64,000 bases of DNA from Thermoproteota archaeon. GTDB taxonomy: Archaea; Korarchaeota; Korarchaeia; Korarchaeales; Korarchaeaceae. The first letter of the stretch is position 1, and each line of letters opens with the position of its first letter. The stretch lies in contig JALSOH010000004.1 of the NCBI GenBank assembly GCA_026986575.1, positions 660,693 through 724,692 of the forward strand. The letters run 5' to 3'. A program made the translations under genes and the position numbers. Shown one piece after another: positions 1-64,000 of this stretch. Under the pieces are notes generated by a model. That model was not told the DNA's origin. It was given only the letters and a program-made list of their open reading frames with translations, and did not search any database.

Positions 1-1
1 G

Positions 2-3000
2 GAACCGGATGGCTTTCCCCATTACCTGAGACTCCCCTACAACTACACGATGTCTGTGGACTTTTCACTACCTTCTGGGAGTAAAGGCCACTTCTACGTT
101 CTGCCTAGATACGGCTCTGTGGCCAATAAATATGAGGTGGCCGTGGACACGGATTTCAATAACTTGGTCTTTAATGTGGTCCTCTCAGGTGAATGGAGGG
201 AGCTCAAAATCTCTCCTCTAGGATTTGATATAGTGGAGGGCAGGTGGTACAGGCTTCAGGTCATGGTGCTGTGGATCACTGACCCATCAACTGGCGATAA
301 AACGAACCGCATAATAGCTACGGTCACGGACCTCGCTGATCCCGTCAACACGCATAGCGACGAGATCATCGACGCCTCTATCCCCCCATCGGCTCACAAC
401 GGGCTTGCCATCTTGGGCTTCCACCCGACGGAAGACTTCACAGTGCTGGCCGATAACCTCAGAGTAGACGCTCAGATGGAGAAAGTGGGCGAGGAGCCCG
501 ATGAGAGCCTCACCCCGAGCGACTTGGATGTGAGGGAGATATGGGTGCTCCATGACGACAGACTCTTCATCATGGTAAGGACCGCTGGCTCTATAGTAAG
601 GGATCCATCCGCGACCAAGTACTGGTCGGTGGAGCTGGACGCCGATAAGGACAGCCTAGCGTCGCTCTCATGGTTCAGAGACTATCTCATCGTCTTCAGC
701 TTGGGACCTGATGGAACGGAGCAAGCCCACCTCTACGACGGGCTCGGGAATTGGATCTCCCAAGTGCAGATTGTGGGCGGAGGGGAGTCATCAGATGCTT
801 TGATAGTGGGTATTCCGCTCGGACAACTCCCTCTCCTCTCGGAATCCTTCCTCATCTACTCGTACACTGAGCTAGGGGCTAGTGTGATAGACAGGTTCCC
901 AGAGAGCTCTGCGATGACCGGAGATTTCCTCACTTATCCCGTTGAGGAGCCACCAGTGGATTGGAAGGCCAATGTGGCCGATGTGTCCGGGGACGCCTCA
1001 CCCTCCTATTTGGACATCACCGATTTCAAGGCAGGACTCACCTCCGATCAGTTGATCTTCAAGATCAAGGTGTCGGGAATCCTGCCTTGGTACGGCGGCT
1101 CCCCCGTTGGCACTTACTGGATCTTCATGGACACGGACGGGGATGCGACCACGGGATATTCAGTGGCGGGCATAGGAGCTGACTACATGGTGGAGTATCA
1201 CTTGGGGTACGCTCCGAAGTTGTATGAGAACACTGGAGCTGGCTGGTCTTGGTCTTTAGTTGGAAGGTGCGAACTCATCCACAATCCTGGAGGGGGTAGT
1301 GAGATCTTTCTATCCGTGCCTCGACACATGATATCCGATCTCCATAGAGAGCTCACTTCGGTGGCCGGATCCGGACAGTCAGGCTCACTCTTGGACTATA
1401 CGGATGCTCTGACCATAACTTTAGTGTATAATGCCGAATACTCTGATGCTGAGATTCCGGTTGACACGAGTGGCAAGGAAATAGATGTTGTAGGTGAGGC
1501 CACAGGATCTCCCGGATCTTATGACTTCGCCGGATGGTATACTAACACAGTGGCCTTTGATCCTGACACGAAGACTGCCGCCGTGGCTTGGGTCAGGAAA
1601 GACGCTGATAGCTACGGAAATGACATCATATACTTGGAGATAGTGAAGATGGGCTCGAAGAACGCTTCATTAATCGTGAAATACGTGGGAAAGGCCTCTA
1701 GCATTGACAGCATAGACTCCTTAATCATGGGTGGGGGTAGAATCCTCATAACTTGGACCTACTACACTTCATCCACAAAGACCAATGTGCGTGCCGCCCT
1801 TTACGACTTGGATGGCAATTACATCTGGAGCGGCGATGTAAGAGACACTACCTACTTCGAAGAGTATAGCAGATCCTGTTACGTACCAGGAGAGGGTAAA
1901 TTCCTCGTAATCTGGTACTCCAGCGATGGCAGGAAGGTGGAAGGCAGGTGGTTAACTCCGGACGGGAGCATGGGCTCCCCGTTCTACATCACCTCTACTG
2001 GAGGCCTATCCTATACTCAAGCTGATCTCATGCTCTGCGTGGGTGGCGGTAGCAAGGCCCTAGTGGTCTACCGATACCTCGATGGAGGTGGAGACCTAGG
2101 CCTCTCCGCAAGACTAGTTGACAGCTCGGGAGTGTCCGGCTACATCACACTCTATGACGATAACACAAAGGAGGAGATACCGGGGATAAGCGGGGCCTAT
2201 CTGGAGTATGAAGGGAACGGCTACTTCCTCGTGCCCTTTCTCTCCGGCAGCGAGGTCAGGTACGCCGTGGTCAAGGATGATGGGGCTGTGGTCTCCAACG
2301 ACAGGAGATTAACCGTCAACGGAAGGGAGCCCTATGCGATAAGTATGGAGGACAGGTTCGTGATCTCCTACATATATTTGAATGATGATCCCGAGGGAGA
2401 CCCGAGAATAGCGAACATAAATCCGGAGACGTGGGCCTATCACATAAGGGTGATAGACAGCGATTCAACCCAAATAGCTAGGCATCCGCTGGTGGCCTAC
2501 GACTCCCTCAACGATCGGATAGTCTACCTGTGGACTTCCGGTTCCTCCAGCGATTACGAGGTGGCGTATGCGATCATAGATCCTCGGGACAGTCCAGGGA
2601 AGTATCCAACCGTGGAAGAGAAGGGGACGCTCCTCTCGATGGGCGGCAATCAGATCGCCGACGGTCTGGCGGTGGTATCCAAGGACGAGTACCTAGCTGT
2701 CTATAGGGACGACAGCTACGGAGTACAGGAGTTGATGTCGTACGTAAGGTTACCGGAGAAGGAAAATCTTTTAGATGCTTTTCTGATTGAACTGCCTGAG
2801 CAAGGCGATTACTACAAGAGCATCTTGGAGGGCCTCATAGATGAAGCCTCGTCCAAGATATACGTGGCCGTTGCTTTCATAGATTACGAGGATATCCTGA
2901 AGAAGCTGGTGGAGGCCCATAACAGGGGGGTCGATGTCAAGGTCATAATGGACGACAGCCCGGGTAATTCTGACGCCCTCGATTACCTCCGCACTTACGG

Positions 3001-5383
3001 GGTCGAGGCGGTAGACGACTCCTCACTGGGTGATCCCACTCACATAATGCACGATAAGTTCATAGTGATAGATGGAAGGAAGCTGCTTGTATCCACGGTG
3101 AACCTCATAGAGGACGACTTTTTCAGAAACAACAACACAGCTTTCGTGGTATCGAGCAGAATAGCAGCTTACTACTACGAGAAGGAGTTCCTCCAGATGT
3201 GGAATGGAGGGTCTGGTAAGTTCGGGATAGAGAAGACCGAAAGCAACGACTTCATTTCATCCACCACCTATTCCGGCAGGCAGCTGATGTTTCAGGGGCT
3301 CTTCACCCCACAGGAGTTCGGAGATAGGGGAAGGATACCGAATGTCTTGGCTGGATACGTGAAGAGGGCTTCGAAGCTCAGGTTCGCATCCTACATATTC
3401 ACCACCAGCGGATGGGTCTCACCGCTCTACGATTCGATAGTCCACATGATCGACGGCGGTGGAAGCGTCGTAGGTGTGTTTGACGAGCTCCTCAACCTTC
3501 ACAATAGGGGTAGGCGCATCTACGACCTGATAGATGGGGGAGTCCCCGTTTACGTCGACACGCACAAGTACAAGATGCATGCGAAGCTCTTCGTCGTTGA
3601 TGATAGACTCGCAGCTCTAGGCAGCTGGAACCCGACAAAATCAGCCACTACAGTGCACGACGAGAACATTCTCGTGATAATGGACGACAGCCCTGACGGG
3701 TTCGCCTCCAGATTGAGCGATTGGGTGGACGAGATGGCGTCAGATCCGGAGCACTTCGCTCTGATAACCCCAACATCCACCTACAGGGTGCCCCACCTCC
3801 TTATAACCGAGGTCATGTTCATGCCCGATTCAACCGGCAGCCCCGATGGCGAGTGGGTGGAGATATACAATCCTACCGGTGAAGATGTGGATCTGACGAA
3901 CTACCTTATAGGCGACTCGGAAACCTTGGTAGGCACAGCCCCCTACGATGATGAGAGCCTCTACAGGTTCCCATCCGGCGCGGTGATACAAGCTGGCAGG
4001 AGGATAGTGGTGGCCTACAAGGCAGCCGAATTCGAGTCCACCTATGGATATAAACCAGATTTCGAGTTGATTGACACCGATTCATCGGTTCCCGACCTGT
4101 CCCCGTATGATCCAACTAATTACGGTAGCTCATGGAACTTGGACGATACTGGTGATGAGGTGCTACTGATTGAGCTGCAGGAAGGCGGCTTCCTACAAAT
4201 AATCAGCGCCGTGTGGTACGGTTCCTCCACCTACTTGGATGGTCCAGTGGATACCTCGACTCTAGTCCCGGGCCAGACGATCCAGAGGTCCCTAGAGGAT
4301 CGAGATGCCGCCTATGCCTCCACCGTCTTCGTGATTGCCAACCCAGCCCTGCCCTACGCTAAGCTCTTCTTAACGGTTCAAGACCCATCAGGGGACTCCT
4401 TGGCCTGCCAGGTGCACGTAACTTCCTCATGGGGAATTGATACCTACGCTAGTGACGGAGACTCACTTCAGGTGACTCCCGGGGATCGGCTAGCTCTCTC
4501 CGCGCAGGATTGCTTTGGGTACTCCTTCCTGAGATGGGAGGGATATGTCAGCGACACCACTCCCCATATCTCATTTGAGATGCCGGATCACGACGTTGAG
4601 GAGACCGCAGTGTACAGCACAAAGAGCTACGAACTTAACATAAGGGTGATCAACGATAAAGGCTCTTCCCTGCCCTGCACCGTAGATATATCGGTAAACG
4701 GAGTGCCAGCCGGCTCGTTCGGTGATGGGGACTCCCTAGCAGTTCAGGAGGGAGCTGAAGTCAAGGTATCTCCGTCGGAATGCAGCGGATACTCATTTGA
4801 TCACTGGGAGCTCGATGGAACCGAGCTGGATGAGGTCAGCCCGACATTCACTATGACGGGGGGTATGACCTTGAAGGCGATCTTCACTAGATCCCCCACG
4901 AGGAGAACTATCGCCCCTAAAGCTTGGTACGCGTTGATATTCCCGGAGAAGTTCAGGTACGTGGCTAAGGGAGCGGACCTAGAGATGAACATGGATATCC
5001 TCTCCAAGACAGCCGGACCGTCGCTGCCTGGCCAGAAGAGTATGTTGATAATATTGGGAGGCCCCGATGTCGTTCCTTACAACTGGAGGACTATTGGCGC
5101 GAGTTTCCTGAAGGACAGAGGTAGCTTCGTGGGGTTAGAGTTCAGATCAAAGGCCTACATCGCCGCATTCGGTGAAGTAGATTACGCCATCATCTACGTG
5201 GATCGGGACAACATGGTGATAAGGATTGCTGGGATTACCAGGTACGGTACTAGGGCAGGTCTGATGTACTTAATGGAGCACCCTGACCTCCTGAGTGCTT
5301 CCGGTATCTATCTGATAAGATGGGAGGACCTCGACGGGGATAGTGACGTGAGCTTGAGCGAGATAAACCTCCTCTCTCCCTAA
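2..5383 (+). CDS. Giant surface protein with phospholipase D, lamin-tail and S-layer-like domains (5' end outside window)
   Basis: The frame is open to the left edge, and the first ATG at position 50 sits inside a continuing domain, so this is a 3' fragment of at least 1,790 codons. Numbering from that ATG, residues 1-150 look like a concanavalin-type beta sandwich. Residues 150-480 resemble DOMON-like beta domains, and 490-900 is repetitive beta sequence that may be a propeller. Residues 925-1250 form a phospholipase D superfamily unit with two HKD motifs (H1001/K1003/D1008 and H1177/K1179/D1184). A lamin-tail domain follows (LLITEVMF, GEWVEIYNP, near 1265-1400), then two repeats ending in 'FLRWEG' and 'FDHWELDG'. 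The C-terminus has a GITRYGTRAG motif typical of archaeal S-layer-associated domains and a dockerin-like 'DLDGDSDVSLSE'. It is probably extracellular and could cleave nucleic acid or phospholipid. The substrate cannot be read from sequence. Confidence 0.8.
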   Translation, partial: EPDGFPHYLRLPYNYTMSVDFSLPSGSKGHFYVLPRYGSVANKYEVAVDTDFNNLVFNVVLSGEWRELKISPLGFDIVEGRWYRLQVMVLWITDPSTGDKTNRIIATVTDLADPVNTHSDEIIDASIPPSAHNGLAILGFHPTEDFTVLADNLRVDAQMEKVGEEPDESLTPSDLDVREIWVLHDDRLFIMVRTAGSIVRDPSATKYWSVELDADKDSLASLSWFRDYLIVFSLGPDGTEQAHLYDGLGNWISQVQIVGGGESSDALIVGIPLGQLPLLSESFLIYSYTELGASVIDRFPESSAMTGDFLTYPVEEPPVDWKANVADVSGDASPSYLDITDFKAGLTSDQLIFKIKVSGILPWYGGSPVGTYWIFMDTDGDATTGYSVAGIGADYMVEYHLGYAPKLYENTGAGWSWSLVGRCELIHNPGGGSEIFLSVPRHMISDLHRELTSVAGSGQSGSLLDYTDALTITLVYNAEYSDAEIPVDTSGKEIDVVGEATGSPGSYDFAGWYTNTVAFDPDTKTAAVAWVRKDADSYGNDIIYLEIVKMGSKNASLIVKYVGKASSIDSIDSLIMGGGRILITWTYYTSSTKTNVRAALYDLDGNYIWSGDVRDTTYFEEYSRSCYVPGEGKFLVIWYSSDGRKVEGRWLTPDGSMGSPFYITSTGGLSYTQADLMLCVGGGSKALVVYRYLDGGGDLGLSARLVDSSGVSGYITLYDDNTKEEIPGISGAYLEYEGNGYFLVPFLSGSEVRYAVVKDDGAVVSNDRRLTVNGREPYAISMEDRFVISYIYLNDDPEGDPRIANINPETWAYHIRVIDSDSTQIARHPLVAYDSLNDRIVYLWTSGSSSDYEVAYAIIDPRDSPGKYPTVEEKGTLLSMGGNQIADGLAVVSKDEYLAVYRDDSYGVQELMSYVRLPEKENLLDAFLIELPEQGDYYKSILEGLIDEASSKIYVAVAFIDYEDILKKLVEAHNRGVDVKVIMDDSPGNSDALDYLRTYGVEAVDDSSLGDPTHIMHDKFIVIDGRKLLVSTVNLIEDDFFRNNNTAFVVSSRIAAYYYEKEFLQMWNGGSGKFGIEKTESNDFISSTTYSGRQLMFQGLFTPQEFGDRGRIPNVLAGYVKRASKLRFASYIFTTSGWVSPLYDSIVHMIDGGGSVVGVFDELLNLHNRGRRIYDLIDGGVPVYVDTHKYKMHAKLFVVDDRLAALGSWNPTKSATTVHDENILVIMDDSPDGFASRLSDWVDEMASDPEHFALITPTSTYRVPHLLITEVMFMPDSTGSPDGEWVEIYNPTGEDVDLTNYLIGDSETLVGTAPYDDESLYRFPSGAVIQAGRRIVVAYKAAEFESTYGYKPDFELIDTDSSVPDLSPYDPTNYGSSWNLDDTGDEVLLIELQEGGFLQIISAVWYGSSTYLDGPVDTSTLVPGQTIQRSLEDRDAAYASTVFVIANPALPYAKLFLTVQDPSGDSLACQVHVTSSWGIDTYASDGDSLQVTPGDRLALSAQDCFGYSFLRWEGYVSDTTPHISFEMPDHDVEETAVYSTKSYELNIRVINDKGSSLPCTVDISVNGVPAGSFGDGDSLAVQEGAEVKVSPSECSGYSFDHWELDGTELDEVSPTFTMTGGMTLKAIFTRSPTRRTIAPKAWYALIFPEKFRYVAKGADLEMNMDILSKTAGPSLPGQKSMLIILGGPDVVPYNWRTIGASFLKDRGSFVGLEFRSKAYIAAFGEVDYAIIYVDRDNMVIRIAGITRYGTRAGLMYLMEHPDLLSASGIYLIRWEDLDGDSDVSLSEINLLSP

Positions 5384-5644
5384 TCTCTTCACTTAGTACA
5401 GCAAAGCTGACTCCTGTTATAAGATCTTAGTGATGTAGGATATAGTGGTCCTAATCTGGGTACACGGAGTGAGGTAAAGGCTGATAATAGCGGCAATAGC
5501 AAGCCGAGGGTCATTCCGGCAGCACAATCAGAAACGGCACTAACGAGGCTATCGATCAGGATAGAACTTCTCAGGGCGTTACTCTCCATACTCTCACTGT
5601 TGTTGATCCCCATGGCAAGAAGAAAGATTTCGAGGAGGGATAGG

Positions 5645-6067
5645 TCAGTACTCCACTATCCTCTTCAATTTCTTAGCGGCTTGCACCCATGAAACTACCT
5701 GCTTCTTGGTTGGAAGCCTTCTGACGAGCCTTTTCTTCTCATTAACCTTCACTAGCTCCTCATACAGGTTCTCCGGGTTCCTCCTAGCTAATTCGACCAC
5801 TGTATCGACGCCAGCCTGCTCGAGGAGGTCAGAGTACTCCTCGCCCACTCCCGGAATCCTAAATAGATCCGCCCTGTTGACCCACTCGAGGACCTTCTTC
5901 TCGGATACGCCCAATGCCTTGGCGAGTCTCCTCCTGTCAGACCTCTTGGCCCCCGCCTTGAGTAAGTCATCAACGGACTTCACTCCTATTTCCTTTAGTT
6001 TTTTGGCGTACACGTTGCCTATGCCCTCTATCGCCTCTATAGGGTAGTTCAATCGTCTTCTGGGCAT
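5645..6067 (-). CDS. Helix-hairpin-helix protein, DUF4332-like
   Basis: This basic 140-residue protein carries two helix-hairpin-helix units. One is near residues 10-35 (IEGIGNVYAKKLKEIG) and the other near 68-90 (IPGVGEEYSDLLEQAG), each followed by a helical bundle. The layout matches DUF4332-type proteins, whose hairpins bind the DNA or RNA backbone without sequence specificity. The ATG at 6067 has a GGTG Shine-Dalgarno motif and a TATA box 37 bases upstream, so it is transcribed alone. It sits tail-on to the surface-protein gene and head-to-head with the XPB-Bax1 repair genes. A role in DNA handling is plausible but not shown. Confidence 0.75.
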   Translation of the reverse strand: MPRRRLNYPIEAIEGIGNVYAKKLKEIGVKSVDDLLKAGAKRSDRRRLAKALGVSEKKVLEWVNRADLFRIPGVGEEYSDLLEQAGVDTVVELARRNPENLYEELVKVNEKKRLVRRLPTKKQVVSWVQAAKKLKRIVEY

Positions 6068-6097
6068 GAGAACACCTAAAGGATGAAGACAGGTATA

Positions 6098-6110
6098 CTA
6101 ATAAAGTTTC
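6098..6110 (-). promoter_or_regulatory. TATA box for the helix-hairpin-helix gene
   Basis: On the minus strand the segment reads GAAACTTTATTA, a purine-rich BRE followed by a TATA core. It is centred about 37 bases before the ATG at 6067, which would give a leader of roughly ten bases. Confidence 0.5.
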
Positions 6111-6320
6111 CACACGGAAATTCCTGCTGCTCTTAGAAGATTTTTCCTCAGACGCCGAAGCCACTAAAGTGGTTGGCATGCGCAACCGTCGTGGTTCGGC
6201 ACGGATCGTTGCCCAGGCACCAGTTACCCCCGAGTACCCAAGGGTTTGGATTCCATCCCTGCTGACACCTTTTAGGCGCTGGTAAAACTTTGGAATTAGG
6301 CTCGATTCTCAGATCCGCTG
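6111..6320. other. Intergenic stretch with several short hairpins, possible structured RNA
   Basis: No convincing ORF lies here. Several perfect short hairpins follow one another: CCACT/AGTGG (6161-6172), GGTTG/CAACC (6171-6187), CGTG/CACG (6190-6203) and GGAT/ATCC (6248-6258). An ACA trinucleotide at 6265-6267 stands shortly before a TTTT run. That arrangement recalls archaeal H/ACA guide RNAs, but no kink-turn or target pairing was established. It does not fit tRNA, SRP or RNase P RNA. Confidence 0.2.
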
Positions 6321-6331
6321 AAACCTTTATC
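6321..6331 (+). promoter_or_regulatory. TATA box for the XPB-Bax1 operon
   Basis: The sequence AAACCTTTATC predicts transcription starting near 6350. That lies downstream of the candidate starts TTG 6336 and ATG 6339, and so favours the TTG at 6366, which has GGGAGGG (6355-6361) just ahead of it. Confidence 0.55.
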
Positions 6332-6365
6332 CTAATTGATGCCTCCTAGTGGCCGGGAGGGTATA

Positions 6366-7688
6366 TTGAGAATCACCTATGACAGGGGAACCTTACTGAT
6401 AGAGGGAGTCAGCAAGCTCCCGCATTGCAGATATGATCCTAGGGTCGGTAAATTAAGGACTCTCGCCTACAGATACAGGGAACTAAAGGAGCTCCTAACT
6501 CATGCAACCGATCAAGTTCTCGATCCCCTTCCTCCCCCGGATTTGACCGAGAAGGTGACTCTAAGACCCTATCAGGAGGATGCCCTTAACTCTTGGTTGC
6601 GGAAGAGGAGGGGGATAATAGTCCTCCCTACGGGAGCAGGCAAGACGTACATAGCGCTTAAGGCGATGGAAATACTGAGAGAGCCGACTCTAATCATCGT
6701 TCCTACCCTTCCGCTGCTCGAACAGTGGAAAGATTTGATTGAATCGATCTACGGTATAAAGGTCGGTGCGGTAGGCGGGGGAAGCCAAGATCTGAGGTCT
6801 GTTACTGTGATAACGTACGACTCAGCATACATCAGGGCCTCTGAGCTGGGAAACAAGTTCACCTTCTTAGTATTCGATGAAGTGCATCACTTGGCAGCTG
6901 AAGCCTACATAGAGATCGCAGAGTATTCTGCGGCGCCCTTCAGGATGGGGCTGACTGCCACGCTTGAGAGGGAGGATGGGAGGCACGTACTTCTCTTCCC
7001 CTTAGTGGGCGGTGTGGTTTATCAGATCTCCCCCAAAGAGTTGGCTGGCGATCACCTAGCCGAGTTCGACACGATCAGAATAAAGGTGGATCTGACGGAT
7101 GAGGAGAGGGATAGATACGAGACATTGATTATGGAATACAAGAAGGCACTCAGGCAGGCCGGGATAACCATGAGGTCGCTCGAGGATTTCAGGAAACTTG
7201 TTATGAGGAGTACATCGAACAAAGCAGCTAGAAGGGCCTTACTTGCATGGAATGAGGCTAGAAAAATAGCTATAAACTCAAAGAGTAAGCTAAATGTCCT
7301 TGAGAGTCTATTAGAGAGTCACAGGGACGACAAGGTGATTATTTTTACAGAATACAACGAGATGGCCGAGGAAATAAGTAGGAGGTACCTGATACCTCTG
7401 ATAACCCACAGGACGAGTCAGAGGGAGAGGAATCGCATCTTGGACTCCTTTAGAGTGGGCTCGGTCACGAAGATAGTGACTTCGAAGATCCTAGACGAGG
7501 GTATAGATGTGCCCGACGCCAGAGTGGGTATAGTGCTCGGAGGCACTGGCAGCAGGAGAGAGTTCATACAGAGGCTGGGCAGGATCCTCAGGAAGAGGGA
7601 GGGAAAGAGAGCCGTTCTCTACGAGGTGATATCAAAAGGAACTTCTGAGGTCAGGATATCTAGCAGGAGGAGGAAGGGATTAAGCTGA
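6366..7688 (+). CDS. xpb: XPB-family DNA repair helicase
   Basis: This is a superfamily 2 helicase of about 440 residues, the usual length for archaeal XPB. Motif I is PTGAGKT at 88-94 and motif II is the DEVH box at 171-174. A GLTATLERED motif III and a C-terminal RecA fold with EFIQRLGRILR (motif VI) follow. The N-terminus, MRITYDRGTLLIEG, matches the damage-recognition domain start of archaeal homologues. The TTG at 6366 is preferred because it has a Shine-Dalgarno motif and lies after the predicted transcription start. The stop overlaps the next ATG by one base, so translation is coupled to Bax1. The pair is known to form a helicase-nuclease complex for nucleotide excision repair. Confidence 0.93.
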   Translation: MRITYDRGTLLIEGVSKLPHCRYDPRVGKLRTLAYRYRELKELLTHATDQVLDPLPPPDLTEKVTLRPYQEDALNSWLRKRRGIIVLPTGAGKTYIALKAMEILREPTLIIVPTLPLLEQWKDLIESIYGIKVGAVGGGSQDLRSVTVITYDSAYIRASELGNKFTFLVFDEVHHLAAEAYIEIAEYSAAPFRMGLTATLEREDGRHVLLFPLVGGVVYQISPKELAGDHLAEFDTIRIKVDLTDEERDRYETLIMEYKKALRQAGITMRSLEDFRKLVMRSTSNKAARRALLAWNEARKIAINSKSKLNVLESLLESHRDDKVIIFTEYNEMAEEISRRYLIPLITHRTSQRERNRILDSFRVGSVTKIVTSKILDEGIDVPDARVGIVLGGTGSRREFIQRLGRILRKREGKRAVLYEVISKGTSEVRISSRRRKGLS

Positions 7689-9205
7689 TGCTTCCCTCCC
7701 AGCTGTTGAGGGCTAGGGTCAGGAAATCGGTGCTGCTTCCCCTCTGGGCAAGGGGTACTGAGGAAGAGATCGAGCTTGCTAGGGAACTGATAGCCGCATT
7801 CCAGCTGGGGGGAAGGCTCAGCGAGATACACGAGAGAGTCGAGGAGATAGAGGGGATGTACGAACTCTTGGGGGTGGACTATAGGTTTGTCAGGGGATTG
7901 GCTCTCCTCCTCGAGAGAATGAGCCAGTTCAGGAGACCCGAAACCGTCATAGAACCGGAGAAGGCGAGAGAGGTGGTGTTTCGGCTGGTCAATGTTAAAT
8001 ACAGTGGTTTCGTTACCGAGGAAATTAGGGATCAGGCACTGGAGGAGGCTGCCTTGGAGTTAGGGATCTCCAAGGAAGACTTAGAGGACAGCTTGTGGGC
8101 CGACTCAGACGATTTTCAAGTGCTGATCTCTGGGCCTGAGATATCTCCTGAGGATCTCCTCAGAAAATACAACCTCTCGCTGCTCCAGACATCTCTCTTC
8201 AAGGCCCTACACCTCAGGATAGAGACTAGGGCGACAGGATGGGAGGTTAAGGGGTTCCTCAGGGCGCTCAAGCGATTGGGCCTTATGTACACGGCGGAAC
8301 GGTTTGAGAGGGGCGTGGCAATAGAGGTAAGCGGCCCCGCCTCTATACTCAAGATGACCACTAGGTACGGTACGTCCTTGGCCAAGCTGATCCCCCATGT
8401 AGTCTCTATGTCCCACTGGAGAATCTCGGCCGAGATCTCTAGGAACAAGAGGGTGCTCTCGCTGAGATTGGATTCCAGAGCTAGGGACTTGTTCCCGAAA
8501 GGAGGCGTTGAGGAGCCCCAGTACGACAGCTCCCTCGAGAGGAGGTTCGCCTCGATAGCCGAGGCCGGCGGTTGGAGGGCCATCAGAGAGCCAGAACCCC
8601 TAGTAGCTGGGCGTTCCATCCTCATACCGGATTTCTTACTGGTGAATGGACCAGCTAAGGTTTATGTAGAGGTCATGGGCTTCTGGACCCCAGAATACAT
8701 CGAGAAGAAGATCAAGAAGTTGTCCCTCTTGAAAGAACCCATACTTATCTTGGCGAGGAAGGACCTCCTTTGCTCCAGAACAGAGAACCTGCCGAAAGAT
8801 GTCTTATACATCGAGGGGCGCATCGACAAGGTGGCCCTACTGAGGAAACTCAACGAACTGGAGAGGAGGGCTATAGAAGAGATCGCACTATCGGATCGCG
8901 ATCTCGATGGAGATATCGTGGATCTCAGGTCTCTAGCGAAGAAGAGGGGTATGAGGATTGATCAGCTGAAGAGGACCCTCTCGTTGGAGAGATATGAGGT
9001 ATTGGGGAACTATGCGGTCCGGAAAGAGGTGCTGGAGTCGCTTAAGAATAGGAAACTTCCGAGAAAGGTCAAGGAGCTGAAGGCAATGCTCAGGGAGGAG
9101 GGCTTACCCGAGGATGTGGCCTTACCCTTGGCGTCGGCCTTGGGCTATGAAGTTGTGTGGCACGGGCTGGACGAGGACGAGGCCGAGCTGTACCCAGCGG
9201 ATTGA
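7688..9205 (+). CDS. bax1: Bax1, XPB-associated nuclease (DUF790)
   Basis: The 505-residue product matches the archaeal DUF790 family, whose members bind XPB and cut DNA beside bubble structures. The N-terminal region (LPSQLLRARVRKSVLLPLW) is characteristic. A central nuclease-like core near residues 300-365 contains IPDFLLVNGPAKVYVEVMG, with the D and E-x-x-G pattern of PD-(D/E)XK enzymes. The C-terminal 100 residues look like winged-helix or helical DNA-binding repeats. The ATG overlaps the XPB stop codon, as expected for a two-protein complex. The neighbouring amino-acid genes begin 15 bases downstream and have their own TATA-like sequence. Confidence 0.92.
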   Translation: MLPSQLLRARVRKSVLLPLWARGTEEEIELARELIAAFQLGGRLSEIHERVEEIEGMYELLGVDYRFVRGLALLLERMSQFRRPETVIEPEKAREVVFRLVNVKYSGFVTEEIRDQALEEAALELGISKEDLEDSLWADSDDFQVLISGPEISPEDLLRKYNLSLLQTSLFKALHLRIETRATGWEVKGFLRALKRLGLMYTAERFERGVAIEVSGPASILKMTTRYGTSLAKLIPHVVSMSHWRISAEISRNKRVLSLRLDSRARDLFPKGGVEEPQYDSSLERRFASIAEAGGWRAIREPEPLVAGRSILIPDFLLVNGPAKVYVEVMGFWTPEYIEKKIKKLSLLKEPILILARKDLLCSRTENLPKDVLYIEGRIDKVALLRKLNELERRAIEEIALSDRDLDGDIVDLRSLAKKRGMRIDQLKRTLSLERYEVLGNYAVRKEVLESLKNRKLPRKVKELKAMLREEGLPEDVALPLASALGYEVVWHGLDEDEAELYPAD

Positions 9206-9208
9206 GAG

Positions 9209-9241
9209 GAAACTTTTTATATGTCCCATTTAGGTTGGGAC
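9209..9241 (+). promoter_or_regulatory. TATA-like box plus perfect inverted repeat ahead of argX
   Basis: A TATA-like run (AACTTTTTATA) begins three bases after the bax1 stop. It is followed by GTCCCA-N7-TGGGAC, a perfect 6-base inverted repeat at 9223-9241. The repeat would cover the predicted transcription start, where an archaeal repressor would act. It overlaps the annotated ATG at 9221, so the true argX start is uncertain. Confidence 0.4.
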
Positions 9242-10093
9242 TGTGATGCCCTTGGAACGGACTCAGTCCTCTTAGTGGTCGATCATCCCAGACTAGAGGA
9301 GAAACTCATTTACAACTCCTTGAGAGAAAAGGGCCTTGAAGTGGGGATCTTGAACGTGACGTCAACTCCACTACCGATAAACGGGGTGAGGGTTCCGGGG
9401 GTAGCTCTCATAAGAACAGTGGGGATGTTCAGGGGAGTCAGATCGTCTGCCGTGCTGGAATCCATGGGTTCTCACTCCATAAACAGCAGTTCGACGATAA
9501 TGACCTGCGGGGACAAGGTGCTTACCTATTCAGCCCTCTCCAAACTCGGGATACCGATCCCCAAGAGCCTGCTGGCGCTGGGAAGGGACGCGGCTCTCAA
9601 GGCCTACGGGGAGTTCCAAGGCGTGGTCGTGGATAAGCCGCCCTTAGGCAGCTGGGGAAGGATGGTTTCACTCGTTAAGAGCGCGGAGATGGCGGCACAG
9701 ATCGCTGACGCGAGGGGGATGATGTCCAGCAGCGTGAGGGGGCACGTCATCCAGGAATACGTCGAGACCGGAGGTAGGGACATAAGGTGCCTCGTCTTGG
9801 GCGACAGGATGATTGGGTGCATGGAGAGGATGGCGTCCAGAGGCTGGAAGAGCAACGTGGCGCTGGGAGGGACGGTAAGACACATCAAGGTGACTAGCGA
9901 GATAGAAGAGCTTTCCTTGAAGGCAGCGGAGGCTGTGAAGGGGGAATTCGTGGCTGTGGATCTTCTCTCCAACGAGGAGATTTTAGTGAATGAGGTCAAC
10001 GGAATCCCCGAGTTCAAGGGCTTCATAAAAGCTACCGGAATCGACGTAGCCATGGAGCTCGCCTCGTACGTGTGGGAGGTGCTCAGGTCTTGA
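9221..10093 (+). CDS. argX: Glutamate--LysW ligase ArgX
   Basis: This ATP-grasp ligase of about 290 residues joins the amino group of glutamate to the C-terminal glutamate of LysW. That is the first step of carrier-protein arginine synthesis. Conserved features are the INSS..T.TCGDKVLTY region, DKPPLGSWGRMVSL (ATP binding), RDIRCLVLG and the metal-binding EVNG near the end. The substrate region reads NVALGGT and EFKGF, as I recall for Sulfolobus ArgX, whereas the paralogue at 12160 has NTARGA and EFKNA as in Thermus LysX. This basis for telling them apart is from memory. The ATG at 9221 gives about 15 extra N-terminal residues. No other in-frame start keeps the first beta strand. The stop overlaps the next start (TTGA). 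Confidence 0.8.
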   Translation: MSHLGWDCDALGTDSVLLVVDHPRLEEKLIYNSLREKGLEVGILNVTSTPLPINGVRVPGVALIRTVGMFRGVRSSAVLESMGSHSINSSSTIMTCGDKVLTYSALSKLGIPIPKSLLALGRDAALKAYGEFQGVVVDKPPLGSWGRMVSLVKSAEMAAQIADARGMMSSSVRGHVIQEYVETGGRDIRCLVLGDRMIGCMERMASRGWKSNVALGGTVRHIKVTSEIEELSLKAAEAVKGEFVAVDLLSNEEILVNEVNGIPEFKGFIKATGIDVAMELASYVWEVLRS

Positions 10094-11112
10094 GAGTGGC
10101 CGTTTTCGGAGCTTCAGGCTATACGGGTGGGGAGCTTCTGAGGATCTTGGTCTCCCATCCGGCTTTCACTGTGACTGTGATCACATCTAGGGAGTACGCG
10201 GGTAAGCCGGTCTACATGGCGCATCCCCACCTGAAGGGGCTCCTTTCGCTGAAGTTCGTCAAGCTGGAGGAGGCCTTAAACAGGGAGTTCGATTACGCGC
10301 TCCTCGCCCTCCCTCACGGCATCTCCAAGGATGTGATCCCCTCCCTGCTTGAGAAGGGGATCGGGGTAGTCGATCTGGGGGCCGATTTCAGGCTGAAGGA
10401 CCCGTCCCTCTATGAGACGTGGTACGGGTGGAAGCATCCGAATCCCGAACTGCTGGAAGAGGCGGTTTACGGACTGCCCGAGCTGCACAGGGACGAGATA
10501 AGGGATGCAAGGCTCGTAGCCTCACCGGGGTGCAACGCGACAGCCACGATACTGGCCTCCGCTCCCCTAGTTAAGCTGGGGGCGAGGAAGGTGCTAGCGG
10601 ATGTCAAGGTCGGCAGCAGCGAAGCAGGATCCAAGCCATCGAGGGGAACCCACCATCCAGAGAGGAGTGGCGCCATAAGACCCTACTCAGCCTCGGGACA
10701 CAGGCATCAGGTGGAGGCATCCCAAGAGCTCTCTCTGCTCGTGGGGGAGGAGGTGAGGGTCAGCATGGTACCCCACTCCGTCGGTTCCGTCAGGGGAGCC
10801 TTTGCCAGCGCGCACGCGGAGCTGGAGGTGGACGAGGGCGAGCTGTGGAGGGCATTCGCCAGGTTCTACTCCAATGAACCCTTCGTCAGGGTCATGCAGA
10901 GGGGATCATACCCGAACGTGAAGAACGTGCTGGGAAGCAACTTCGCTGACGTGGGGTTCGCATCAGATCCCTCACTTCCTAGGGCATCGGGGTTCGCGGC
11001 GATAGACAACCTCATGAAGGGGGCGGCGGGGCAGGCCATCCAGTCCCTCAACCTGATGGCCGGCTTGGAGGAGACCACAGGACTGATGTACCCCCCACTC
11101 AGTCCAGCGTAG
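10090..11112 (+). CDS. lysY: LysW-aminoadipyl/glutamyl-phosphate reductase LysY
   Basis: This NADPH-dependent semialdehyde-forming reductase is homologous to ArgC. It reduces the LysW-bound acyl phosphate made by LysZ. The Rossmann motif GASGYTGGELL is at the N-terminus, the catalytic cysteine lies in SPGCNATA and a conserved HRHQVEA motif lies in the C-terminal half. The length is normal for the family at 340 residues. I chose TTG 10090 because GGAGGT at 10075-10080 is correctly spaced for it. The frame also opens at GTG 10072, but that would put the ribosome site inside the gene. With both LysX and ArgX present, one enzyme probably serves lysine and arginine. Confidence 0.9.
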   Translation: MRVAVFGASGYTGGELLRILVSHPAFTVTVITSREYAGKPVYMAHPHLKGLLSLKFVKLEEALNREFDYALLALPHGISKDVIPSLLEKGIGVVDLGADFRLKDPSLYETWYGWKHPNPELLEEAVYGLPELHRDEIRDARLVASPGCNATATILASAPLVKLGARKVLADVKVGSSEAGSKPSRGTHHPERSGAIRPYSASGHRHQVEASQELSLLVGEEVRVSMVPHSVGSVRGAFASAHAELEVDEGELWRAFARFYSNEPFVRVMQRGSYPNVKNVLGSNFADVGFASDPSLPRASGFAAIDNLMKGAAGQAIQSLNLMAGLEETTGLMYPPLSPA

Positions 11113-11120
11113 GTGGTGGC

Positions 11121-11903
11121 ATGATAGTCGTGAAGGTGGGAGGGAGGACCCTCGACAACTTCCCCTCCATAGCCGAGGACTTGGGGAGACATCAGCCGTT
11201 CGTGCTGGTTCACGGCGGGGGCGATCTGGTCACCGAGTACTCAAAGAGGATGGGAGTGGAGCCCAAGATAGTGGTATCGCCCTCAGGTATAAGGAGCAGG
11301 TACACCGACGAGGACGAGCTGGAAGTGTTCACGATGGTGCTTGCCGGCAAGGTCAACAAGGAACTGGTCTCCACGCTTCTCGACTTGGGAATCCAAGCCG
11401 TGGGGATCTCCGGCGTGGATGGCCTCACCTTGATCGCTAGGAGGAAGAGGAGGATAGTCGTACTGGAGAGGGGGAGGAGGAGAGTGATACCCGGGGGCTA
11501 TACCGGGAAGATCGAGGAGGTCAGGGTGGATCTCATCAGCCTCCTCTTGGACTCTGGGTACAATGCGGTCGTAGCCCCTCTGGCTAGGGGAACGGAGGGC
11601 GAGATGCTGAACGTGGACGGTGATCAAGCCGCATCCAAACTTTCTATCACTCTGAAGCCCGCATACCTCGTCCTGCTGTCCGATGTGGAGGGGGTAATGT
11701 GGGAGGGGGATGTCGTGAAGAGACTGACGCCCGAGGAGGCCGAGGAGCTGGCTGCTAAGTTAGGGGCTGGCATGAACCGGAAGCTCATGATGGCCGCGGA
11801 GGTGGCGCGGTCCGGGGTGCGGGTTGCCATCTCCAGCGGCCTGGTGGACGAACCCGTTACCCAAGCCTTAAACGGCGCTGGCACGCACATCGTTCCTAGC
11901 TAG
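11121..11903 (+). CDS. lysZ: LysW-aminoadipate/glutamate kinase LysZ
   Basis: The product is a 260-residue amino-acid kinase related to ArgB. It phosphorylates the side-chain carboxylate of aminoadipate or glutamate held on LysW. Recognisable motifs are VVKVGGRTLDN at the start, VLVHGGGDLV (phosphate-binding glycine loop), MLNVDGDQAASKL and LLSDVEGVMW. It follows lysY by eight bases with GGTGG ahead of the ATG, so the two are cotranscribed. The gene ends the first half of the pathway. lysW then starts from its own promoter about 90 bases on. Confidence 0.92.
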   Translation: MIVVKVGGRTLDNFPSIAEDLGRHQPFVLVHGGGDLVTEYSKRMGVEPKIVVSPSGIRSRYTDEDELEVFTMVLAGKVNKELVSTLLDLGIQAVGISGVDGLTLIARRKRRIVVLERGRRRVIPGGYTGKIEEVRVDLISLLLDSGYNAVVAPLARGTEGEMLNVDGDQAASKLSITLKPAYLVLLSDVEGVMWEGDVVKRLTPEEAEELAAKLGAGMNRKLMMAAEVARSGVRVAISSGLVDEPVTQALNGAGTHIVPS

Positions 11904-11950
11904 GAATTTTCCACTATTTTCCGATATTCGTCCTATATAGTTCGAGGATA

Positions 11951-11988
11951 ACGTTTATATTATGAGGTATTCGTATCGCACGGTGCGA
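11951..11988 (+). promoter_or_regulatory. lysW promoter with palindromic operator candidate
   Basis: A strong TATA box (AACGTTTATATTA, 11950-11962) is followed by the perfect inverted repeat TCGCAC-G-GTGCGA at 11976-11988. The repeat sits on the expected transcription start and just before the lysW ATG at 11993. No Shine-Dalgarno motif is present, so the message is probably leaderless. The position suits a repressor or Lrp-like regulator of amino-acid synthesis. Confidence 0.55.
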
Positions 11989-11992
11989 AGAT

Positions 11993-12163
11993 ATGGAGAC
12001 CGAGTGTCCCATCTGCGGTTCCCCCGTGGAACTCCCCGACGACGTCATGGCTGGCGAGCTCCTCGAATGCCCCTCCTGCGGGGCCACATTAGAGGTATAT
12101 GAGCAGGATGGAACGTTTCTACTGAAGGAGGCTGAAGAGATAGGCGAGGACTGGGGAGAATGA
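11993..12163 (+). CDS. lysW: Amino-group carrier protein LysW
   Basis: This 56-residue protein has two zinc-binding CxxC pairs (C5/C8 and C26/C29), an acidic middle and the diagnostic C-terminal EDWGE. The final glutamate forms an isopeptide-type bond with the amino group of aminoadipate or glutamate, protecting it while LysZ, LysY, LysJ and LysK act. The length and both motifs match known LysW proteins. The ATG lies about 36 bases after a TATA box. The stop codon overlaps the ATG of lysX (GAATGAGG), giving tight coupling to one of its ligases. With two ligases in the cluster, this single carrier likely serves both lysine and arginine synthesis. Confidence 0.95.
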   Translation: METECPICGSPVELPDDVMAGELLECPSCGATLEVYEQDGTFLLKEAEEIGEDWGE

Positions 12164-12993
12164 GGATAGCTCTGGTCTATGAGAGGTTGAGGGAGGAGGA
12201 AAGACAGCTCATAAGGGCCATCGAGGAGCTGGGACACGAGCCAGTACCTTTACACCTCAACTCCAACTTCCTCCCGCTTGATCACGGGAAGACCTTCGAG
12301 GCCGATGCGGCCCTGATACGGGCGATCAGCGCCGCCAAGGCGCACGCATCGGCCGTGACCCTGTCGAGCTTGGGGGTGAGGGTGGTTAACTCGCCTGAGG
12401 TACTGTCTATCTGCGGGAATAAGCTGGCAACGACGGCCAGACTATCTGAGGCCGGGATCCCCACTCCCAAGACGACAGTGGCTTTCTCGCTCGAGGGTGC
12501 CTTGGAGGCGGCGAAGTCAATAGGATATCCTGTGGTGATCAAACCGGTCAACGGGAGCTGGGGTAGGCTGGTGTCCCTGGCGCAGGACGAGGAGGAGCTG
12601 AGGACCATACTGGAGCATCGGGAGGCAATTCCCTCCCCCTACTACAGGATTCACTACATTCAGGAATTCATAAGGAAGCCAGGGAGGGACATAAGGGCTT
12701 ACGGAACTGAAAAGACCTTCATCACGGCCATCTACAGGGTATCGGATCACTGGGTCACCAACACGGCTAGAGGTGCGAAGGCTGTACCGGCTGAGTACAG
12801 GGAGGAGCTCGCTGATCTCGTTATTAGAACCGCTGAAGCTATGGGGGGTGGGTTCCTCGGCGTGGACATAGCTGAGGACGAGGAGAGGGGGCTAGTAGTG
12901 ATAGAGGTGAATGGTGTCACAGAATTCAAGAACGCTGCCCGCGTGACCGGCGTTGACATCGCTAAGGAGTTGGTGAGTTACGCGATGAGGTGA
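12160..12993 (+). CDS. lysX: Alpha-aminoadipate--LysW ligase LysX
   Basis: This 277-residue ATP-grasp enzyme attaches aminoadipate to LysW, starting the carrier-bound half of lysine synthesis. Motifs include NSPEVLSICGNKLAT, IKPVNGSWGRLVSL (ATP loop), RKPGRDIRAYG and the metal site VIEVNG. NTARGAKA and TEFKN resemble Thermus LysX rather than ArgX, which is why I assign the aminoadipate role to this paralogue. The assignment between the two is inference. The gene overlaps lysW by four bases and is followed within five bases by lysJ. Confidence 0.82.
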   Translation: MRIALVYERLREEERQLIRAIEELGHEPVPLHLNSNFLPLDHGKTFEADAALIRAISAAKAHASAVTLSSLGVRVVNSPEVLSICGNKLATTARLSEAGIPTPKTTVAFSLEGALEAAKSIGYPVVIKPVNGSWGRLVSLAQDEEELRTILEHREAIPSPYYRIHYIQEFIRKPGRDIRAYGTEKTFITAIYRVSDHWVTNTARGAKAVPAEYREELADLVIRTAEAMGGGFLGVDIAEDEERGLVVIEVNGVTEFKNAARVTGVDIAKELVSYAMR

Positions 12994-12997
12994 GTAG

Positions 12998-14143
12998 GTG
13001 GTCTCACTGATCTCATTCTACGGGTCTAGAGGACTCAAACTCGTGAAGGGAGAGGGCCAGTACGTGTGGGACTCGGAGGGTAGGCGCTATCTAGATGCTC
13101 ATACAGGTCACGGAGCTGCTTTTCTCGGGCACAGGCCTCCTAGAGTGGTGAAGGCAATCCAAGATCAGATGAGCTCGATAATGGTGGTGACCCCGAGCTT
13201 CGTGAGCGAGTCCATGGAGAGGTGCCTTTCCTCCTTAGGACTGGTTCTCCCCAATGGGTTGAACCACGTGTACTTCCAGAACAGTGGAACCGAGGCCGTG
13301 GAGCTGGCGTTGAAGCTCGCCTTCAAGGCGACGGGTAGGAAAGGCGTTGTAGCCTTCATGGGAAGCTTCCACGGCAGGACGCTGGGCTCCCTTTCCGCTA
13401 CTTGGAACCCAAAGTACAGGAAGGGCTATCCTCTAGTAGATGTTAGGTTCGGGAGATTCAACGATTCTTCTTCAGCCGATCTGATAGACGAGGAGGTCGC
13501 AGCGGTCATAGTCGAGCCTATCCAAGGAGAGGGCGGCGTCAGACCTACGACACCAGAATTCCTTAGAGCGTTAAGGGAGGCCTGCGAGGAGCACGGCTCT
13601 GTCCTGATATTCGATGAGGTCCAGAGCGGGTTCGGCAGGACCGGCGAGGTGTGGGCCCATAGGACTAGGGGAGTCGATCCGGACGTCATGACCGCCGGCA
13701 AGAGCATGGGCGGTGGATTCCCTGTCAGCATGGTGGCAGCTAGGGAGTGGGTAATCGAATCCCTCAAAGGAGGAGAGCACGGTTCCACCCACGGAGGTAA
13801 TCCGCTGGCCTGCGCTGCGGTCTATGGAGGAGTATCTACCCTGCTCGAGGACGACGTACCTTCCAGAGCTGCTAAGATGGGTAATGCATTGATTAAGGGA
13901 CTGAAGGGCATTGAATCGCGCCTAATAAGGGATGTGAGAGGAGAGGGACTCATGATCGGGGTTGAACTCAGGGCCGACGTTGGACCTGTCCTCAAGAGAC
14001 TGCAACAGAGGGGAATCTTAGCCCTCAGAGCGGGGAAGGCCGTTCTCAGGCTGCTTCCTCCTTACCTGATAACCGAGGAGGATGTGAGTAGGATTGTGGA
14101 GGAGGTGGAGAGTGCCCTCATTCACGAAATCGGGAGTCGATGA
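12998..14143 (+). CDS. lysJ: LysW-aminoadipate/glutamate semialdehyde aminotransferase LysJ
   Basis: This is a class III pyridoxal-phosphate aminotransferase of 381 residues. It converts the LysW-bound semialdehyde to LysW-lysine or LysW-ornithine, usually with glutamate as donor. The cofactor lysine lies in VMTAGKSMGGGFP. DEVQSGFGRTG and GSFHGRTLG are the other expected active-site motifs. The GTG start is five bases after lysX with GGTG nearby. It overlaps the next gene, consistent with one operon. Its relatives include ArgD, so it could equally work on the arginine branch. Confidence 0.92.
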   Translation: MVSLISFYGSRGLKLVKGEGQYVWDSEGRRYLDAHTGHGAAFLGHRPPRVVKAIQDQMSSIMVVTPSFVSESMERCLSSLGLVLPNGLNHVYFQNSGTEAVELALKLAFKATGRKGVVAFMGSFHGRTLGSLSATWNPKYRKGYPLVDVRFGRFNDSSSADLIDEEVAAVIVEPIQGEGGVRPTTPEFLRALREACEEHGSVLIFDEVQSGFGRTGEVWAHRTRGVDPDVMTAGKSMGGGFPVSMVAAREWVIESLKGGEHGSTHGGNPLACAAVYGGVSTLLEDDVPSRAAKMGNALIKGLKGIESRLIRDVRGEGLMIGVELRADVGPVLKRLQQRGILALRAGKAVLRLLPPYLITEEDVSRIVEEVESALIHEIGSR

Positions 14144-15146
14144 GATCCTGATCAAACTCTTGAGGGCTTACAGCCCTACCGGCCGGGAGGACAACGCTAG
14201 GGATGTGATAGTGGAGATCTGCGAAGATCTCGGATTGAGTGTCGAGATTGACGGGGTGGGAAATGTTCTCGCTAGTAAAGGAGTAGGTGGCAGGGTGTGG
14301 CTCGTCGGTCACTATGACACAGTCCCCGGGAGGCTTCCCGTCAGAAGAAACGGAGATGTGATCTCCGGCAGGGGAGCCGTGGATGCGAAGGGACCCCTCT
14401 CTGCAATGTTAATGGCGGCATCCCTCTCTAAATCGTCCGTGACAGTTGCGGCCCTTGTGGGCGAGGAGGGGGACAGCAGGGGAGCCAGATACCTGCTTAC
14501 TAGAGAACTCCCACCTTTTGTGGTGATAGGGGAGCCTTCCAACAAAACTGGCGTCATAATAGCCTACAGGGGAGGGGCGCACCTGACCTTGAGGTGTAAG
14601 GCGGAAGGAGGTCACTCATCATCTCCCGGAGTATCTGCAGTGGATCTGCTTGTGGAGTCCATCTCAAGAATGAAAGAGGTGGCTCCAGGCGGGAAATACG
14701 ATGTTCCTAGCATTACCACCACCATGATCAGCGGCGGAGAGGCGCCTAACGTTCTTCCAAAGATGGCTGAGGCAGTACTAGACTTGAGGGTCCCTCCAGG
14801 GATCGATCATTCGATGATACTCGATGAGATAAAATCTAAGCTCTTAGAAGGGTGTGAGGTAGCTGCCTTATGGTCTGTTCCACCTGTAGCGGTCAGACCT
14901 AGCGAACCAGTTCCTAGGGCGTTAACTAGGTCCATCATCTCCCTAGGAGGGAAACCCAGGCTCCTGAAGAAATATGGATCTAGTGATATGAACCTGCTTC
15001 ACGGAAAGGTCTCAAGCATAGCGGCCTACGGACCGGGCGATGGGAAGCTGGCTCACACCGCCACGGAGTTCGTGAATACTAGGGACTTAGAGTTTGCTGT
15101 AGAGGTCTACCTAAAAACGGTAGAGTACTTATCGAACCTTGATTGA
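14112..15146 (+). CDS. lysK: LysW-lysine/ornithine hydrolase LysK
   Basis: This M20-family zinc peptidase releases lysine or ornithine from LysW, the last step of both branches. Metal ligands are visible in VGHYDTVPG (H, D), RGAVDAKGP (D), LVGEEGD (EE), VIGEPS and the final LAHTATEF histidine. KKYGSSDMN is also family-typical. The GTG at 14112 is chosen because GGAGGTGG at 14101-14108 lies just ahead. A longer frame from TTG 14094 would place that site inside the gene. It overlaps lysJ by 32 bases and closes the cluster, followed by an unrelated ATPase gene with its own promoter region. Confidence 0.9.
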   Translation: MPSFTKSGVDEILIKLLRAYSPTGREDNARDVIVEICEDLGLSVEIDGVGNVLASKGVGGRVWLVGHYDTVPGRLPVRRNGDVISGRGAVDAKGPLSAMLMAASLSKSSVTVAALVGEEGDSRGARYLLTRELPPFVVIGEPSNKTGVIIAYRGGAHLTLRCKAEGGHSSSPGVSAVDLLVESISRMKEVAPGGKYDVPSITTTMISGGEAPNVLPKMAEAVLDLRVPPGIDHSMILDEIKSKLLEGCEVAALWSVPPVAVRPSEPVPRALTRSIISLGGKPRLLKKYGSSDMNLLHGKVSSIAAYGPGDGKLAHTATEFVNTRDLEFAVEVYLKTVEYLSNLD

Positions 15147-15195
15147 CGTGCTGTGGAGCCCGGAAAGTCACACAGTCTAGCGGGCTGACGCTTAA

Positions 15196-15225
15196 ATTAT
15201 AGTTTCGACTATTATAGTTGTGACT
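15196..15225 (+). repeat. Tandem 15-base direct repeat over the ATPase start
   Basis: ATTATAGTTTCGACT is followed immediately by ATTATAGTTGTGACT, matching at 13 of 15 positions. Each copy carries a TATA-like ATTATAG. The second copy contains the GTG start codon (15220) of the following gene. It may be a double operator or a duplicated promoter element. Confidence 0.6.
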
Positions 15226-16590
15226 CGAAAATTCATCAATAGGGAGTTGGAGCTTACCCTGCTGGAGGATAGCTGGGAAAGAGGGGATCGCCTCATAATA
15301 GTGTACGGGAGGAGGAGGATAGGGAAAACGGAGCTCTTGAAGCAATTCATAAGGGATAAGCCAGCCATCTATTACCTGTGCTCTCTTAGGAAGGTCCCTT
15401 ACAATTTGAAGAGGTTCTCTCACAGGGTATCCGAATTCTTAAGGATTCCCAAAATTCAGTTTTCTAGCTTTCAGGACGCTTTCGAGGCCCTGAAGGGAAA
15501 GGGCAGGTTAATCGTCGTGATAGATGAATTCGGCTACTTGGTCAGGGATGATCCAGGGATTCTGAGCGATTTTCAAGAGATAGTGGACGAAAAATTGAGA
15601 GATTCGGAGATCACACTGATCTTATGCGGATCCAGCATCTCCATGATGGAGACGAGGGTGATGGGAGCGAAGTCCCCCCTCTACGGAAGGGCTGACAGGT
15701 ACTTGAGGGTGAGACCCTTCAACATGAGGCAACTGACCTCTTGGTTCCCAAGTGCCGCTCCCGAAGACCTGATTAAGATATACGCGGTAACGGGGGGAGT
15801 GGCAAGATACTTGGAATTCTTCTCCGGAGTAGAAGTGGAAGCCGAGATTGAGAAAAACTTCTTCGACCCCTCATCCTTCCTGTACATGGATGCCATAACC
15901 ATGTTATCAGAGGAGCTCAGGGACTATGCTACTTACCTACAAGTACTGGAGGCCATAAGCTTGGGGTATAACAAGGTAACGGAAATAGCTAATTACGCGT
16001 TCCTCCAACCCAAGGACGTCCACTTCTACCTCAAGGTGCTTTCATCCTTAGGCATAGTAAGGAGGATAATCCCAGTCCTATCCCCTAGGAAAACCAAGAG
16101 GGGAGTATATGAGATAGGGGACAACTATTTCGACTTCTGGTTCGGGTTCGTGTCGCCGTTCCAGTCCGAGATAGAGTCGGGGTATAGGGGCCCGGTACTT
16201 CGGAACTTCAGGGAAAAATTCCCAGCTTACCTGGGCAGGGTGTTTGAGAGGGTGGTTCGGGAATTGATAAGGCCGCTCCTGCCGTACAAACCGATACAGG
16301 TGGGTAAGTGGTGGCGTAAAGATGTGGAGATAGATGTGGTCGCGCACGACGACTCGCACATTGCCTTCCTGGAGGTAAAGTGGTCTGATCTCTCGATCAG
16401 AGCTGCGAGAGGGATCCTAACTTCTCTGAAGGAGAAGGCTTCAAAGGTAAAGTTCGATGGGAAGAGGTATTACGGCCTTGTAGCTAGAAGTATTGCTAAG
16501 AAGGAGGAGCTGTCGAAAGAGGGCTTTATAGTCTACGACCTCGGGGATATTTTAGCTCTTGGAGACCGTGGAACTCACGAAAGCACGTAA
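15220..16590 (+). CDS. Archaeal AAA-type ATPase with C-terminal DUF234 nuclease-like domain
   Basis: The 456-residue protein begins with FINRELELTLLE and a Walker A motif (YGRRRIGKTELL, near 30-40), with a Walker B-like VVIDEFGYL near 105. This is the archaeal ATPase family related to STAND/AAA proteins. After a winged-helix region the C-terminus carries DUF234, with EIDVVAHDDSHIAFLEVKW resembling the D..ExK core of restriction-type nucleases. Such proteins are scattered and often mobile in archaea, and their function is unknown. It stands alone after the lysine genes, with a tandem repeat over its start and no Shine-Dalgarno motif. Confidence 0.85.
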   Translation: MTRKFINRELELTLLEDSWERGDRLIIVYGRRRIGKTELLKQFIRDKPAIYYLCSLRKVPYNLKRFSHRVSEFLRIPKIQFSSFQDAFEALKGKGRLIVVIDEFGYLVRDDPGILSDFQEIVDEKLRDSEITLILCGSSISMMETRVMGAKSPLYGRADRYLRVRPFNMRQLTSWFPSAAPEDLIKIYAVTGGVARYLEFFSGVEVEAEIEKNFFDPSSFLYMDAITMLSEELRDYATYLQVLEAISLGYNKVTEIANYAFLQPKDVHFYLKVLSSLGIVRRIIPVLSPRKTKRGVYEIGDNYFDFWFGFVSPFQSEIESGYRGPVLRNFREKFPAYLGRVFERVVRELIRPLLPYKPIQVGKWWRKDVEIDVVAHDDSHIAFLEVKWSDLSIRAARGILTSLKEKASKVKFDGKRYYGLVARSIAKKEELSKEGFIVYDLGDILALGDRGTHEST

Positions 16591-16619
16591 AATCATCAGT
16601 GGATTATGGAGGGTTTTAT

Positions 16620-17747
16620 TTGCCTGAAGTGAGGTTATCTGAGTTGCTGAGGATTAAAACATCAGTGAGAGAGAAGTTGGCCTCAAAACTAGATAGAAGG
16701 GAAATAAAGGAGGCTCTGGATGACAGACACGCCCACAGAGAGCCCAGACCCTGTGGGTTAACTGTTCATCCGGGTAGGGGATGCACCTACGCTTGCATCT
16801 ACTGCTACATCGAGGACATGGGCGTACCCCGGAGGCCGGAGCCGTCCCGCCTGTCAGGCTTACAACTGGCCTATGCCATCGCTTCGAACCCGTACACCCT
16901 TCTCGGGAAGGGAGGGACGTTCCTAGCTTTCGGCTCGGTCACGGAGCCCTTCTTGCTGGCCATCAAGGATAGGACCCTCGAGTACTTGGGAGCCGTATCC
17001 CGCTACTTGGGGAACCCGACACAGTTCTCGACGAAGGCCTACCTCAGCGAGGAGGATGCGGAAAGGATCTGGTCCCTCGATCCCTCAGTTAGCGCCTTGG
17101 TCACCATCCCAGCACTGAGGTGGGCGGAGAGGATAGAGCCGAAAACTCCCTCGCCGGAACTGAGGTTCAGGACCCTCAGCAACCTGCTACAGCGAGGAAT
17201 ACATGCATCACTCTTCCTCCGACCGCTGATCCCGGGAATGAGTGAGGAGGACGGTCCTCTGATACTGGAAAGGGCTGCCAGCTTGGGCGTTAGGGGAGTA
17301 GTGTTGGGAGCACTCAGGGTGACCCGTCGCATCCTTAGAGAGCTCGAAGCTGTGGGTCTGGGGGACCTAGCTGACAGGATGATCAGGGAGCCGAAGAGCC
17401 CCACTGATCAGGTGCCACTGAACACGGGAGATCTGAAGAGGATGCTCTCGTCGAGGGCAAGGGCCTTGGACCTCAAGGTGTTCCCCTCAGCCTGCTCCGC
17501 CAACGTGGATGCCCATGATCTCGGGTGCCACATGTGCAACATGGGTCCCTGCAACGGCTCCCTACCCGATTACGATCCTGAGGAGATAGAGCAGGCCCTG
17601 AGAGACTTGGGAATCGAGGCTAGAATAATCCCAAAGGACAAGAAGATCCTCGCATTGGTGAAAGGAGGTTCGAAGAGGATGAGGAGGGTGAGGCACTTGG
17701 TCTCCACCGCTACCAAGAGGATGGTGACCGTCAGGCCTGTGAGGTAG
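16620..17747 (+). CDS. Radical SAM protein related to spore photoproduct lyase family
   Basis: The radical SAM cluster motif is C55-x3-C59-x2-C62 (GCTYACIYCYI). GTFLAFGSVTEPF and the downstream strands match the SplB/Rv2578c-type group. A second cysteine-rich segment near residue 295 (CSANVDAHDLGCHMCNMGPC) could hold another iron-sulfur cluster. The TTG at 16620 has GGAGGG (16608-16613) six bases ahead, whereas GTG 16599 has no ribosome site. The last 17 bases overlap the convergent regulator gene. The substrate is unknown. DNA photolesion repair is only one possibility, because the family is broad. Confidence 0.8.
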   Translation: MPEVRLSELLRIKTSVREKLASKLDRREIKEALDDRHAHREPRPCGLTVHPGRGCTYACIYCYIEDMGVPRRPEPSRLSGLQLAYAIASNPYTLLGKGGTFLAFGSVTEPFLLAIKDRTLEYLGAVSRYLGNPTQFSTKAYLSEEDAERIWSLDPSVSALVTIPALRWAERIEPKTPSPELRFRTLSNLLQRGIHASLFLRPLIPGMSEEDGPLILERAASLGVRGVVLGALRVTRRILRELEAVGLGDLADRMIREPKSPTDQVPLNTGDLKRMLSSRARALDLKVFPSACSANVDAHDLGCHMCNMGPCNGSLPDYDPEEIEQALRDLGIEARIIPKDKKILALVKGGSKRMRRVRHLVSTATKRMVTVRPVR

Positions 17748-18678
17748 TCGGCACGTCCGCTTTCAACATTACTAGGGTGGCCTCACCCTCCCTCCTCACC
17801 TCAACGAATCCTTTCTCTTCCAATCGCCTTATTTTTCTCCAGACAGTGGTCCTAGGGGCCTGAACCGCCTTTATGAGATCGGCCTGTTTGGCCACGCCAC
17901 CCCTCTTCTCTAGCTCTCTTAGGATCTCGTACTCTAGGGAACCCTCCTTTAGGTCTTTAGTTGCCCTACTTCTACTCCGTAAGACGATCACCGAGGCCGC
18001 CAGGGCGAGAGCAATGCCACCTGCGATCATTAAAGGGAGTAGAGATTGATTCACCGGACTCTGAACTCGGCTCGCCGGATTTACAGCCCCGCTTGACTCC
18101 CCGAGGGAACTAGTACGGGTAATTTCCACAACCTTCGCTCTGGAGATGTCTTCCCCGCCGAAGGACCGATTCATCTGTTTATGGGCTACTTTATAAGAGA
18201 GGGAGACGGTTCCCCCTGAGAATGATATCCGAAGGCCTCTCTCCGACTGTGAGATCTCATCAGGCAGCTTTGAGAGGCCTACAATCACTAACTGGGAGGG
18301 TGCGATCACGACGAGTTTATCTACATCCAGATCCAGTGTTAGATTCCATATCACTCCCGATTTAGAGGTGAGTGAGGGTGTCTGATAAGAGATCGTTATC
18401 TCTCTACTGCCTAGAGTCTCCACTATAAGGAAGGATCCATCCAAAGAGTAATTGAGGGGTATGCCATCACTGTTGACCACTATGAGGTTGTGCGGCTCCC
18501 CGTCGATTCTGATAACCAATCCCGAACTAGTCTCATTGAGCCTAACGGTAACAGTCACATCTACCCACCCATCTGGGAAGAGTACCACCTCGGCCGTTGC
18601 TGAACCGATGGACTGAGCTTGAGCCAAGACGAGCGTTAGAGCCAGTGGGAGTAGGAGGAGCTTAGACGGATAACTCAT
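17731..18678 (-). CDS. Membrane-tethered winged-helix regulator with extracellular domain
   Basis: The 315-residue protein has a signal peptide or anchor at residues 1-25 and an outer beta-rich domain to about 200. A transmembrane helix spans roughly 214-232, and a cytoplasmic winged-helix domain follows (EILRELEKRGGVAKQADLIK, RTTVWRKIRRLEEKG). Similar one-protein sensors are common in archaea. The outer part probably reads a surface signal and passes it to DNA. Upstream on the same strand, 44 bases away, is a secreted helical protein that may be its partner. GGGTGAAGG precedes the ATG. Confidence 0.8.
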   Translation of the reverse strand: MSYPSKLLLLPLALTLVLAQAQSIGSATAEVVLFPDGWVDVTVTVRLNETSSGLVIRIDGEPHNLIVVNSDGIPLNYSLDGSFLIVETLGSREITISYQTPSLTSKSGVIWNLTLDLDVDKLVVIAPSQLVIVGLSKLPDEISQSERGLRISFSGGTVSLSYKVAHKQMNRSFGGEDISRAKVVEITRTSSLGESSGAVNPASRVQSPVNQSLLPLMIAGGIALALAASVIVLRSRSRATKDLKEGSLEYEILRELEKRGGVAKQADLIKAVQAPRTTVWRKIRRLEEKGFVEVRREGEATLVMLKADVPTTSQA

Positions 18679-18721
18679 TAACCTTCACCCTTCCCCACAA
18701 AGAAAGGGGGATTAAGGAAGA

Positions 18722-19645
18722 TCAGCTGCCGGGAACATGATCTACTTCTCCCCTATTGCCTCTATTTCCACCTTTTCTCGTTCCTTTCATTCCTGGAGGC
18801 TCTACATAACCTTCAGAAGTGGTGTTATCTGGCGTTCCATGACCATGGTCATTACGTCCATGCTGATTTGTGACGTTTAATGCAGCGCTGGAATTCCCTG
18901 CCATTCCAGCCCTTACCATCCCCCTAGCCCTCTCCATAACCTCCTCAGGAGCACCGCTCATGTTTACGATCGTGGCGTTTTCTGGTACCTGAGCTTTCAT
19001 GTGCTCTCTTTCCTTCTCAGTAACCCTCTCCATAGCTCTATAAGCTTCTCTTATTCTGTTCTCGATCTTTATCATTAGACTAACAGCATCATTTGTCCTA
19101 TTCTGCATTAGCATTAGACTGGCCTGCTGCATGAGTCTCTCAGCCTCTCTCAGGTGTTCCATCACTGGGGTAATATTGACAGTGGCATTGGCCCTCATCA
19201 CAGCGTTCATGACCTTAGAGAGCAGCATCTGGGTTCTGTTGAGTTGACCCATAACCGTGGCATTAACCATGTCTATGGAACCGGTCTCAGCAATCCCGCA
19301 TTTGTAAAGCATTTGATACGCATCCCCTATCATGTTAATAGCCCTAATCACTAAGCTTTCCGCTTGACGATAGTTTCCAACACTCATTGAGGTTTCCGCA
19401 CTCTCTATTAGGGAATCTGCCTTGGATAAAGTTTCGTTCACCATCTGGAGAGCATTAGCACACTCAGGGTTGGAGGCATCGATTGAGGACATGGTTCCTA
19501 AGAGGTCTTCCTTTGCCTGAGTATATACCCCTATCAGCGCTTGCACCACATCTTGGTTAGTGGCAGCTACGGGTATGATGACTGCCAAGATTCCTATTAG
19601 TAGGGCGGCAGCAAGCTTGTTGGATACTGGGAGTCCCAAACTCAT
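18722..19645 (-). CDS. Secreted helical protein, likely partner of the membrane regulator
   Basis: No known family was recognised. The product is 307 residues, with a clear signal peptide (LAAALLIGILAVIIPVAA) followed by long amphipathic helices rich in M, E, R and N-glycosylation sites (several N-x-S/T). The C-terminal 60 residues are low-complexity G/N/H/R/P. Two cysteines occur in the outer helices. The ATG at 19645 has GGGGGTGAT ahead. An upstream in-frame start at 19714 lacks a ribosome site and would precede the signal peptide. It is cotranscribed with the tethered regulator, which suggests a periplasmic sensing or surface role (inference). Confidence 0.7.
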   Translation of the reverse strand: MSLGLPVSNKLAAALLIGILAVIIPVAATNQDVVQALIGVYTQAKEDLLGTMSSIDASNPECANALQMVNETLSKADSLIESAETSMSVGNYRQAESLVIRAINMIGDAYQMLYKCGIAETGSIDMVNATVMGQLNRTQMLLSKVMNAVMRANATVNITPVMEHLREAERLMQQASLMLMQNRTNDAVSLMIKIENRIREAYRAMERVTEKEREHMKAQVPENATIVNMSGAPEEVMERARGMVRAGMAGNSSAALNVTNQHGRNDHGHGTPDNTTSEGYVEPPGMKGTRKGGNRGNRGEVDHVPGS

Positions 19646-19721
19646 CAAATCACCCCCTGTAGGTGCATCTGTGGAGCGGGAGATAAGGACAGCGTCCGGA
19701 CGGCGGGCGCCCACTGGGCAC

Positions 19722-19931
19722 TTATGGTGGTTTGGGGAGGAGCTTCTTCAGTGCCTCAACATTCCAAGGATGTACCGTCTTCCTCCTCCTATCGACGGGA
19801 ATACCCCTTCTTCTGGCCTCTACTAGAGAGATCCCCGCCTCTTTAAGCTCTCCTAGGCTGAATCCCCTGCCCAACCTCTTCCTCTTATCCCTCCTAGTAG
19901 AGGTCAGGACTAGGGGGCTCAGCGACCTCAT
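19722..19931 (-). CDS. rpl13e: Ribosomal protein L13e (eL13)
   Basis: The core [20 protein letters not shown], with [18 protein letters not shown] after it, is the eL13 signature of eukaryotic and TACK-archaeal large subunits. At 69-77 residues it is the short archaeal form. The frame also opens at ATG 19955, but a TATA box on + 19954-19964 would place the transcript start near 19935. The ATG at 19931 is therefore more likely. A perfect palindrome lies between TATA box and start. The gene is divergent from the TrmB-type regulator. Confidence 0.88.
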
Positions 19932-19934
19932 AGT

Positions 19935-19953
19935 GCCTAATGGCTCATTAGGC
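19935..19953. promoter_or_regulatory. Perfect 8-base inverted repeat at the L13e start site
   Basis: GCCTAATG-GCT-CATTAGGC lies immediately downstream of the L13e TATA box and covers the predicted transcription start. It is a good operator candidate. If transcription starts earlier it would instead form a leader hairpin around the alternative ATG. Confidence 0.5.
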
Positions 19954-19989
19954 ATAATAAATCTAACAGCGTTTCGGAGGGATAATCTT

Positions 19990-20000
19990 CAAATAATATT
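19990..20000 (+). promoter_or_regulatory. TATA box for the TrmB-like regulator
   Basis: CAAATAATATT is A/T-rich and centred about 33 bases before the ATA at 20028, the same spacing seen between the lysW TATA box and its ATG. The region is shared with the divergent L13e promoter. Confidence 0.45.
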
Positions 20001-20027
20001 TGACCTCCCTCGATACAAGGTGCGAAG

Positions 20028-20822
20028 ATAGAGGAGGATTCCCTCACTACGAGACTCAAAAATGTACTCCATCTCACGGAATACGAGGCTAGGACATATC
20101 TAGCCCTGATTGTGCATGGAAGTATGACTATCGGAGAATTGAGCGAACTGAGCGGGGTTCCGAGGGCTAAATGTTACGAGATCGTGAGAAATCTCGTTCG
20201 AAAAGGAATGATAGTGATGATCAGCAGTAAACCGGCTAAATACGCACCCCTACCAGCCAAGCAGGGAATAACCAATAGGATTGAGCAGTTGAGGAGGGAG
20301 CTTGAGAGGAAAGTAGTGGAGGCAGAGCAACTTCTGGAGGAAATAAGGGAGATCAGTGGTCAAGGATCCGTCAGGGAGGCGCAGATGATGATTATAGAGA
20401 GCCACGAGTCTATCCTCTCCAACTCAGTTAAAGATGCTGTAAACGCGGAGAGGGAAGTACTGGTGGCGCTATCTCAGAAGCCCGCTAGAATAGATTGGAG
20501 TAAGTATGCTAAGGACATCTTGGACTGTATGAGAAGGGGAGTGAGGTTCAGGTTCTTGGTACCCTCTCTGGATGTGTTCAGTAGTAGATTCAGGGAAATA
20601 CTGGAGAGAAGTACACTAGAGCCTCTTTCAAAGAACTTAGCAGAGATTAAGGAGACGAGAGCTGTGAAGGTGCCCTTCATGGTAATAGACAGCGACACAA
20701 CATACCTCTATATCTCAGATCCCGAGACTAACACCCTTAGGACCGCTGTCAGGATAATGGACAGCAGGATGGCGGAGCAGATGAAGGAGCTCTTCAACAG
20801 ATATTGGGAGATGGCTCATTAA
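20028..20822 (+). CDS. TrmB-family transcriptional regulator (apparent ATA start)
   Basis: This is a sugar-type TrmB regulator. The N-terminal winged helix reads LTEYEARTYLALI, then TIGELSELSGVPRAKCYEIV, followed by a coiled coil (about 80-115) and a C-terminal effector domain. The first normal start in frame is GTG 20112, but it would cut off the first helix of the DNA-binding domain. Between the in-frame TGA at 20001 and that GTG there is no ATG, GTG or TTG. An ATA at 20028 follows GGTGCGAAG exactly as the lysW ATG follows GGTGCGAAGAT. I therefore take 20028 as the probable start. A mutated start codon is an alternative. It ends four bases into the convergent TIGR04076 gene. Confidence 0.8.
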   Translation: MEEDSLTTRLKNVLHLTEYEARTYLALIVHGSMTIGELSELSGVPRAKCYEIVRNLVRKGMIVMISSKPAKYAPLPAKQGITNRIEQLRRELERKVVEAEQLLEEIREISGQGSVREAQMMIIESHESILSNSVKDAVNAEREVLVALSQKPARIDWSKYAKDILDCMRRGVRFRFLVPSLDVFSSRFREILERSTLEPLSKNLAEIKETRAVKVPFMVIDSDTTYLYISDPETNTLRTAVRIMDSRMAEQMKELFNRYWEMAH

Positions 20823-21124
20823 CACTTTTGTTTCAGTCTGACGAGCTTGAACACAACTGTTCCACCACATGTGAGCGGGGGCCCGGGATCAGGACACTGC
20901 ACACGTCCAACATCCCCCTCACCTATTCCCAATTGATCTGCAGGCACTCCGTGCGAGAAGGGGGAAAGAAGGGTTGCCATAGCAGTCAGGGCGTGGAGAC
21001 AGATCCTCACATCCTCCTCCCCTTCGATGTAGAAGCCTCTCAAGGTGAAGGAATCGCCCTTGCGGTATTTAGCTGCGCAATATCCTCTAACCTCCTCCAC
21101 CTCTATCTCGACTCTGTGTAGCAT
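20819..21124 (-). CDS. TIGR04076 family protein
   Basis: The 101-residue protein matches the small TIGR04076 family. It starts with a VRGYCAAKYRKGDSF segment, carries a central CLHALTAMA and ends with CPDPGPPLTCGGTVVFKL. Cysteines in these places are conserved in the family and could bind metal, but the function is unknown. It lies six bases downstream of the nicotinamidase gene on the same strand, so the two are probably cotranscribed. Confidence 0.8.
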   Translation of the reverse strand: MLHRVEIEVEEVRGYCAAKYRKGDSFTLRGFYIEGEEDVRICLHALTAMATLLSPFSHGVPADQLGIGEGDVGRVQCPDPGPPLTCGGTVVFKLVRLKQKC

Positions 21125-21130
21125 GAAGGC

Positions 21131-21712
21131 TCACCTCAAGAGTATCTCGTCCAGTCTGACTAGTACTGCTCCTTCCCTTACCATCTCGTCCTTGGCCCTC
21201 TCCTCATTACTCGGATCTATACCCCTCACTGCATCTTCCACGATGAAGACCTCGAATCCCAGCCTCAGCGCATCTAGGACGGTGGCCCTAACGCAGTACT
21301 CGGTCGCGACGCCTCCCACGAAGAGCCTCTTCACCCCTCTCTCCTTGAGGATCTCCTCCAAGTCAGTCCCCTCGAAACCCGAGTACGCATCCTTATCTCT
21401 ATCTGTCGCCTTGGAAACTATCATGGCACCTTCGGGGACCATCAGATCGGGGTGAAACTCAGCACCCTCGCTTCCTTGGACGCAGTGAGGGGGCCAAGGA
21501 CCGCCTCTCTGCTTGAAGGATACGTGGTCGGGAGGGTGCCAGTCCCTAGTGTAGATCACGGTGAAACCCCTCTCGGCGAAATGAGAGATCAGGACATTCA
21601 AGGGTGCCACCACCTCGTCCCCCTTGGGGACGGGGAGGGCGCCCCCAGGCATGAAGTCCCTCTGAACATCCACCACGATGAGCGCGGGATTCCGGACCGG
21701 TGCTACCCTCAT
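21131..21712 (-). CDS. pncA: Nicotinamidase
   Basis: This isochorismatase-fold hydrolase deamidates nicotinamide to nicotinate for NAD salvage. The catalytic triad is visible as the aspartate of VDVQRDF, the lysine of SKATDRD and the cysteine of GGVATEYCV. Metal ligands appear as D and H in TRDWHPPDH. The length of 193 residues is typical. The gene follows the ArsA-like cluster after 56 bases and precedes a TIGR04076 gene. Confidence 0.92.
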   Translation of the reverse strand: MRVAPVRNPALIVVDVQRDFMPGGALPVPKGDEVVAPLNVLISHFAERGFTVIYTRDWHPPDHVSFKQRGGPWPPHCVQGSEGAEFHPDLMVPEGAMIVSKATDRDKDAYSGFEGTDLEEILKERGVKRLFVGGVATEYCVRATVLDALRLGFEVFIVEDAVRGIDPSNEERAKDEMVREGAVLVRLDEILLR

Positions 21713-21768
21713 AGGGTGAATGTGAGCGTGGACCTCATAAACTTAGAAAGGTAGGGAGGTGTGGAGGA

Positions 21769-22815
21769 TCAGACCTCCAGCTCATCCAAGAAGTCGGGAA
21801 TCCAAGAGAACATATCCTGCGAGACCCTGGCCACCATGTCCACTCCCACTACCTCGCTGGGGTAGACGGGGATGTAGGACCTCACCAAGGGTCCGAGGTC
21901 CCTCTCTATCTCGGCCATGTACCCGAGCTGCTCCCTGTACTTGTTCCTTATGTACTCATTTGTCGTCGCCTCAGCGACTGCCTTAGGTATCACCTGATTC
22001 ACGATGACCCCGCCGACGGGAATGTCGAAGCCCTTCACCATCTTGATGAACCTCTTAACTACCGCTATGGGTAAGGAGAGCGGTAATGTGACGAAGAAGA
22101 ACGCAGTGAGCTCCTCGTTGAGCAGAATGTCCTTGACCCTGTTGAACCTGTCTTGCATGGACAGAAGGTCGGCCATTAGGGGATCCTTCTTTATCTCCTC
22201 CATCACCTTCTCCTTGCGGAAGGACAGCTTTACCCTCAACGATAAAGCCTCCTTCCTGCTCTCAATCATCCTCTCAAGCCAAAGCCCGTAGATCTTGCTC
22301 AAACCTATCAGTCTGGCCGCGTTAGCGACGGCGGCAGTGTCGAAGACAACCACATCATACTCCTCACCCTGCTGGAGCACCACATCCATCATCTTATCGA
22401 ACATCGCCGACTCTTGGAAGGCCGGGTTCGTGGTAGCTATGTCAATGAAGGGCTTAGGATCCATGGGTATGTCAGCCCACTTAAGGAACTCCGAAAGCCT
22501 CTTCGCAATGTTTTGCTTGTACTTCTCCACCACATCATCTATCTCCACTTCGAGGGCGTAAAGATTAGGAGCCCCCTCCACAGGCTTTATCACTCCTCCC
22601 CTCAGGTCCTGACCAAACAGGCTTGATAGTGAGTGTACAGGGTTGAGGGACACAAGAAGAGTCTTCTTCCCATCCTTGGCGAACCTGTATGCAAGGCCAG
22701 CAGCTGATATAGTCTTCCCGACGCCCCCTTTACCTCCGGTGAAGAGGAACTTGAGCTTAGGCTTCTTGGAGAGGAACTCGGGCATCAACACCTTCTCCTC
22801 CAAGCTCACCACCAT
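21769..22815 (-). CDS. ArsA/Get3-like ATPase, divergent partner subunit
   Basis: This is a deviant-Walker-A ATPase of 348 residues (FTGGKGGVGKT, 25-35). In switch I the catalytic aspartate of the usual DPAHS is replaced by asparagine (SLNPVHSL, N58). Switch II reads DTAAVANAARL instead of DxAPTGHT, and the adenosine-loop P-E..E motif is not recognisable. No CxxC pair is seen. It overlaps the upstream ArsA-like gene by ten bases. I infer a heterodimer in which this subunit hydrolyses ATP poorly. The ATG at 22815 is coupled to the upstream stop. ATG 22785 with GGAGGAGAAGGTG ahead is an alternative. Confidence 0.8.
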   Translation of the reverse strand: MVVSLEEKVLMPEFLSKKPKLKFLFTGGKGGVGKTISAAGLAYRFAKDGKKTLLVSLNPVHSLSSLFGQDLRGGVIKPVEGAPNLYALEVEIDDVVEKYKQNIAKRLSEFLKWADIPMDPKPFIDIATTNPAFQESAMFDKMMDVVLQQGEEYDVVVFDTAAVANAARLIGLSKIYGLWLERMIESRKEALSLRVKLSFRKEKVMEEIKKDPLMADLLSMQDRFNRVKDILLNEELTAFFFVTLPLSLPIAVVKRFIKMVKGFDIPVGGVIVNQVIPKAVAEATTNEYIRNKYREQLGYMAEIERDLGPLVRSYIPVYPSEVVGVDMVARVSQDMFSWIPDFLDELEV

Positions 22816-23807
22816 AGCAGGTCCCTCCTCGAGTTCATCAGGTCCTCAGCGACCTTCGCAATCATCTCCAATCCTTTGGGCTCTCTATCATACATGGGAA
22901 TTATTGCAGCGATCAGGTCTTCGAACTTCTCTCTTATCTCCAGCAAGTGTTTCTCCTGCATCTCTATTTTCTTTCTCAAGAGTTCTGGAAGATCGGGCTT
23001 GTTCAACAGGTCCCTAGGATATATCTGATTGACGATCACGCCGGACATCTCTATGTTCAGCTCCCTGAACATCTCTAGCGCGCGTTCCGTATCCAGTATG
23101 GCCATCTTCTCCGGTACCATTACCATGAAGAAGGCCGTCTTCTCGGAGTTGGTCATCAGCTCGGTGAAAGTGGTCATCTTCTTCCTTATCTCCTCCAGTT
23201 CCTTTAGGACCATGTCCTCGGTCTGCATCCCTCCCTTCAGAGTTGCAGCCACGGCCTCGTACTCAGCAGCCTCTTTCCTGGCCTCAGTTATCTTGTCCAC
23301 CCAGGCGCTGAGGATCTCAGCCATCGCCACCATTCTGACCCCATGACCGAATGGAGGCATATCGAAGACGTAGAGGTCATACTCTCCCGAGGCCACCAGA
23401 TCTGCCATCGCATCGTACGTCGCTGATTCGTACATAGCCGGCTCGGCGGAGGTGCTATCTATGTACTCTTCAATCTCTTTGGGGAGTTCCTCCAGTCCAT
23501 ACATGTCCATTATCTTATGTTTAATCTCCTGTTGGTACTCGGCTATTTTCTTGTCCGCGTCTATCTCTACTACGTAAAGATTGGGCGCAACTTCCACGAC
23601 TCCCTTACCGAAGAGGTCCCTCTCGAAGATGTCGCTCAGTGAAGCTTGGGGGTCAGTGCTGAAGCAGAGGACCTTCTTCCCCTCATTCACGGCCATATGG
23701 TAGCTAAGGGCGGCACTGCTAGTGGTCTTTCCCAAACCACCCTTCCCAGCGAACACCACCACCTCTATATTCGGCTTCCTCTCGAAGAATTCAGCTAAAC
23801 CCACCAT
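22806..23807 (-). CDS. ArsA/Get3-like ATPase, canonical-type subunit
   Basis: The 333-residue ATPase has GKGGLGKTT (21-29), switch I TDPQASL with D52 kept, switch II DMPPFGHGVRM and an adenosine loop MVPEKMAILDTERAL. These are the ArsA/Get3 nucleotide-site elements. A long helical insert (about 160-225) occupies the place of the client-binding region. There is no metal-binding CxxC, so a classical Get3 zinc dimer or arsenite pump is unlikely. It is preceded by a 107-residue membrane-like protein and CstA and followed by a second, altered ATPase. The client is unknown. Confidence 0.85.
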   Translation of the reverse strand: MVGLAEFFERKPNIEVVVFAGKGGLGKTTSSAALSYHMAVNEGKKVLCFSTDPQASLSDIFERDLFGKGVVEVAPNLYVVEIDADKKIAEYQQEIKHKIMDMYGLEELPKEIEEYIDSTSAEPAMYESATYDAMADLVASGEYDLYVFDMPPFGHGVRMVAMAEILSAWVDKITEARKEAAEYEAVAATLKGGMQTEDMVLKELEEIRKKMTTFTELMTNSEKTAFFMVMVPEKMAILDTERALEMFRELNIEMSGVIVNQIYPRDLLNKPDLPELLRKKIEMQEKHLLEIREKFEDLIAAIIPMYDREPKGLEMIAKVAEDLMNSRRDLLWW

Positions 23808-23826
23808 GGAACCACTCTCCCGCTCC

Positions 23827-24150
23827 TCAGCCGCTCAGTAGATCGGTGAAGTCTCTCTCCCTGAACAGCCTCTCCTTCCACGACTTTATATTGGGAACGA
23901 CGTAGGGTAAGATCTTCAACGAGTAGTAGGGTGGGATTATCGGGAAGCCCAGCATGTCACCCAAAGTCATCAGCATGAAGAGGTGCTCCATGTGCATCCT
24001 GGTCTTCAGGGCCGCGGTAGCTGCCCCGTGGACAGCGAAGCCATAGAGCACGCCCTTAAGGGCCTCGGAAACTCCTTCCTTCTTTTCTTCCTTCTTTTCC
24101 TTATTCTTTCTACCGAATAACGGGATAGGGATCACCTCCCAATCGAGCAT
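23827..24150 (-). CDS. Small hydrophobic protein beside the ArsA-like pair, paralogue of the 26026 gene
   Basis: No family was recognised. The 107 residues start with a lysine/glutamate-rich stretch (16-26). One or two hydrophobic helices follow (GVLYGFAVHGAATAALK and HLFMLMTLGDMLGFPIIPP), then ILPYVVPNIKSWKERLFRERD. The last part matches LLPYLLPEIEGWKQRQLRERD in the gene at 26026-26292, so they are paralogues. It lies 20 bases before the ArsA-like genes. It may be the membrane partner or client of those ATPases (inference). The start is uncertain. ATG 24150 is close to a T-rich run, and GTG 24135 is possible. A longer frame overlapping cstA is not credible. Confidence 0.65.
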   Translation of the reverse strand: MLDWEVIPIPLFGRKNKEKKEEKKEGVSEALKGVLYGFAVHGAATAALKTRMHMEHLFMLMTLGDMLGFPIIPPYYSLKILPYVVPNIKSWKERLFRERDFTDLLSG

Positions 24151-24170
24151 GAAAAAGGGAAATAAAAGGT

Positions 24171-25904
24171 TTAGGGAGAGACAGCCTTGGCCTCTACTTC
24201 TCCTTTTCTGACCTTGAAGTAGGCGCTCCAGAGGGCGTAGCTCATGTAGATGCCAAGCACGAAGAGCACTATGCCTATGACGAAGAAGAGCGCATTGAGG
24301 GCCCACGCCGCCCCGGGATACTGGGTCAGCGGCGGTTTCGCCAGCGGCTTCTTTATACCGAAGGTACTCAGTCCGAAGGTGTATATCTCCCAGAGGAGGG
24401 CGGAGAGGGTGACGATGGTCATGAACGCGGCTGGCACGGCGGAATACCACGAGGGCTTGTTCATCTTGGCAACATAGAAGGCCACCAGCGTGAGGGCCAT
24501 CGCAGCCAGCAGCTGGTTGCTACCACCGAAGTATATCCACAAGTTTATCCAGCTTCCGGTCAATGCGAATATGATGGGCAGTATCAGACCTATCACGGTG
24601 GCTACATACTTGTTCCCGAGCCACTCCCAAGATCCCCTGAAGAGCTCGGCGCTGAACACACGCCAGTACCTTGTGACGAGCGCCTGCACAGTTATAGCAT
24701 AAATGACGAGGAATATCGAGAAGAACGTCAGTAGATACGCCTTTGAAGCATCCCCTCCGAGGAACGGGGCGGTCAGCAAGGTGGCTCCGTTAACGAAGGC
24801 CGATATCTTACCCTTAGCTATGAGATCCGGCGAGACGACCATGTAGGCAGCCAGAGCTGAGGTGGCGAGCAGACCCTCGGTGAGCATTGCTCCAGCCCCT
24901 ACTGGCCTGGCATCGGTCTCCACGTCAAGCTGCTTCCCAGTCGTGGAGGTGCTGACGAGGCTGTGCCATCCCGATATCGCACCGCATGCTATAGACACGA
25001 AGAGGATCGGGAATATCGGACCTACGTTCTGGACGTACCATCCCTTGAACGCTGGCTGGATAAGCTTCATGCCGGTAGCAGGAGATATGAGGGCGCCGAA
25101 TATTATCAGCAGGACCCCTCCTATGGCCGGAAATACTGCCACGAAGTTCATCGGGGTGATGAACTTGGGAAGCGGGACTATGGCTCCGACGAAGAGTATT
25201 ATCGCGAGGATTATCGACCACACTTGGATGGACCACGGGCCGAAGAAGTCCTTAGGCGGCCACGCCACAGCAGTGCCTACCCCAACACTGATCAGCGTGA
25301 GTATTATCGCCAGTGCGGTTACGCCGAAGATGTTAGCCTTGTACTTGTAGAGGAGCTCTCCCACTATGAGACCGGTTATTATGATGCCTATGGTTGCTAT
25401 GAAGGAACCTGGGAAGACGTTCCAGAATAGCGATACAAGATAGATGAACACCGCCGAGATTATCAGCAGGTAGAAGAGCAAGTATGCCAGCAGTATCTTC
25501 CTTCCCCTCTCTCCTATAGCGTTATAGACGAGGGGACCCATGGATCTGCCCTCGTTCCTGACCGTGAGCATTATGGTGCTGTAATCTTGGACCCAACCGA
25601 TGAACATGTTCCCTATTACTATCCAAATGAGGGCTGGCAGCCAGCCGTAGGCGACGGCTATGAACGGTCCCAAGATGGGTCCCAAGGCAGCTATGCTCTT
25701 GAACTGGAATCCATAGAGGACGTATCTACTTACTGGAAAGTACTCCACGCCGTCCAAGTACATGTGGGCTGGTGTAACCTTCTTCTCGCTTACCTCCCAG
25801 ATGTGCTCGTCGACCCACTTGGCGTACACGTAGTAGGCGAATCCGTAAGCAACTAGAGCCCCGATTATCCAGAGGGAGGGGGTCTCCAAGAACGCTACCT
25901 GCAT
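24171..25904 (-). CDS. cstA: Carbon starvation protein CstA family transporter
   Basis: This polytopic membrane protein of 577 residues has the CstA hallmarks: YFPVSRYVLYGFQFKSIAAL near the N-terminus, GPILGPFIAVAYGW, MFIGWVQDYSTIM and a conserved C-terminal half. Bacterial relatives import peptides or pyruvate. An aggGGGGT ribosome site precedes the ATG. The upstream 121 bases hold two palindromes. Downstream, after a T-rich stretch, come a small hydrophobic protein and the ArsA-like pair. The conserved order suggests a shared function, but no link between CstA and ArsA proteins is established. Confidence 0.92.
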   Translation of the reverse strand: MQVAFLETPSLWIIGALVAYGFAYYVYAKWVDEHIWEVSEKKVTPAHMYLDGVEYFPVSRYVLYGFQFKSIAALGPILGPFIAVAYGWLPALIWIVIGNMFIGWVQDYSTIMLTVRNEGRSMGPLVYNAIGERGRKILLAYLLFYLLIISAVFIYLVSLFWNVFPGSFIATIGIIITGLIVGELLYKYKANIFGVTALAIILTLISVGVGTAVAWPPKDFFGPWSIQVWSIILAIILFVGAIVPLPKFITPMNFVAVFPAIGGVLLIIFGALISPATGMKLIQPAFKGWYVQNVGPIFPILFVSIACGAISGWHSLVSTSTTGKQLDVETDARPVGAGAMLTEGLLATSALAAYMVVSPDLIAKGKISAFVNGATLLTAPFLGGDASKAYLLTFFSIFLVIYAITVQALVTRYWRVFSAELFRGSWEWLGNKYVATVIGLILPIIFALTGSWINLWIYFGGSNQLLAAMALTLVAFYVAKMNKPSWYSAVPAAFMTIVTLSALLWEIYTFGLSTFGIKKPLAKPPLTQYPGAAWALNALFFVIGIVLFVLGIYMSYALWSAYFKVRKGEVEAKAVSP

Positions 25905-26001
25905 ATTTACCCCCCTGAAAGTGACCTTTAAGTAGGTAAGGCGATCAGTTAGCTAATTAACTTTGCTATATACGTCTTTTGCTTATACTATGGAAAGATT
26001 T

Positions 26002-26018
26002 TTCACAAATTGTGTGAA
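26002..26018. promoter_or_regulatory. Palindrome TTCACA-N5-TGTGAA upstream of cstA
   Basis: This perfect 6-base inverted repeat, with a second overlapping one (CACAA-A-TTGTG), lies about 100 bases before cstA and just past the end of the small paralogue gene. A further near-palindrome, GTTAATTAGCTAAC on the minus strand, lies nearer cstA. They are operator candidates for cstA. Confidence 0.45.
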
Positions 26019-26025
26019 TGGATTT

Positions 26026-26292
26026 TCATACGGTTTCCGGGACCTCCTCCGTTATATCCCTCTCCCTGAGCTGCCTCTGCTTCCAACCCTCTATCTCAGG
26101 CAACAGATAAGGAAGGAGCCTCAGCATGATGGGTGTGGTCATGAGTGGGAGGCCAAGCAGTTCTCCCATGATCAGGAGGTTTACCGCATCCCTCAGCTTA
26201 GCCGCCTCCTTCCTCGTCTCCCAGTAAAGGTCGAAGTAGAAGAGCCCGAAGAGGAACTCCTTAGCAGCTCTCTTAAATTCCTCCCATCTCAT
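26026..26292 (-). CDS. Small hydrophobic protein, paralogue of the ArsA-linked 107-residue protein
   Basis: The product is 88 residues from ATG 26292, or 94 from ATG 26310. A first amphipathic helix (FKRAAKEFLFGLFYFDLYW) leads to LLIMGELLGLPLMTTPIML and the shared tail LLPYLLPEIEGWKQRQLRERD. The tail matches the protein at 23827 at many positions. Its start overlaps the end of the upstream hypothetical gene. Two copies on either side of CstA suggest a duplicated component of one system. The function is unknown. Confidence 0.65.
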   Translation of the reverse strand: MRWEEFKRAAKEFLFGLFYFDLYWETRKEAAKLRDAVNLLIMGELLGLPLMTTPIMLRLLPYLLPEIEGWKQRQLRERDITEEVPETV

Positions 26293-26746
26293 GGCAGAGG
26301 ACACCCACATCCTCGAGTATCTTCATTACATCCAGATGGGACGGGCCCTTAAACATTATCTGAATGGTCCTATCCGTGACATCGCAGTAATGGACCGTGA
26401 ACAGATGATTCCTATTCCTACCCGTTATGATTCCCCTCCCCACGTAGTACGCGGCTGGATGACCCCCCATCTCCGTTTCACCGGTCCTCTCTATCCTAAT
26501 CCTAGGTTTCAGATCCTTCCTGCCAGGTCTGACCACGATCCTCATGTCCACAGCGTAGCTTGGGGTCGCTAATACATGATAGCTCTCCCCGTAGGTCACG
26601 TAAGCTATGTGACCTCTCCTCTCGTACTGAGTAATGTCCGATCCGTAGGCCGTGGCCATGACTTCCGCTTCATCCGGCACGGTGAGTGTTAGGAAGTCCA
26701 CTGTACCGAACAGGGAACTGACTGCCCTTATGTGTACCCGCTTCAT
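26273..26746 (-). CDS. Conserved-looking hypothetical protein
   Basis: No family was recognised in this 157-residue protein. It appears soluble and beta-rich, with no signal peptide or transmembrane segment. It contains repeated strand-like segments (VDMRIVVRPGRKDLKPRIRI) and a GHPAAYYVGRG motif, and ends with a helix holding a single cysteine. It overlaps the small hydrophobic gene at its 3' end, so the two are translationally coupled. It heads the CstA/ArsA neighbourhood. It is divergent from the membrane-anchored gene at 26804, with start regions about 57 bases apart. Confidence 0.65.
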   Translation of the reverse strand: MKRVHIRAVSSLFGTVDFLTLTVPDEAEVMATAYGSDITQYERRGHIAYVTYGESYHVLATPSYAVDMRIVVRPGRKDLKPRIRIERTGETEMGGHPAAYYVGRGIITGRNRNHLFTVHYCDVTDRTIQIMFKGPSHLDVMKILEDVGVLCHEMGGI

Positions 26747-26803
26747 CGCTCCAGCCGCACTCGCGGGTAGGCTTTATCCTTTACTCGATGCAATTTGGGA
26801 CGT

Positions 26804-27304
26804 ATGTACGAAATCGAGGTAGTGATAGCCATATCGGCCGTGCTAGCTGGCTGGTATTTCTTGGGCTCCTATCAGAATAGGAAGCTAACCTCCAAAGTGT
26901 GGAGTGCAGTGCTGGAACAGATGGAGGAATTCGCCTCGGAGATGGCTGCTAGGGAGCTTGGCGGCTCAGCTTTCATAGCCGTGGCTAAGGGAACTCGATC
27001 TCCATTTAGAAGGATTGAGATGGCCTATACAAGCCTCCCGAGGGAGATCTTGATCAACTACCTGATATCTAAGGCGATGGGGAGGAGAGATCTCCTCTCA
27101 GTGGTGGCCGACTTCAACACCACCCCGAAGGGCGAGAGAACTCTGAAGGACTTTCCCGATTTGGCGGTGGATGCGCTCTCCCTAAGGATACAAGGAGGGA
27201 ATCCTAACCTCAGAATCATCATGTCAGCCGAGCAGGTGCTGAATGGCTCCCTTGAGAGGATCTTATCAGCAGTCAGGGCAGCGTGCAGCTCAGGCCTGTG
27301 CTGA
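26804..27304 (+). CDS. Hypothetical protein with one N-terminal membrane anchor
   Basis: The 166-residue product begins with a single hydrophobic helix (VVIAISAVLAGWYFLG). A cytoplasmic-looking alpha/beta domain follows, containing DLLSVVADFNTTPKGERTLKDF and LRIIMSAEQVL. It is not a recognised family. A TATA-like GCTTTATCC at 26771-26779 predicts a leaderless transcript starting at ATG 26804. The frame also opens at TTG 26795. It ends next to the convergent gene at 27305 with no gap. Confidence 0.6.
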   Translation: MYEIEVVIAISAVLAGWYFLGSYQNRKLTSKVWSAVLEQMEEFASEMAARELGGSAFIAVAKGTRSPFRRIEMAYTSLPREILINYLISKAMGRRDLLSVVADFNTTPKGERTLKDFPDLAVDALSLRIQGGNPNLRIIMSAEQVLNGSLERILSAVRAACSSGLC

Positions 27305-27679
27305 TCACTCGAGCTCAGGTATGAAGACCCTAACAGAACCTCTGTCCTCATAGGAGCTGAAGATCTCACCCGCCTTTCTTATCCCGCTCAAGATAGATTC
27401 GAAGAACTCATTGACGCTCATTCCCAATCGATCGGCCGACTTGGCGACCTCCCCAGCTCCCCTAACCCAGAAGGTGACCATCCCGGTGTAGACGCCCAGC
27501 CTCAGGTGGGTGGGCACGGGACTCCCCATGGGGAGGAACGCGTAACCTTCGGCCCTCCTACTGGGCAGAAACCCCAGTTTCTCCATTTCTTCCACTAACT
27601 CCGATATCAGACCCTCCAGATCCTTGGGATCTAGGTAAGCGTACATCTCCACTTTTATCAGGAAGCTCTCGTAGTCCAT
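27305..27679 (-). CDS. Hypothetical protein, about 124 residues
   Basis: This is an acidic soluble protein with an alternating helix-strand pattern and no recognised family. It has DLEGLISELVEEMEKLGF near the start and a C-terminal VRVFIPELE. I start it at ATG 27679 with GGGATTGAG ahead. The longer frame from ATG 27709 begins directly on a TATA-like TTTTTAT that would instead drive this gene. It sits between the UbiA gene and a convergent membrane-anchored gene, and its relation to quinone genes is not known. Confidence 0.6.
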   Translation of the reverse strand: MDYESFLIKVEMYAYLDPKDLEGLISELVEEMEKLGFLPSRRAEGYAFLPMGSPVPTHLRLGVYTGMVTFWVRGAGEVAKSADRLGMSVNEFFESILSGIRKAGEIFSSYEDRGSVRVFIPELE

Positions 27680-27720
27680 CTCAATCCCGGATAGGGGAAG
27701 GGTCACCATAAAAATGCAGC

Positions 27721-28542
27721 TCAGTGGGGGAGGAGATCCAGCATGAGCCCGAATCCCAAGAGTAGGCTTACAACCAAGTTGACGTTGAAGGCCCTAGCGT
27801 ACATCCCCCTCCTAGCGAGGTAGTGCTGGTAACCTAGCAGCACAGCCGTAAGGCAGATTGAGATCGCTGAGAACACGCCATTGATTGCACTCAACAGCAG
27901 GACCAAGACCGTACCCACATGTAAGAGGAGCGAGAGGTTGAGGGCTACTCTCTCCCCGAAGCACGCCGGAACAGATTTAATCCCCAGCCTCCGATCTATA
28001 CTCACATCCTGCACAGCGTACACCATGTCGAAGCCCGCTACCCACATGGCTAGGGCAATCGCGTAACCCCAAGGCAGGTTGGACACGCTGTTCGACATGG
28101 CTATCGCTCCTGCAAGCGGGACCGCTCCGAGCACGGCGCCTAGGTGGAAGTGAGGGAAGCAGTGGATCCTTTTAGCGAAGGGATAGGTGACCTCCGCTAG
28201 TATTATGGGAAAAGCTAAGAGGAAGGCTAGCCAATTGAAGTATAGCGCGCTGAGGGCGAATATGGAGGAGAAGAGAACTATGAGTAGGACCACGGTCAGA
28301 GCCCTCGCCTCCCCGGTTACGAGGGGCCTGCTGGCCGTCCTAGGGTTCAGGGCATCCAAATCCCTGTCGAAGAGGTCGTTAGACAGTAAAGCGACGGATC
28401 TAGCTGAGAAGAGGGCGACACCTATCATCAAAGCGTCCAGCCAGTCGCTCAGTCCGAACATCAGCGCTCCGACATAGGCGAAGGGTAGGCTGAAAAGGGT
28501 GTGGTGAATCCTCAGCATCCTCACGTAGGTCCTAAATCCCAA
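27721..28542 (-). CDS. ubiA: UbiA-family prenyltransferase
   Basis: This polytopic membrane enzyme joins a polyprenyl chain to an aromatic acceptor. The first aspartate-rich motif is SNDLFDRDLDALNPRT and the second DVSIDRRLG, both needed for Mg-diphosphate binding. About eight hydrophobic helices are visible. The TTG at 28542 is chosen because GAGGTGGT precedes it inside the end of ubiD. Frames from 28560 or 28575 would be longer. It overlaps ubiD by 11 bases, so the two act together, most likely in quinone or related prenyl-lipid synthesis. The aromatic substrate cannot be told. Confidence 0.88.
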   Translation of the reverse strand: MGFRTYVRMLRIHHTLFSLPFAYVGALMFGLSDWLDALMIGVALFSARSVALLSNDLFDRDLDALNPRTASRPLVTGEARALTVVLLIVLFSSIFALSALYFNWLAFLLAFPIILAEVTYPFAKRIHCFPHFHLGAVLGAVPLAGAIAMSNSVSNLPWGYAIALAMWVAGFDMVYAVQDVSIDRRLGIKSVPACFGERVALNLSLLLHVGTVLVLLLSAINGVFSAISICLTAVLLGYQHYLARRGMYARAFNVNLVVSLLLGFGLMLDLLPH

Positions 28543-29950
28543 GCTCGGACCACCTCTCATCCACTCTCCTCGCAACCTCTGGATCTGGAGCGACGGGCTC
28601 GGGCCAGTCCCTCCCTATCTCCTCCCTCAGCTTCCTAGTCGCATCAACTACCATCTTGCCTCCCATCCTAGGAGCGACGCTGGCATGATCGAGCTCGTCG
28701 GCGACGGCGTTTTCCACGATCTGCACATCCCTCTGGGGATCCACGGTCGAGGCCACCGCGTACATCACCTGATTCAGGTCGTGCACATTCACATCGTGAT
28801 CCACCACCACTATCATCTTAGTCAGGGAGAACTGTCCCAAACCTAGGAGACCCATCGCCACCTGCTTGGCATGGCCGGGGTACCTCTTCCTGATGGACAC
28901 GATAGCCAGCCCGTGGAAGAGCCCGTACTCCGGCAGATTAAGGTCCACCACCTCAGGCATGAGCATCCTCACGAAGGGCAGGAAGGTCCTCTCCACGGCC
29001 TTGCCCAGAACGGCGTCCTCGAGCCAGGGGTAGCCCACCACGGTGGCGTGAAATATCGGATCCTCCCTCGTGTAAATCCTCCTTACTCTGAAGACCGGGA
29101 AGGGAGCCGGGGGAGTGTAGTAGCCCATGTGATCCCCGAAGGGTCCTTCTATGCGGGTCTCGCCCGGCGGAACAGTACCCTCCATTACCAGCTCGGCTGA
29201 GGAGGGGATCAAGAGCCCGCTCTCTCCCTTAGCTACCCCTATCGACCTCCCAGCCATGACTCCAGCGAAGAGGTAGCTGTCTATCCCCTCAGGCACGGGC
29301 GCCACGGCCGCGAAGGCTACGGCCGGATCAACGCCGACAGCTACAGCTACAGGCATCTCCTCACCGTACTTATCGTAGTAGGCGGCCCCCCTCTTGTGTA
29401 TGTGCCAATGCATTCCCGTAACATCCTTTCCCATTATCTGCATCCTGTAGACCCCGAAGTGGTATATTCCCGTCTCAGGATCCCTCGTAATGACGATAGG
29501 AAAGGTGAAGAATCTCCCCGCGTCCTTCGGCCATGTCCTAATCGCTGGCACCTTATTCAAGTCGGGCTCGTCCCACTCATTGTCCTTCCACAGGGCTTTG
29601 GACATCTTAGGTAGGTACCTGCCGAAGCTAGCGGCTTCCCTCAGGGTCCTAACTTTCTCCCCCAAGGTGAGAGGGGGCGGGCCCTTAGTGAGCCTAGTGA
29701 ACCTCTCGCCGGCCTCCTCCAGCTTCTCTACCCCCAGAGCCAGCTTCACCCTCTCCATCTTAGAGAACAGGTTGCCAGTGAGTCTCCAACCCTCGAAACC
29801 CTCAATGTTCTCGAAGAGAAGTGCTGGTCCGCCTCGCGCGACCCTCCTCAGGATCTCCGCTATCTCCAGCTCCACGCTGACCGGAGCTCTCACCCTCCTT
29901 AGCTCTCCTCTACTCTCAAGCTCCTCTAGGAAGCTCCTGAGATCCTCCAA
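28532..29950 (-). CDS. ubiD: UbiD-family decarboxylase
   Basis: The protein is 472 residues. UbiD enzymes use prenylated flavin to decarboxylate aromatic or alpha-beta unsaturated acids. Family features include GPALLFENIEG near the N-terminus, a central TGIYHFGVYRMQ and MHWHIHKRGAA, and EGPFGDHMGYY, which holds the catalytic acidic residue. VVVDHDVNVHDLNQVMYAV is in the C-terminal domain. The partner flavin prenyltransferase UbiX is not in this window. Coupling to ubiA suggests the prenylated aromatic acid is its substrate, although UbiD enzymes vary widely. Confidence 0.9.
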   Translation of the reverse strand: MEDLRSFLEELESRGELRRVRAPVSVELEIAEILRRVARGGPALLFENIEGFEGWRLTGNLFSKMERVKLALGVEKLEEAGERFTRLTKGPPPLTLGEKVRTLREAASFGRYLPKMSKALWKDNEWDEPDLNKVPAIRTWPKDAGRFFTFPIVITRDPETGIYHFGVYRMQIMGKDVTGMHWHIHKRGAAYYDKYGEEMPVAVAVGVDPAVAFAAVAPVPEGIDSYLFAGVMAGRSIGVAKGESGLLIPSSAELVMEGTVPPGETRIEGPFGDHMGYYTPPAPFPVFRVRRIYTREDPIFHATVVGYPWLEDAVLGKAVERTFLPFVRMLMPEVVDLNLPEYGLFHGLAIVSIRKRYPGHAKQVAMGLLGLGQFSLTKMIVVVDHDVNVHDLNQVMYAVASTVDPQRDVQIVENAVADELDHASVAPRMGGKMVVDATRKLREEIGRDWPEPVAPDPEVARRVDERWSELGI

Positions 29951-29972
29951 CTTTCACTCCCACGGAGTAATC

Positions 29973-30479
29973 TCACGTTAAATTAAGTGTTTGCCGATCC
30001 TCACCTTCAGCTCTCAACTTCCTCCTCAGGAGTATCTTGGCCATCTTGCTCAAATTCCACCTCCCATGTCTGCTGTAGAGGACGTAGTCCTCCCTGCTCA
30101 ATTCCCTCAAGAAGGATGTTATCAGGGAATCTACGTTTATCCTGTCTATCAGCACCCTGTAGCCTAGGGCCAGTCCTGAGAGGAATGTCCCTGGAGAGAG
30201 GTTATCCCTAAAATCGCTTAAACCCATTACATGAACATCGAGAGGGGGGAGACCCATCCTAAGGGCCCGTGAGGATATCTTGTATTCGAGCTCAACCTTT
30301 TCCCTGGGTCTTAACGATCCTCTTACTACTATCAAGAGATCAACATCCTTGGCATCCTTCCAGTAGATGGAACTTCCGAACACAAGTGCCGCTAGGACCC
30401 TATCTCCCAATATTTCCAGCACGAGGTCCTTCAAATCCTCATAGAATTCCCTTCTCCTCGAGATACCTCCTCGCAACAT
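29973..30479 (-). CDS. MNT-type nucleotidyltransferase (antitoxin-like)
   Basis: The 168-residue protein has the minimal nucleotidyltransferase motif GSS-x9-DVDLL (FGSSIYWKDAKDVDLLIV), where the paired aspartates bind metal. A helical tail follows that contains a basic segment. It overlaps the upstream HEPN gene by 41 bases, the normal order of HEPN/MNT toxin-antitoxin pairs in which the nucleotidyltransferase inactivates the HEPN RNase by AMP transfer. Both genes are intact here, unlike the relic at 43632-44278. Confidence 0.85.
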   Translation of the reverse strand: MLRGGISRRREFYEDLKDLVLEILGDRVLAALVFGSSIYWKDAKDVDLLIVVRGSLRPREKVELEYKISSRALRMGLPPLDVHVMGLSDFRDNLSPGTFLSGLALGYRVLIDRINVDSLITSFLRELSREDYVLYSRHGRWNLSKMAKILLRRKLRAEGEDRQTLNLT

Positions 30480-30870
30480 CTAATACCCCCCTAGCTCTCT
30501 TGAGAGCCTCTTCAGCCACCTCCTTATCGATGAACTCGTCGGGTGACACGACCTCACCTCTGAGGAGGAACGGATACCTGCTTCTAGTATAGTACTCAGT
30601 GAACCACCCGATTACATCCAGAACCATGTCGAATTCATCCCTCCACTCATCCGAGAATGCGTCTGAGAATGCGGTCCCCAGCATAGGCCCGTGATTGTAC
30701 ACGTACTTCCTCTTGGCCTCGATCATAGCTTTCACAGCCTTCTCAACGCACTGTTGTAGGTGGAAGACTGACTCGGAGTAGTCTTCGAACTCAATTGATC
30801 TTAAGGCTCTTTTAAGGTCTTTCTCCGCTTCCTCGAAGTACTTTCTGGCGAACTTCTCGTAGAATACCAA
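30439..30870 (-). CDS. HEPN-domain protein (putative toxin RNase)
   Basis: The protein is four-helical and about 143 residues. It has SVFHLQQCVEKAVKAMIEAKR, the core HEPN helix, then YNHGPMLG and the later TRSRYPF pattern common in this family. An R-x4-H motif is formed by RKYVYNH. The TTG at 30870 follows GAGGGAAGGG and lies after the predicted transcript start. A longer frame from TTG 30891 is possible. Function as a ribonuclease toxin controlled by the downstream MNT gene is inferred from the pairing. Confidence 0.85.
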   Translation of the reverse strand: MVFYEKFARKYFEEAEKDLKRALRSIEFEDYSESVFHLQQCVEKAVKAMIEAKRKYVYNHGPMLGTAFSDAFSDEWRDEFDMVLDVIGWFTEYYTRSRYPFLLRGEVVSPDEFIDKEVAEEALKRARGVLDVARRYLEEKGIL

Positions 30871-30976
30871 ATGTATCCCTTCCCTCACCAAGTTCGCTTC
30901 AAACTTATAGTTGTCGCGCTAGAGGGGACGCCGCTATCATTTTTTTTTATGGTGGAGAGGGGGAGGCGGGGAGAAC

Positions 30977-31876
30977 ATGAGAAGGCTCCTCTACTTGCTA
31001 GCCCTCATCGTGATCGTCTTGATAGCCTACGCTCTGATACCCAAGCAGCGGAGCCCCGTCACAGCTGCCACCATACAGGGGGGGATCAGCACACTCGATC
31101 TGATGGAGGGCAAGGCCGAGTGGCTCAAGGTGATGAGGTTCGACAAGCCCTTGGATGTGGCCCAAGCCCTGTCAAAGGGCGAGGTCGATGTGGCCGTCAT
31201 AACCTCGGAGATGTACGCGAAGTTCGCCCTCTCCTCCAAGAGGGAGCTGAAGATAATCGCCGCTGAGATGCTGCAGAATCAGGCGGTGGTAGGGGTGAGT
31301 GACCTGAAGGACCTGGAGGGTAAGAGGGTGGGCGCCACAACGGCCAGCGGGACCTACGCGATGTTTCAGGCGTACACGAGGCTAGCGGGTGTGAAGGGAT
31401 ATGAGGTGGTGGACATGCCCCCACCCCAGTTAGTGGCCGCGCTCGGCAGGGGCGACATAGATGCGGCGGTGGTCTGGGAGCCCATGGCCTCCAAGCTCAT
31501 CGCCAAGGGCTACGAGCACATAGATTTCGTTGACCTCGCTGAGAGGTATGTGGGTAAACAGCCGGTGATGCTGGTGTGGGTCGCCACGGAGGACTTCCTG
31601 AGGAGGCCCGACGATGTGAAGGCCTTCCTCGAGCTGAGGGAGAAGGCGGCTCAACGGTGGGATGAGGAAGCCCCTTCAATCCTCAAGAAACTCTATGGCC
31701 TGAACGACGATGAGGTAAGCACGCTGATGGCGAGAGTGAGGCTGTGGACTGGCGGTCTAGAGGGGGCGAGGGAGGGCATAATCTCCGCTTGGGAACTGGC
31801 TCGTCAGGGAAGATACCTGAAGGTAAGCGAGGATGCTCTAAAGGAGCTCGCATCTAAGGCCTTCTGGGGAGGATGA
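30977..31876 (+). CDS. ABC transporter substrate-binding protein, NMT1/TauA/SsuA type
   Basis: A 299-residue lipid- or helix-anchored binding protein begins with the hydrophobic anchor LLYLLALIVIVLIAYAL. It then has two alpha/beta lobes with LEGKRVGATTASGTYAMF and GDIDAAVVWEPMASKL, which are typical of nitrate/sulfonate/taurine binding proteins. No lipobox cysteine is seen. Permease and ATPase genes follow in the same direction, so this is one uptake system. The ligand could be a sulfonate, nitrate analogue or thiamine precursor and cannot be decided here. Confidence 0.87.
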   Translation: MRRLLYLLALIVIVLIAYALIPKQRSPVTAATIQGGISTLDLMEGKAEWLKVMRFDKPLDVAQALSKGEVDVAVITSEMYAKFALSSKRELKIIAAEMLQNQAVVGVSDLKDLEGKRVGATTASGTYAMFQAYTRLAGVKGYEVVDMPPPQLVAALGRGDIDAAVVWEPMASKLIAKGYEHIDFVDLAERYVGKQPVMLVWVATEDFLRRPDDVKAFLELREKAAQRWDEEAPSILKKLYGLNDDEVSTLMARVRLWTGGLEGAREGIISAWELARQGRYLKVSEDALKELASKAFWGG

Positions 31877-31957
31877 TCTCCCGACCCTCTCCTCTTTCCC
31901 GACCAAATCCTTAAGAGCCTTCTCGATGGTTGCCCCGTTGGTGAGAGGTCAGACACC

Positions 31958-32728
31958 ATGACTCAGGGAAGGAAGGAGGCCGACAAGGGACGGGAAATCG
32001 CTTTCAGGACCGGCAGGATACTCGCCGGCCTCTTCGTCTTGGCGATATGGATCTCAGCATCGACGACGGGCATGCTCCCCGGCCCCGCGGAGGTGCTGGC
32101 ATACCTCCTCAGCATGAAGCTGGAAGATATTGTGCCTCAGGTGCTCAAGACACTGTACAACAGCATTACCGGATTCTCCCTGTCGTTTTTGGCCTCCATG
32201 GTGCTGGGTCTCCTCTCCCACAAGCTTTCCTTGGTCAAGGGATTCTCGGAGGCCCTCTCCGAGATATTCAACAGCACCTCCGCATTAGTCTGGTCCCTAG
32301 TCCTAGTGGCCACCTTGGGTGTGTTGAGCCCTCTCCCGCCAATACTGGTCGTTGCAGCCGTGACACTCCCCCACGTACTCACAGCTACAGTATCGGCTCT
32401 GTCCTCGGCGGATCCGGGCCTGCTGGAGGCCGTTAGATCGGTAGGAGCCAAGCCCTCTGACGAATTCTTCGAGGTGATCCTACCCAGCTCCGTTCCCCTC
32501 TTGGCCTCGGCATCTAGGGTCGGGTTGGGGACCGCCCTGAGGATAAGCGTCGTGGCCGAGGCCTTTGGATCGAGCGGCGGGGTGGGCTACATGATAATCA
32601 GGAGCTACAACCTGGCTGACGCCTCGGGGGTACTGGCTTGGTCCATCGTGCTAATCGCTCTGGTCTTGGGACTGGATCAACTGGTCCTCAAACCCCTAGA
32701 GAGGAGGGCTAAGAGATGGCTAGAGTGA
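31958..32728 (+). CDS. ABC transporter permease, TauC/SsuC type
   Basis: This 256-residue inner-membrane subunit has five to six hydrophobic helices and the EAA loop (LEAVRSVGAKPSDEFFEVILP) that docks the ATPase. The N-terminus is charged. It starts 81 bases after the binding protein and overlaps the ATPase gene by 13 bases, so the last two genes are translationally coupled. Confidence 0.88.
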   Translation: MTQGRKEADKGREIAFRTGRILAGLFVLAIWISASTTGMLPGPAEVLAYLLSMKLEDIVPQVLKTLYNSITGFSLSFLASMVLGLLSHKLSLVKGFSEALSEIFNSTSALVWSLVLVATLGVLSPLPPILVVAAVTLPHVLTATVSALSSADPGLLEAVRSVGAKPSDEFFEVILPSSVPLLASASRVGLGTALRISVVAEAFGSSGGVGYMIIRSYNLADASGVLAWSIVLIALVLGLDQLVLKPLERRAKRWLE

Positions 32729-33429
32729 TGCTGGACGTCTCCTCGGTATATAAGAGCTTCTCAGAACCTGTCCTAGTTGATATAAGCCTTCACCTGAATG
32801 GAGGCGAGGTCTTAGGGGTCGTGGGACCTAATGGATGCGGGAAGACGACCCTCCTGAGGATAATGGCGGGACTGGAGTTTCCCGATAGGGGAAGCGTCAG
32901 GAGGGAAGGGAAGGTCGGCATCGTGTTTCAGGAGGACAGGCTTCTTCCCTGGAAGACCCTATGGGAGAACGTGGCCTTGGGGCTGAAGTACCACGGGATG
33001 AGGGGGGAGGAACTAACCAAGAGGATCAGGGAGTACTCGAGCATGGTGGGACTCACCGACTCCGACCTTTCACTCCACCCTAGGAAGGCCAGCGGCGGCA
33101 CTAGAAGGAAGGCAGCCCTAGTCAGGGCCCTCGTCCTCGAGCCGGAGATACTCCTTTTGGATGAACCCTTCACCGGACTTGATGTCAAGGCTAGGGCCTC
33201 CTTGAGGGAAGCTCTCAAGTGGATCTGGGACGAGTACGGACTCTCGACGGTGATCGTCTCCCATCAACTGGAGGAGCTGCTGCCCTTGGCCGATAGGGTC
33301 TACGTGCTAACTCCAAAACCAGCCAGAGTAGCTGAGGAGATAGATCTGAGGGGCATGGATTTAGAGAGGAGGCTGGAGAGGGTGAAGGAAGCCCTCCTCC
33401 ACATACTATCGAGAGCCGGTTCGGATTAG
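32716..33429 (+). CDS. ABC transporter ATPase, TauB/SsuB type
   Basis: The 237-residue nucleotide-binding subunit has Walker A GPNGCGKTT, a Q-loop FQEDRLLPWKTL, Walker B ILLLDEPF and the H-loop VSHQ. The ABC signature is unusual: KASGGTRRKAALV replaces LSGGQ..R. The central SGG is kept, so ATP hydrolysis should still be possible. It ends 24 bases into the convergent CPBP protease gene. Together with the two genes upstream it forms a complete importer. Confidence 0.88.
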   Translation: MARVMLDVSSVYKSFSEPVLVDISLHLNGGEVLGVVGPNGCGKTTLLRIMAGLEFPDRGSVRREGKVGIVFQEDRLLPWKTLWENVALGLKYHGMRGEELTKRIREYSSMVGLTDSDLSLHPRKASGGTRRKAALVRALVLEPEILLLDEPFTGLDVKARASLREALKWIWDEYGLSTVIVSHQLEELLPLADRVYVLTPKPARVAEEIDLRGMDLERRLERVKEALLHILSRAGSD

Positions 33430-34167
33430 CTTGGCCCTCAGGAACCACCAGATCATTGGGATGAGGGCTATAGCGGCCATCCCAATTCCACTGGCCATGA
33501 ACTGGGAGGCACCTCCCTCGAAGGTTATGTAGGCTCCGCATACGTCCATCACCGCGTGCAGTATGGAAGGGCCAGTTATGTTCCATCCGAAGTAGTAATA
33601 GCCAGCCAGCACCATCCCGGCAAAGAAGACCGATAGCAGGTGCATGGCCACATCCCAGGGACCATACTTGGCAACTAGGAGGTCTATCGGAAGGTGGCTA
33701 AGGGCGAATAGGAGGGAGCTAATCGAGGCAGCTCTCCAGAACCTCCACCTCCCCCCTAAATCCGAGGCCACCATGGAGAAGTAGTACCCCCTGTCCACCA
33801 GCTCCTCCGCCGGGCCCACGACGAGAAAGAGGTGGAAGGTACCCAATAGATTGAGCCTGGGCTCACCGCCCATAGCCAAGTGCACCGAGAGCAGGATGAG
33901 CGATCCTAGGACGGCAAGCGAGATTGACTCGCCTATACCCCTTCTGGAGATGCCAACATCCTCCCAAGAATCACCGAACCTCCTCAGGAATAGGTAGACG
34001 AGCCCGAAGGAGACTACAAGCTTGACCACGGATTCCACGAGCAAGGGGAGTGACTCTGGAGTCAGAACCCCCCAACCGAGCATCCCCGTAACATAGCGGT
34101 ACGGGGTCCATATTAGGATAAATGCAACGAAGAGTTCCAGCGACTTGACGAGGCCCTTCCTCCTCAC
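33406..34167 (-). CDS. CPBP-family intramembrane protease
   Basis: This 253-residue multipass membrane protein has the three family motifs: EELVDR (EExxxR), LLFALSH (FxxxH) and the late SILHAVMD histidine. These form the metal-dependent active site of Rce1-type CAAX or bacteriocin-processing proteases. A GTG start lies about 30 bases after a TATA-like TTTTAATAT, suggesting a leaderless transcript. The target protein is unknown. It is transcribed against the end of the ABC ATPase gene. Confidence 0.85.
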   Translation of the reverse strand: MRRKGLVKSLELFVAFILIWTPYRYVTGMLGWGVLTPESLPLLVESVVKLVVSFGLVYLFLRRFGDSWEDVGISRRGIGESISLAVLGSLILLSVHLAMGGEPRLNLLGTFHLFLVVGPAEELVDRGYYFSMVASDLGGRWRFWRAASISSLLFALSHLPIDLLVAKYGPWDVAMHLLSVFFAGMVLAGYYYFGWNITGPSILHAVMDVCGAYITFEGGASQFMASGIGMAAIALIPMIWWFLRAKLIRTGSR

Positions 34168-34327
34168 TAGAACACCGGGGAATTCAATGGCACCATATTA
34201 AAACTGATTTGACGGATTTGTCATAACTGGAGACAGGCATTTCAAAGGGCTGGATAGGGTCATCTGGATAGGGGAATAGCCCCCAAGCTGGTCCCGACTT
34301 ATCAGCTGAATGAGCTGCCCATAACCA

Positions 34328-34338
34328 GAATTAATTTA
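34328..34338 (+). promoter_or_regulatory. TATA box for the phosphohexomutase gene
   Basis: GAATTAATTTA lies 33 bases (centre) before ATG 34367. The rest of the 199-base gap back to 34168 shows no ORF. It also holds the CPBP gene promoter on the other strand. Confidence 0.5.
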
Positions 34339-34366
34339 GACCTACCAATAGAACTCGATCTTCGAC

Positions 34367-35710
34367 ATGAGGGTCTTCGGGACATCGGGATTCAGGGGAT
34401 ACGTTAACGAGAAGCTTAATCCTCTGAATGTGATTAAGTTAGCTTTAGCCTTCTCCTCATTCCTATCGGATGGCAGGATAGCGGTTGGAAGGGACGCTAG
34501 GCTGGGCAATAGGATCATCCATCCGACCTTCGTGTCCGGCCTCCTCGCGGGTGGTAGCGACGTTATAGACTTCGGTCTCACATCGACCCCCGCCCTGCTC
34601 CACGGAATGAGGGAGAGGAGCGAAGGAGCCGCCATGATAACGGGATCCCACACTCCCCCGGATATACATGGAATCCTCCTCTTCAGGAGGGATACGGCGG
34701 AGATCTTCGGAGATGAAGAGAGGGAGATAGAGGAGATATTCGAGAGGGAGAGGTTCCATCTAGCTTCGTTAGATAATTTAGGCAAATTAGAGAATGGAGA
34801 TGCCCTTACCAGATACAGGGAGGATGTGAGGAGGGAGTTTCCTACTCTAAGGGGAAGGGTAGTCTTGGATGCCGGTCATTCCCCTGCAGTCAGGGACTTC
34901 CTCTACATACTCGACGATTTGGAGATGAAAGTTCTGCACGGGGAGGTGAGGGGGGACTTCCCCAACAGACCGCCTGAACCGGATCAGAAATCGCTGGAAC
35001 TACTGGGAAAGATCGTCAGGGACGAGGGCGCGACGTTCGGCCTGTCCCTAGACGGGGATGGAGATAGAGCTATATTCGTCGACGAGAAGGGTGATGTAGT
35101 CCCTCCTGACAGGCTCGGAATCCTGTTCGCCTTGGAGGAGGCTAGAGAGAGGGGCATAAGGAAGGTAGCATGTCCCGTCAACACGACCGGCGCAGTCGAG
35201 GCCCTGAGGGAGCATGGGATCGAGATCGTCTACACCAAGGTGGGACCGCCAGCCATGGCCGAGGCGATACTCAGGAAGGGAGCGGGTTTCGCGTTCGAGG
35301 AATCTGGGAAATATATCTGGCCGGGGAATATCCTTTACGGGGATCCGGTCTACGCCACCGCAAAGCTACTGCAGGTATTGGATGGAATGTCCCTCTCGGA
35401 ATCGCTCTCATGGATACCCGAGAGGTACACTAAGAAGGGCGCGATCCCTTGCCCAGATCACCTGAAGGAAAAGTTACTTTTCAAGATTGAGACGTTGATC
35501 GAGCCGCTTGGAGATCTAATCAAGATAGATGGCGTGAAGGTGCTCTTGGACGATGGAAGCTGGATGCTCTTCAGGCCCTCAGGAACTGAACCTGTATTCA
35601 GATATCATGTGGACGCGCCTACTAAGGAGAAGGCACTTGAGCTCGAGAGAAAGGCTCTGTCGCTGATCAGGAGTGCGGGGAAAACTGCAGGACTTGAGAA
35701 CCTTAATTAA
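34367..35710 (+). CDS. glmM: Phosphoglucosamine/phosphohexose mutase
   Basis: This 447-residue alpha-D-phosphohexomutase carries the phosphoserine loop ITGSHTPPDIHG (S94), the metal loop DGDGDR (229-234), a sugar loop FEESGKY and the phosphate-binding RPSGTEP. The second half of the metal and sugar loops matches archaeal GlmM/ManB enzymes. These interconvert the 1- and 6-phosphates of glucosamine, mannose or glucose for cell-surface glycan synthesis. The sugar specificity cannot be fixed. It starts from its own promoter, and the AOR-family gene follows from a TATA box at its stop codon. Confidence 0.88.
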   Translation: MRVFGTSGFRGYVNEKLNPLNVIKLALAFSSFLSDGRIAVGRDARLGNRIIHPTFVSGLLAGGSDVIDFGLTSTPALLHGMRERSEGAAMITGSHTPPDIHGILLFRRDTAEIFGDEEREIEEIFERERFHLASLDNLGKLENGDALTRYREDVRREFPTLRGRVVLDAGHSPAVRDFLYILDDLEMKVLHGEVRGDFPNRPPEPDQKSLELLGKIVRDEGATFGLSLDGDGDRAIFVDEKGDVVPPDRLGILFALEEARERGIRKVACPVNTTGAVEALREHGIEIVYTKVGPPAMAEAILRKGAGFAFEESGKYIWPGNILYGDPVYATAKLLQVLDGMSLSESLSWIPERYTKKGAIPCPDHLKEKLLFKIETLIEPLGDLIKIDGVKVLLDDGSWMLFRPSGTEPVFRYHVDAPTKEKALELERKALSLIRSAGKTAGLENLN

Positions 35711-35711
35711 G
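35700..35711 (+). promoter_or_regulatory. TATA box for the AOR-family gene
   Basis: ACCTTAATTAAG overlaps the mutase stop codon. It predicts transcription near 35731, just before GGTGGT and TTG 35741. Confidence 0.45.
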
Positions 35712-35740
35712 ATCCAGTAGCCCTTAACCCGGTGGTCTGC

Positions 35741-37528
35741 TTGAAGGGTTACGGCCTAATACAATGGGTCGATCTCTCATCGGGTGATCAAAGACGTGAA
35801 CCCGTCCCTGATGATCTGGCTCTTAAATTCATAGGTGGCAAGGGTCTCGGAGCAAAGTTGCTTTACGATATGACCGATGAGAGGACCGACCCGCTTAGCC
35901 CCGACAACCCTCTCATATTCGCCATAGGTCCCTTCACCGGAACTGCCGTTCCATACTCCGGTAAAGGAACATTTATCTTCAGATCTCCCCAGACGGGGAT
36001 CATAGGAGAGTCCGTCGTTGGAGGCACCTTCGGAGCCGCCTTCAGATGGGTGGGCTACACCGCACTGGTGATAACGGGCAGAGCGGAGAAGCCCGTTTAC
36101 TTGGTTGTGAGGGAAGACGGTGTAGAGGTTAAGGATGCCAGCCATCTCTGGGGGAAGACCATCTATGAAACTGAGGAGACCCTCAAGAAGGAATACGGAC
36201 GCAGCTCCGTAGCATCAATAGGCCCTGCCGGAGAGAACTTGGTGAAGTACGCGGTGATAGGTAATGAGAAGTGGAGGCAGGCCGGTAGGACAGGTGGCGG
36301 GGCCGTTATGGGATCGAAGAAGCTCAAAGCCATAGTTATCGACTACGACACCATGAAGTGGGACGCAGCGGACCCGGACGGCGTGAGGAAGTATACCTCA
36401 GAGGAGATAATACCCAGGGCTAGGGAGGAGCTGAAATCATACTTCGAGAAGGGAACGACGGGTTTAGTTGAGCTAGCTAACGAGTGGGGGTTCTTCCCCA
36501 GCTACTACTGGTCGAAGGGCAGCGTAGAGGGATGGGACAGGATAGCCTGGGAGGCAATTGAGAGGGAAGTATTCGTACATGCAAAGGGATGCTTCGGCTG
36601 CCCGACCCCCTGCGGGAGGTACAGCAGGGTGAAGGAGGGGAAGTATGCAGGAAGCGAGGTGGAAGTGGAATACGAGACCGTTTACTCGATAGGCGGCCTA
36701 GCTGCCGTCACAGACATAAAGGCCATAGTGTGGCTGAACGACCTTATCGACGGGCTGGGCATGGACACCATCACGATAGGCAACATATTCGGCTTCGCAA
36801 TTGAGGCGTACAAGAGGGGCAAGCTCGATCCCGGCTTCAAGCTCGATTACAGTGAGCCGGAATCCCTGTACGAGCTCACCAAGATGATAGCCGAAAGGAG
36901 AGGGGTGGGAGACCTGCTAGCGGAAGGAGTAAGGGCTGCCGCTGAGAAATTAGGCCTCCAAGATCTGGCGATACATGTTAAGGGGTTGGAGCCCGCGGGC
37001 TACGATCCCAGAACCTTGAAGAGCATGATCCTCAGCTACGGAGTCTCCTCTAGGGGCGCCTGTCACCTCAGGCTTACCGGCTACTTCGCCGACATAAAGG
37101 GACTTGGAGGGGACAGGAAATCCGTCACGAAGGAGAAGACGGAGGTGCTAGCGGATCTCGAGGAGAAGGGCGTATTAGAGGATTCCTTCGTGATATGCAA
37201 GTTCACCAGAACCCTGATAGATTGGGAGCAGATGGCCAAATACTACACACTCATAACCGGGAGGGAGACAAGCATAACTGACCTGAAAACCGCTGCCAGG
37301 CGCATAATAAACTTGGTGAGGATGTATAACGTGAAACTTGGCGTGAGGAGGAAGGACGACAGACTACCGAAGAGGCTGTTCAGGGAGTCCTTCATCCACG
37401 AGGGAGAGGAGAGGAAGATAACTGAGGAGGAGCAGGAGAGGTTCCTTGACTACTACTACGAGCTCAGGGGATGGGACAAGGACGGAGTTCCCAGAGAGGA
37501 GATCTTAAAGGAGTACGGCCTGATCTGA
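35741..37528 (+). CDS. aor: Aldehyde ferredoxin oxidoreductase family protein (tungsten)
   Basis: This is a tungstopterin enzyme of 595 residues, the usual AOR-family length. KGYGLIQWVDLSSG at the start and IGGKGLGAKLL and SGKGTF follow the family pattern. The 4Fe-4S ligands are C284-x2-C287-x3-C291 and C486, and RTGGGAVMGSKKLKA and GLEPAGYDPR are pterin contacts. The enzyme oxidises aldehydes to acids with ferredoxin. I prefer TTG 35741 (GGTGGT ahead) over GTG 35732. With peptide importers next door, aldehydes from amino-acid breakdown are likely substrates. The exact subfamily (AOR, FOR or GOR) is not decided. Confidence 0.92.
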   Translation: MKGYGLIQWVDLSSGDQRREPVPDDLALKFIGGKGLGAKLLYDMTDERTDPLSPDNPLIFAIGPFTGTAVPYSGKGTFIFRSPQTGIIGESVVGGTFGAAFRWVGYTALVITGRAEKPVYLVVREDGVEVKDASHLWGKTIYETEETLKKEYGRSSVASIGPAGENLVKYAVIGNEKWRQAGRTGGGAVMGSKKLKAIVIDYDTMKWDAADPDGVRKYTSEEIIPRAREELKSYFEKGTTGLVELANEWGFFPSYYWSKGSVEGWDRIAWEAIEREVFVHAKGCFGCPTPCGRYSRVKEGKYAGSEVEVEYETVYSIGGLAAVTDIKAIVWLNDLIDGLGMDTITIGNIFGFAIEAYKRGKLDPGFKLDYSEPESLYELTKMIAERRGVGDLLAEGVRAAAEKLGLQDLAIHVKGLEPAGYDPRTLKSMILSYGVSSRGACHLRLTGYFADIKGLGGDRKSVTKEKTEVLADLEEKGVLEDSFVICKFTRTLIDWEQMAKYYTLITGRETSITDLKTAARRIINLVRMYNVKLGVRRKDDRLPKRLFRESFIHEGEERKITEEEQERFLDYYYELRGWDKDGVPREEILKEYGLI

Positions 37529-37530
37529 TG

Positions 37531-37558
37531 ATCCTTCCTCACCCTTTTTAATTCTTTA
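37531..37558 (+). terminator. T-rich terminator after the AOR-family gene
   Basis: A pyrimidine-rich run with CCCTTTTTAATTCTTT right after the stop codon fits archaeal U-tract termination. The following 160 bases to the next TATA box show no ORF. Confidence 0.45.
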
Positions 37559-37718
37559 GAAGGTTTGGACATCCATCTCCGCCTCCACTGGGTTTCAGGT
37601 GGATAAGTTCGCAAACTGGTCACCATCGCCCGTGCCTATAATCCGTTCGTTCCGAAAAATCCGAAGCTCGATTCAACATAGCGCTTCTTTTAATTTTACC
37701 TATATAAATCCCAGACAA

Positions 37719-37730
37719 GCTTATATTAAT
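37719..37730 (+). promoter_or_regulatory. Promoter of peptide transporter operon 1
   Basis: GCTTATATTAAT is a strong TATA box, with a second candidate TATATAAATCC at 37701-37711. GGGGGTG (37759-37765) is the ribosome site. CCCC-AAAA-GGGG (37751-37762) could pair and mask it, a weak hint of translational control. Confidence 0.5.
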
Positions 37731-37770
37731 CAGATCGGAGTGTTCCTTTGCCCCAAAAGGGGGTGTCACA

Positions 37771-39438
37771 ATGAGCGGAAAGGACTGGGGTATAGCGATA
37801 GTTCTACTTATTGTAGGCCTACTGATCGGCTATTTCGCAGTCGGACCGGGAAAGACGATCACCACCACTGTCACACAGACATCTGTCAAGACCGTGACGG
37901 TCACGCAAACGGCTGGCGCCCCTCCGCCCAAGACCACGACGACCGAAACCACGCCGCCCAAGAAGTACGCTGACACCATAGTGATAGGAGTGACCGATAA
38001 GGTGTCCGACCTAGATCCGGCCAACGCATACGACTTCTATACTTGGGAGGTGTTTAACAACATAGGGGAGGGCCCGTTCAAGTACAAGCCAGGAACTACG
38101 GAGCTGATCAAGGGGATAATAGAGGACTACGAGGTCCAAGAGGGCGGTAAGGTCTACATACTGAAGCTCAGGAAGGATCTGAAGTTCGCTGACGGAACTC
38201 CCTGCACCGCCAAGGACCTGAAGTGGTCCATAGATAGGGTGGCCAGGATAGAGGGCGACCCCGCGTGGTTCGTCCTCGACTTCGTCAACAAGACCGAGGT
38301 CGTCGACGACTACACCCTGAAGATAGTGCTGAACCAGCCCGTGGCCTTCTATCCAGCAGTACTGGCCGTCCCGACCTACTTCCCCATACCCCCGGACAAG
38401 TATCCTGCTGATGAGATATCCTCCGACAACACAGCTGGCAGCGTCGGTCCCTACAAGATAACCAAATGGGTCAGGGATCAGGTCCTCATACTGGAGGCCA
38501 ACCCCTACTACTACGGAGAGAAGCCTAAGACCCCCAAGGTAATAGTAAAGTTCTACAAGGACGCCACTACCCTCAGGCTGGCGCTGGAGAGCGGTGAGAT
38601 AGACATAGCTTGGAGGACCCTGAACCCGACTGATATAAAGGACCTGATGAAGAAACCAGACATCCAAGTCATAGAGGGTAAGGGCTCCTTCATAAGGTAC
38701 ATAGTGTTTAACACGAAGATAAAGCCCTTCGACAACAAGAAGGTCAGGCAGGCCCTCGCCGCTGCCCTCGACAGGAAGGCCATAGCCGAGAGAGTCTTCT
38801 TGGGCACGGTGGATCCCCTCTACAGCCTCGTTCCCATGGGTATGTGGAGCCACATAGACGCCTTCAAGGATAAGTATGGAGAGGCCAACATAGAGCTGGC
38901 CAAGAAGCTGCTCAAGGAGGCTGGCTACTCCGAGTCCAACAAGCTCAAGGTTGAGCTGTGGTACACGCCGTCCCACTACGGCGATACCGAGGCCGATGTC
39001 GCCGCTCTGATAAAGGAGGCTTGGGAGAAGACCGGAATGGTCGAGGTGACCGTGAAGAGCGCCGAGTGGAGCACCTACTTGGAGCTCACTAGGAAGGGTC
39101 AGCTGCCTGTGACCCTCTACGGCTGGTATCCCGACTACATAGATCCCGACAACTATCTGTTCCCGTTCCTCCACACTGGATCCAACAGATGGCTCGGTGA
39201 GCCCTACAGCAACCCAGAGCTGGACAAGATACTGGAGAAGGCCCAAGTATCCCTAGACCATAAAGAGAGGGAGCAGCTGTACAAGCAGGCCCAGCAGATA
39301 TTGGCTGAGGATGCTCCTATAGTGCCCATATTCCAGGGCAAGCTCTACGTTGCTGCGAAGAAGAACGTGCACGGTATAGTCCTAGATCCGATAATGCTGC
39401 TCAGGTACTACCTGATATACAAGGAAGCTGGTAGCTGA
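37771..39438 (+). CDS. dppA: Dipeptide/oligopeptide-binding protein, operon 1
   Basis: This 555-residue family 5 extracellular solute-binding protein has an N-terminal membrane anchor (IAIVLLIVGLLIGYFAV). A Thr/Val-rich linker (about 29-65) follows, probably glycosylated, and then the peptide-binding fold with LKFADGTPCTAKDLKWS and VRQALAAALDRKAIAE. There is no lipobox cysteine, as is usual for helix-anchored archaeal binding proteins. The first 50 residues are nearly the same as in the operon 2 protein, while the rest has diverged, so the ligands may differ. A T-rich run separates it from the permease genes. Confidence 0.92.
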   Translation: MSGKDWGIAIVLLIVGLLIGYFAVGPGKTITTTVTQTSVKTVTVTQTAGAPPPKTTTTETTPPKKYADTIVIGVTDKVSDLDPANAYDFYTWEVFNNIGEGPFKYKPGTTELIKGIIEDYEVQEGGKVYILKLRKDLKFADGTPCTAKDLKWSIDRVARIEGDPAWFVLDFVNKTEVVDDYTLKIVLNQPVAFYPAVLAVPTYFPIPPDKYPADEISSDNTAGSVGPYKITKWVRDQVLILEANPYYYGEKPKTPKVIVKFYKDATTLRLALESGEIDIAWRTLNPTDIKDLMKKPDIQVIEGKGSFIRYIVFNTKIKPFDNKKVRQALAAALDRKAIAERVFLGTVDPLYSLVPMGMWSHIDAFKDKYGEANIELAKKLLKEAGYSESNKLKVELWYTPSHYGDTEADVAALIKEAWEKTGMVEVTVKSAEWSTYLELTRKGQLPVTLYGWYPDYIDPDNYLFPFLHTGSNRWLGEPYSNPELDKILEKAQVSLDHKEREQLYKQAQQILAEDAPIVPIFQGKLYVAAKKNVHGIVLDPIMLLRYYLIYKEAGS

Positions 39439-39440
39439 AA

Positions 39441-39466
39441 CCTCCCCTTCCCTTTTTATCTTTCCC
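39441..39466 (+). terminator. T-rich run between binding protein and permease genes, operon 1
   Basis: CCTTCCCTTTTTATCTTTCCC follows the binding-protein stop. A partial terminator here would give more binding protein than permease. Operon 2 has the same arrangement. Confidence 0.4.
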
Positions 39467-39483
39467 GCTAGGGTGGATTCCAG

Positions 39484-40494
39484 ATGTCACTAAGGGCCTA
39501 CGTGATAACTAGGATTCTTATGACGATCCCCATGATCCTCATCTTGCTGACGTTGGTCTTCCTCGTCATGAGAGTCCTCCCGGGAAATCCTGTGATAGCC
39601 ATAGTCGGGATGAAGGCCTCTCCCCAGTACATAAAGAAGCTGGAGCATCAGCTGGGTCTCGATAAGCCCCTTTGGCAGCAGTACCTAGACTACTTGGGGA
39701 ACCTGCTGAGAGGGGACTTGGGAAGGTCTATGATATGGGGGAAGAGACCCGTCATCCAGGAGATAATGGATCACTTCCCCGCAACTCTTGAGCTGACCAT
39801 AGGCGGATTCTTGGTCAGTGTCCTACTGGGCTTAGCTACGGGAATGCTTGCGGGGATAAGATCAGGTGGAAAGGTAGACGCCTCCATGAGGATCTACAGC
39901 ATCGTCGTGTATTCCCTCTTCATCCCCCTGCTGGGAATGATGCTGCAACTCGTGTTCGGAGTCTGGTTCCACATGCTACCGGTAGGTGGGAGAATAGATC
40001 CGGGCTTGGAACCTCCGACGATAACGGGCCTGTACGTTTTGGATTCAATCATAAGCCTGAAGATGGACAGTTTGATCAACTCGCTGGCTCACCTAGCGCT
40101 GCCGTCGTTCACCTTGGGACTGGTCCTCTCCGGCATATACACCAGATTGGTGAGATCCAGCCTGATGGAGGTGCTGGGTCAGGATTTCATAAGGGCTTGC
40201 AAGGCTAGAGGCCTGCCAGGGAGGGCCATCCTGTTCAAACACGCACTGAAGAACGCGCTCATCCCGATACTCACCATGATGGGCCTTCAATTTGCTCTCC
40301 TGCTGGCTGGCGCCGTCCTCACCGAGACCACGTTTTCGTGGCCGGGAATGGGCACCTTCCTAGTCGAGAGGATAACGTACAGGGACTTCACAACCATACA
40401 GGGATCGATCGTGTTCTACGCCCTCTTCGTGGCCTTGGTCAGTTTGGTCGTAGATCTGGTGTACGCGTACGTCGATCCTAGGATAAGGTACTGA
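39484..40494 (+). CDS. dppB: Peptide ABC transporter permease DppB, operon 1
   Basis: This 336-residue permease has an N-terminal helix, the RVLPGNPV motif of family B proteins, several transmembrane helices and the EAA loop FIRACKARGLPGRAILFKHAL. GGTGG lies before the ATG. It pairs with the next permease to form the channel. Confidence 0.92.
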   Translation: MSLRAYVITRILMTIPMILILLTLVFLVMRVLPGNPVIAIVGMKASPQYIKKLEHQLGLDKPLWQQYLDYLGNLLRGDLGRSMIWGKRPVIQEIMDHFPATLELTIGGFLVSVLLGLATGMLAGIRSGGKVDASMRIYSIVVYSLFIPLLGMMLQLVFGVWFHMLPVGGRIDPGLEPPTITGLYVLDSIISLKMDSLINSLAHLALPSFTLGLVLSGIYTRLVRSSLMEVLGQDFIRACKARGLPGRAILFKHALKNALIPILTMMGLQFALLLAGAVLTETTFSWPGMGTFLVERITYRDFTTIQGSIVFYALFVALVSLVVDLVYAYVDPRIRY

Positions 40495-40503
40495 GGTGAT
40501 TTG

Positions 40504-41361
40504 ATGAGGACGTTCAACTTCTCTCGCTTCCTCAGCTCTGTGAGGGATGCTGGGCTGGACGGTTACATGATGTTAGTAGGCCTAGTTATAGTGCTGGCCG
40601 TTTTAGTGATGGCCGTGTTCGCCGAGTTCATAGCGCCCTACGATCCCGTCAAGACCGTTGGCATGCCCGTGACCCCTCCGTCCCCCGAGTTCCCTTGGGG
40701 CACCGATACCATAGGAAGGGACGTATTTAGCCGCGTCGTCTACGGTTCTAGGACTATAATGATAGTGATACTGATGTCCACCGCCCTGTCCATGGTAGTG
40801 GGCATACCTCTAGGCCTCATCTCCGGTTACGTCGGAGGCCCACTTGATAGGGTACTTTCCCTAGTGATGGACAGCATATACGCCTTCCCTGGACTCATAC
40901 TCGCCATTGCGGTGGCTGCAATGCTTGGACCCGGTATATACAATACGTCCATATCACTAGCTGTGGTGTACATCCCCACCTATTTCAGGATGGTGAGGGG
41001 GCAGGTCCTCTCTCTGAGGGAGCAGCTCTTCGTGGAGGCAGCTAGGGCCTTGGGTGCGACCGACTGGAGGATACTCCGCAAATACATATTCCCCAACGTG
41101 TTCTTCATCATAGCGGTGGTGTTCTCCCTGAACGTGGCTGATGCTATCCTCACCGAGGCGGGTTTGAGCTTTCTAGGACTTAGCGTCCCGGCCCCAACGC
41201 CCGACTGGGGATTTGACCTGAAGAACGGCCAGAGATACTTTCTATCAGGCAAGTGGTGGCCTGTCGTGTTCCCGGGGACCATGATAATACTGCTTGCCCT
41301 AGGCTTCGGTCTCCTCGGTGAAGGACTCAATAGAATGCTTGGGCAGAAGGAGGTGAGATGA
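40504..41361 (+). CDS. dppC: Peptide ABC transporter permease DppC, operon 1
   Basis: This 285-residue family C permease has FIAPYDPVKT after the first helix, PWGTDTIGRDVFSRVVYGSR, and an EAA loop FVEAARALGATDWRILRKYI. GAGGTGAT directly ahead of ATG 40504 makes it the better start than TTG 40501. The gene ends one base before dppD. Confidence 0.92.
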   Translation: MRTFNFSRFLSSVRDAGLDGYMMLVGLVIVLAVLVMAVFAEFIAPYDPVKTVGMPVTPPSPEFPWGTDTIGRDVFSRVVYGSRTIMIVILMSTALSMVVGIPLGLISGYVGGPLDRVLSLVMDSIYAFPGLILAIAVAAMLGPGIYNTSISLAVVYIPTYFRMVRGQVLSLREQLFVEAARALGATDWRILRKYIFPNVFFIIAVVFSLNVADAILTEAGLSFLGLSVPAPTPDWGFDLKNGQRYFLSGKWWPVVFPGTMIILLALGFGLLGEGLNRMLGQKEVR

Positions 41362-41362
41362 A

Positions 41363-42313
41363 GTGCTCTTGGAGATAAAGGACCTCCATGTCTACTACTT
41401 CACCAAGAGGGGCGTGGTCCGAGCGGTCGAGGGGGTCTCCTTCGAGCTTGACAGAGCAGAGATACTGGGGATAGTGGGCGAGTCGGGAAGCGGTAAGAGC
41501 ACGCTCGGGCTGGCGATAATGAACTTGGTCCCCTCTCTAGGGAAGATAGTTAGAGGGAGCATCAGGCTGGATGGGAAGGACCTGACCAAGATGAGCGAGA
41601 AGGAGCTAAGGGATATCAGGGGCAAGGAGATAGCTATGGTCTTTCAGGACCCAATGACCTCCTTAGACCCCCTCATGAGGATAGGCGATCAAATAGTGGA
41701 GACTATCTTGGCCCACGAGGATGTGAGCAAGGAGGAAGCCAAGAGGAGAGCCCTCGAACTACTGGAAGAGGTGGGAATCTCCAAGGACAGGTTCAACGAC
41801 TATCCCCATCAGCTCAGTGGAGGGATGAGGCAGAGGGTGATGATAGCGATGGCCATCTCCCTGAACCCTAAGCTGATAATAGCTGATGAGCCCACTACAG
41901 CCCTCGATGTCATAGTGCAGGACCAGATAATGGAGCTATTCTCCAAATTGAGGGACGAGTTCGGTGTGGCGATAATCCTGATATCTCACGATCTCGCTCT
42001 AGAGTTGGAGGTATCGGATAAGATAGGAGTGATGTACGCCGGGTGGCTCATGGAGCTCTCTAAGTCAGAGGAACTAGCTAAAAAACCCCTAAACCCGTAC
42101 GCTAGGGAGTTGCTAAAGGCAATACCGAACGTGGAACTAGAGAAGCAGGAGCTGTTGTCCATTCCTGGGTCCCCACCTGATCTCCACGATCCTCCAACTG
42201 GGTGCCGGTTCCACCCCAGGTGTCCTGATGCGATGCCGATCTGCTCCAAGGAGGAACCTCCCACCAAATCGATTGACGGGAGGCTAGTGAAGTGCTGGCT
42301 GTACGGAGGGTGA
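41363..42313 (+). CDS. dppD: Peptide ABC transporter ATPase DppD, operon 1
   Basis: The 316-residue ATPase has Walker A GESGSGKSTLG, Q-loop FQDPMTSLDP, signature LSGGMRQRVMIAMA and Walker B IIADEPTTALD. A C-terminal oligopeptide-ABC extension with [15 protein letters not shown] may hold an iron-sulfur cluster or zinc. The GTG start follows AGGTGAG. It works with DppF as the motor of the importer. Confidence 0.92.
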   Translation: MLLEIKDLHVYYFTKRGVVRAVEGVSFELDRAEILGIVGESGSGKSTLGLAIMNLVPSLGKIVRGSIRLDGKDLTKMSEKELRDIRGKEIAMVFQDPMTSLDPLMRIGDQIVETILAHEDVSKEEAKRRALELLEEVGISKDRFNDYPHQLSGGMRQRVMIAMAISLNPKLIIADEPTTALDVIVQDQIMELFSKLRDEFGVAIILISHDLALELEVSDKIGVMYAGWLMELSKSEELAKKPLNPYARELLKAIPNVELEKQELLSIPGSPPDLHDPPTGCRFHPRCPDAMPICSKEEPPTKSIDGRLVKCWLYGG

Positions 42314-42317
42314 TCAC

Positions 42318-43295
42318 ATGCTACTGAAGGTGGAGAATCTGAAGAAGTACTTCCCAGTCGCTAAGACCTTCATAGAGCGGCTCCTCACGAGGGAAGAGAC
42401 GTACGTCAGGGCGGTAGACGGGATAAGCTTCCATATAGAGGAAGGGGAGGTCTTCTCGCTCGTCGGGGAGTCGGGAAGCGGTAAAACAACCACCGGCAAA
42501 CTGGTGCTCAGGCTGATAGAGCCCACCTCTGGGAGGGTCATCTTCCAGGGGAGGGACATAACCTCCTTGAGCAGGAAGGAGCTCCGGCTGATGAGGAGAA
42601 ACATGCAGATAATCTACCAGGACCCGTATGCATCCCTCAATCCGAGGATGAGGGTGGGAGAGGCAATAATGGATCCCCTCCTCATCCACAAGATAGCTGA
42701 GGGAAGAGAGGCCAAGGAGATGGTACTGGAGATGCTCGAGAAAGTAGGGCTCACGCCTCCGGAGACGTTCTTCAACTCGTATCCGGCATACCTCAGTGGG
42801 GGGCAGAGGCAGCGTGTCGCCATAGCTAGGGCCATGATCACGCGACCTAAACTGGTGGTAGCTGACGAGCCAGTCAGCATGATCGATGTCTCGCTGAGGG
42901 CCTCAATCCTAGATCTTATGATGGATCTTAGGAGGGAGTTCGGCGTCGCCTACCTCTTCATAACCCATGACTTGGCCGTAGCCAAGTACATCTCTGACAG
43001 GATAGCCATAATGTATCTTGGCAAGATAGTCGAACTCGGGAGGACGAAGGACCTATTCAAGAACCCCCTGCACCCCTACACCAAGGCCCTGCTTAGCGCC
43101 ATACCCGTTCCTACCCCTGGCAAGAGGAAGGAGAGGCTTAGACTGAAGGGTGAGATCCCTTCAGCTATAGACATCCCCTTTGGGTGCAGATTCCATCCGA
43201 GATGTCCCATGAGCTTCGAACCGTGCAATAAAGAGGAGCCCGAGCTCGTGGAGGTGGAGCCAGGTCATTTCGTGGCCTGCCACCTGCACAGGTAG
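42318..43295 (+). CDS. dppF: Peptide ABC transporter ATPase DppF, operon 1
   Basis: The 325-residue ATPase has [39 protein letters not shown] and VVADEPVSMID. The last deviates slightly from the usual EPTSALD in that the S/A position is altered. The C-terminal cysteine motif [10 protein letters not shown] is intact. It is the last gene of the operon and is followed by a 336-base gap before a decayed module. Confidence 0.92.
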   Translation: MLLKVENLKKYFPVAKTFIERLLTREETYVRAVDGISFHIEEGEVFSLVGESGSGKTTTGKLVLRLIEPTSGRVIFQGRDITSLSRKELRLMRRNMQIIYQDPYASLNPRMRVGEAIMDPLLIHKIAEGREAKEMVLEMLEKVGLTPPETFFNSYPAYLSGGQRQRVAIARAMITRPKLVVADEPVSMIDVSLRASILDLMMDLRREFGVAYLFITHDLAVAKYISDRIAIMYLGKIVELGRTKDLFKNPLHPYTKALLSAIPVPTPGKRKERLRLKGEIPSAIDIPFGCRFHPRCPMSFEPCNKEEPELVEVEPGHFVACHLHR

Positions 43296-43631
43296 AAAAT
43301 TTATACACTCTTTTTTGAAGTAACTAACTGAGAGTAAAGCCATTTTGGGATAGCGGAGGCTTTCTAGGATGGCTATCGATCCCCAGAATGAATCTCCCCC
43401 TAGAGTGAAATCCTTGGTGACCTGTGCTGTAGCTGCATGTGAACTCCTAACCTCTCATCCCCCACTAACGGTTTTGTGTGGTTCCCTCTTATTTGTAGGA
43501 TCTCAGATATTAATTCCTCATGGTTCACCTCCGCAGTCAACAGGATCCATACTAGACGTTCTTAGCAGCCACTTATATAACCTCCGGAAAGGTTTAGGAG
43601 CCCCAAAATTGATGAGAAACAAGGGGTTTGG
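43296..43631. other. 336-base gap between operon 1 and a decayed HEPN/MNT module
   Basis: No supported gene lies here. AAAATTTATACACTC and a T-run follow the dppF stop and may terminate that operon. ACTTATATAACC (43571-43582) is a TATA box for the nucleotidyltransferase relic. A 92-codon frame from 43369 lacks a ribosome site and any family resemblance. Confidence 0.4.
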
Positions 43632-43938
43632 GTGGGAAAAACGGTAAGATCACTCGATGAGATTAAGACCATCCTCAAAAAGCATGAGAACGAACTGAGG
43701 GAGAAGTATGGCGTGAAAAGAATTGGCATCTTTGGATCCGTCGTCAGAGGAGAAGCTGGAGAGGAAAGCGATGTCGATATACTCGTCGAGCTCGAGAGGC
43801 CTATAGGGCTCCTCGAGTTTCTCGAGTTAGAGGAGTACATAAGCAACTTGATAGGTATGAAGGTTGATCTTGTATCTAAAAAGGCGCTTAAACCCCCACA
43901 TTGGGAAACACATCTTGGAAGAGGTCGTTATGGTGTGA
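43632..43938 (+). pseudogene. Frameshifted MNT-type nucleotidyltransferase
   Basis: The frame opens at GTG 43632 with the motif GIFGSVVRGEAGEESDVDIL, a standard minimal nucleotidyltransferase. At the CCCCC run 43893-43897 an extra base changes the frame. Removing one C restores KPHIGKHILEEVVMV and a stop at 43936-43938, the normal end of MntA proteins. As it stands the frame runs into the neighbouring HEPN sequence and stops at 44051. The homopolymer position also allows a sequencing error. The further lesions in the next gene make true decay more likely. Confidence 0.75.
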
Positions 43939-44278
43939 AGAGGTCTTATAAGGACTACATCCTCGACATCCTCACATCCATCGATGAAATCGAAGAATTT
44001 ACCGAGGGCATGGATTTCGAAGAGTTTATCGGAGAGGCAGGAAGACTATAAAACGCTGTTATCAGGAGCTTAGAAGTCATGGGAGAGGCTGCCAAGAAAA
44101 TTCCACGCGAGATCAGGAAGAAATACCCAAATATTCCTTTGAAATACCTTGCAGGTATGAGGGATAAACTGATTCACGAGTACCATGGAGTAGACTTAGG
44201 GATCGTTTGGGAGGTCGTCAAGACCGATTCCCCATGAGGCCGGGGTTTGAGAGAGTTTTGAGAGAACTTGAGGAGTAA
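43935..44278 (+). pseudogene. HEPN-domain gene broken by several frameshifts
   Basis: A HEPN start (GTG 43935, VKRSYKDYILDILTSIDEIEEF) overlaps the repaired MNT stop as in intact pairs. The frame then stops at 44051. Two further frames carry on the same protein: RSLEVMGEAAKKIPREIRKK with AGMRDKLIHEYHGVD, which holds the R-x4-H RNase motif (RDKLIH), and RPGFERVLRELEE ending at 44278. At least three indels (near 44035, at AAAA 44051-44054 and near 44232) are needed to read it through. The toxin is therefore inactive unless the sequence is wrong. Confidence 0.75.
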
Positions 44279-44406
44279 CTTCGCTGCTCTCGTAATCTAT
44301 TCCCTTCTCCTTCCCTCGCGCGGGACATCCCCTTGCGGGAATGAGGAGCCGGCCTTCAAGCTGGAGGAAAGTACCGCTGGGAACTCAAAAGATGGAAAGG
44401 TTGGGC

Positions 44407-45294
44407 TTAGTGTTCGCCCTCCCTTCTACCCTCCTTGGAGAGCCAGTCCTTCACGATCTCCATTAGCTCCATGGGTATCAGGAACTTGGTGGCCTCGGAT
44501 GAACCTATCACCTTGAGCCCGTCCAAGTACTGAAGCTTCATGGTCTTCTCATCCAATGCCTTCGCGACCTCGTCTATGGTCTTGAGGGCCAAGGCATAGC
44601 CCTCAGCCTTTAGTATCTGGGACTGCCTCTCACCTTCAGCCTTCAAGATTGCAGCCTGCTTTTCACCCTCAGCCACCTTTATCGCTGCCTCCTTCTTACC
44701 CTCCGCCTCCGTTACCATGGCTCTTCGAGTACGTTCAGCGGCCATCTGCTTTATCATGGCCTCCTGTACTGTCTTAGGAGGTAAGATCTCCCTGATCTCT
44801 ACGTTGGTTATCTTGACGCCCCAGCGCTCGGTAACCTCGTCGAGCTTGACCCTCAGTATGTTGTTTATCTCGTCCCTCTTGGCCAAGACCTCATCCAACA
44901 CCATCTCACCTATGACCGCTCTCAAAGTAGTAGTGGCTATGCCTATCGCCGCTCCCTTGAAGTCCGACACATTGAGAACGCTCGCCATGGGATCGACCAC
45001 TTTGTAGTAGACAATGAAGTCTATGTCGGTAGGAGCGTTGTCCTTAGTTATGCAAGTCTGGTGCGGCACATCGAAGTAACTCTCCCTCAGGTCTATCCAT
45101 ATTATCTGGTCCAAAATGGGTATCCTGAACACGATTCCGGGTCCCTTCACGCCTAGGAACCTGCCCAACCTCAGGATAACGAGTCTCTTGAACTCGGGCA
45201 CTATCTTTATGGCCGAAGCCAAGAACAGGATCAGGATGAAGACAACAACGGCTATAAGGAACTCGGATAGACCCAAAACCACCGCTTGGATCAT
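44407..45294 (-). CDS. Stomatin/SPFH (slipin) family protein
   Basis: This 295-residue protein begins with a hydrophobic membrane segment, then the SPFH domain (VPEFKRLVILRLGRFLGVKGPG) and a coiled coil rich in A, E and K (about 180-235). These form large membrane-associated rings. It overlaps the upstream NfeD gene by four bases. Stomatin-NfeD operons are widespread, and the NfeD protease can cleave the stomatin C-terminus. Confidence 0.9.
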   Translation of the reverse strand: MIQAVVLGLSEFLIAVVVFILILFLASAIKIVPEFKRLVILRLGRFLGVKGPGIVFRIPILDQIIWIDLRESYFDVPHQTCITKDNAPTDIDFIVYYKVVDPMASVLNVSDFKGAAIGIATTTLRAVIGEMVLDEVLAKRDEINNILRVKLDEVTERWGVKITNVEIREILPPKTVQEAMIKQMAAERTRRAMVTEAEGKKEAAIKVAEGEKQAAILKAEGERQSQILKAEGYALALKTIDEVAKALDEKTMKLQYLDGLKVIGSSEATKFLIPMELMEIVKDWLSKEGRREGEH

Positions 45295-46502
45295 TCCCTC
45301 ACCACCTTGACCTTGAAACCCTCCATCCCGACTATCCTCACCCTCTCCCCCTCCTCTATGCTCTCGTCGGAGATCGCAGTCCAGAGCTCGGAGCCCACGA
45401 GGACCACTCCCTCCTTACCCGGCCTTATAGCGACCTTAACTACACCCGTCCTTCCTATTACGTTCTCGGGGCTCAGGGGGCTCGTCCTCTTGGCCAATAT
45501 CTCCCTTATCTTGTAGAGATAAAATCCGATGAGACCGGAAAGAACAACGAGGGTCACGATCACCGCTTCAACGCTCAGGGTCGGCGCTATCAGCGGCCCA
45601 GATTCGTAAACCAGTAGCAGGCCGATGGCAGAGATGACAGCGCCAGTTAGTGCTAGAAAACCATGACCGGTCTTCAACTCGAGGAATATGGTCGCTGCTC
45701 CCATCACCATGAGTATTATAGCTGCTAGACTCGCCCCGATGAGGCCGAATGCGTAGAGGCCAAGAACGATCATTATGGTCCCGCTGGCCTCCATCACGAA
45801 GGTCGGATGTGTCAGTCCAAGCAGCACGAGTATTATGCCCAGAATGAATATGACCCAAGCGTTCAGCGGGTCCGTTATGACGAGGAGAAGGGATACTCTC
45901 GCATCTGGGTAATATTCCTCCGTATCTCCGGACCAGTCCATCCTCTCCAGCGCCTCCAAAGAGTTCTTCGCTGTGCAATCCGCTATCCCATACTTCAAGG
46001 CCTCTTCAGCGGTCAGAGCCAGATTCTTCCTGACGAACAGCTCTGCAACCGTTGAGTTCTTACCTGAGACCTCAGCCAAGCTCTTCATCCAGCTGGAGAG
46101 GGCGTTCACCACCTTCTCATCCTTAGGTCTGGGTTCAGCCGCCCCTATGGAAGATCCAGGTCCCATGCATATCTTATCCGCGGACAGTGCAATGAAGGCG
46201 CCGGCCGAGAATGCCCTCCCACCGGATGGAATGTAGACAGCTACCCTCACCGGAGAAGAGCTGATGGCGCCGACTATTCGTTCGGTCGACTGGAGGAACC
46301 CTCCATCGGTGTTTAGGACTATGAGCACGTCCATGTTCTTGCTCTCAGCAAACTTCATCCCAGATGCAATGTACTCCGCCATACCCTCCGTGATCGTGCC
46401 TTCCACCCTCAGTAGGAGGGTTCCACCGCCGCTGGAGACCTGCATGAGAGGGGGAAGTGTGACTGAAAGCACCAATAACACGGCGAGTATTGACCTCCTC
46501 AT
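45291..46502 (-). CDS. NfeD-family membrane serine protease
   Basis: The 403-residue protein has a signal peptide, a ClpP/SppA-like protease domain, four or more transmembrane helices and a C-terminal OB-fold (VIGRTGVVKVAIRPGKEG). The catalytic serine is likely in GRAFSAGAFIALSADKI, with the partner lysine in the later helical part. This is the long form of NfeD (1510-N type). It is translated together with the stomatin gene and probably regulates its assembly in the membrane. Confidence 0.9.
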   Translation of the reverse strand: MRRSILAVLLVLSVTLPPLMQVSSGGGTLLLRVEGTITEGMAEYIASGMKFAESKNMDVLIVLNTDGGFLQSTERIVGAISSSPVRVAVYIPSGGRAFSAGAFIALSADKICMGPGSSIGAAEPRPKDEKVVNALSSWMKSLAEVSGKNSTVAELFVRKNLALTAEEALKYGIADCTAKNSLEALERMDWSGDTEEYYPDARVSLLLVITDPLNAWVIFILGIILVLLGLTHPTFVMEASGTIMIVLGLYAFGLIGASLAAIILMVMGAATIFLELKTGHGFLALTGAVISAIGLLLVYESGPLIAPTLSVEAVIVTLVVLSGLIGFYLYKIREILAKRTSPLSPENVIGRTGVVKVAIRPGKEGVVLVGSELWTAISDESIEEGERVRIVGMEGFKVKVVRE

Positions 46503-46798
46503 GGCTCCACTTAAACAGTAAGTATGGAAATTTAACCGTTGTTTTCTCTGAGGGCTCCCTCTACCTCGATCCTCCCATGAGGGATCGGAAGAGTGAATGA
46601 CACTTGGACACCTATCTGTGCTAGTTCTATGTTATTACGTCAACCACCCGCATTAGTGATGGAGGATCGACGAAAGATAGATGGAGAAAGGATCTCTCTG
46701 AAGCGTGCGACCCCTCTCTCGAATCGGAAAAATCTTTTTGCTGGAAATGGGAAAAATACATGATCTATCCAAGCCTGTGCTCTCCTATCTGAGGTCAA
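46503..46798. other. Gap between NfeD and peptide operon 2
   Basis: About 300 bases hold no gene I can support. The NfeD promoter lies at its left end on the minus strand, and the operon 2 promoter at its right end. GATCCTCCCATGAGGGATC near 46568-46586 can form a hairpin. A weak C/D-box-like pair (GTGATGG, CTGA) at 46656-46701 is not convincing. Confidence 0.35.
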
Positions 46799-46809
46799 GA
46801 TTTATATTT
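46799..46809 (+). promoter_or_regulatory. Promoter of peptide transporter operon 2
   Basis: GATTTATATTT is a clear TATA box. The predicted transcript starts near 46830, about 20 bases before ATG 46851, with GGGTG as a modest ribosome site. Confidence 0.5.
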
Positions 46810-46850
46810 GTCAGATTTCAGGGCTTATCTAACCACACTGGGTGTTCTAG

Positions 46851-48557
46851 ATGAGTGGGAAAGACTGGATAATCGTGATAGTCCTCTTGATCGTGGGGCT
46901 CCTCATAGGGTATTTTGCCGCGGGCCCCGGTAAGACCACCACTGTCACCGTGACCCAGACCTCAGTCAAGACTGTCACCGTGACCCAGACTGCTGGCGCT
47001 CCTCCAGCTCCTCCTACCACGACGAAGACGACTACTACCCAGCCTAAGGCCCAGATGAAGACTCCTGCCGATACCCTGATTATAGCTATGGATACCAGCG
47101 ATGCCGTCTCTATGGATCCAGCTAGAGCCTACGAGTTCAGCTCATGTTTCGTTGTTAATCAGCTTTACGATAAGCTTGTGGATTTCGAGCTTCCCGATCT
47201 GGTCAATGTCAAGCCCGAAGTCGCTGAAAAGTGGGAGGTAAGTGAGGACGGTAAGGTCTGGACCTTCCACATAAGGAAGGGGATCAAGTTCGCTAGCGGT
47301 AATCCCCTCACCGCTGACGATGTCGTGTACTCCCTCCAGAGAGTTATCAAGCTCAAGCAGACCGCTTCCTGGGTTCTCACCCAGTTCGTCTCCACTCCCG
47401 AGCAGATAGAGAAGATCGATGATTATACTGTTAGGATTACCTTGGACAAGCCTGTAGCTCCGAGCTTCTTCTTGGCTACCCTGACATTCACGACTTCCGC
47501 TGTCGTTGATAAGCAGGTGGTCGAGGCTCATGCTAAGAACGGGGACATGGGAAGCGACTGGATGACTGACCACAGTGCTGGTAGTGGTCCATTCATCCTC
47601 GAGAAGTGGGATAGGGAGGCTGAAATAGTCCTCAAGGCCAACCCATACTACTGGAAGCCTGGCCAGCCAGCCGTGAAGAGGGTGATTATAAAGCATGTTC
47701 CCGAACCGACCGATCAGCTCCTCCTGATAAAGAAGGGAGATGTTGACATAGCTACTGATCTGACCGCGGAGCAGGTCAAGCAGGTGGAAGGCACGCCCGG
47801 AATAAACGTAATAAAGGTTGAGAGGACTCACATAGTCTACCTAGGAATGAACGTTGCCGTGAAGCCGTTGGACAAGGAAGAGGTCAGGGATGCGATCAGG
47901 TACTGTATAGACTATGACAGCATAATAAACGATATCCTGCTCGGGGCAGCGATAAAGTGGCAGACTGTCATCCCGAAGGGTCTGCTCGGAGCGAATCCGA
48001 AGACCCCCTACAAGAAGGATGTGGCCAAGGCCAAGGAACTCCTTGCCAAGGCAGGAGTGCCCAACGGGTTCACGATAGAGCTGACCACGCCGCCGACCTA
48101 TCCTCAGATAGACATAGCCACCAAGATACAGGCCGACTTGGCCGAGTGCGGCATCAAGGTGAAGATCGTGCAGATGACCCAGTCCGAGATGTATGAGAAG
48201 TACAGGAAGCAGGGTCTCCAGCTCGTGCTCGCGGGTTGGGGCTCCGACTATCCGGATCCGGACAACAACGCCAAGGCCTTCGGTGACTACAGGGTGAAAC
48301 AGCTTGCTTGGAGGAACTCTTGGTACGATGACCACGCCGCCGACCTCGCCGAGAAGGCAGCCGTGGAATTCGATAACAACAAGAGGAAGCAGATGTATCT
48401 CGAGCTCACTGACTACATACTCGACCACGGGCCCTATGCAATCCTCTACCAGACCCTCGCCCAGCACGTAGCGAGGGACTACGTGAAGAACTATCTGCCC
48501 GATCCGACGTTCTTCCTCGAGGACCTCTCCAAGGTGTCAAAAGCTGGAGGGAGCTGA
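46851..48557 (+). CDS. dppA: Dipeptide/oligopeptide-binding protein, operon 2
   Basis: The 568-residue binding protein shares the anchor and Thr/Val-rich linker of the operon 1 protein (MSGKDW, VLLIVGLLIGYFA, then TVTQTSVKTVTVTQT). The rest is the family 5 solute-binding fold, with IKFASGNPLTADDVVYSLQR and VRDAIRYCIDYDS. Divergence of the ligand-binding lobes suggests a different peptide range. Other archaeal family 5 proteins bind sugars, so the peptide label is likely but not certain. Confidence 0.9.
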   Translation: MSGKDWIIVIVLLIVGLLIGYFAAGPGKTTTVTVTQTSVKTVTVTQTAGAPPAPPTTTKTTTTQPKAQMKTPADTLIIAMDTSDAVSMDPARAYEFSSCFVVNQLYDKLVDFELPDLVNVKPEVAEKWEVSEDGKVWTFHIRKGIKFASGNPLTADDVVYSLQRVIKLKQTASWVLTQFVSTPEQIEKIDDYTVRITLDKPVAPSFFLATLTFTTSAVVDKQVVEAHAKNGDMGSDWMTDHSAGSGPFILEKWDREAEIVLKANPYYWKPGQPAVKRVIIKHVPEPTDQLLLIKKGDVDIATDLTAEQVKQVEGTPGINVIKVERTHIVYLGMNVAVKPLDKEEVRDAIRYCIDYDSIINDILLGAAIKWQTVIPKGLLGANPKTPYKKDVAKAKELLAKAGVPNGFTIELTTPPTYPQIDIATKIQADLAECGIKVKIVQMTQSEMYEKYRKQGLQLVLAGWGSDYPDPDNNAKAFGDYRVKQLAWRNSWYDDHAADLAEKAAVEFDNNKRKQMYLELTDYILDHGPYAILYQTLAQHVARDYVKNYLPDPTFFLEDLSKVSKAGGS

Positions 48558-48585
48558 GACTCCCCTCTATCCTTTTTCCTCTTCC
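48558..48585 (+). terminator. T-rich run after binding protein, operon 2
   Basis: CTCTATCCTTTTTCCTCTTCC follows the stop in the same position as in operon 1. It may lower transcription into the permease genes. Confidence 0.4.
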
Positions 48586-48597
48586 GGGGGGTAGCTA

Positions 48598-49611
48598 TTG
48601 GACCTCAAGACATACATATTGAGGCGTCTGGCCCTAATGTTGTTCGTTCTATTCGGGATAATTGTGATTACGTTTATTGTGTCTCATGTGATTCCTGCTG
48701 ATCCGATAGGAGCCATTCTAGGACCTCAAGCTCCTCCCGAACTGGTGGAGAAGGTTAGAAAGGAATGGGGTTTCGACAAGCCCCTACCTGAGCAGTTCGT
48801 TGACTACATAGTCAACCTGCTCCAAGGGAACTTGGGTAAGTCCATAAGGACGAATAAACCGGTGGCAGAGGACCTCATGAAGTTCTTTCCAGCGACGATC
48901 GAGCTGGCAACGGCGGCTATGATAGTGGCGATAGTGATAGGGATACCCCTCGGTATAATCTCGGCCGTGAAGAAGGATAAGTGGCCCGACCACATCTCTA
49001 GGATATTCGCCCTCATGGGGGTCAGCATGCCCGTCTTCTGGCTTGGCCTCATCCTGCTCTTCGTCCTCTACTACCAGCTGGGGATATTCCCTGGTCCTGG
49101 TAGACTGGATCCGGGAATAGAGGCTCCACCCAGAATAACTGGTATCCTAACACTGGACAGCCTGATTACCGGGAACTTCGAAGCTTTCGCGAATGCTGTG
49201 TGGCACCTTATGCTCCCCTCATTCGTCTTGGGCTACTACGCTTCCGCATCGATCACTAGGATCACTAGGACATCCCTGCTCGAGGTCATGACTCAGGACT
49301 TCATAAGGACGGCTAGGGCCAAGGGTCTGTCTGAGAGAGTCGTGCTGTTCAGGCACGCCCTGAGAAACGCCCTCATACCCACCACCACTGTCATAGGGAT
49401 GGCTTACGGAAGCCTGCTCGAGGGTGCTATACTCACGGAGACTATATTCGCCTGGCCTGGATTGGGCAGGTACTCAACTGGTGCGTTCCTGTCCGTGGAC
49501 TTCTTGGCGGTGATGGGATCCACCTTGCTGATAGCGGTGATCTACTCCGTGGCCAATCTAGTCGTGGACATACTCTACGCGTTCCTCGATCCGAGGATAA
49601 GGTATGCTTGA
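48598..49611 (+). CDS. dppB: Peptide ABC transporter permease DppB, operon 2
   Basis: The 337-residue permease starts at TTG 48598 behind GGGGGGTAG. It has the RRLALMLFVLFGIIVITFI helix, HVIPADPIGAILGP, and an EAA loop FIRTARAKGLSERVVLFRHA. It is the counterpart of the operon 1 permease in the same order. Confidence 0.92.
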   Translation: MDLKTYILRRLALMLFVLFGIIVITFIVSHVIPADPIGAILGPQAPPELVEKVRKEWGFDKPLPEQFVDYIVNLLQGNLGKSIRTNKPVAEDLMKFFPATIELATAAMIVAIVIGIPLGIISAVKKDKWPDHISRIFALMGVSMPVFWLGLILLFVLYYQLGIFPGPGRLDPGIEAPPRITGILTLDSLITGNFEAFANAVWHLMLPSFVLGYYASASITRITRTSLLEVMTQDFIRTARAKGLSERVVLFRHALRNALIPTTTVIGMAYGSLLEGAILTETIFAWPGLGRYSTGAFLSVDFLAVMGSTLLIAVIYSVANLVVDILYAFLDPRIRYA

Positions 49612-49622
49612 AGGGGATTTTC

Positions 49623-50507
49623 ATGAATATCGGGGAGAAGGTAAGGGGACTGGTGGAGTATTTTAGATCCGAGGACTTCAAGATAACCCTTATACTAGTG
49701 AAGAAGAGCCCTCTCACGGTCTTGGGACTAGCTCTGACCATATTCTTGGTGCTGGTGGCGATATTCGCGCCTCTCATAGCACCCTATGATCCCATAAAGC
49801 AGGACCTCAAGAACAGGCTCCAGCCTCCCAGCTGGGAGCATCCCTTCGGGACCGATCAGCTCGGAAGGGATATATTCAGCAGGGTGGTCTGGGGATCTCG
49901 AATCTCCCTCTTCATAGCCCTCATAGTAGTCGCCATCTCATTCACCGTCGGAACCACGATAGGCATAATCTCGGGCTACTTCGGGGGAAAGGTCGATGAA
50001 GTCCTAATGAGGATAACGGACATGTTTATGGCCTTTCCTAGGCTGGTACTCGCCCTGGCCGTGGCTGCTGCCTTAGGACCCGGGCTCTTCAATACCATGC
50101 TTGCTATAGCCTTCGTCTCTTGGGTCTACTACGCCAGGCTGGCTAGGGCCAGCACTCTACAGATAAGGGAGGAGGTGTACATAGAAGCGGCTAGGGCGAT
50201 AGGGGCCAGCGACAGGAGGATACTCTTCCTTCATGTTCTCCCAATGGTCATTGCGCCGGTAGTAGTCCAAGCAACCTTGGACATGGGCGGGACCATCCTC
50301 ACCGCAGCCGGCCTCGGTTTCCTTGGACTGGGTGTCCAGCCCCCAACCCCAGAGTGGGGAGTCATGGTCAGCGAGGGGAGGAGGTTCATAACGGAGCAGT
50401 GGTGGGTATCCACATTCCCTGGCTTCGCGATACTCTTGGCAACGCTGGGTTTCAACCTACTGGGCGACGGGATAAACGATATACTCAACGTCAGGGCGAG
50501 GAGGTGA
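49623..50507 (+). CDS. dppC: Peptide ABC transporter permease DppC, operon 2
   Basis: A 294-residue permease has LIAPYDPIKQDLKN, HPFGTDQLGRDIFSRVVWGSR and the EAA loop YIEAARAIGASDRRILFLHV. The ATG at 49623 follows AAGGGGAT. The longer frame from TTG 49608 overlaps the previous gene. Confidence 0.92.
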   Translation: MNIGEKVRGLVEYFRSEDFKITLILVKKSPLTVLGLALTIFLVLVAIFAPLIAPYDPIKQDLKNRLQPPSWEHPFGTDQLGRDIFSRVVWGSRISLFIALIVVAISFTVGTTIGIISGYFGGKVDEVLMRITDMFMAFPRLVLALAVAAALGPGLFNTMLAIAFVSWVYYARLARASTLQIREEVYIEAARAIGASDRRILFLHVLPMVIAPVVVQATLDMGGTILTAAGLGFLGLGVQPPTPEWGVMVSEGRRFITEQWWVSTFPGFAILLATLGFNLLGDGINDILNVRARR

Positions 50508-50511
50508 TTGA

Positions 50512-51501
50512 GTGAGCGGCAACGGGAATGGAGATAACCTCTTGGAGATCAGGGATCTGTACGTTCGATTCCACACCCTTAGGGGCATAGTCAAGGCCAT
50601 AGATGGCGTCAACTTGGAGGTGGGATACGGCGAAGTTCTCGGCCTCGTGGGGGAGACTGGCAGCGGCAAGACGGTGACGGGGTTAAGTATACTCAGGCTG
50701 CTGGAGCAGAACGCCGAGATCACTGGAGGGGAGATAATATTTCAGGGAAGAGACCTTCTCAAGCTCCCTCTCAAGGAGATCCTGAAGATAAGAGGAAGGG
50801 ACATTTCCATGATCTTTCAGGAGCCGAAGGCCGCCCTGAACCCGGTCATGCAAGTGGGTGATCAGGTGGCTGAGTCCTTCTTGGTACACGAGGAGATTTC
50901 CAAGAAAGAAGCGAAGGAAAGGGTCCTAGAGATATTCAGGAGGGTGGGCCTCCCCGATCCCGAGAGGGTGTACAAGAGTTACCCCCACGAGCTCAGCGGG
51001 GGAATGGCTCAGAGGGTCGTGATATCTATGGCGCTCGCCCTGAAGCCGAAGCTGCTCATAGCAGATGAGCCCACCTCTGCCTTGGATGTGACCATACAGG
51101 CCCAGATAATGGATCTCTTTCGCGAGCTGATAAATGAGATGGGAACCAGCGTCATCTACATAACCCACGACATGGCCCTAGCTGCGGAGATAAGTGACAG
51201 GATCGCGGTGATGTATGCTGGCAGGATAGTGGAGGTGGCCGATACTGAAACGATATTCGAGAACCCCCTACATCCCTACACCCAGGGGCTGCTGAAATCC
51301 ATACCTAAACCGGGATACAGGGGGAAGCTCTTCTCGATGGAAGGGGAGATACCTCCCCTGATAAATCCGCCCCCAGGCTGCAGGTTCCATCCCCGCTGCC
51401 CGAAGAGATTCGATCCGTGCGACAAGGAAGTGCCCAAGCTGATGGAGGTAGAACCGGAGCATAAGGTGGCCTGCTTCCTGTTCGGAGGTGAGTCCAAATG
51501 A
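50512..51501 (+). CDS. dppD: Peptide ABC transporter ATPase DppD, operon 2
   Basis: This is a 329-residue ATPase with [40 protein letters not shown] and [11 protein letters not shown]. The C-terminal [15 protein letters not shown] cysteine motif is present. The GTG start follows GAGGTGAT. It overlaps dppF by four bases. Confidence 0.92.
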
Positions 51502-52493
51502 TGCTGGAGGTTCAGGATCTCAGGAAGTACTTCCCTGTCCGCGGTGGCGTGATGATGAGGGTGATCGGTCATGTGAAGGCGGTAGACGGGGTCTCCATAT
51601 CCATAGAGAAGGGGGAGGTCTTCGGCCTAGTGGGTGAGTCCGGAAGCGGTAAGACGACCTTGGGCAGGACGGTCCTCAAGCTGACTGAGCCCACCGGTGG
51701 TAGGATAATCTTCGATGGGAGGGACATAACCGATCTCTCGGGCAAGGAACTTATCCCCCTAAGGAGGGAGATGCAGATAGTCTTTCAGGACCCGTATAAG
51801 GCCCTGCATCCGAGAAAGAGGGTGAAGGACATAGTTGGTGAACCTCTGATCATACATGAGGGAGCCAGCGATACGGAGGTGAGGAAGAGAGTAGCGGAGA
51901 TGCTCAAGCTGGTGGGGCTGAATGTGGAGCACATGGACAGGTACCCGCACGAGTTCTCGGGAGGGCAGAGGCAGAGAATAGTCATAGCTAGGGCCCTGAT
52001 CTTGAGGCCCAAGTTCATGGTGCTAGACGAACCTACCTCTGCCTTGGATGTGAGCGTTCAGGCTAAGATACTCAACCTGTTGAGCGATCTCAAGGAACAG
52101 TTTGACCTCACCTTCCTGCTGATAAGCCATAACTTAGCGGTGGTACAACACATGAGCAACAGGATCGGCGTGATGTACCTAGGGAAACTCATGGAGGTGG
52201 CTCCCTCCCAGGAACTCTTCGAGAAACCGCTTCATCCCTACACGAAGGCTCTGATATCAGCCATCCCAATACCCGACCCTAAGCTGGCCAAGAAGAAGAG
52301 GAAGATGACCCTCAGGGGCGAAATTCCAAGCCCTCTGCATCCGCCCTCTGGCTGTAGGTTCCACACTAGGTGCCCGTTCGCCAAGGAGATCTGCGAGAGG
52401 GAGGAACCACCTTTGAGGGAGGTGGAGCCGGGCCACTGGGTGGCGTGTCACTTCTGGGATGAGTTGAGGGAGGTGGGAGTGTTAAATGCCTGA
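51498..52493 (+). CDS. dppF: Peptide ABC transporter ATPase DppF, operon 2
   Basis: The 331-residue ATPase shows [41 protein letters not shown] and [12 protein letters not shown]. The C-terminal [15 protein letters not shown] segment is conserved. It overlaps the small membrane-protein gene that follows by eight bases. Confidence 0.92.
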
Positions 52494-52638
52494 GGATGGG
52501 GATGAGGAGGTTGAGCTCGAATGGAAGGATTACCTAGCCTTCGTGATCGCCCTCTTAACCACAAATCTCCTCCCCCTCATCCTGATAGGGATCCTAATGG
52601 TGATCCTCTCGTACTTCATCGTTCAGCTCTTCGGCTGA
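52486..52638 (+). CDS. 50-residue single-span membrane protein at the end of operon 2
   Basis: This short gene begins at ATG 52486 inside the dppF end, with GGAGGTGGGAG ahead as a strong ribosome site. It runs to TGA 52638, coding a charged N-terminus ([15 protein letters not shown]) and one long hydrophobic stretch ([18 protein letters not shown]). No family was recognised. Coupling to dppF suggests a small accessory subunit of the transporter (inference). Its last 23 bases overlap the convergent aminotransferase gene. Operon 1 has no counterpart. Confidence 0.65.
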
Positions 52639-53896
52639 CCTCCTCCAACGACTTTTCGATTATGGAGAGGGCTTCCTCCACCTGCTCGGCCGTTATCGTT
52701 ATCGGTGGCGTCAGTTTGATCACGTTGTTATGCCTGCCCACGGTTATGGCCAGCAGGCCGTTCCTGAAGAGGACATCCTTAAGCTCGGATGCTAACTTTT
52801 TCGAAGGCCCTCCATCCTCTATTATCTCGATTCCTTGCACGCATCCAATCCCCCGGGCATCGGCTACATGATCGTATCTGCTGACGAACTCTCTCAACCC
52901 CTTCATCAGCTCTTCTCCCCTTTTCAGGGCATTTTCCACGAGGTTTTCCTCCCTGATCGCCTCTATAGTCGCTAAGGCGGCCAAGACTCCCAAGTAATGG
53001 CCAGCATAGGTGCCGAGGCTGCCGCCGCTACATAGATACCACTCCTCCACGAGGTCGCCCCTGAAGGCAACCGCCGCTAGGGGAAGGCCACCCGCTATCC
53101 CCTTACCCATGACCACGATGTCGGGCTCAACTCCGTGATGCTCTATCCCGAACCACTTGCCTGTCCTTCCAAAACCTGTGTAAACCTCGTCGACTATGAG
53201 GAGGGCGCCCGTGCTCTCCGTAATCTCCCTGAGACCCCTGAAGAAACTGGAGGATGGGAATAGTATGCCCCCATGAGACTGGAGTGGTTCCACTATGATG
53301 CCAGCTAAATCCTCGGGCTCTACCGCCCTACCGAGGACTTCCTCTTCTATGAATCCAAGCACGGCTTGAGAGCACTCTTCGCAGTCATCAGCCTTCAGGA
53401 GACACCGGAAACAGTTTGGATAGGGCGCATATACGGCTTCAGAGGTCCTAGGCGCGACTCGCCTCATCCCTTCCGTTGGAGAGGACTGCAGGGCATATCC
53501 CGTGAGCCCGTGGTAGGCACCGTAAAAGGATAGGATGACCTGCCTTCCCGTGGCGAACTTGGCCAGTTGAATAGCGAAATCACTCGCCTCACTCCCCGTG
53601 GTGGCATACGCTATAGAAGCATTCTCGACGGGAACGAGGGACCTGAGTTCCTCCCCAAGCTTCAAGAAAGGCTCATTCGGGGCAAGTAAACCAGAGAATC
53701 CCGTTAACTTCTCCACCCCCTCTTTCACCCTCGACACTACTTTGGGGTGAGCCTGACCGAGGGAGGTAGCGGCACCGCTGAAATCCAAGAACCTCCTTCC
53801 ATCCCTCGTCCATACTTCCGCTTTGAATCCTCTTTCAACTATGACCGGGAAGGAGGGAGGACACCTGAACACCCTCGGGTAGAAATCGTCCAGCAT
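52616..53896 (-). CDS. Class III aminotransferase, archaeal branch
   Basis: A 426-residue pyridoxal-phosphate enzyme has the cofactor lysine in VVMGKGIAGGLPLAAV, DEVYTGFGRTG and SFYGAYHGLTG. A cysteine-rich insert (NCFRCLLKADDCEECSQAVL) is like that of Pyrococcus ornithine/GABA aminotransferases and broad amino-acid racemases, as I recall. The substrate cannot be fixed. GABA, ornithine or racemase activity is possible. ATG 53896 is preferred to TTG 53908, because a TATA-like TATTTTAGG lies about 25 bases upstream. A role in peptide or amino-acid breakdown fits its neighbours. Confidence 0.85.
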   Translation of the reverse strand: MLDDFYPRVFRCPPSFPVIVERGFKAEVWTRDGRRFLDFSGAATSLGQAHPKVVSRVKEGVEKLTGFSGLLAPNEPFLKLGEELRSLVPVENASIAYATTGSEASDFAIQLAKFATGRQVILSFYGAYHGLTGYALQSSPTEGMRRVAPRTSEAVYAPYPNCFRCLLKADDCEECSQAVLGFIEEEVLGRAVEPEDLAGIIVEPLQSHGGILFPSSSFFRGLREITESTGALLIVDEVYTGFGRTGKWFGIEHHGVEPDIVVMGKGIAGGLPLAAVAFRGDLVEEWYLCSGGSLGTYAGHYLGVLAALATIEAIREENLVENALKRGEELMKGLREFVSRYDHVADARGIGCVQGIEIIEDGGPSKKLASELKDVLFRNGLLAITVGRHNNVIKLTPPITITAEQVEEALSIIEKSLEEVSRRAER

Positions 53897-53938
53897 AGGG
53901 ATATGCAATCCGCAACTCCTAAAATACCTTGAAGGGAG

Positions 53939-54565
53939 TTAGCCCCCGGCCATGTAGATGGCCTCCTCAGCTATCTGGACCGCGTGGTCCGCCATCCTCT
54001 CGAGATACCTGAGTATGAGTGTCATAGCTACGGCGCATGCCGGGACCTTCTCAACACCGGTCAGGACCCTTTCCCTCAGGTAGGAATCGTAGGCCCCGTC
54101 CACCTTGTCGTCCATCTCCATGACCCTCCTAGCCAGCTCCATATCCCTAGTCTCCACCGCCTTAAGGGCCTCCTTCACCATCGTCTCAGTTATCTCCGCC
54201 GGCTCAACCACAAGCTGGATGTCACACTGACTCATGTCCCTGAACAGGACTAGAGTTTGGGCTATATTCCTAGCGTACCTGCCGAGCCTGACCAGCCCAT
54301 AACTTATCTCCATGAGGGAAATGAGGGTCCTCAGATCCGACGCCATGGGCTGAAACCTGGCCAAGATCTCACTTATCTTGATTCTCAACTGTCCGTGGGT
54401 AAAGGACAGGATCTGAGCTCCCTTATCAACCTCCTCCAGGACGGTAGTGGGATCTGCTCTGCCTAGGAAGGCCTCAACGCACTTCTTGGTTAGTGAGAGG
54501 GATAACTCACTCGACTTGACGACCTCGGAGAAGACCGATTTTATCTCAGCATCCAATAACGCCAT
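53939..54565 (-). CDS. phoU: PhoU-like phosphate-response protein
   Basis: The 208-residue all-helical protein has two three-helix bundles and the repeated E..RD/ D..D metal-binding patterns (LERMADHAVQIAEEA at the end, VRLGRYARNIAQ in the first half). PhoU proteins control phosphate transport. No Pst or PhoU-partner transporter is in the window. Its promoter lies between it and the divergent membrane-protein gene. Confidence 0.85.
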   Translation of the reverse strand: MALLDAEIKSVFSEVVKSSELSLSLTKKCVEAFLGRADPTTVLEEVDKGAQILSFTHGQLRIKISEILARFQPMASDLRTLISLMEISYGLVRLGRYARNIAQTLVLFRDMSQCDIQLVVEPAEITETMVKEALKAVETRDMELARRVMEMDDKVDGAYDSYLRERVLTGVEKVPACAVAMTLILRYLERMADHAVQIAEEAIYMAGG

Positions 54566-54637
54566 TTTCCATATCCCTTGGACGAAGTCACCCGCCCGAT
54601 TTTATTATGTTTCCGCATGCTCAGGTAGGGGATCGAG

Positions 54638-54973
54638 ATGAGCAAAGAGGGATCTCCCGGCTTGGTGTTCGTGGCCTTCATGTTCATAGGAATGGGCGCA
54701 GGTTATCTGCTCGGGAACACTGCTGCCGGACTCTTCATGGGGATGGGAGTGGGGTTTTTGGCCATGGCCTACCTCAAGCCTAGGGAGAAGGAGATAGACC
54801 TAAGGAAGGAGCCTTGGGGTTCGGTAGTACTTGCCTTGGTGGGCTTGGGCTTCATCTTGGGAGGGGCATCGCTGCTACTGGGCTTCGAGATACCATGGGA
54901 TAAGTTGGGAGGGGTGTTCCTCATACTGATGGGATTGGCCTTCCTAGCAATGGCTCTTGGAAGGAGGAGCTAG
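54638..54973 (+). CDS. Small four-helix membrane protein
   Basis: This 111-residue product has four hydrophobic spans and a charged loop between the second and third (LKPREKEIDLRKEPWG). TAGGGGATC precedes the ATG and a TATA box GATTTTATTATG lies about 35 bases upstream. It is rich in Gly and Ala and has no recognised family. The function is unknown. Confidence 0.65.
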   Translation: MSKEGSPGLVFVAFMFIGMGAGYLLGNTAAGLFMGMGVGFLAMAYLKPREKEIDLRKEPWGSVVLALVGLGFILGGASLLLGFEIPWDKLGGVFLILMGLAFLAMALGRRS

Positions 54974-54975
54974 AG

Positions 54976-56139
54976 CTAGCCGAATATGGCCCTACCGAAG
55001 TTTTCCCTCTCCCTCAATAGCCTGTACCTGCCGCCCTCAAGGGCGACGACCGCTGGTAACGGTCTGAGATTGTACCTGCTGGCCATGGAGAACCCATAGG
55101 CCCCGACATCGGCAATTACCAATAGATCCCCCTCCCTGACCCTCGGCAGGTCGTACTCGCCGAAGAAGTCTGCTGACTCGCAAACGGGCCCAGCGACAAG
55201 TACTCTCTCCTCAGAACCCTCGGACTCCACCAGAATCCTGTGCTTGGCTCCATAGAGTGCGGGCCTGAGGAGGTCGTTCATTCCAGCGTCCAGCAAAATC
55301 CACTTTCTCCCACCTACCTCCTTCACGTAGTTCACCCTGGCAACAAGATAGCCAGCGTCTCCAACTATGTACCTGCCGGATTCCACGAATATGTGAACCC
55401 CCAACTCCCTAGATGCCTCACACACGGTTTCAGCGTACTCTCCTATAGGGAACTCTCCCGACCTATCATAGGATATGCCCAAGCCACCTCCCAGGTCGAG
55501 CACCTCCACCCCACCGAACTGCTCAATAAGGGATCGGAGCACATCCAACGCTTTGATAAAGGGCTCAACGCTCATTATCTGGCTCCCCACGTGTGTGTGA
55601 AAGCCCCTCGTATTCATCTCACTTCTCAAGGACCTGAGGAGTGAGAGGGCCCTTTCAGGGGGGAGACCGAACTTTGTTCCTGGTCCGGCCGTCACGAGGC
55701 TCGGATGGGCCCCAGCTCCCAGTCCGGGGTTCACCCTCACCATGACACTCGTTCCTCCCACATCTCTAAGGATTCTAGCCTCGGATTCACTCTCGAGTGA
55801 GACAGTAGCCCCGTAACTAGCCGCTTCCGCTAGGTCCTGCCTTGAAGGGCTCGGCCCCACGAGCACCACCTTCTCAGAGGGGACACCAGCCCACCTGGCG
55901 AGCATCACCCCATAACCGGAGGGAACGGTGGCCCCAGAACCTAAGGAGGAGAGCATCCTGACGAGCTCCGGCTCATGATTAGCCTTGTATGCGTATGCAA
56001 TTGTGTGGGGGCATTTCAGAGCATCATCTAACCTCAGAAAGTTCTCTCTAACCCTGTCCATGTCCAACAGGTAAATGGGAGTCCCGAACTCCTCCACCAC
56101 ATCGCTTACATCGATACCGGCTATTCTCAAGGGCTTCAC
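54976..56139 (-). CDS. lysA: Diaminopimelate decarboxylase-like protein
   Basis: A fold III pyridoxal-phosphate decarboxylase of 387 residues. The cofactor lysine is in YAYKANHEP. FHTHVGSQ, GGGLGISY, ESGRY and the active-site cysteine in GPVCESADFFG all match DAP decarboxylases, as does GAYGFSMASRYN near the end. The organism also has a LysW aminoadipate route, so DAP-based lysine synthesis is not expected. The enzyme may act on a different diamino acid, belong to a second pathway or produce a polyamine or cell-wall precursor. The GTG start is tentative, since TTG 56130 also has a ribosome site. Confidence 0.85.
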   Translation of the reverse strand: MKPLRIAGIDVSDVVEEFGTPIYLLDMDRVRENFLRLDDALKCPHTIAYAYKANHEPELVRMLSSLGSGATVPSGYGVMLARWAGVPSEKVVLVGPSPSRQDLAEAASYGATVSLESESEARILRDVGGTSVMVRVNPGLGAGAHPSLVTAGPGTKFGLPPERALSLLRSLRSEMNTRGFHTHVGSQIMSVEPFIKALDVLRSLIEQFGGVEVLDLGGGLGISYDRSGEFPIGEYAETVCEASRELGVHIFVESGRYIVGDAGYLVARVNYVKEVGGRKWILLDAGMNDLLRPALYGAKHRILVESEGSEERVLVAGPVCESADFFGEYDLPRVREGDLLVIADVGAYGFSMASRYNLRPLPAVVALEGGRYRLLRERENFGRAIFG

Positions 56140-56251
56140 CCTACGACACCGAAACGTACCTTTACCCTAATTATCCTGCTTCCATCGGTACGCCTCATCT
56201 ACACCACTTCACCCTTTATATGTTGGTGGGGAGTTCCTCCTCGGTGGTCCA

Positions 56252-56818
56252 TTGAGACTTAACGTCAAGGTCATAGCACCAGTGATCATGGCCGCCATCA
56301 TGCTTATTGGAGTGGTCAGCATGAGCTCCCCGCCCTCTCCCTTGGGGAGCGAGGAGTGGCCCCTCCCCCCAGCAGACATGCCTCTCGAGAACATAACCTC
56401 CAACATGAACATCTCCAACTTCGTCTTCTTTGGAGGTCAGCCCGTAGCGAGCTTGGGAACGGGGTTGGATTTCCCGCTGGGGAGTACGGCCTTCTACTAC
56501 GTTGGAGCTTACAAGAATAGTACCTTCGTGGCATTCGTCGTGGCCAAACTTCCCGATCCGCAGTACTCCGTTCAGTTTGGCGGAAGGGCCCTGAACTCCC
56601 TGAAGGAGAACCTCCCCGAGGAGGATGTGAGGTATCTGGTTACCAACGAGGGAGGCTTCCTGCAGTACCAAGGCACCAATCAGACCCTAGTGCTGTGGTA
56701 CGGGCACTCTTGGTACTTCGAGATCATGGCGGGAAAGGGAGGGAACGTGGGAAAGGAAGCGGTTCAGGCGGTGAAGAGGGCCATCTACGAGGCAATACAG
56801 AGGGTTCAGAGGGCCTGA
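56252..56818 (+). CDS. Secreted or membrane-anchored protein of unknown function
   Basis: The 188-residue product begins with an N-terminal anchor (VIAPVIMAAIMLIGVVS). An extracytoplasmic domain with several N-x-S/T sites and a basic C-terminal helix follow. TTG 56252 follows GGTGG and a TATA box (CCCTTTATATG). The last 13 bases overlap the convergent epimerase gene. No family was recognised. Confidence 0.6.
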   Translation: MRLNVKVIAPVIMAAIMLIGVVSMSSPPSPLGSEEWPLPPADMPLENITSNMNISNFVFFGGQPVASLGTGLDFPLGSTAFYYVGAYKNSTFVAFVVAKLPDPQYSVQFGGRALNSLKENLPEEDVRYLVTNEGGFLQYQGTNQTLVLWYGHSWYFEIMAGKGGNVGKEAVQAVKRAIYEAIQRVQRA

Positions 56819-57927
56819 ACCTTACCTCCCTCCTCGAAGACTGCCTTCAGCTTGAGCTTCTCCTCCCTCACCTTGAGATTACCCAGCCCGGGTCCATCGG
56901 GCACTATCCTGTATCCGTTCTCGTAACCGGCTCCGCCCTCAACGAAGTCCTCCCTGAGCGATATGTCTGAGTCCAGATCCGTTGTTACCAAGTTCCTCGT
57001 AGCCGCAGCGAAGTGAACTCCTGCGGTTATACTGACCCCTCCCTCCATCATGCACCCTATCATGTTGGGTATGCCTGCCGCCTCGCTTATCGCAGCTATC
57101 CTCTTGGCCTTGAGAAGGCCTCCCGCCTTTGTCAGCTTTATGTTGATATAGTCGGCGGCTCCCATCTCCACGACTCTGAGCGCGTCCTCAGGGGTGTGCA
57201 CGGACTCGTCAGCCATTATTGGAATGGGGCTCATACTTGTGAGCACGGCCATGCCCTCCAAGTCATCCCACCTCACGGGCTGCTCCGCTAGCTCCAAGTC
57301 GTACCTGTCCATCTCGGTGAGGGCCCTCATGGCCTCCTTGACGGTCCATCCCTGATTAGCATCTATCCTCAGCCTTATATCCTTCCCCACGGCATCCCTC
57401 ACCGCCCTCACCCTGGCCACATCCTCCTCCACTCCGGTTCCCACCTTGAGCTTGATGATCCTGAACCCCCTCTCGATAATCCTCAGGGCCTCCTTGGCCA
57501 TCTCCTCTGGGCTCTTTATCCCTATGGTGAAGTCCGTCTCGACCCTGTCCCTGTACCCGCCCAGCAGGTCCCTCACCTTAACTCCTAGGATCTTCCCCTT
57601 GAGGTCGAAGACTGCCGTCTCTAGGGCAAACTTCGCTGAGTTGTTGCCCAAGATTGCCTTGTCCATCTTCTCCTCTATCCTCTCGACGTCCATTGGATCC
57701 TCTCCTATCACCGCTGGGGCCAAGGTGTACATGGCAGCCACTATAGTGTGCTCGCTCTCCCCGATTATCCTCCTCGCTGGTGAGGCCTCGCCCCACCCCA
57801 CTCTGCCTTCATCATCGAACACCTTCACAACTACGTCCGTGCTGCTCGTGGAGGTGCCTAGCGAGATGGTGAACGGCTGTAAATAGGGAAGGTCGACGGT
57901 ATAGACCTCTATCCTCTTGATGGACAT
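56806..57927 (-). CDS. Dipeptide epimerase (enolase superfamily)
   Basis: This 373-residue muconate-lactonizing-type enzyme has the first acid/base lysine pair in IIKLKVG, metal ligands in RIDANQGW, LAEQPV and MADESV, and the second lysine in YINIKLTKAGG. In this group these residues epimerise L-Ala-D/L-Glu and similar dipeptides. Together with the two peptide importers it suggests salvage of wall-derived or mixed-chirality peptides (inference). An o-succinylbenzoate synthase-type role cannot be excluded. Confidence 0.88.
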   Translation of the reverse strand: MSIKRIEVYTVDLPYLQPFTISLGTSTSSTDVVVKVFDDEGRVGWGEASPARRIIGESEHTIVAAMYTLAPAVIGEDPMDVERIEEKMDKAILGNNSAKFALETAVFDLKGKILGVKVRDLLGGYRDRVETDFTIGIKSPEEMAKEALRIIERGFRIIKLKVGTGVEEDVARVRAVRDAVGKDIRLRIDANQGWTVKEAMRALTEMDRYDLELAEQPVRWDDLEGMAVLTSMSPIPIMADESVHTPEDALRVVEMGAADYINIKLTKAGGLLKAKRIAAISEAAGIPNMIGCMMEGGVSITAGVHFAAATRNLVTTDLDSDISLREDFVEGGAGYENGYRIVPDGPGLGNLKVREEKLKLKAVFEEGGKVQAL

Positions 57928-58028
57928 GAAACCCCCTGAGGAATCCCGCTCGATAGGGATAAAGTTACCCCACTACGTCAACTTTCCCATCGGAGAACCT
58001 TTAATCCTGCGAACTTCCCGATTCATTG

Positions 58029-59114
58029 ATGGCCAAGAAGTGTCCTGATGACAATCCGTATCACGTGGTGGCCGAGCTTCAAGAGCCTTTAGGAGATGGA
58101 AGGGTTAGGTGTCTAGCCTGTCCCAGGAAGTGCGTAATCCCTCCCGGAATGTACGGCCTGTGCAAGACTAAGCTCAATGTGGACGGTACGCTCTGCGAGG
58201 TGAACTACTCGAAGGTCAGCAGCGTGGCCATGGATCCCATAGAGAAGAAGCCCTTCTTCCACTTCATGCCGGGCAGCTATGCCTACAGCATAGGCACCGT
58301 GGGATGCAATCTCTTCTGCGAACACTGTCAGAACTGGGTGATAAGCCAGTCGGATCCCGAGAGCTTCCGCTATCTCAGAGATCTGCCCCCAGAGGAGGCT
58401 GTCAGGGAAGCGGTAGAGCTGGGGGCCTCGAGCATAGCCTTCACCTACAATGAGCCCACTATAGTGAGCATGGAGTGGGTTGTCGACGCGGCTAGGCTGG
58501 CTAAGGACTTTGGCCTCTCAACTCTCAGCGTGACAAACGGCTACTGGAGTGAGGAGGCTAGGGAGAGGCTTATTCCCCTGATAGACGCTGCCAATGTGGA
58601 TGTCAAGGCATTCACCGACGACTTCTACAGGAAGGTGACCAAGGCCCCGTTCCTGAAACCTGTCTTGGACACGGTACTCGCACTTAAGAGGGCTGGAAAG
58701 CACGTTGAGGTGACTTACCTCATAATACCCACCCTGAATGACGGGGAGGAGGAGATCAGGGCCTTCGCGAGGTGGATTGTTCAGGAGGTCGGAGACGACA
58801 CTCCCGTTCATTTCTCACGTTTCTACCCGCATTTCAGGATGAAGAACCTTCCCCCGACCCCGATCGAGACCATAAAAAGGGCAATCAGGATAGCTAGGGA
58901 AGAGGGTGTTAAATTCGTTTACTCAGGGAATGTCCCAGGCGATCCTGACGAGAACACCTATTGTCCAAGGTGCGGCACTCTATTGATAAGAAGATACGGA
59001 TTTACCATAGAAAAGTGCAATCTTTCTGAGGACTCAAAGTGCCCTGAATGCGGCGAATCCATACCCATAGTGGGTCCTTGTACTGAATCCGGGGGCTGGC
59101 TGGGTTACTTATGA
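58029..59114 (+). CDS. amrS: AmrS-type radical SAM enzyme (AmmeMemoRadiSam)
   Basis: The 361-residue protein has the radical SAM cluster motif C-x3-C-x2-C (GCNLFCEHCQN). An N-terminal cysteine segment (LACPRKCVIPPGMYGLC) and a C-terminal zinc-ribbon-like CPRCG and CPECG follow the AmmeMemoRadiSam pattern. Partner proteins Memo and AMMECR1 are not seen here. ATG 58029 is preferred to TTG 58026. The substrate is unknown in archaea. It is transcribed from its own promoter, and the KamA-like gene follows from another. Confidence 0.88.
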   Translation: MAKKCPDDNPYHVVAELQEPLGDGRVRCLACPRKCVIPPGMYGLCKTKLNVDGTLCEVNYSKVSSVAMDPIEKKPFFHFMPGSYAYSIGTVGCNLFCEHCQNWVISQSDPESFRYLRDLPPEEAVREAVELGASSIAFTYNEPTIVSMEWVVDAARLAKDFGLSTLSVTNGYWSEEARERLIPLIDAANVDVKAFTDDFYRKVTKAPFLKPVLDTVLALKRAGKHVEVTYLIIPTLNDGEEEIRAFARWIVQEVGDDTPVHFSRFYPHFRMKNLPPTPIETIKRAIRIAREEGVKFVYSGNVPGDPDENTYCPRCGTLLIRRYGFTIEKCNLSEDSKCPECGESIPIVGPCTESGGWLGYL

Positions 59115-59152
59115 TCGGTTGATCATTTTGCCAGTTGACGTGGGTTTCACCG

Positions 59153-59164
59153 AAAACCTTTTTA
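59153..59164 (+). promoter_or_regulatory. TATA box for the KamA-like gene
   Basis: AAAACCTTTTTA predicts a transcript start near 59185. This rules out the upstream TTG 59135 and fits TTG 59201 (GGTGAG ahead) or GTG 59192. A TGATC-GGTT-GATCA palindrome lies at 59112-59125 over the previous stop codon. Confidence 0.5.
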
Positions 59165-59200
59165 AGCAATACCCTTAATGTCCGGCGGCCGGTGAGATCC

Positions 59201-61105
59201 TTGGAGACCATCATAGAAGCCGGCGTCGATATATTGGGGAAGATCCCTTGGAAGGACGCGTCTTTTGAGGAGAAGGTACAGGCTTTGAACGAAATGTGGA
59301 AGGAAGGAGAGCAGATTAAAAAGCTTCTAGAGGAGAGCACGGATCTAGAGGAGGCAAGAAAGAAGATCTACGACTACTTGGCATCACTCGAATGGGAACT
59401 GAGGGTCGGCAGGATAAAGCTTCATAGGATCGACTACTGGCTTGCATTGGAGGCCATAAAGAACTTCAGGAACATAATCTCACCGGAGAATGAGAAGATA
59501 GCCACCTTCAGCACCCTCGAGTATTTGTGGCGGCTAGCTAAGGAGGGAGAGAGGCTCCTCAACAAGGTAAGTATGGGCTTCATCCTCGAGTTCAAGTACC
59601 TGTTCAAGGCCATCCACGGGAACTCTAACTACGCCAAGGGATGGATCCACGATCTCTTGGGCGAGGAAAAGGCCAAGATAGTCCACGAGTTCCTGAGGAT
59701 AGGTGGAAGGGAGGGCGCCATTCTCAGGTCAGAGTATCTAGATGAAGTGGCCAAGCTGGTGAAGCAGTATTTCGGCAGATACACCTTTGGCCTAGATCCC
59801 AAAGTCATAGAGAAGAGGGAGCAGAACATCCAGAAAATCCTCGACTACTTCGGAGCCACCAGAGACGACTGGATGGACTACAAGTGGCACTTCAAGCATG
59901 TGTTCAAGAAACTGGAGCATGTGGACATGCTGAAGGAGCTGGTTCCCCTGACAGAGGAGGACGTGGAGAACATAAAGATGGCCATAGAGAACAGGATACC
60001 CTTCGGTATCACCCCGTATTACTTGCACCTCCTCGACTTCGAGAGGGCCGACAGAAAGTGGGATCCCCAAGTCAGAGCTCAGGTGATACCGCCAAGGTGG
60101 TACCTCGAGGAGATGATCAAGCACAGGCAGGACAGGAACTATGTGTTCGACTTCATGAAGGAGCACGACACCTCTCCACTCGAGCTCGTTACTAGGAGGT
60201 ACCCGATGATAGCGATATTGAAGGTGGCCGACACCTGCCCGCAGATCTGCGTCTACTGCCAGAGGAACTGGGAGATAGAGGAGGCCTTCAGTCCAGTGGG
60301 CATACCACCGAAGGCCCTAATAGACAAAGCTATAGAGTGGTTCGCCAATCATGAGTCCATGATGGATGTGCTACTCACCGGCGGTGACCCTGCAATCCTC
60401 AACGACAAGTACATGGAGTACATACTCAGCCGCCTCGCCGAGATCGATCACATAAAGAGCATAAGGATAGGGAGCAGGATAGTGGTCACTGTACCGATGA
60501 GGATCACCAAGGAATATGCGGAGATGCTGAGCAGTTTCATCGAACCCAACAAGAGGAACGTGATGTTCGTCACCCATGTAGAGAGCGCAGAGGAGGTCAC
60601 CCCCTACATGGCCAAGGCTGTGAAAACCCTCAGGGATCACGACATCTACGTGTACAACCAGCAAGTTTACCAGTTCGCCACTTCTAGGAGGTTCCAGTAC
60701 GTCCTCACGAGGATAGCCCTCAAGATAATAGGGATAGACCCCTATTACAACTTCTATCCGAAGGGCAAGTTCGAGCAGAGGGACTTCCTCGTCCCCGTCG
60801 CAAGACTTGCCCAAGAGAGGAAGGAGGAGGCTAGGCTCCTGCCCGGTCAGTACAGGACCGACGAGCCGGTGTTTAACGTCCCCGCTCTTGGAAAGAACCA
60901 CATAAGGGCTTGGCAGGACCGTGAACTCATAGCTATAATGCCAGAGACCGGAAGCAGGATATACGTGTGGCACCCGTGGGAGAAGGGCGTAGCCCCGGTT
61001 GACCCGTGGCCCTATGTAGATGTCCCCATCTACGACTACCTGATGAGGCTCAAGGAGGTCGGGGAGGACATAAAGGAGTACGAGAGCATCTGGTACTACT
61101 ACTGA
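59201..61105 (+). CDS. KamA-like radical SAM enzyme with long N-terminal domain
   Basis: The protein has about 634 residues, longer than lysine 2,3-aminomutases (about 400). The first 320 residues are mostly helical and not recognised. The radical SAM motif CPQICVYCQRNW then follows, with the KamA-type LLTGGDPAIL and a late GKNH segment where aminomutases bind pyridoxal phosphate by lysine. An amino-acid 2,3-aminomutase is the closest family, with lysine or glutamate as possible substrates. Cofactor contacts are not certain. It ends in a T-rich terminator. Confidence 0.8.
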   Translation: METIIEAGVDILGKIPWKDASFEEKVQALNEMWKEGEQIKKLLEESTDLEEARKKIYDYLASLEWELRVGRIKLHRIDYWLALEAIKNFRNIISPENEKIATFSTLEYLWRLAKEGERLLNKVSMGFILEFKYLFKAIHGNSNYAKGWIHDLLGEEKAKIVHEFLRIGGREGAILRSEYLDEVAKLVKQYFGRYTFGLDPKVIEKREQNIQKILDYFGATRDDWMDYKWHFKHVFKKLEHVDMLKELVPLTEEDVENIKMAIENRIPFGITPYYLHLLDFERADRKWDPQVRAQVIPPRWYLEEMIKHRQDRNYVFDFMKEHDTSPLELVTRRYPMIAILKVADTCPQICVYCQRNWEIEEAFSPVGIPPKALIDKAIEWFANHESMMDVLLTGGDPAILNDKYMEYILSRLAEIDHIKSIRIGSRIVVTVPMRITKEYAEMLSSFIEPNKRNVMFVTHVESAEEVTPYMAKAVKTLRDHDIYVYNQQVYQFATSRRFQYVLTRIALKIIGIDPYYNFYPKGKFEQRDFLVPVARLAQERKEEARLLPGQYRTDEPVFNVPALGKNHIRAWQDRELIAIMPETGSRIYVWHPWEKGVAPVDPWPYVDVPIYDYLMRLKEVGEDIKEYESIWYYY

Positions 61106-61110
61106 TCCTC

Positions 61111-61132
61111 CCCCTCCCCCCTTTCTCCTTTT
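61111..61132 (+). terminator. T-rich terminator after the KamA-like gene
   Basis: CCCTCCCCCCTTTCTCCTTTT follows the stop codon. It also overlaps a TATA-like TTTTACC for the next gene. Confidence 0.4.
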
Positions 61133-61170
61133 ACCAAACGTTTTTGATGGAATCAGTTCAGGCTAGTGAT

Positions 61171-62100
61171 ATGAGGAAAATATCGGCCATAGCCCTCGTC
61201 TCATTATTTCTGATCCCTCTTGCGCATGGTGTGGCACAGCCCATAGCTATAGCTGAGCTACCAGTGGGATCCAAGTTAACCTACAGGTTAGGGGGCGTCT
61301 ACGTGGGGAATAAGACCTACGAGGTTGTGGGATGGTCCTCCTCACAGGGTAGGAAATGTAAACTGGTCAGGGTTCACCTCATCGTGAACGCCTCCGAGAG
61401 TTTCTTCTACAGAGGAATAAACTCAACCTCCGAATTCTGCTACGACGACAAGGGCAGGCCCCTCCAAGAGGTCCTGTATATACCCTCAGAGTTCAACCTA
61501 TCCTACAAGAGGGTCGAGATAACCTACTGGTGGGAGGATGACGAAGTTTTCCCCCACAGGTTCCTGATAAAGCTGGTTGGCGAGAGAAATGAGAGCTATG
61601 AGGTGTTACTCGGTGAAGGGACCGTAATCAAGGAATCTAACGGCAGGACTGAGAGATTCAGGGTGGGCAGGGAGAACCTCTCGAAGGTGCTGCCCTTCGT
61701 TCCCGAGAGGCTCACGGAGCCCTATGTGGATCTGTCATCCATCGAGCTGAAGGGGGGTTACAGAAGGAGGTATGGTGAGCTTGAGGTCAAGGTAGTCTCC
61801 TTGGAGAATGTCCAAACCCCGGCTGGTCTATTCCCCTGTTACAAAGTGCTCCTCTCCGGACGCACCGAGGATGGCCTCCCGTACAATTCCACCGTCTATG
61901 TGACCGTGAGGGAGCCCAGATTCACCACCTACTACATCACCAACATAATAGGGATAAAGCAGACCGGATACGTTGTCAAGGTCGAGGTTCCTGAGCAGGG
62001 GTTCTCCATTCCCTATTTGTGGCTTGCCCCTGCCGTCGCGCTGGCTGTGCTACTCATGATCTTCCTCAAAAAGAGAAGGAAAGGAAAAGGAGTAGGGTAG
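61171..62100 (+). CDS. Surface-anchored protein of unknown function
   Basis: The 309-residue product has a signal peptide (ISAIALVSLFLIPLAHGVAQ), an extracellular beta-rich domain with many N-x-S/T sites and a pair of cysteines. A C-terminal transmembrane helix (LAPAVALAVLLMIFL) ends in a basic tail. It is oriented with the bulk outside. I start it at ATG 61171, next to the signal peptide. ATG 61147 is also in frame. The family is unknown, though the fold suggests a DUF3108-like lipoprotein-type domain (weak). Confidence 0.65.
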   Translation: MRKISAIALVSLFLIPLAHGVAQPIAIAELPVGSKLTYRLGGVYVGNKTYEVVGWSSSQGRKCKLVRVHLIVNASESFFYRGINSTSEFCYDDKGRPLQEVLYIPSEFNLSYKRVEITYWWEDDEVFPHRFLIKLVGERNESYEVLLGEGTVIKESNGRTERFRVGRENLSKVLPFVPERLTEPYVDLSSIELKGGYRRRYGELEVKVVSLENVQTPAGLFPCYKVLLSGRTEDGLPYNSTVYVTVREPRFTTYYITNIIGIKQTGYVVKVEVPEQGFSIPYLWLAPAVALAVLLMIFLKKRRKGKGVG

Positions 62101-62123
62101 GACAGGTAGGTCCAATATTCGGA

Positions 62124-63233
62124 TTAGCCTGAAGGGGATCTCTCCTCCTCACCGCCTATTTCCAACTTCTCCTCTACGTCCCACTCACTCGACTTAGACA
62201 GTTCCAGCGCTGGTGTCTCCACCGGACCCTCTGGGATTGCTCCCTGCGGTCTGAACATGAGGACGAGGATTATTATCAACCCTATTATGATGTACTTCAT
62301 ATACGTCACGTCGAACTCAACGCTGATCCCCAGCAGGCTGAGGAAGGACGGGGAGATGAACTGATCCAGAGCAGTCATGATCAAGGTCCCCAGAATGACC
62401 CCCTTGTTGTTGGCCATTCCTCCCAATATTACCATGGTCAGCACTAGGAACGTTATAAGGGGCTGGAAGTCGTCCGCCACCACTCCCTGTATGTAAAAGG
62501 TCCTGAGTACACCGGCCACTGCCGCTAGGGCGCTCCCTATTACCATGACTTCACCCCTCACCCTAGGTACCACTTTACCTAGGGCCATGGCGGCGAGGTC
62601 GTCATCCCTGACCGCCTTCAGAAGCCTGCCAAAGGGAGACTTGGCCAATCTCTGGACGTATATGTATGTTAAGACGGCAAATGCCACCACTATTAGGGCG
62701 TACGCGATGCTCCTTGTTCCCACATCCTTAACGAACGACAGGGGATTGGCTATCCCAGTTAGGCCAGTCAGCGCGCAGACGATCCCCTCCTCGTTCCTAG
62801 CGATTATCCTGCCCATGTCGCCTATGAAGATGAGAGTTATGGCTAGGAAGTCCTCCTTCAATCTTAGGGCGGGATATGAGGCTGCATAGCCGAACAACCC
62901 GCCTATTATGGCTCCCAGCACTAGAGAAGCGACGAAAATGCCGACTGCCTCCATAGGATGGGAGCTGAGATATTCCGTCCTGAGCACGGACGCTTGTCCC
63001 GAGCAGTAACCTGCCTTAATCCCAGCGATGTAGTCGACCGTTCTAGCGGTCAGCACTCCAGCCATGTAGGCCCCCACTGATATGAAGAACACGTGTCCGA
63101 AGTTGGGTATACCTCCGTACCCGTACTCCATGTTCAGGCTGAGGGCGGCGATCAAGTATATGGCGAAGAGCACAATGAACGACGTGAATATTGGCATGTA
63201 TGAGGCCAGAAACTCTATCTGCAACTCACTCAC
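62124..63233 (-). CDS. livM: Branched-chain amino-acid ABC permease LivM
   Basis: This 369-residue permease has about nine hydrophobic helices. GYGGIPNFGHVFFISVGAYMAG near the N-terminus and the EAA loop RLLKAVRDDDLAAMALGK are diagnostic of the LivM family. The C-terminal 45 residues are acidic and extend past the family end. It overlaps LivH by eight bases. The binding protein and ATPases would lie outside the window. Confidence 0.92.
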   Translation of the reverse strand: MSELQIEFLASYMPIFTSFIVLFAIYLIAALSLNMEYGYGGIPNFGHVFFISVGAYMAGVLTARTVDYIAGIKAGYCSGQASVLRTEYLSSHPMEAVGIFVASLVLGAIIGGLFGYAASYPALRLKEDFLAITLIFIGDMGRIIARNEEGIVCALTGLTGIANPLSFVKDVGTRSIAYALIVVAFAVLTYIYVQRLAKSPFGRLLKAVRDDDLAAMALGKVVPRVRGEVMVIGSALAAVAGVLRTFYIQGVVADDFQPLITFLVLTMVILGGMANNKGVILGTLIMTALDQFISPSFLSLLGISVEFDVTYMKYIIIGLIIILVLMFRPQGAIPEGPVETPALELSKSSEWDVEEKLEIGGEEERSPSG

Positions 63234-64000
63234 CTCCTCCCTTCACCTTCTCCTTCAGCCAGCCGACAATGTCGAAGCCAGCGAATCCCGTGGGCTTCAG
63301 CAGGAGCACTATCACTATGATGACGAACGAGATCAGCGGCCTGTAGGCGGTGCTCACATTGAAATACGTGTTCATGAAGGTGATCCCGAAGTTCTCGGCG
63401 AAACCTACTATTAGACCACCGGCTATGGTACCCCAAAAGCTCACGAGGCCTCCTAGGATCGAGGCAGCGAAGATCCTCAGCAGTGCGTACCATCCTATCT
63501 CAGGAGTGATGACTGAGTAGGCCGACCAGAGGCCGCCAGCGACACCGGTTATGCCACCGGCTATGAACCACATGAGCCTCCTCAGGGTGTATATCTTCAC
63601 ACCAGACACCCTGGCAAGGTCCTCGTTATCGGCCATAGCCCTGAGGGCCTTCCCTGGCTTGGTGTAATGGAACATGAGGTGTAGAAGCACGACGCTGACT
63701 ATGGTTATCGGGAACACCCAGAGATGTATGGTAGTGATTCCAGCCCTGCCGAATCTTCCGATGAGCTGGACATTTGTCTTGGCTTGTACGGTTATGACAG
63801 CATTCAGGTCGGCGTATATAAACAGCAGGTAGCGGACCACGAGCCCTATGCCTATGCTCGCCACCAGCAGGAAGAGAGGCTTCGAACCCCTCTTTATCAT
63901 GGGCTTGAAGACTCCCTCGTCCATCGCTACCGCTAAAAGGGCTGACGCGAAGAAGGCGGCGATCAGCGATTCACCTAAACCGTAGCCCATCCAGTTCACC
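63226..64000 (-). CDS. livH: Branched-chain amino-acid ABC permease LivH (5' end outside window)
   Basis: The frame is open at the right edge. It encodes at least 257 residues of a LivH-type permease, with YTKPGKALRAMADNEDLARVSGV as the EAA loop and ILGGLVSFWGTIAGGLIVGF near the end. LivH usually has about 290 residues, so roughly 30 are missing. It precedes livM on the same strand, with an overlap of eight bases. Confidence 0.9.
   Translation of the reverse strand, partial: VNWMGYGLGESLIAAFFASALLAVAMDEGVFKPMIKRGSKPLFLLVASIGIGLVVRYLLFIYADLNAVITVQAKTNVQLIGRFGRAGITTIHLWVFPITIVSVVLLHLMFHYTKPGKALRAMADNEDLARVSGVKIYTLRRLMWFIAGGITGVAGGLWSAYSVITPEIGWYALLRIFAASILGGLVSFWGTIAGGLIVGFAENFGITFMNTYFNVSTAYRPLISFVIIVIVLLLKPTGFAGFDIVGWLKEKVKGGGE

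Follow-up and report, generated by a model that had tools for sequence, protein, structure and literature searches.

Operons of the cstA-cstX-cstY-arsA type were described in 2010 by Castillo and Saier, who proposed CstX as a linker between CstA and ArsA (PMC2963123). The locus studied here has the same gene families and the same operon, so the original prediction was wrong to take the system for an undescribed one. The available part of that paper lists two CstX proteins and two adjacent ArsA proteins for 'Par' (probably Pyrobaculum arsenaticum) and suggests homodimers; it reports no Asp/Asn split between the ATPases, no class-specific CstX tail and no equivalent of the 157-residue protein called orf157 below (PMC2963123). 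In the literature we found no experiment on CstX, CstY or an ArsA protein of the present type. The gene cluster itself is already known; what is new is the lopsided ATPase pair and the unnamed helper protein orf157, along with the two gene-number forms of the cluster, the class-specific CstX2 tail and the constant link of CstX2 to ArsA1.

Bacterial operons on plasmid records of Proteobacteria and Bacillota (Pseudochrobactrum, Paracoccus, Cytobacillus) have the order CstA - cory-CC-star - ArsA, as here. However, they encode one ATPase with the canonical motifs STDPAHN and DTAPTGH, and their cory-CC-star protein has a Cys-Cys end, which is absent from every archaeal CstX examined (0 of 85) and present in three bacterial relatives.

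The E. coli CstA transports pyruvate or peptides. The pairs CstA-YbdD and BtsT-YjiX(-YjiA) of this bacterium resemble the present locus in having a small, essential partner protein for a permease of the CstA family. With the loss of YbdD pyruvate uptake falls to 20%, showing that the small partner is needed for CstA transport (PMC5847655). The btsT-yjiX genes are followed by yjiA, a P-loop GTPase gene, and there is no ArsA. CstA-family transporters thus function without ArsA in E. coli, and ATP is not required by the family as such. The RCC end is common to bacterial cory-CC-star and YbdD proteins; beyond this end no homology of CstX to YbdD was detectable, and the candidate homology was rejected (hhalign probability 0.5%, no match of CstX to Pfam PF04328). 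At CstA loci without CstX no YbdD-like gene was found.

On the ATPase side, Get3/TRC40 and archaeal Get3 share the fold family of the two ATPases of the locus. Get3 is a homodimer, whereas the window locus has two paralogs that would be obligate partners. Two Get3-like paralogs are also known from mycobacteria, BagA and BagB (Rv3679-Rv3680), solved in one structure (6bs3). Their models match both window ATPases, distantly (E about 1e-6 to 1e-7).

The window is the whole stretch of 64,000 nucleotides that was analysed. The locus within it contains the following genes:

21769-22815, minus strand: ArsA2, ATPase of the ArsA/Get3 family (PF02374, E=5.3e-56)
22806-23807, minus strand: ArsA1, ATPase of the ArsA/Get3 family (PF02374, E=1.8e-68)
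23827-24150, minus strand: CstX2, relative of cory-CC-star, 107 aa (NF041419, E=1.1e-7)
24171-25904, minus strand: transporter of the CstA family, 577 aa (PF02554, E=2.5e-105)
26026-26310, minus strand: CstX1, paralog of CstX2, 94 aa from ATG 26310 or 88 aa from ATG 26292 (NF041419, E=1.7e-6)
26273-26746, minus strand: orf157, 157 aa, without a Pfam or NCBIfam match
26804-27304, plus strand: CstY, with a single N-terminal hydrophobic stretch (assigned from profile match and gene context)

As in the module of Castillo and Saier, the CstA permease stands beside CstX of about 90 aa and single-domain ArsA of about 330 aa. Its match to the NCBIfam model of the pyruvate/proton symporter CstA (PRK15015, 7e-49) is far below the cut-off. 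As noticed originally, the two small proteins flank CstA; their genes are on the same strand as that of CstA. The further claim that both stand directly before the ATPases holds for CstX2, the stop codon of which is 19 bases ahead of the ArsA1 gene, and fails for CstX1, which lies beyond CstA. The ArsA1 and ArsA2 genes overlap by 10 bases, and the CstX1 gene overlaps orf157. The open reading frame of CstX2, taken from its listed start at 24450, would overlap CstA; translation probably begins at ATG 24150, with GTG 24135 as a possible alternative. We note that orf157 lies inside the interval 21769-26746, in which the original prediction left it unnamed, and the conserved CstY is just beyond that interval, adjoining orf157 with divergent transcription.

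Both ATPases have an intact deviant Walker A motif (GKGGLGKT / GKGGVGKT), and they differ in the switch regions. ArsA1 keeps the switch-I Asp (residue 52, codon 23654-23652, in STDPQASLSD) and has a near-canonical switch II, DMPPFGH. In ArsA2 the catalytic Asp of switch I is replaced by Asn (residue 58, codon 22644-22642), and switch II reads DTAAVAN instead of DTAPTGH. When ArsA2 is aligned with archaeal and fungal Get3, its position 58 falls on their catalytic Asp. In the motif alignment Asp is present in 41 of 41 ArsA1 and Asn in 41 of 41 ArsA2, the labels themselves being given by this residue; independent support for the two classes comes from gene order, from the tree and from eight pairs fetched later. 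In two-ATPase loci the downstream gene is always the Asn-bearing one and the upstream gene the Asp-bearing one. ArsA1 and ArsA2 form one clade each, with mirrored topology and a support of 100 for the ArsA2 clade. All eight later pairs, seven of them from Asgard archaea, keep Asp in ArsA1 and Asn in ArsA2. L072 was left out of the counts: the motif had placed it with ArsA1, yet it is a distant ArsA, unrelated to this class and lacking CstX. The D57N variant of Get3, the yeast relative, binds ATP without hydrolysing it and adopts an ATP-locked closed form (PMC12506534). As the Asn of ArsA2 is the same change, we predict that the ArsA2 site is hydrolysis-dead and nucleotide-holding.

The two small proteins are CstX, named "cory-CC-star" at NCBI. 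As was originally proposed, they are paralogs: a search of the whole genome with one of them gives a single further match, which is the other (E=6e-11, 35% identity over 79 residues). Against NF041419 they score 28-32 bits (E=1e-6 to 1e-7) and do not reach the curated cut-off of 80 bits; by profile comparison they are homologous to cory-CC-star and stand outside the curated equivalog. CstX2 consists of a basic N-terminus, a hydrophobic middle and a charged tail, WKERLFRERDFTD. Its AF2 model, of moderate confidence, has helices at residues 17-66 and 74-106, a predicted helical hairpin, with which a fold search returned no usable match. The WK-RERD tail noticed at the outset is real and beyond chance. 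With the final CstX labels taken from the PPYY motif and the tree, it is found in 37/37 proteins of the CstX2 type, 9/30 of the CstX1 type and 0/18 from one-ATPase loci, and judging by these alignments it is a marker of the CstX2 class. In the CstX tree CstX1 is the fast-evolving paralog.

The protein orf157 apparently represents an unnamed family, with 32 homologs beside two-ATPase loci. Its AF2 model (pLDDT 88.9, pTM 0.86) is matched by Foldseek to PsbP, LpqN, DcrB, SciW and Mog1, the best chain of each reaching a probability of 0.93-1.00, with E about 1e-2 and TM-scores of 0.4-0.5; many members of this fold family stand among the top hits. The predicted fold may thus be Mog1/PsbP/DcrB (DUF1795)-like, the resemblance being at the level of fold, and orf157 has no sequence match to these families. 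Its invariant residues are Gly-His, Cys and a C-terminal Cys-His. At 29 of 38 two-ATPase loci a member of the CstY family is nearby, and the family matches over its full length the one-TM protein of about 210 aa from one-ATPase loci (hhalign 99.1%, E=1e-18). In size and context the latter protein fits the CstY of Castillo and Saier.

The cluster occurs in three archaeal phyla (that of the window, Thermoproteota and Asgard), with either two CstX and two ArsA or one of each, and both stoichiometries occur within Thermoproteota. Matches to CstA, CstX and ArsA are also present in Haloferax volcanii, as a related form. In the window's phylum the same 14 of 29 genomes carry CstA, the ATPase pair and CstX in exactly two copies; the other 15 are without CstX. 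The few cases of CstX without CstA in Thermoproteota and Asgard are contig-limited or come from a broken match, and at CstA loci without CstX no such ATPase pair stands beside CstA. CstX occurring mostly without ArsA, the outcome that would have spoken against the original prediction, was not seen in these 29 genomes. The small proteins are indeed tied to the ATPases: CstX2 and ArsA1 are adjacent in 36/36 two-ATPase loci, and CstX and ArsA in 17/17 one-ATPase loci. The adjacency of CstX to CstA is broken in 8/36 and 5/18 loci of the two forms, respectively. The residual distance correlation places ArsA1, ArsA2, CstX2 and CstA in one group (0.39-0.67) and CstX1 with orf157 in another (0.46). 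The 2:2 pattern probably derives from one ancient duplication, and therefore many 2:2 loci are not independent tests. The rule may also fail outside the present sample, since the 2010 paper gives Thermococcus kodakarensis two CstX without listing it with two ArsA, and Symbiobacterium two ArsA without listing it with two CstX (PMC2963123).

Gene adjacency and co-occurrence across genomes bear out the proposal that CstA, the small proteins and the ArsA-like pair are one system. As far as sequences tell, the conserved set comprises CstA, two CstX paralogs, CstY, orf157 and the two ArsA-type ATPases. We suggest, at about an even chance, that the locus is the two-ATPase form of the CstA-CstX-CstY-ArsA transport module of archaea, and that its ATPases act by way of CstX to gate CstA or supply it with energy. 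ArsA1 and ArsA2 would pair as an obligate heterodimer, in which one site hydrolyses ATP and the other only binds it. The CstX hairpin, with its hydrophobic middle and charged WK-RERD tail, would attach the heterodimer to CstA from the cytosolic side. CstX2 would be the core adaptor, CstX1 and the Mog1/PsbP/DcrB-like orf157 a second, fast-evolving arm, and CstY an accessory protein anchored in the membrane. The uptake of a small carbon source by CstA would then be gated or energised by the binding of ATP and its hydrolysis at the one active site.

An ATP-coupled version appears doubtful to us: an obligate heterodimer with one subunit permanently hydrolysis-dead and ATP-holding would sit on the permease by way of two CstX hairpin adaptors and drive or gate it, and the Mog1/PsbP-like protein would serve the second CstX. 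If true, a permease of an otherwise proton-coupled family would be tied to a Get3-type ATPase with unequal subunits, an arrangement fixed in Thermoproteota, in Asgard archaea and in the window's phylum.

It is unlikely that the ATPases are instead Get3-like chaperones with CstX or CstA as clients and orf157 holding CstX1, so that the transporter is built and not powered. Such a role would agree with the match of both ATPases to the TRC40/GET3/ArsA family (TIGR00345, 2.3e-66 and 4.3e-55, above the cut-off), with the closed form being that of ATP-locked D57N Get3, with the hydrophobic middle of CstX (best 19-residue Kyte-Doolittle mean 1.3-1.7) and with the fold-level likeness of orf157 to the Eag chaperone SciW, a binder of transmembrane helices (PMC7773334). 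However, the CxxC zinc motif is present in 0 of 105 aligned ATPases, and, as far as sequence shows, the Met-rich client region of Get3/TRC40 is not seen: the client-helix region has a mean of 1.5 Met in ArsA1 and 3.0 in ArsA2, and the two archaeal Get3 used for comparison have 6 and 8. The peak hydrophobicity of this region is not clearly different. The hydrophobic stretch of CstX is internal (residues 57-75 of 107 in CstX2, before the charged tail), and the single C-terminal TM helix of tail-anchored proteins is absent from CstX2. These features weaken the analogy with Get3 and tail-anchored proteins drawn in the original prediction. CstX may still act as a membrane receptor, the other role that was proposed there, or as an adaptor. 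The tight linkage and 1:1 gene ratio also suit a stable subunit more than a client.

We likewise find it improbable that the heterodimer is a nucleotide sensor, whose main task would be to follow the ATP/ADP ratio and, in carbon starvation, to switch CstA between open and closed via CstX with little energy coupling. The predicted dead, nucleotide-holding site would suit a sensor, and the ArsA-free E. coli cstA-ybdD indicates that ATP need not power transport, but every ArsA1 keeps a complete-looking catalytic site. Co-regulation from a common promoter in the starvation response, without interaction of the proteins, is very improbable: although CstA is separable from the CstX/ArsA genes (by 40 kb in G233) and CstX1-orf157 stands alone in G018, co-occurrence persists where the genes are apart, 0 genomes of the window's phylum have CstX without CstA and the ATPase pair, the proteins show residual rate correlation, and the CstA-CstX-ArsA order is paralleled in Proteobacteria and Bacillota.

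In 2010 the question was posed whether ATPases of the ArsA type power transporters other than ArsB or merely assist them. The fixed Asp/Asn split is the naturally occurring counterpart of the D57N change in Get3, from which a sharp, testable prediction on the ATPase dimer follows, and the class-specific CstX tail and orf157 are concrete candidate partners. Tandem 'arsA' genes next to cstA in archaea are probably not arsenic resistance genes. In G025 and G026 open reading frames 445 and 439 aa long suggested a CstX2-ArsA1 fusion, which was rejected, as one stop codon separates the two genes.

The genes of the locus are listed in transcription order, followed by the divergent CstY.

26746-26273, minus strand: orf157, from an apparently unnamed 157-aa family; first
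26310-26026, minus strand: CstX1, a small protein; second, overlapping orf157
25904-24171, minus strand: CstA; third
24150-23827, minus strand: CstX2, a small protein; fourth
23807-22806, minus strand: ArsA1, ATPase; fifth
22815-21769, minus strand: ArsA2, ATPase; sixth and last
26804-27304, plus strand: CstY, a putative membrane-anchored accessory protein; divergent from orf157

CstA, CstX2, ArsA1 and ArsA2 overlap or lie no more than about 20 bases apart, and are therefore read as one operon. A perfect-looking Shine-Dalgarno (GGAGGTGATC, 24130-24150) lies within the presumed first codons of CstX2; no standard in-frame start comes right after it, and the actual start is unsure. The nicotinamidase/isochorismatase-family gene directly 3' of ArsA2 (21131-21712) is kept in close relatives only and thus probably lies outside the system.

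Castillo & Saier (PMC2963123) report 26 CstA-ArsA associations, with CstX in 24 and CstY in five archaea, describe paralogous CstX pairs with an adjacent ArsA pair in one organism, ‘Par’, and propose that CstX links CstA to ArsA. Hence, the original prediction of an undescribed system falls, since both the CstA-CstX-CstY-ArsA operons and the linker idea are already present there. Beyond that work, our literature search found no paper that mentions ArsA and CstX, or CstA and Get3, together. We take ‘Par’ to be Pyrobaculum arsenaticum.

Among 29 genomes of the window's phylum, Korarchaeota, the same 14 hold CstA, CstX and the tandem ATPase pair, with exactly two CstX copies in each and none in the other 15; the probability of this coincidence under independent labels is 1.3e-8, although the genomes are related. 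CstA occurs in 51 of 250 Thermoproteota genomes. The regions surrounding nearly all 51 were fetched and profile-annotated, and fall into three classes: two CstX with ArsA1 and ArsA2, one CstX with one ArsA, and CstA alone (L071, L093, L110-L117). The two-ATPase form is also found in Asgard genomes. Nearly all genomes with the ATPase pair have two CstX, and one has three; those with one CstX found have broken contigs or an undetected second copy. Eight of the CstA-alone loci (L110-L117) encode a different CstA-family protein (557-574 aa) and have neither CstX nor ArsA. At several of these loci what looks by sequence like an MtbA/uroporphyrinogen-decarboxylase-type methyltransferase starts directly 3' of CstA, which suggests a methyl-compound-related role.

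CstX1 and CstX2 are paralogs (E=6e-11), the sole CstX-like matches in the window's genome, and each gives a weak yet significant match to NCBIfam cory-CC-star. Conservation is high in CstX2 (mean identity 0.60), whereas CstX1 evolves fast (0.39). The WK-RERD tail, noticed previously in both, is present in 37/37 CstX2, 9/30 CstX1 and 0/18 CstX of the one-ATPase type. In 36/36 loci CstX2 adjoins ArsA1, and in 17/17 the lone CstX of the one-ATPase form adjoins its ArsA, while CstX-CstA adjacency is lost in 8/36 two-ATPase and 5/18 one-ATPase loci; in one genome (G233) 40 kb separate CstA from the CstX/ArsA genes. CstX2 is modelled, with moderate confidence (pLDDT 66), as a helical hairpin. By analogy with Get3, the small proteins had been proposed as clients or membrane receptors of the ATPases. 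The client part of this reading is weakened, since CxxC, the Met-rich client region and the C-terminal anchor are all absent; judging from sequences and models, it is more plausible that the small proteins act as adaptors linking the ATPases with CstA.

The two ATPases differ consistently. In all tandem pairs switch I reads STDPQAS in the upstream ArsA1 versus S(L/F/T)NPxHSL in the downstream ArsA2, and switch II reads DM(P/M)P(F/H)GH versus D(T/C/M)AA(V/I)AN (DTAPVAH in three basal pairs); both ATPases keep an intact P-loop. When aligned to solved structures, the ArsA2 Asn falls at the conserved Asp of ‘STDPAHSL’ in archaeal and fungal Get3. The equivalent residue in yeast Get3 is D57, and the D57N mutant can bind ATP but fails to hydrolyse it (PMC12506534). 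The Asp/Asn rule holds in 8/8 pairs fetched after its discovery, seven of them Asgard. The ArsA1 and the ArsA2 sequences fall into one clade each (support 99 and 100), with mirrored subtrees, as expected from a single old duplication retained as a pair. We infer from these signatures that ArsA2 may be hydrolysis-dead and may pair with ArsA1 in a heterodimer. In the window's genome this pair gives the only ArsA matches; most relatives carry an extra separate single ArsA/Get3-like gene.

We suggest, at about even chances, that CstX would mediate energising or gating of CstA by the ATPases. A role in assembly of the transporter and pure nucleotide sensing by the ATPases are less likely, with much the same probability.

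orf157 matches neither Pfam nor NCBIfam, and 32 homologs adjoin two-ATPase loci, with invariant Gly-His or Ser-His, Cys and C-terminal Cys-His. Its confident model (pLDDT 88.9, pTM 0.86) finds its best solved matches mostly in the Mog1/PsbP/DcrB fold group, including the Eag chaperone SciW, whose matched structure has a transmembrane domain bound (PMC7773334); E-values are about 1e-2 and TM-scores 0.4-0.5, so the likeness is at the fold level only. orf157 adjoins CstX1 in 17/26 loci, their rates correlate at 0.46 corrected for other families, and in genome G018 the two stand together, apart from the operon. CstY was recognised because its profile matches, over the full length, that of the one-TM protein found at one-ATPase loci.

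E. coli CstA likewise needs a small partner, YbdD (PMC5847655), although homology between YbdD and CstX is undetectable. Bacterial cory-CC-star and YbdD/YjiX proteins, otherwise dissimilar, share an (R)CC end (L131-L134), which none of the archaeal CstX examined has. On E. coli plasmid pMTY18781-1 (L144, 1-801) yjiA, which encodes a P-loop GTPase, comes after btsT-yjiX, an order that parallels CstA-CstX-ArsA with a P-loop NTPase of another kind.
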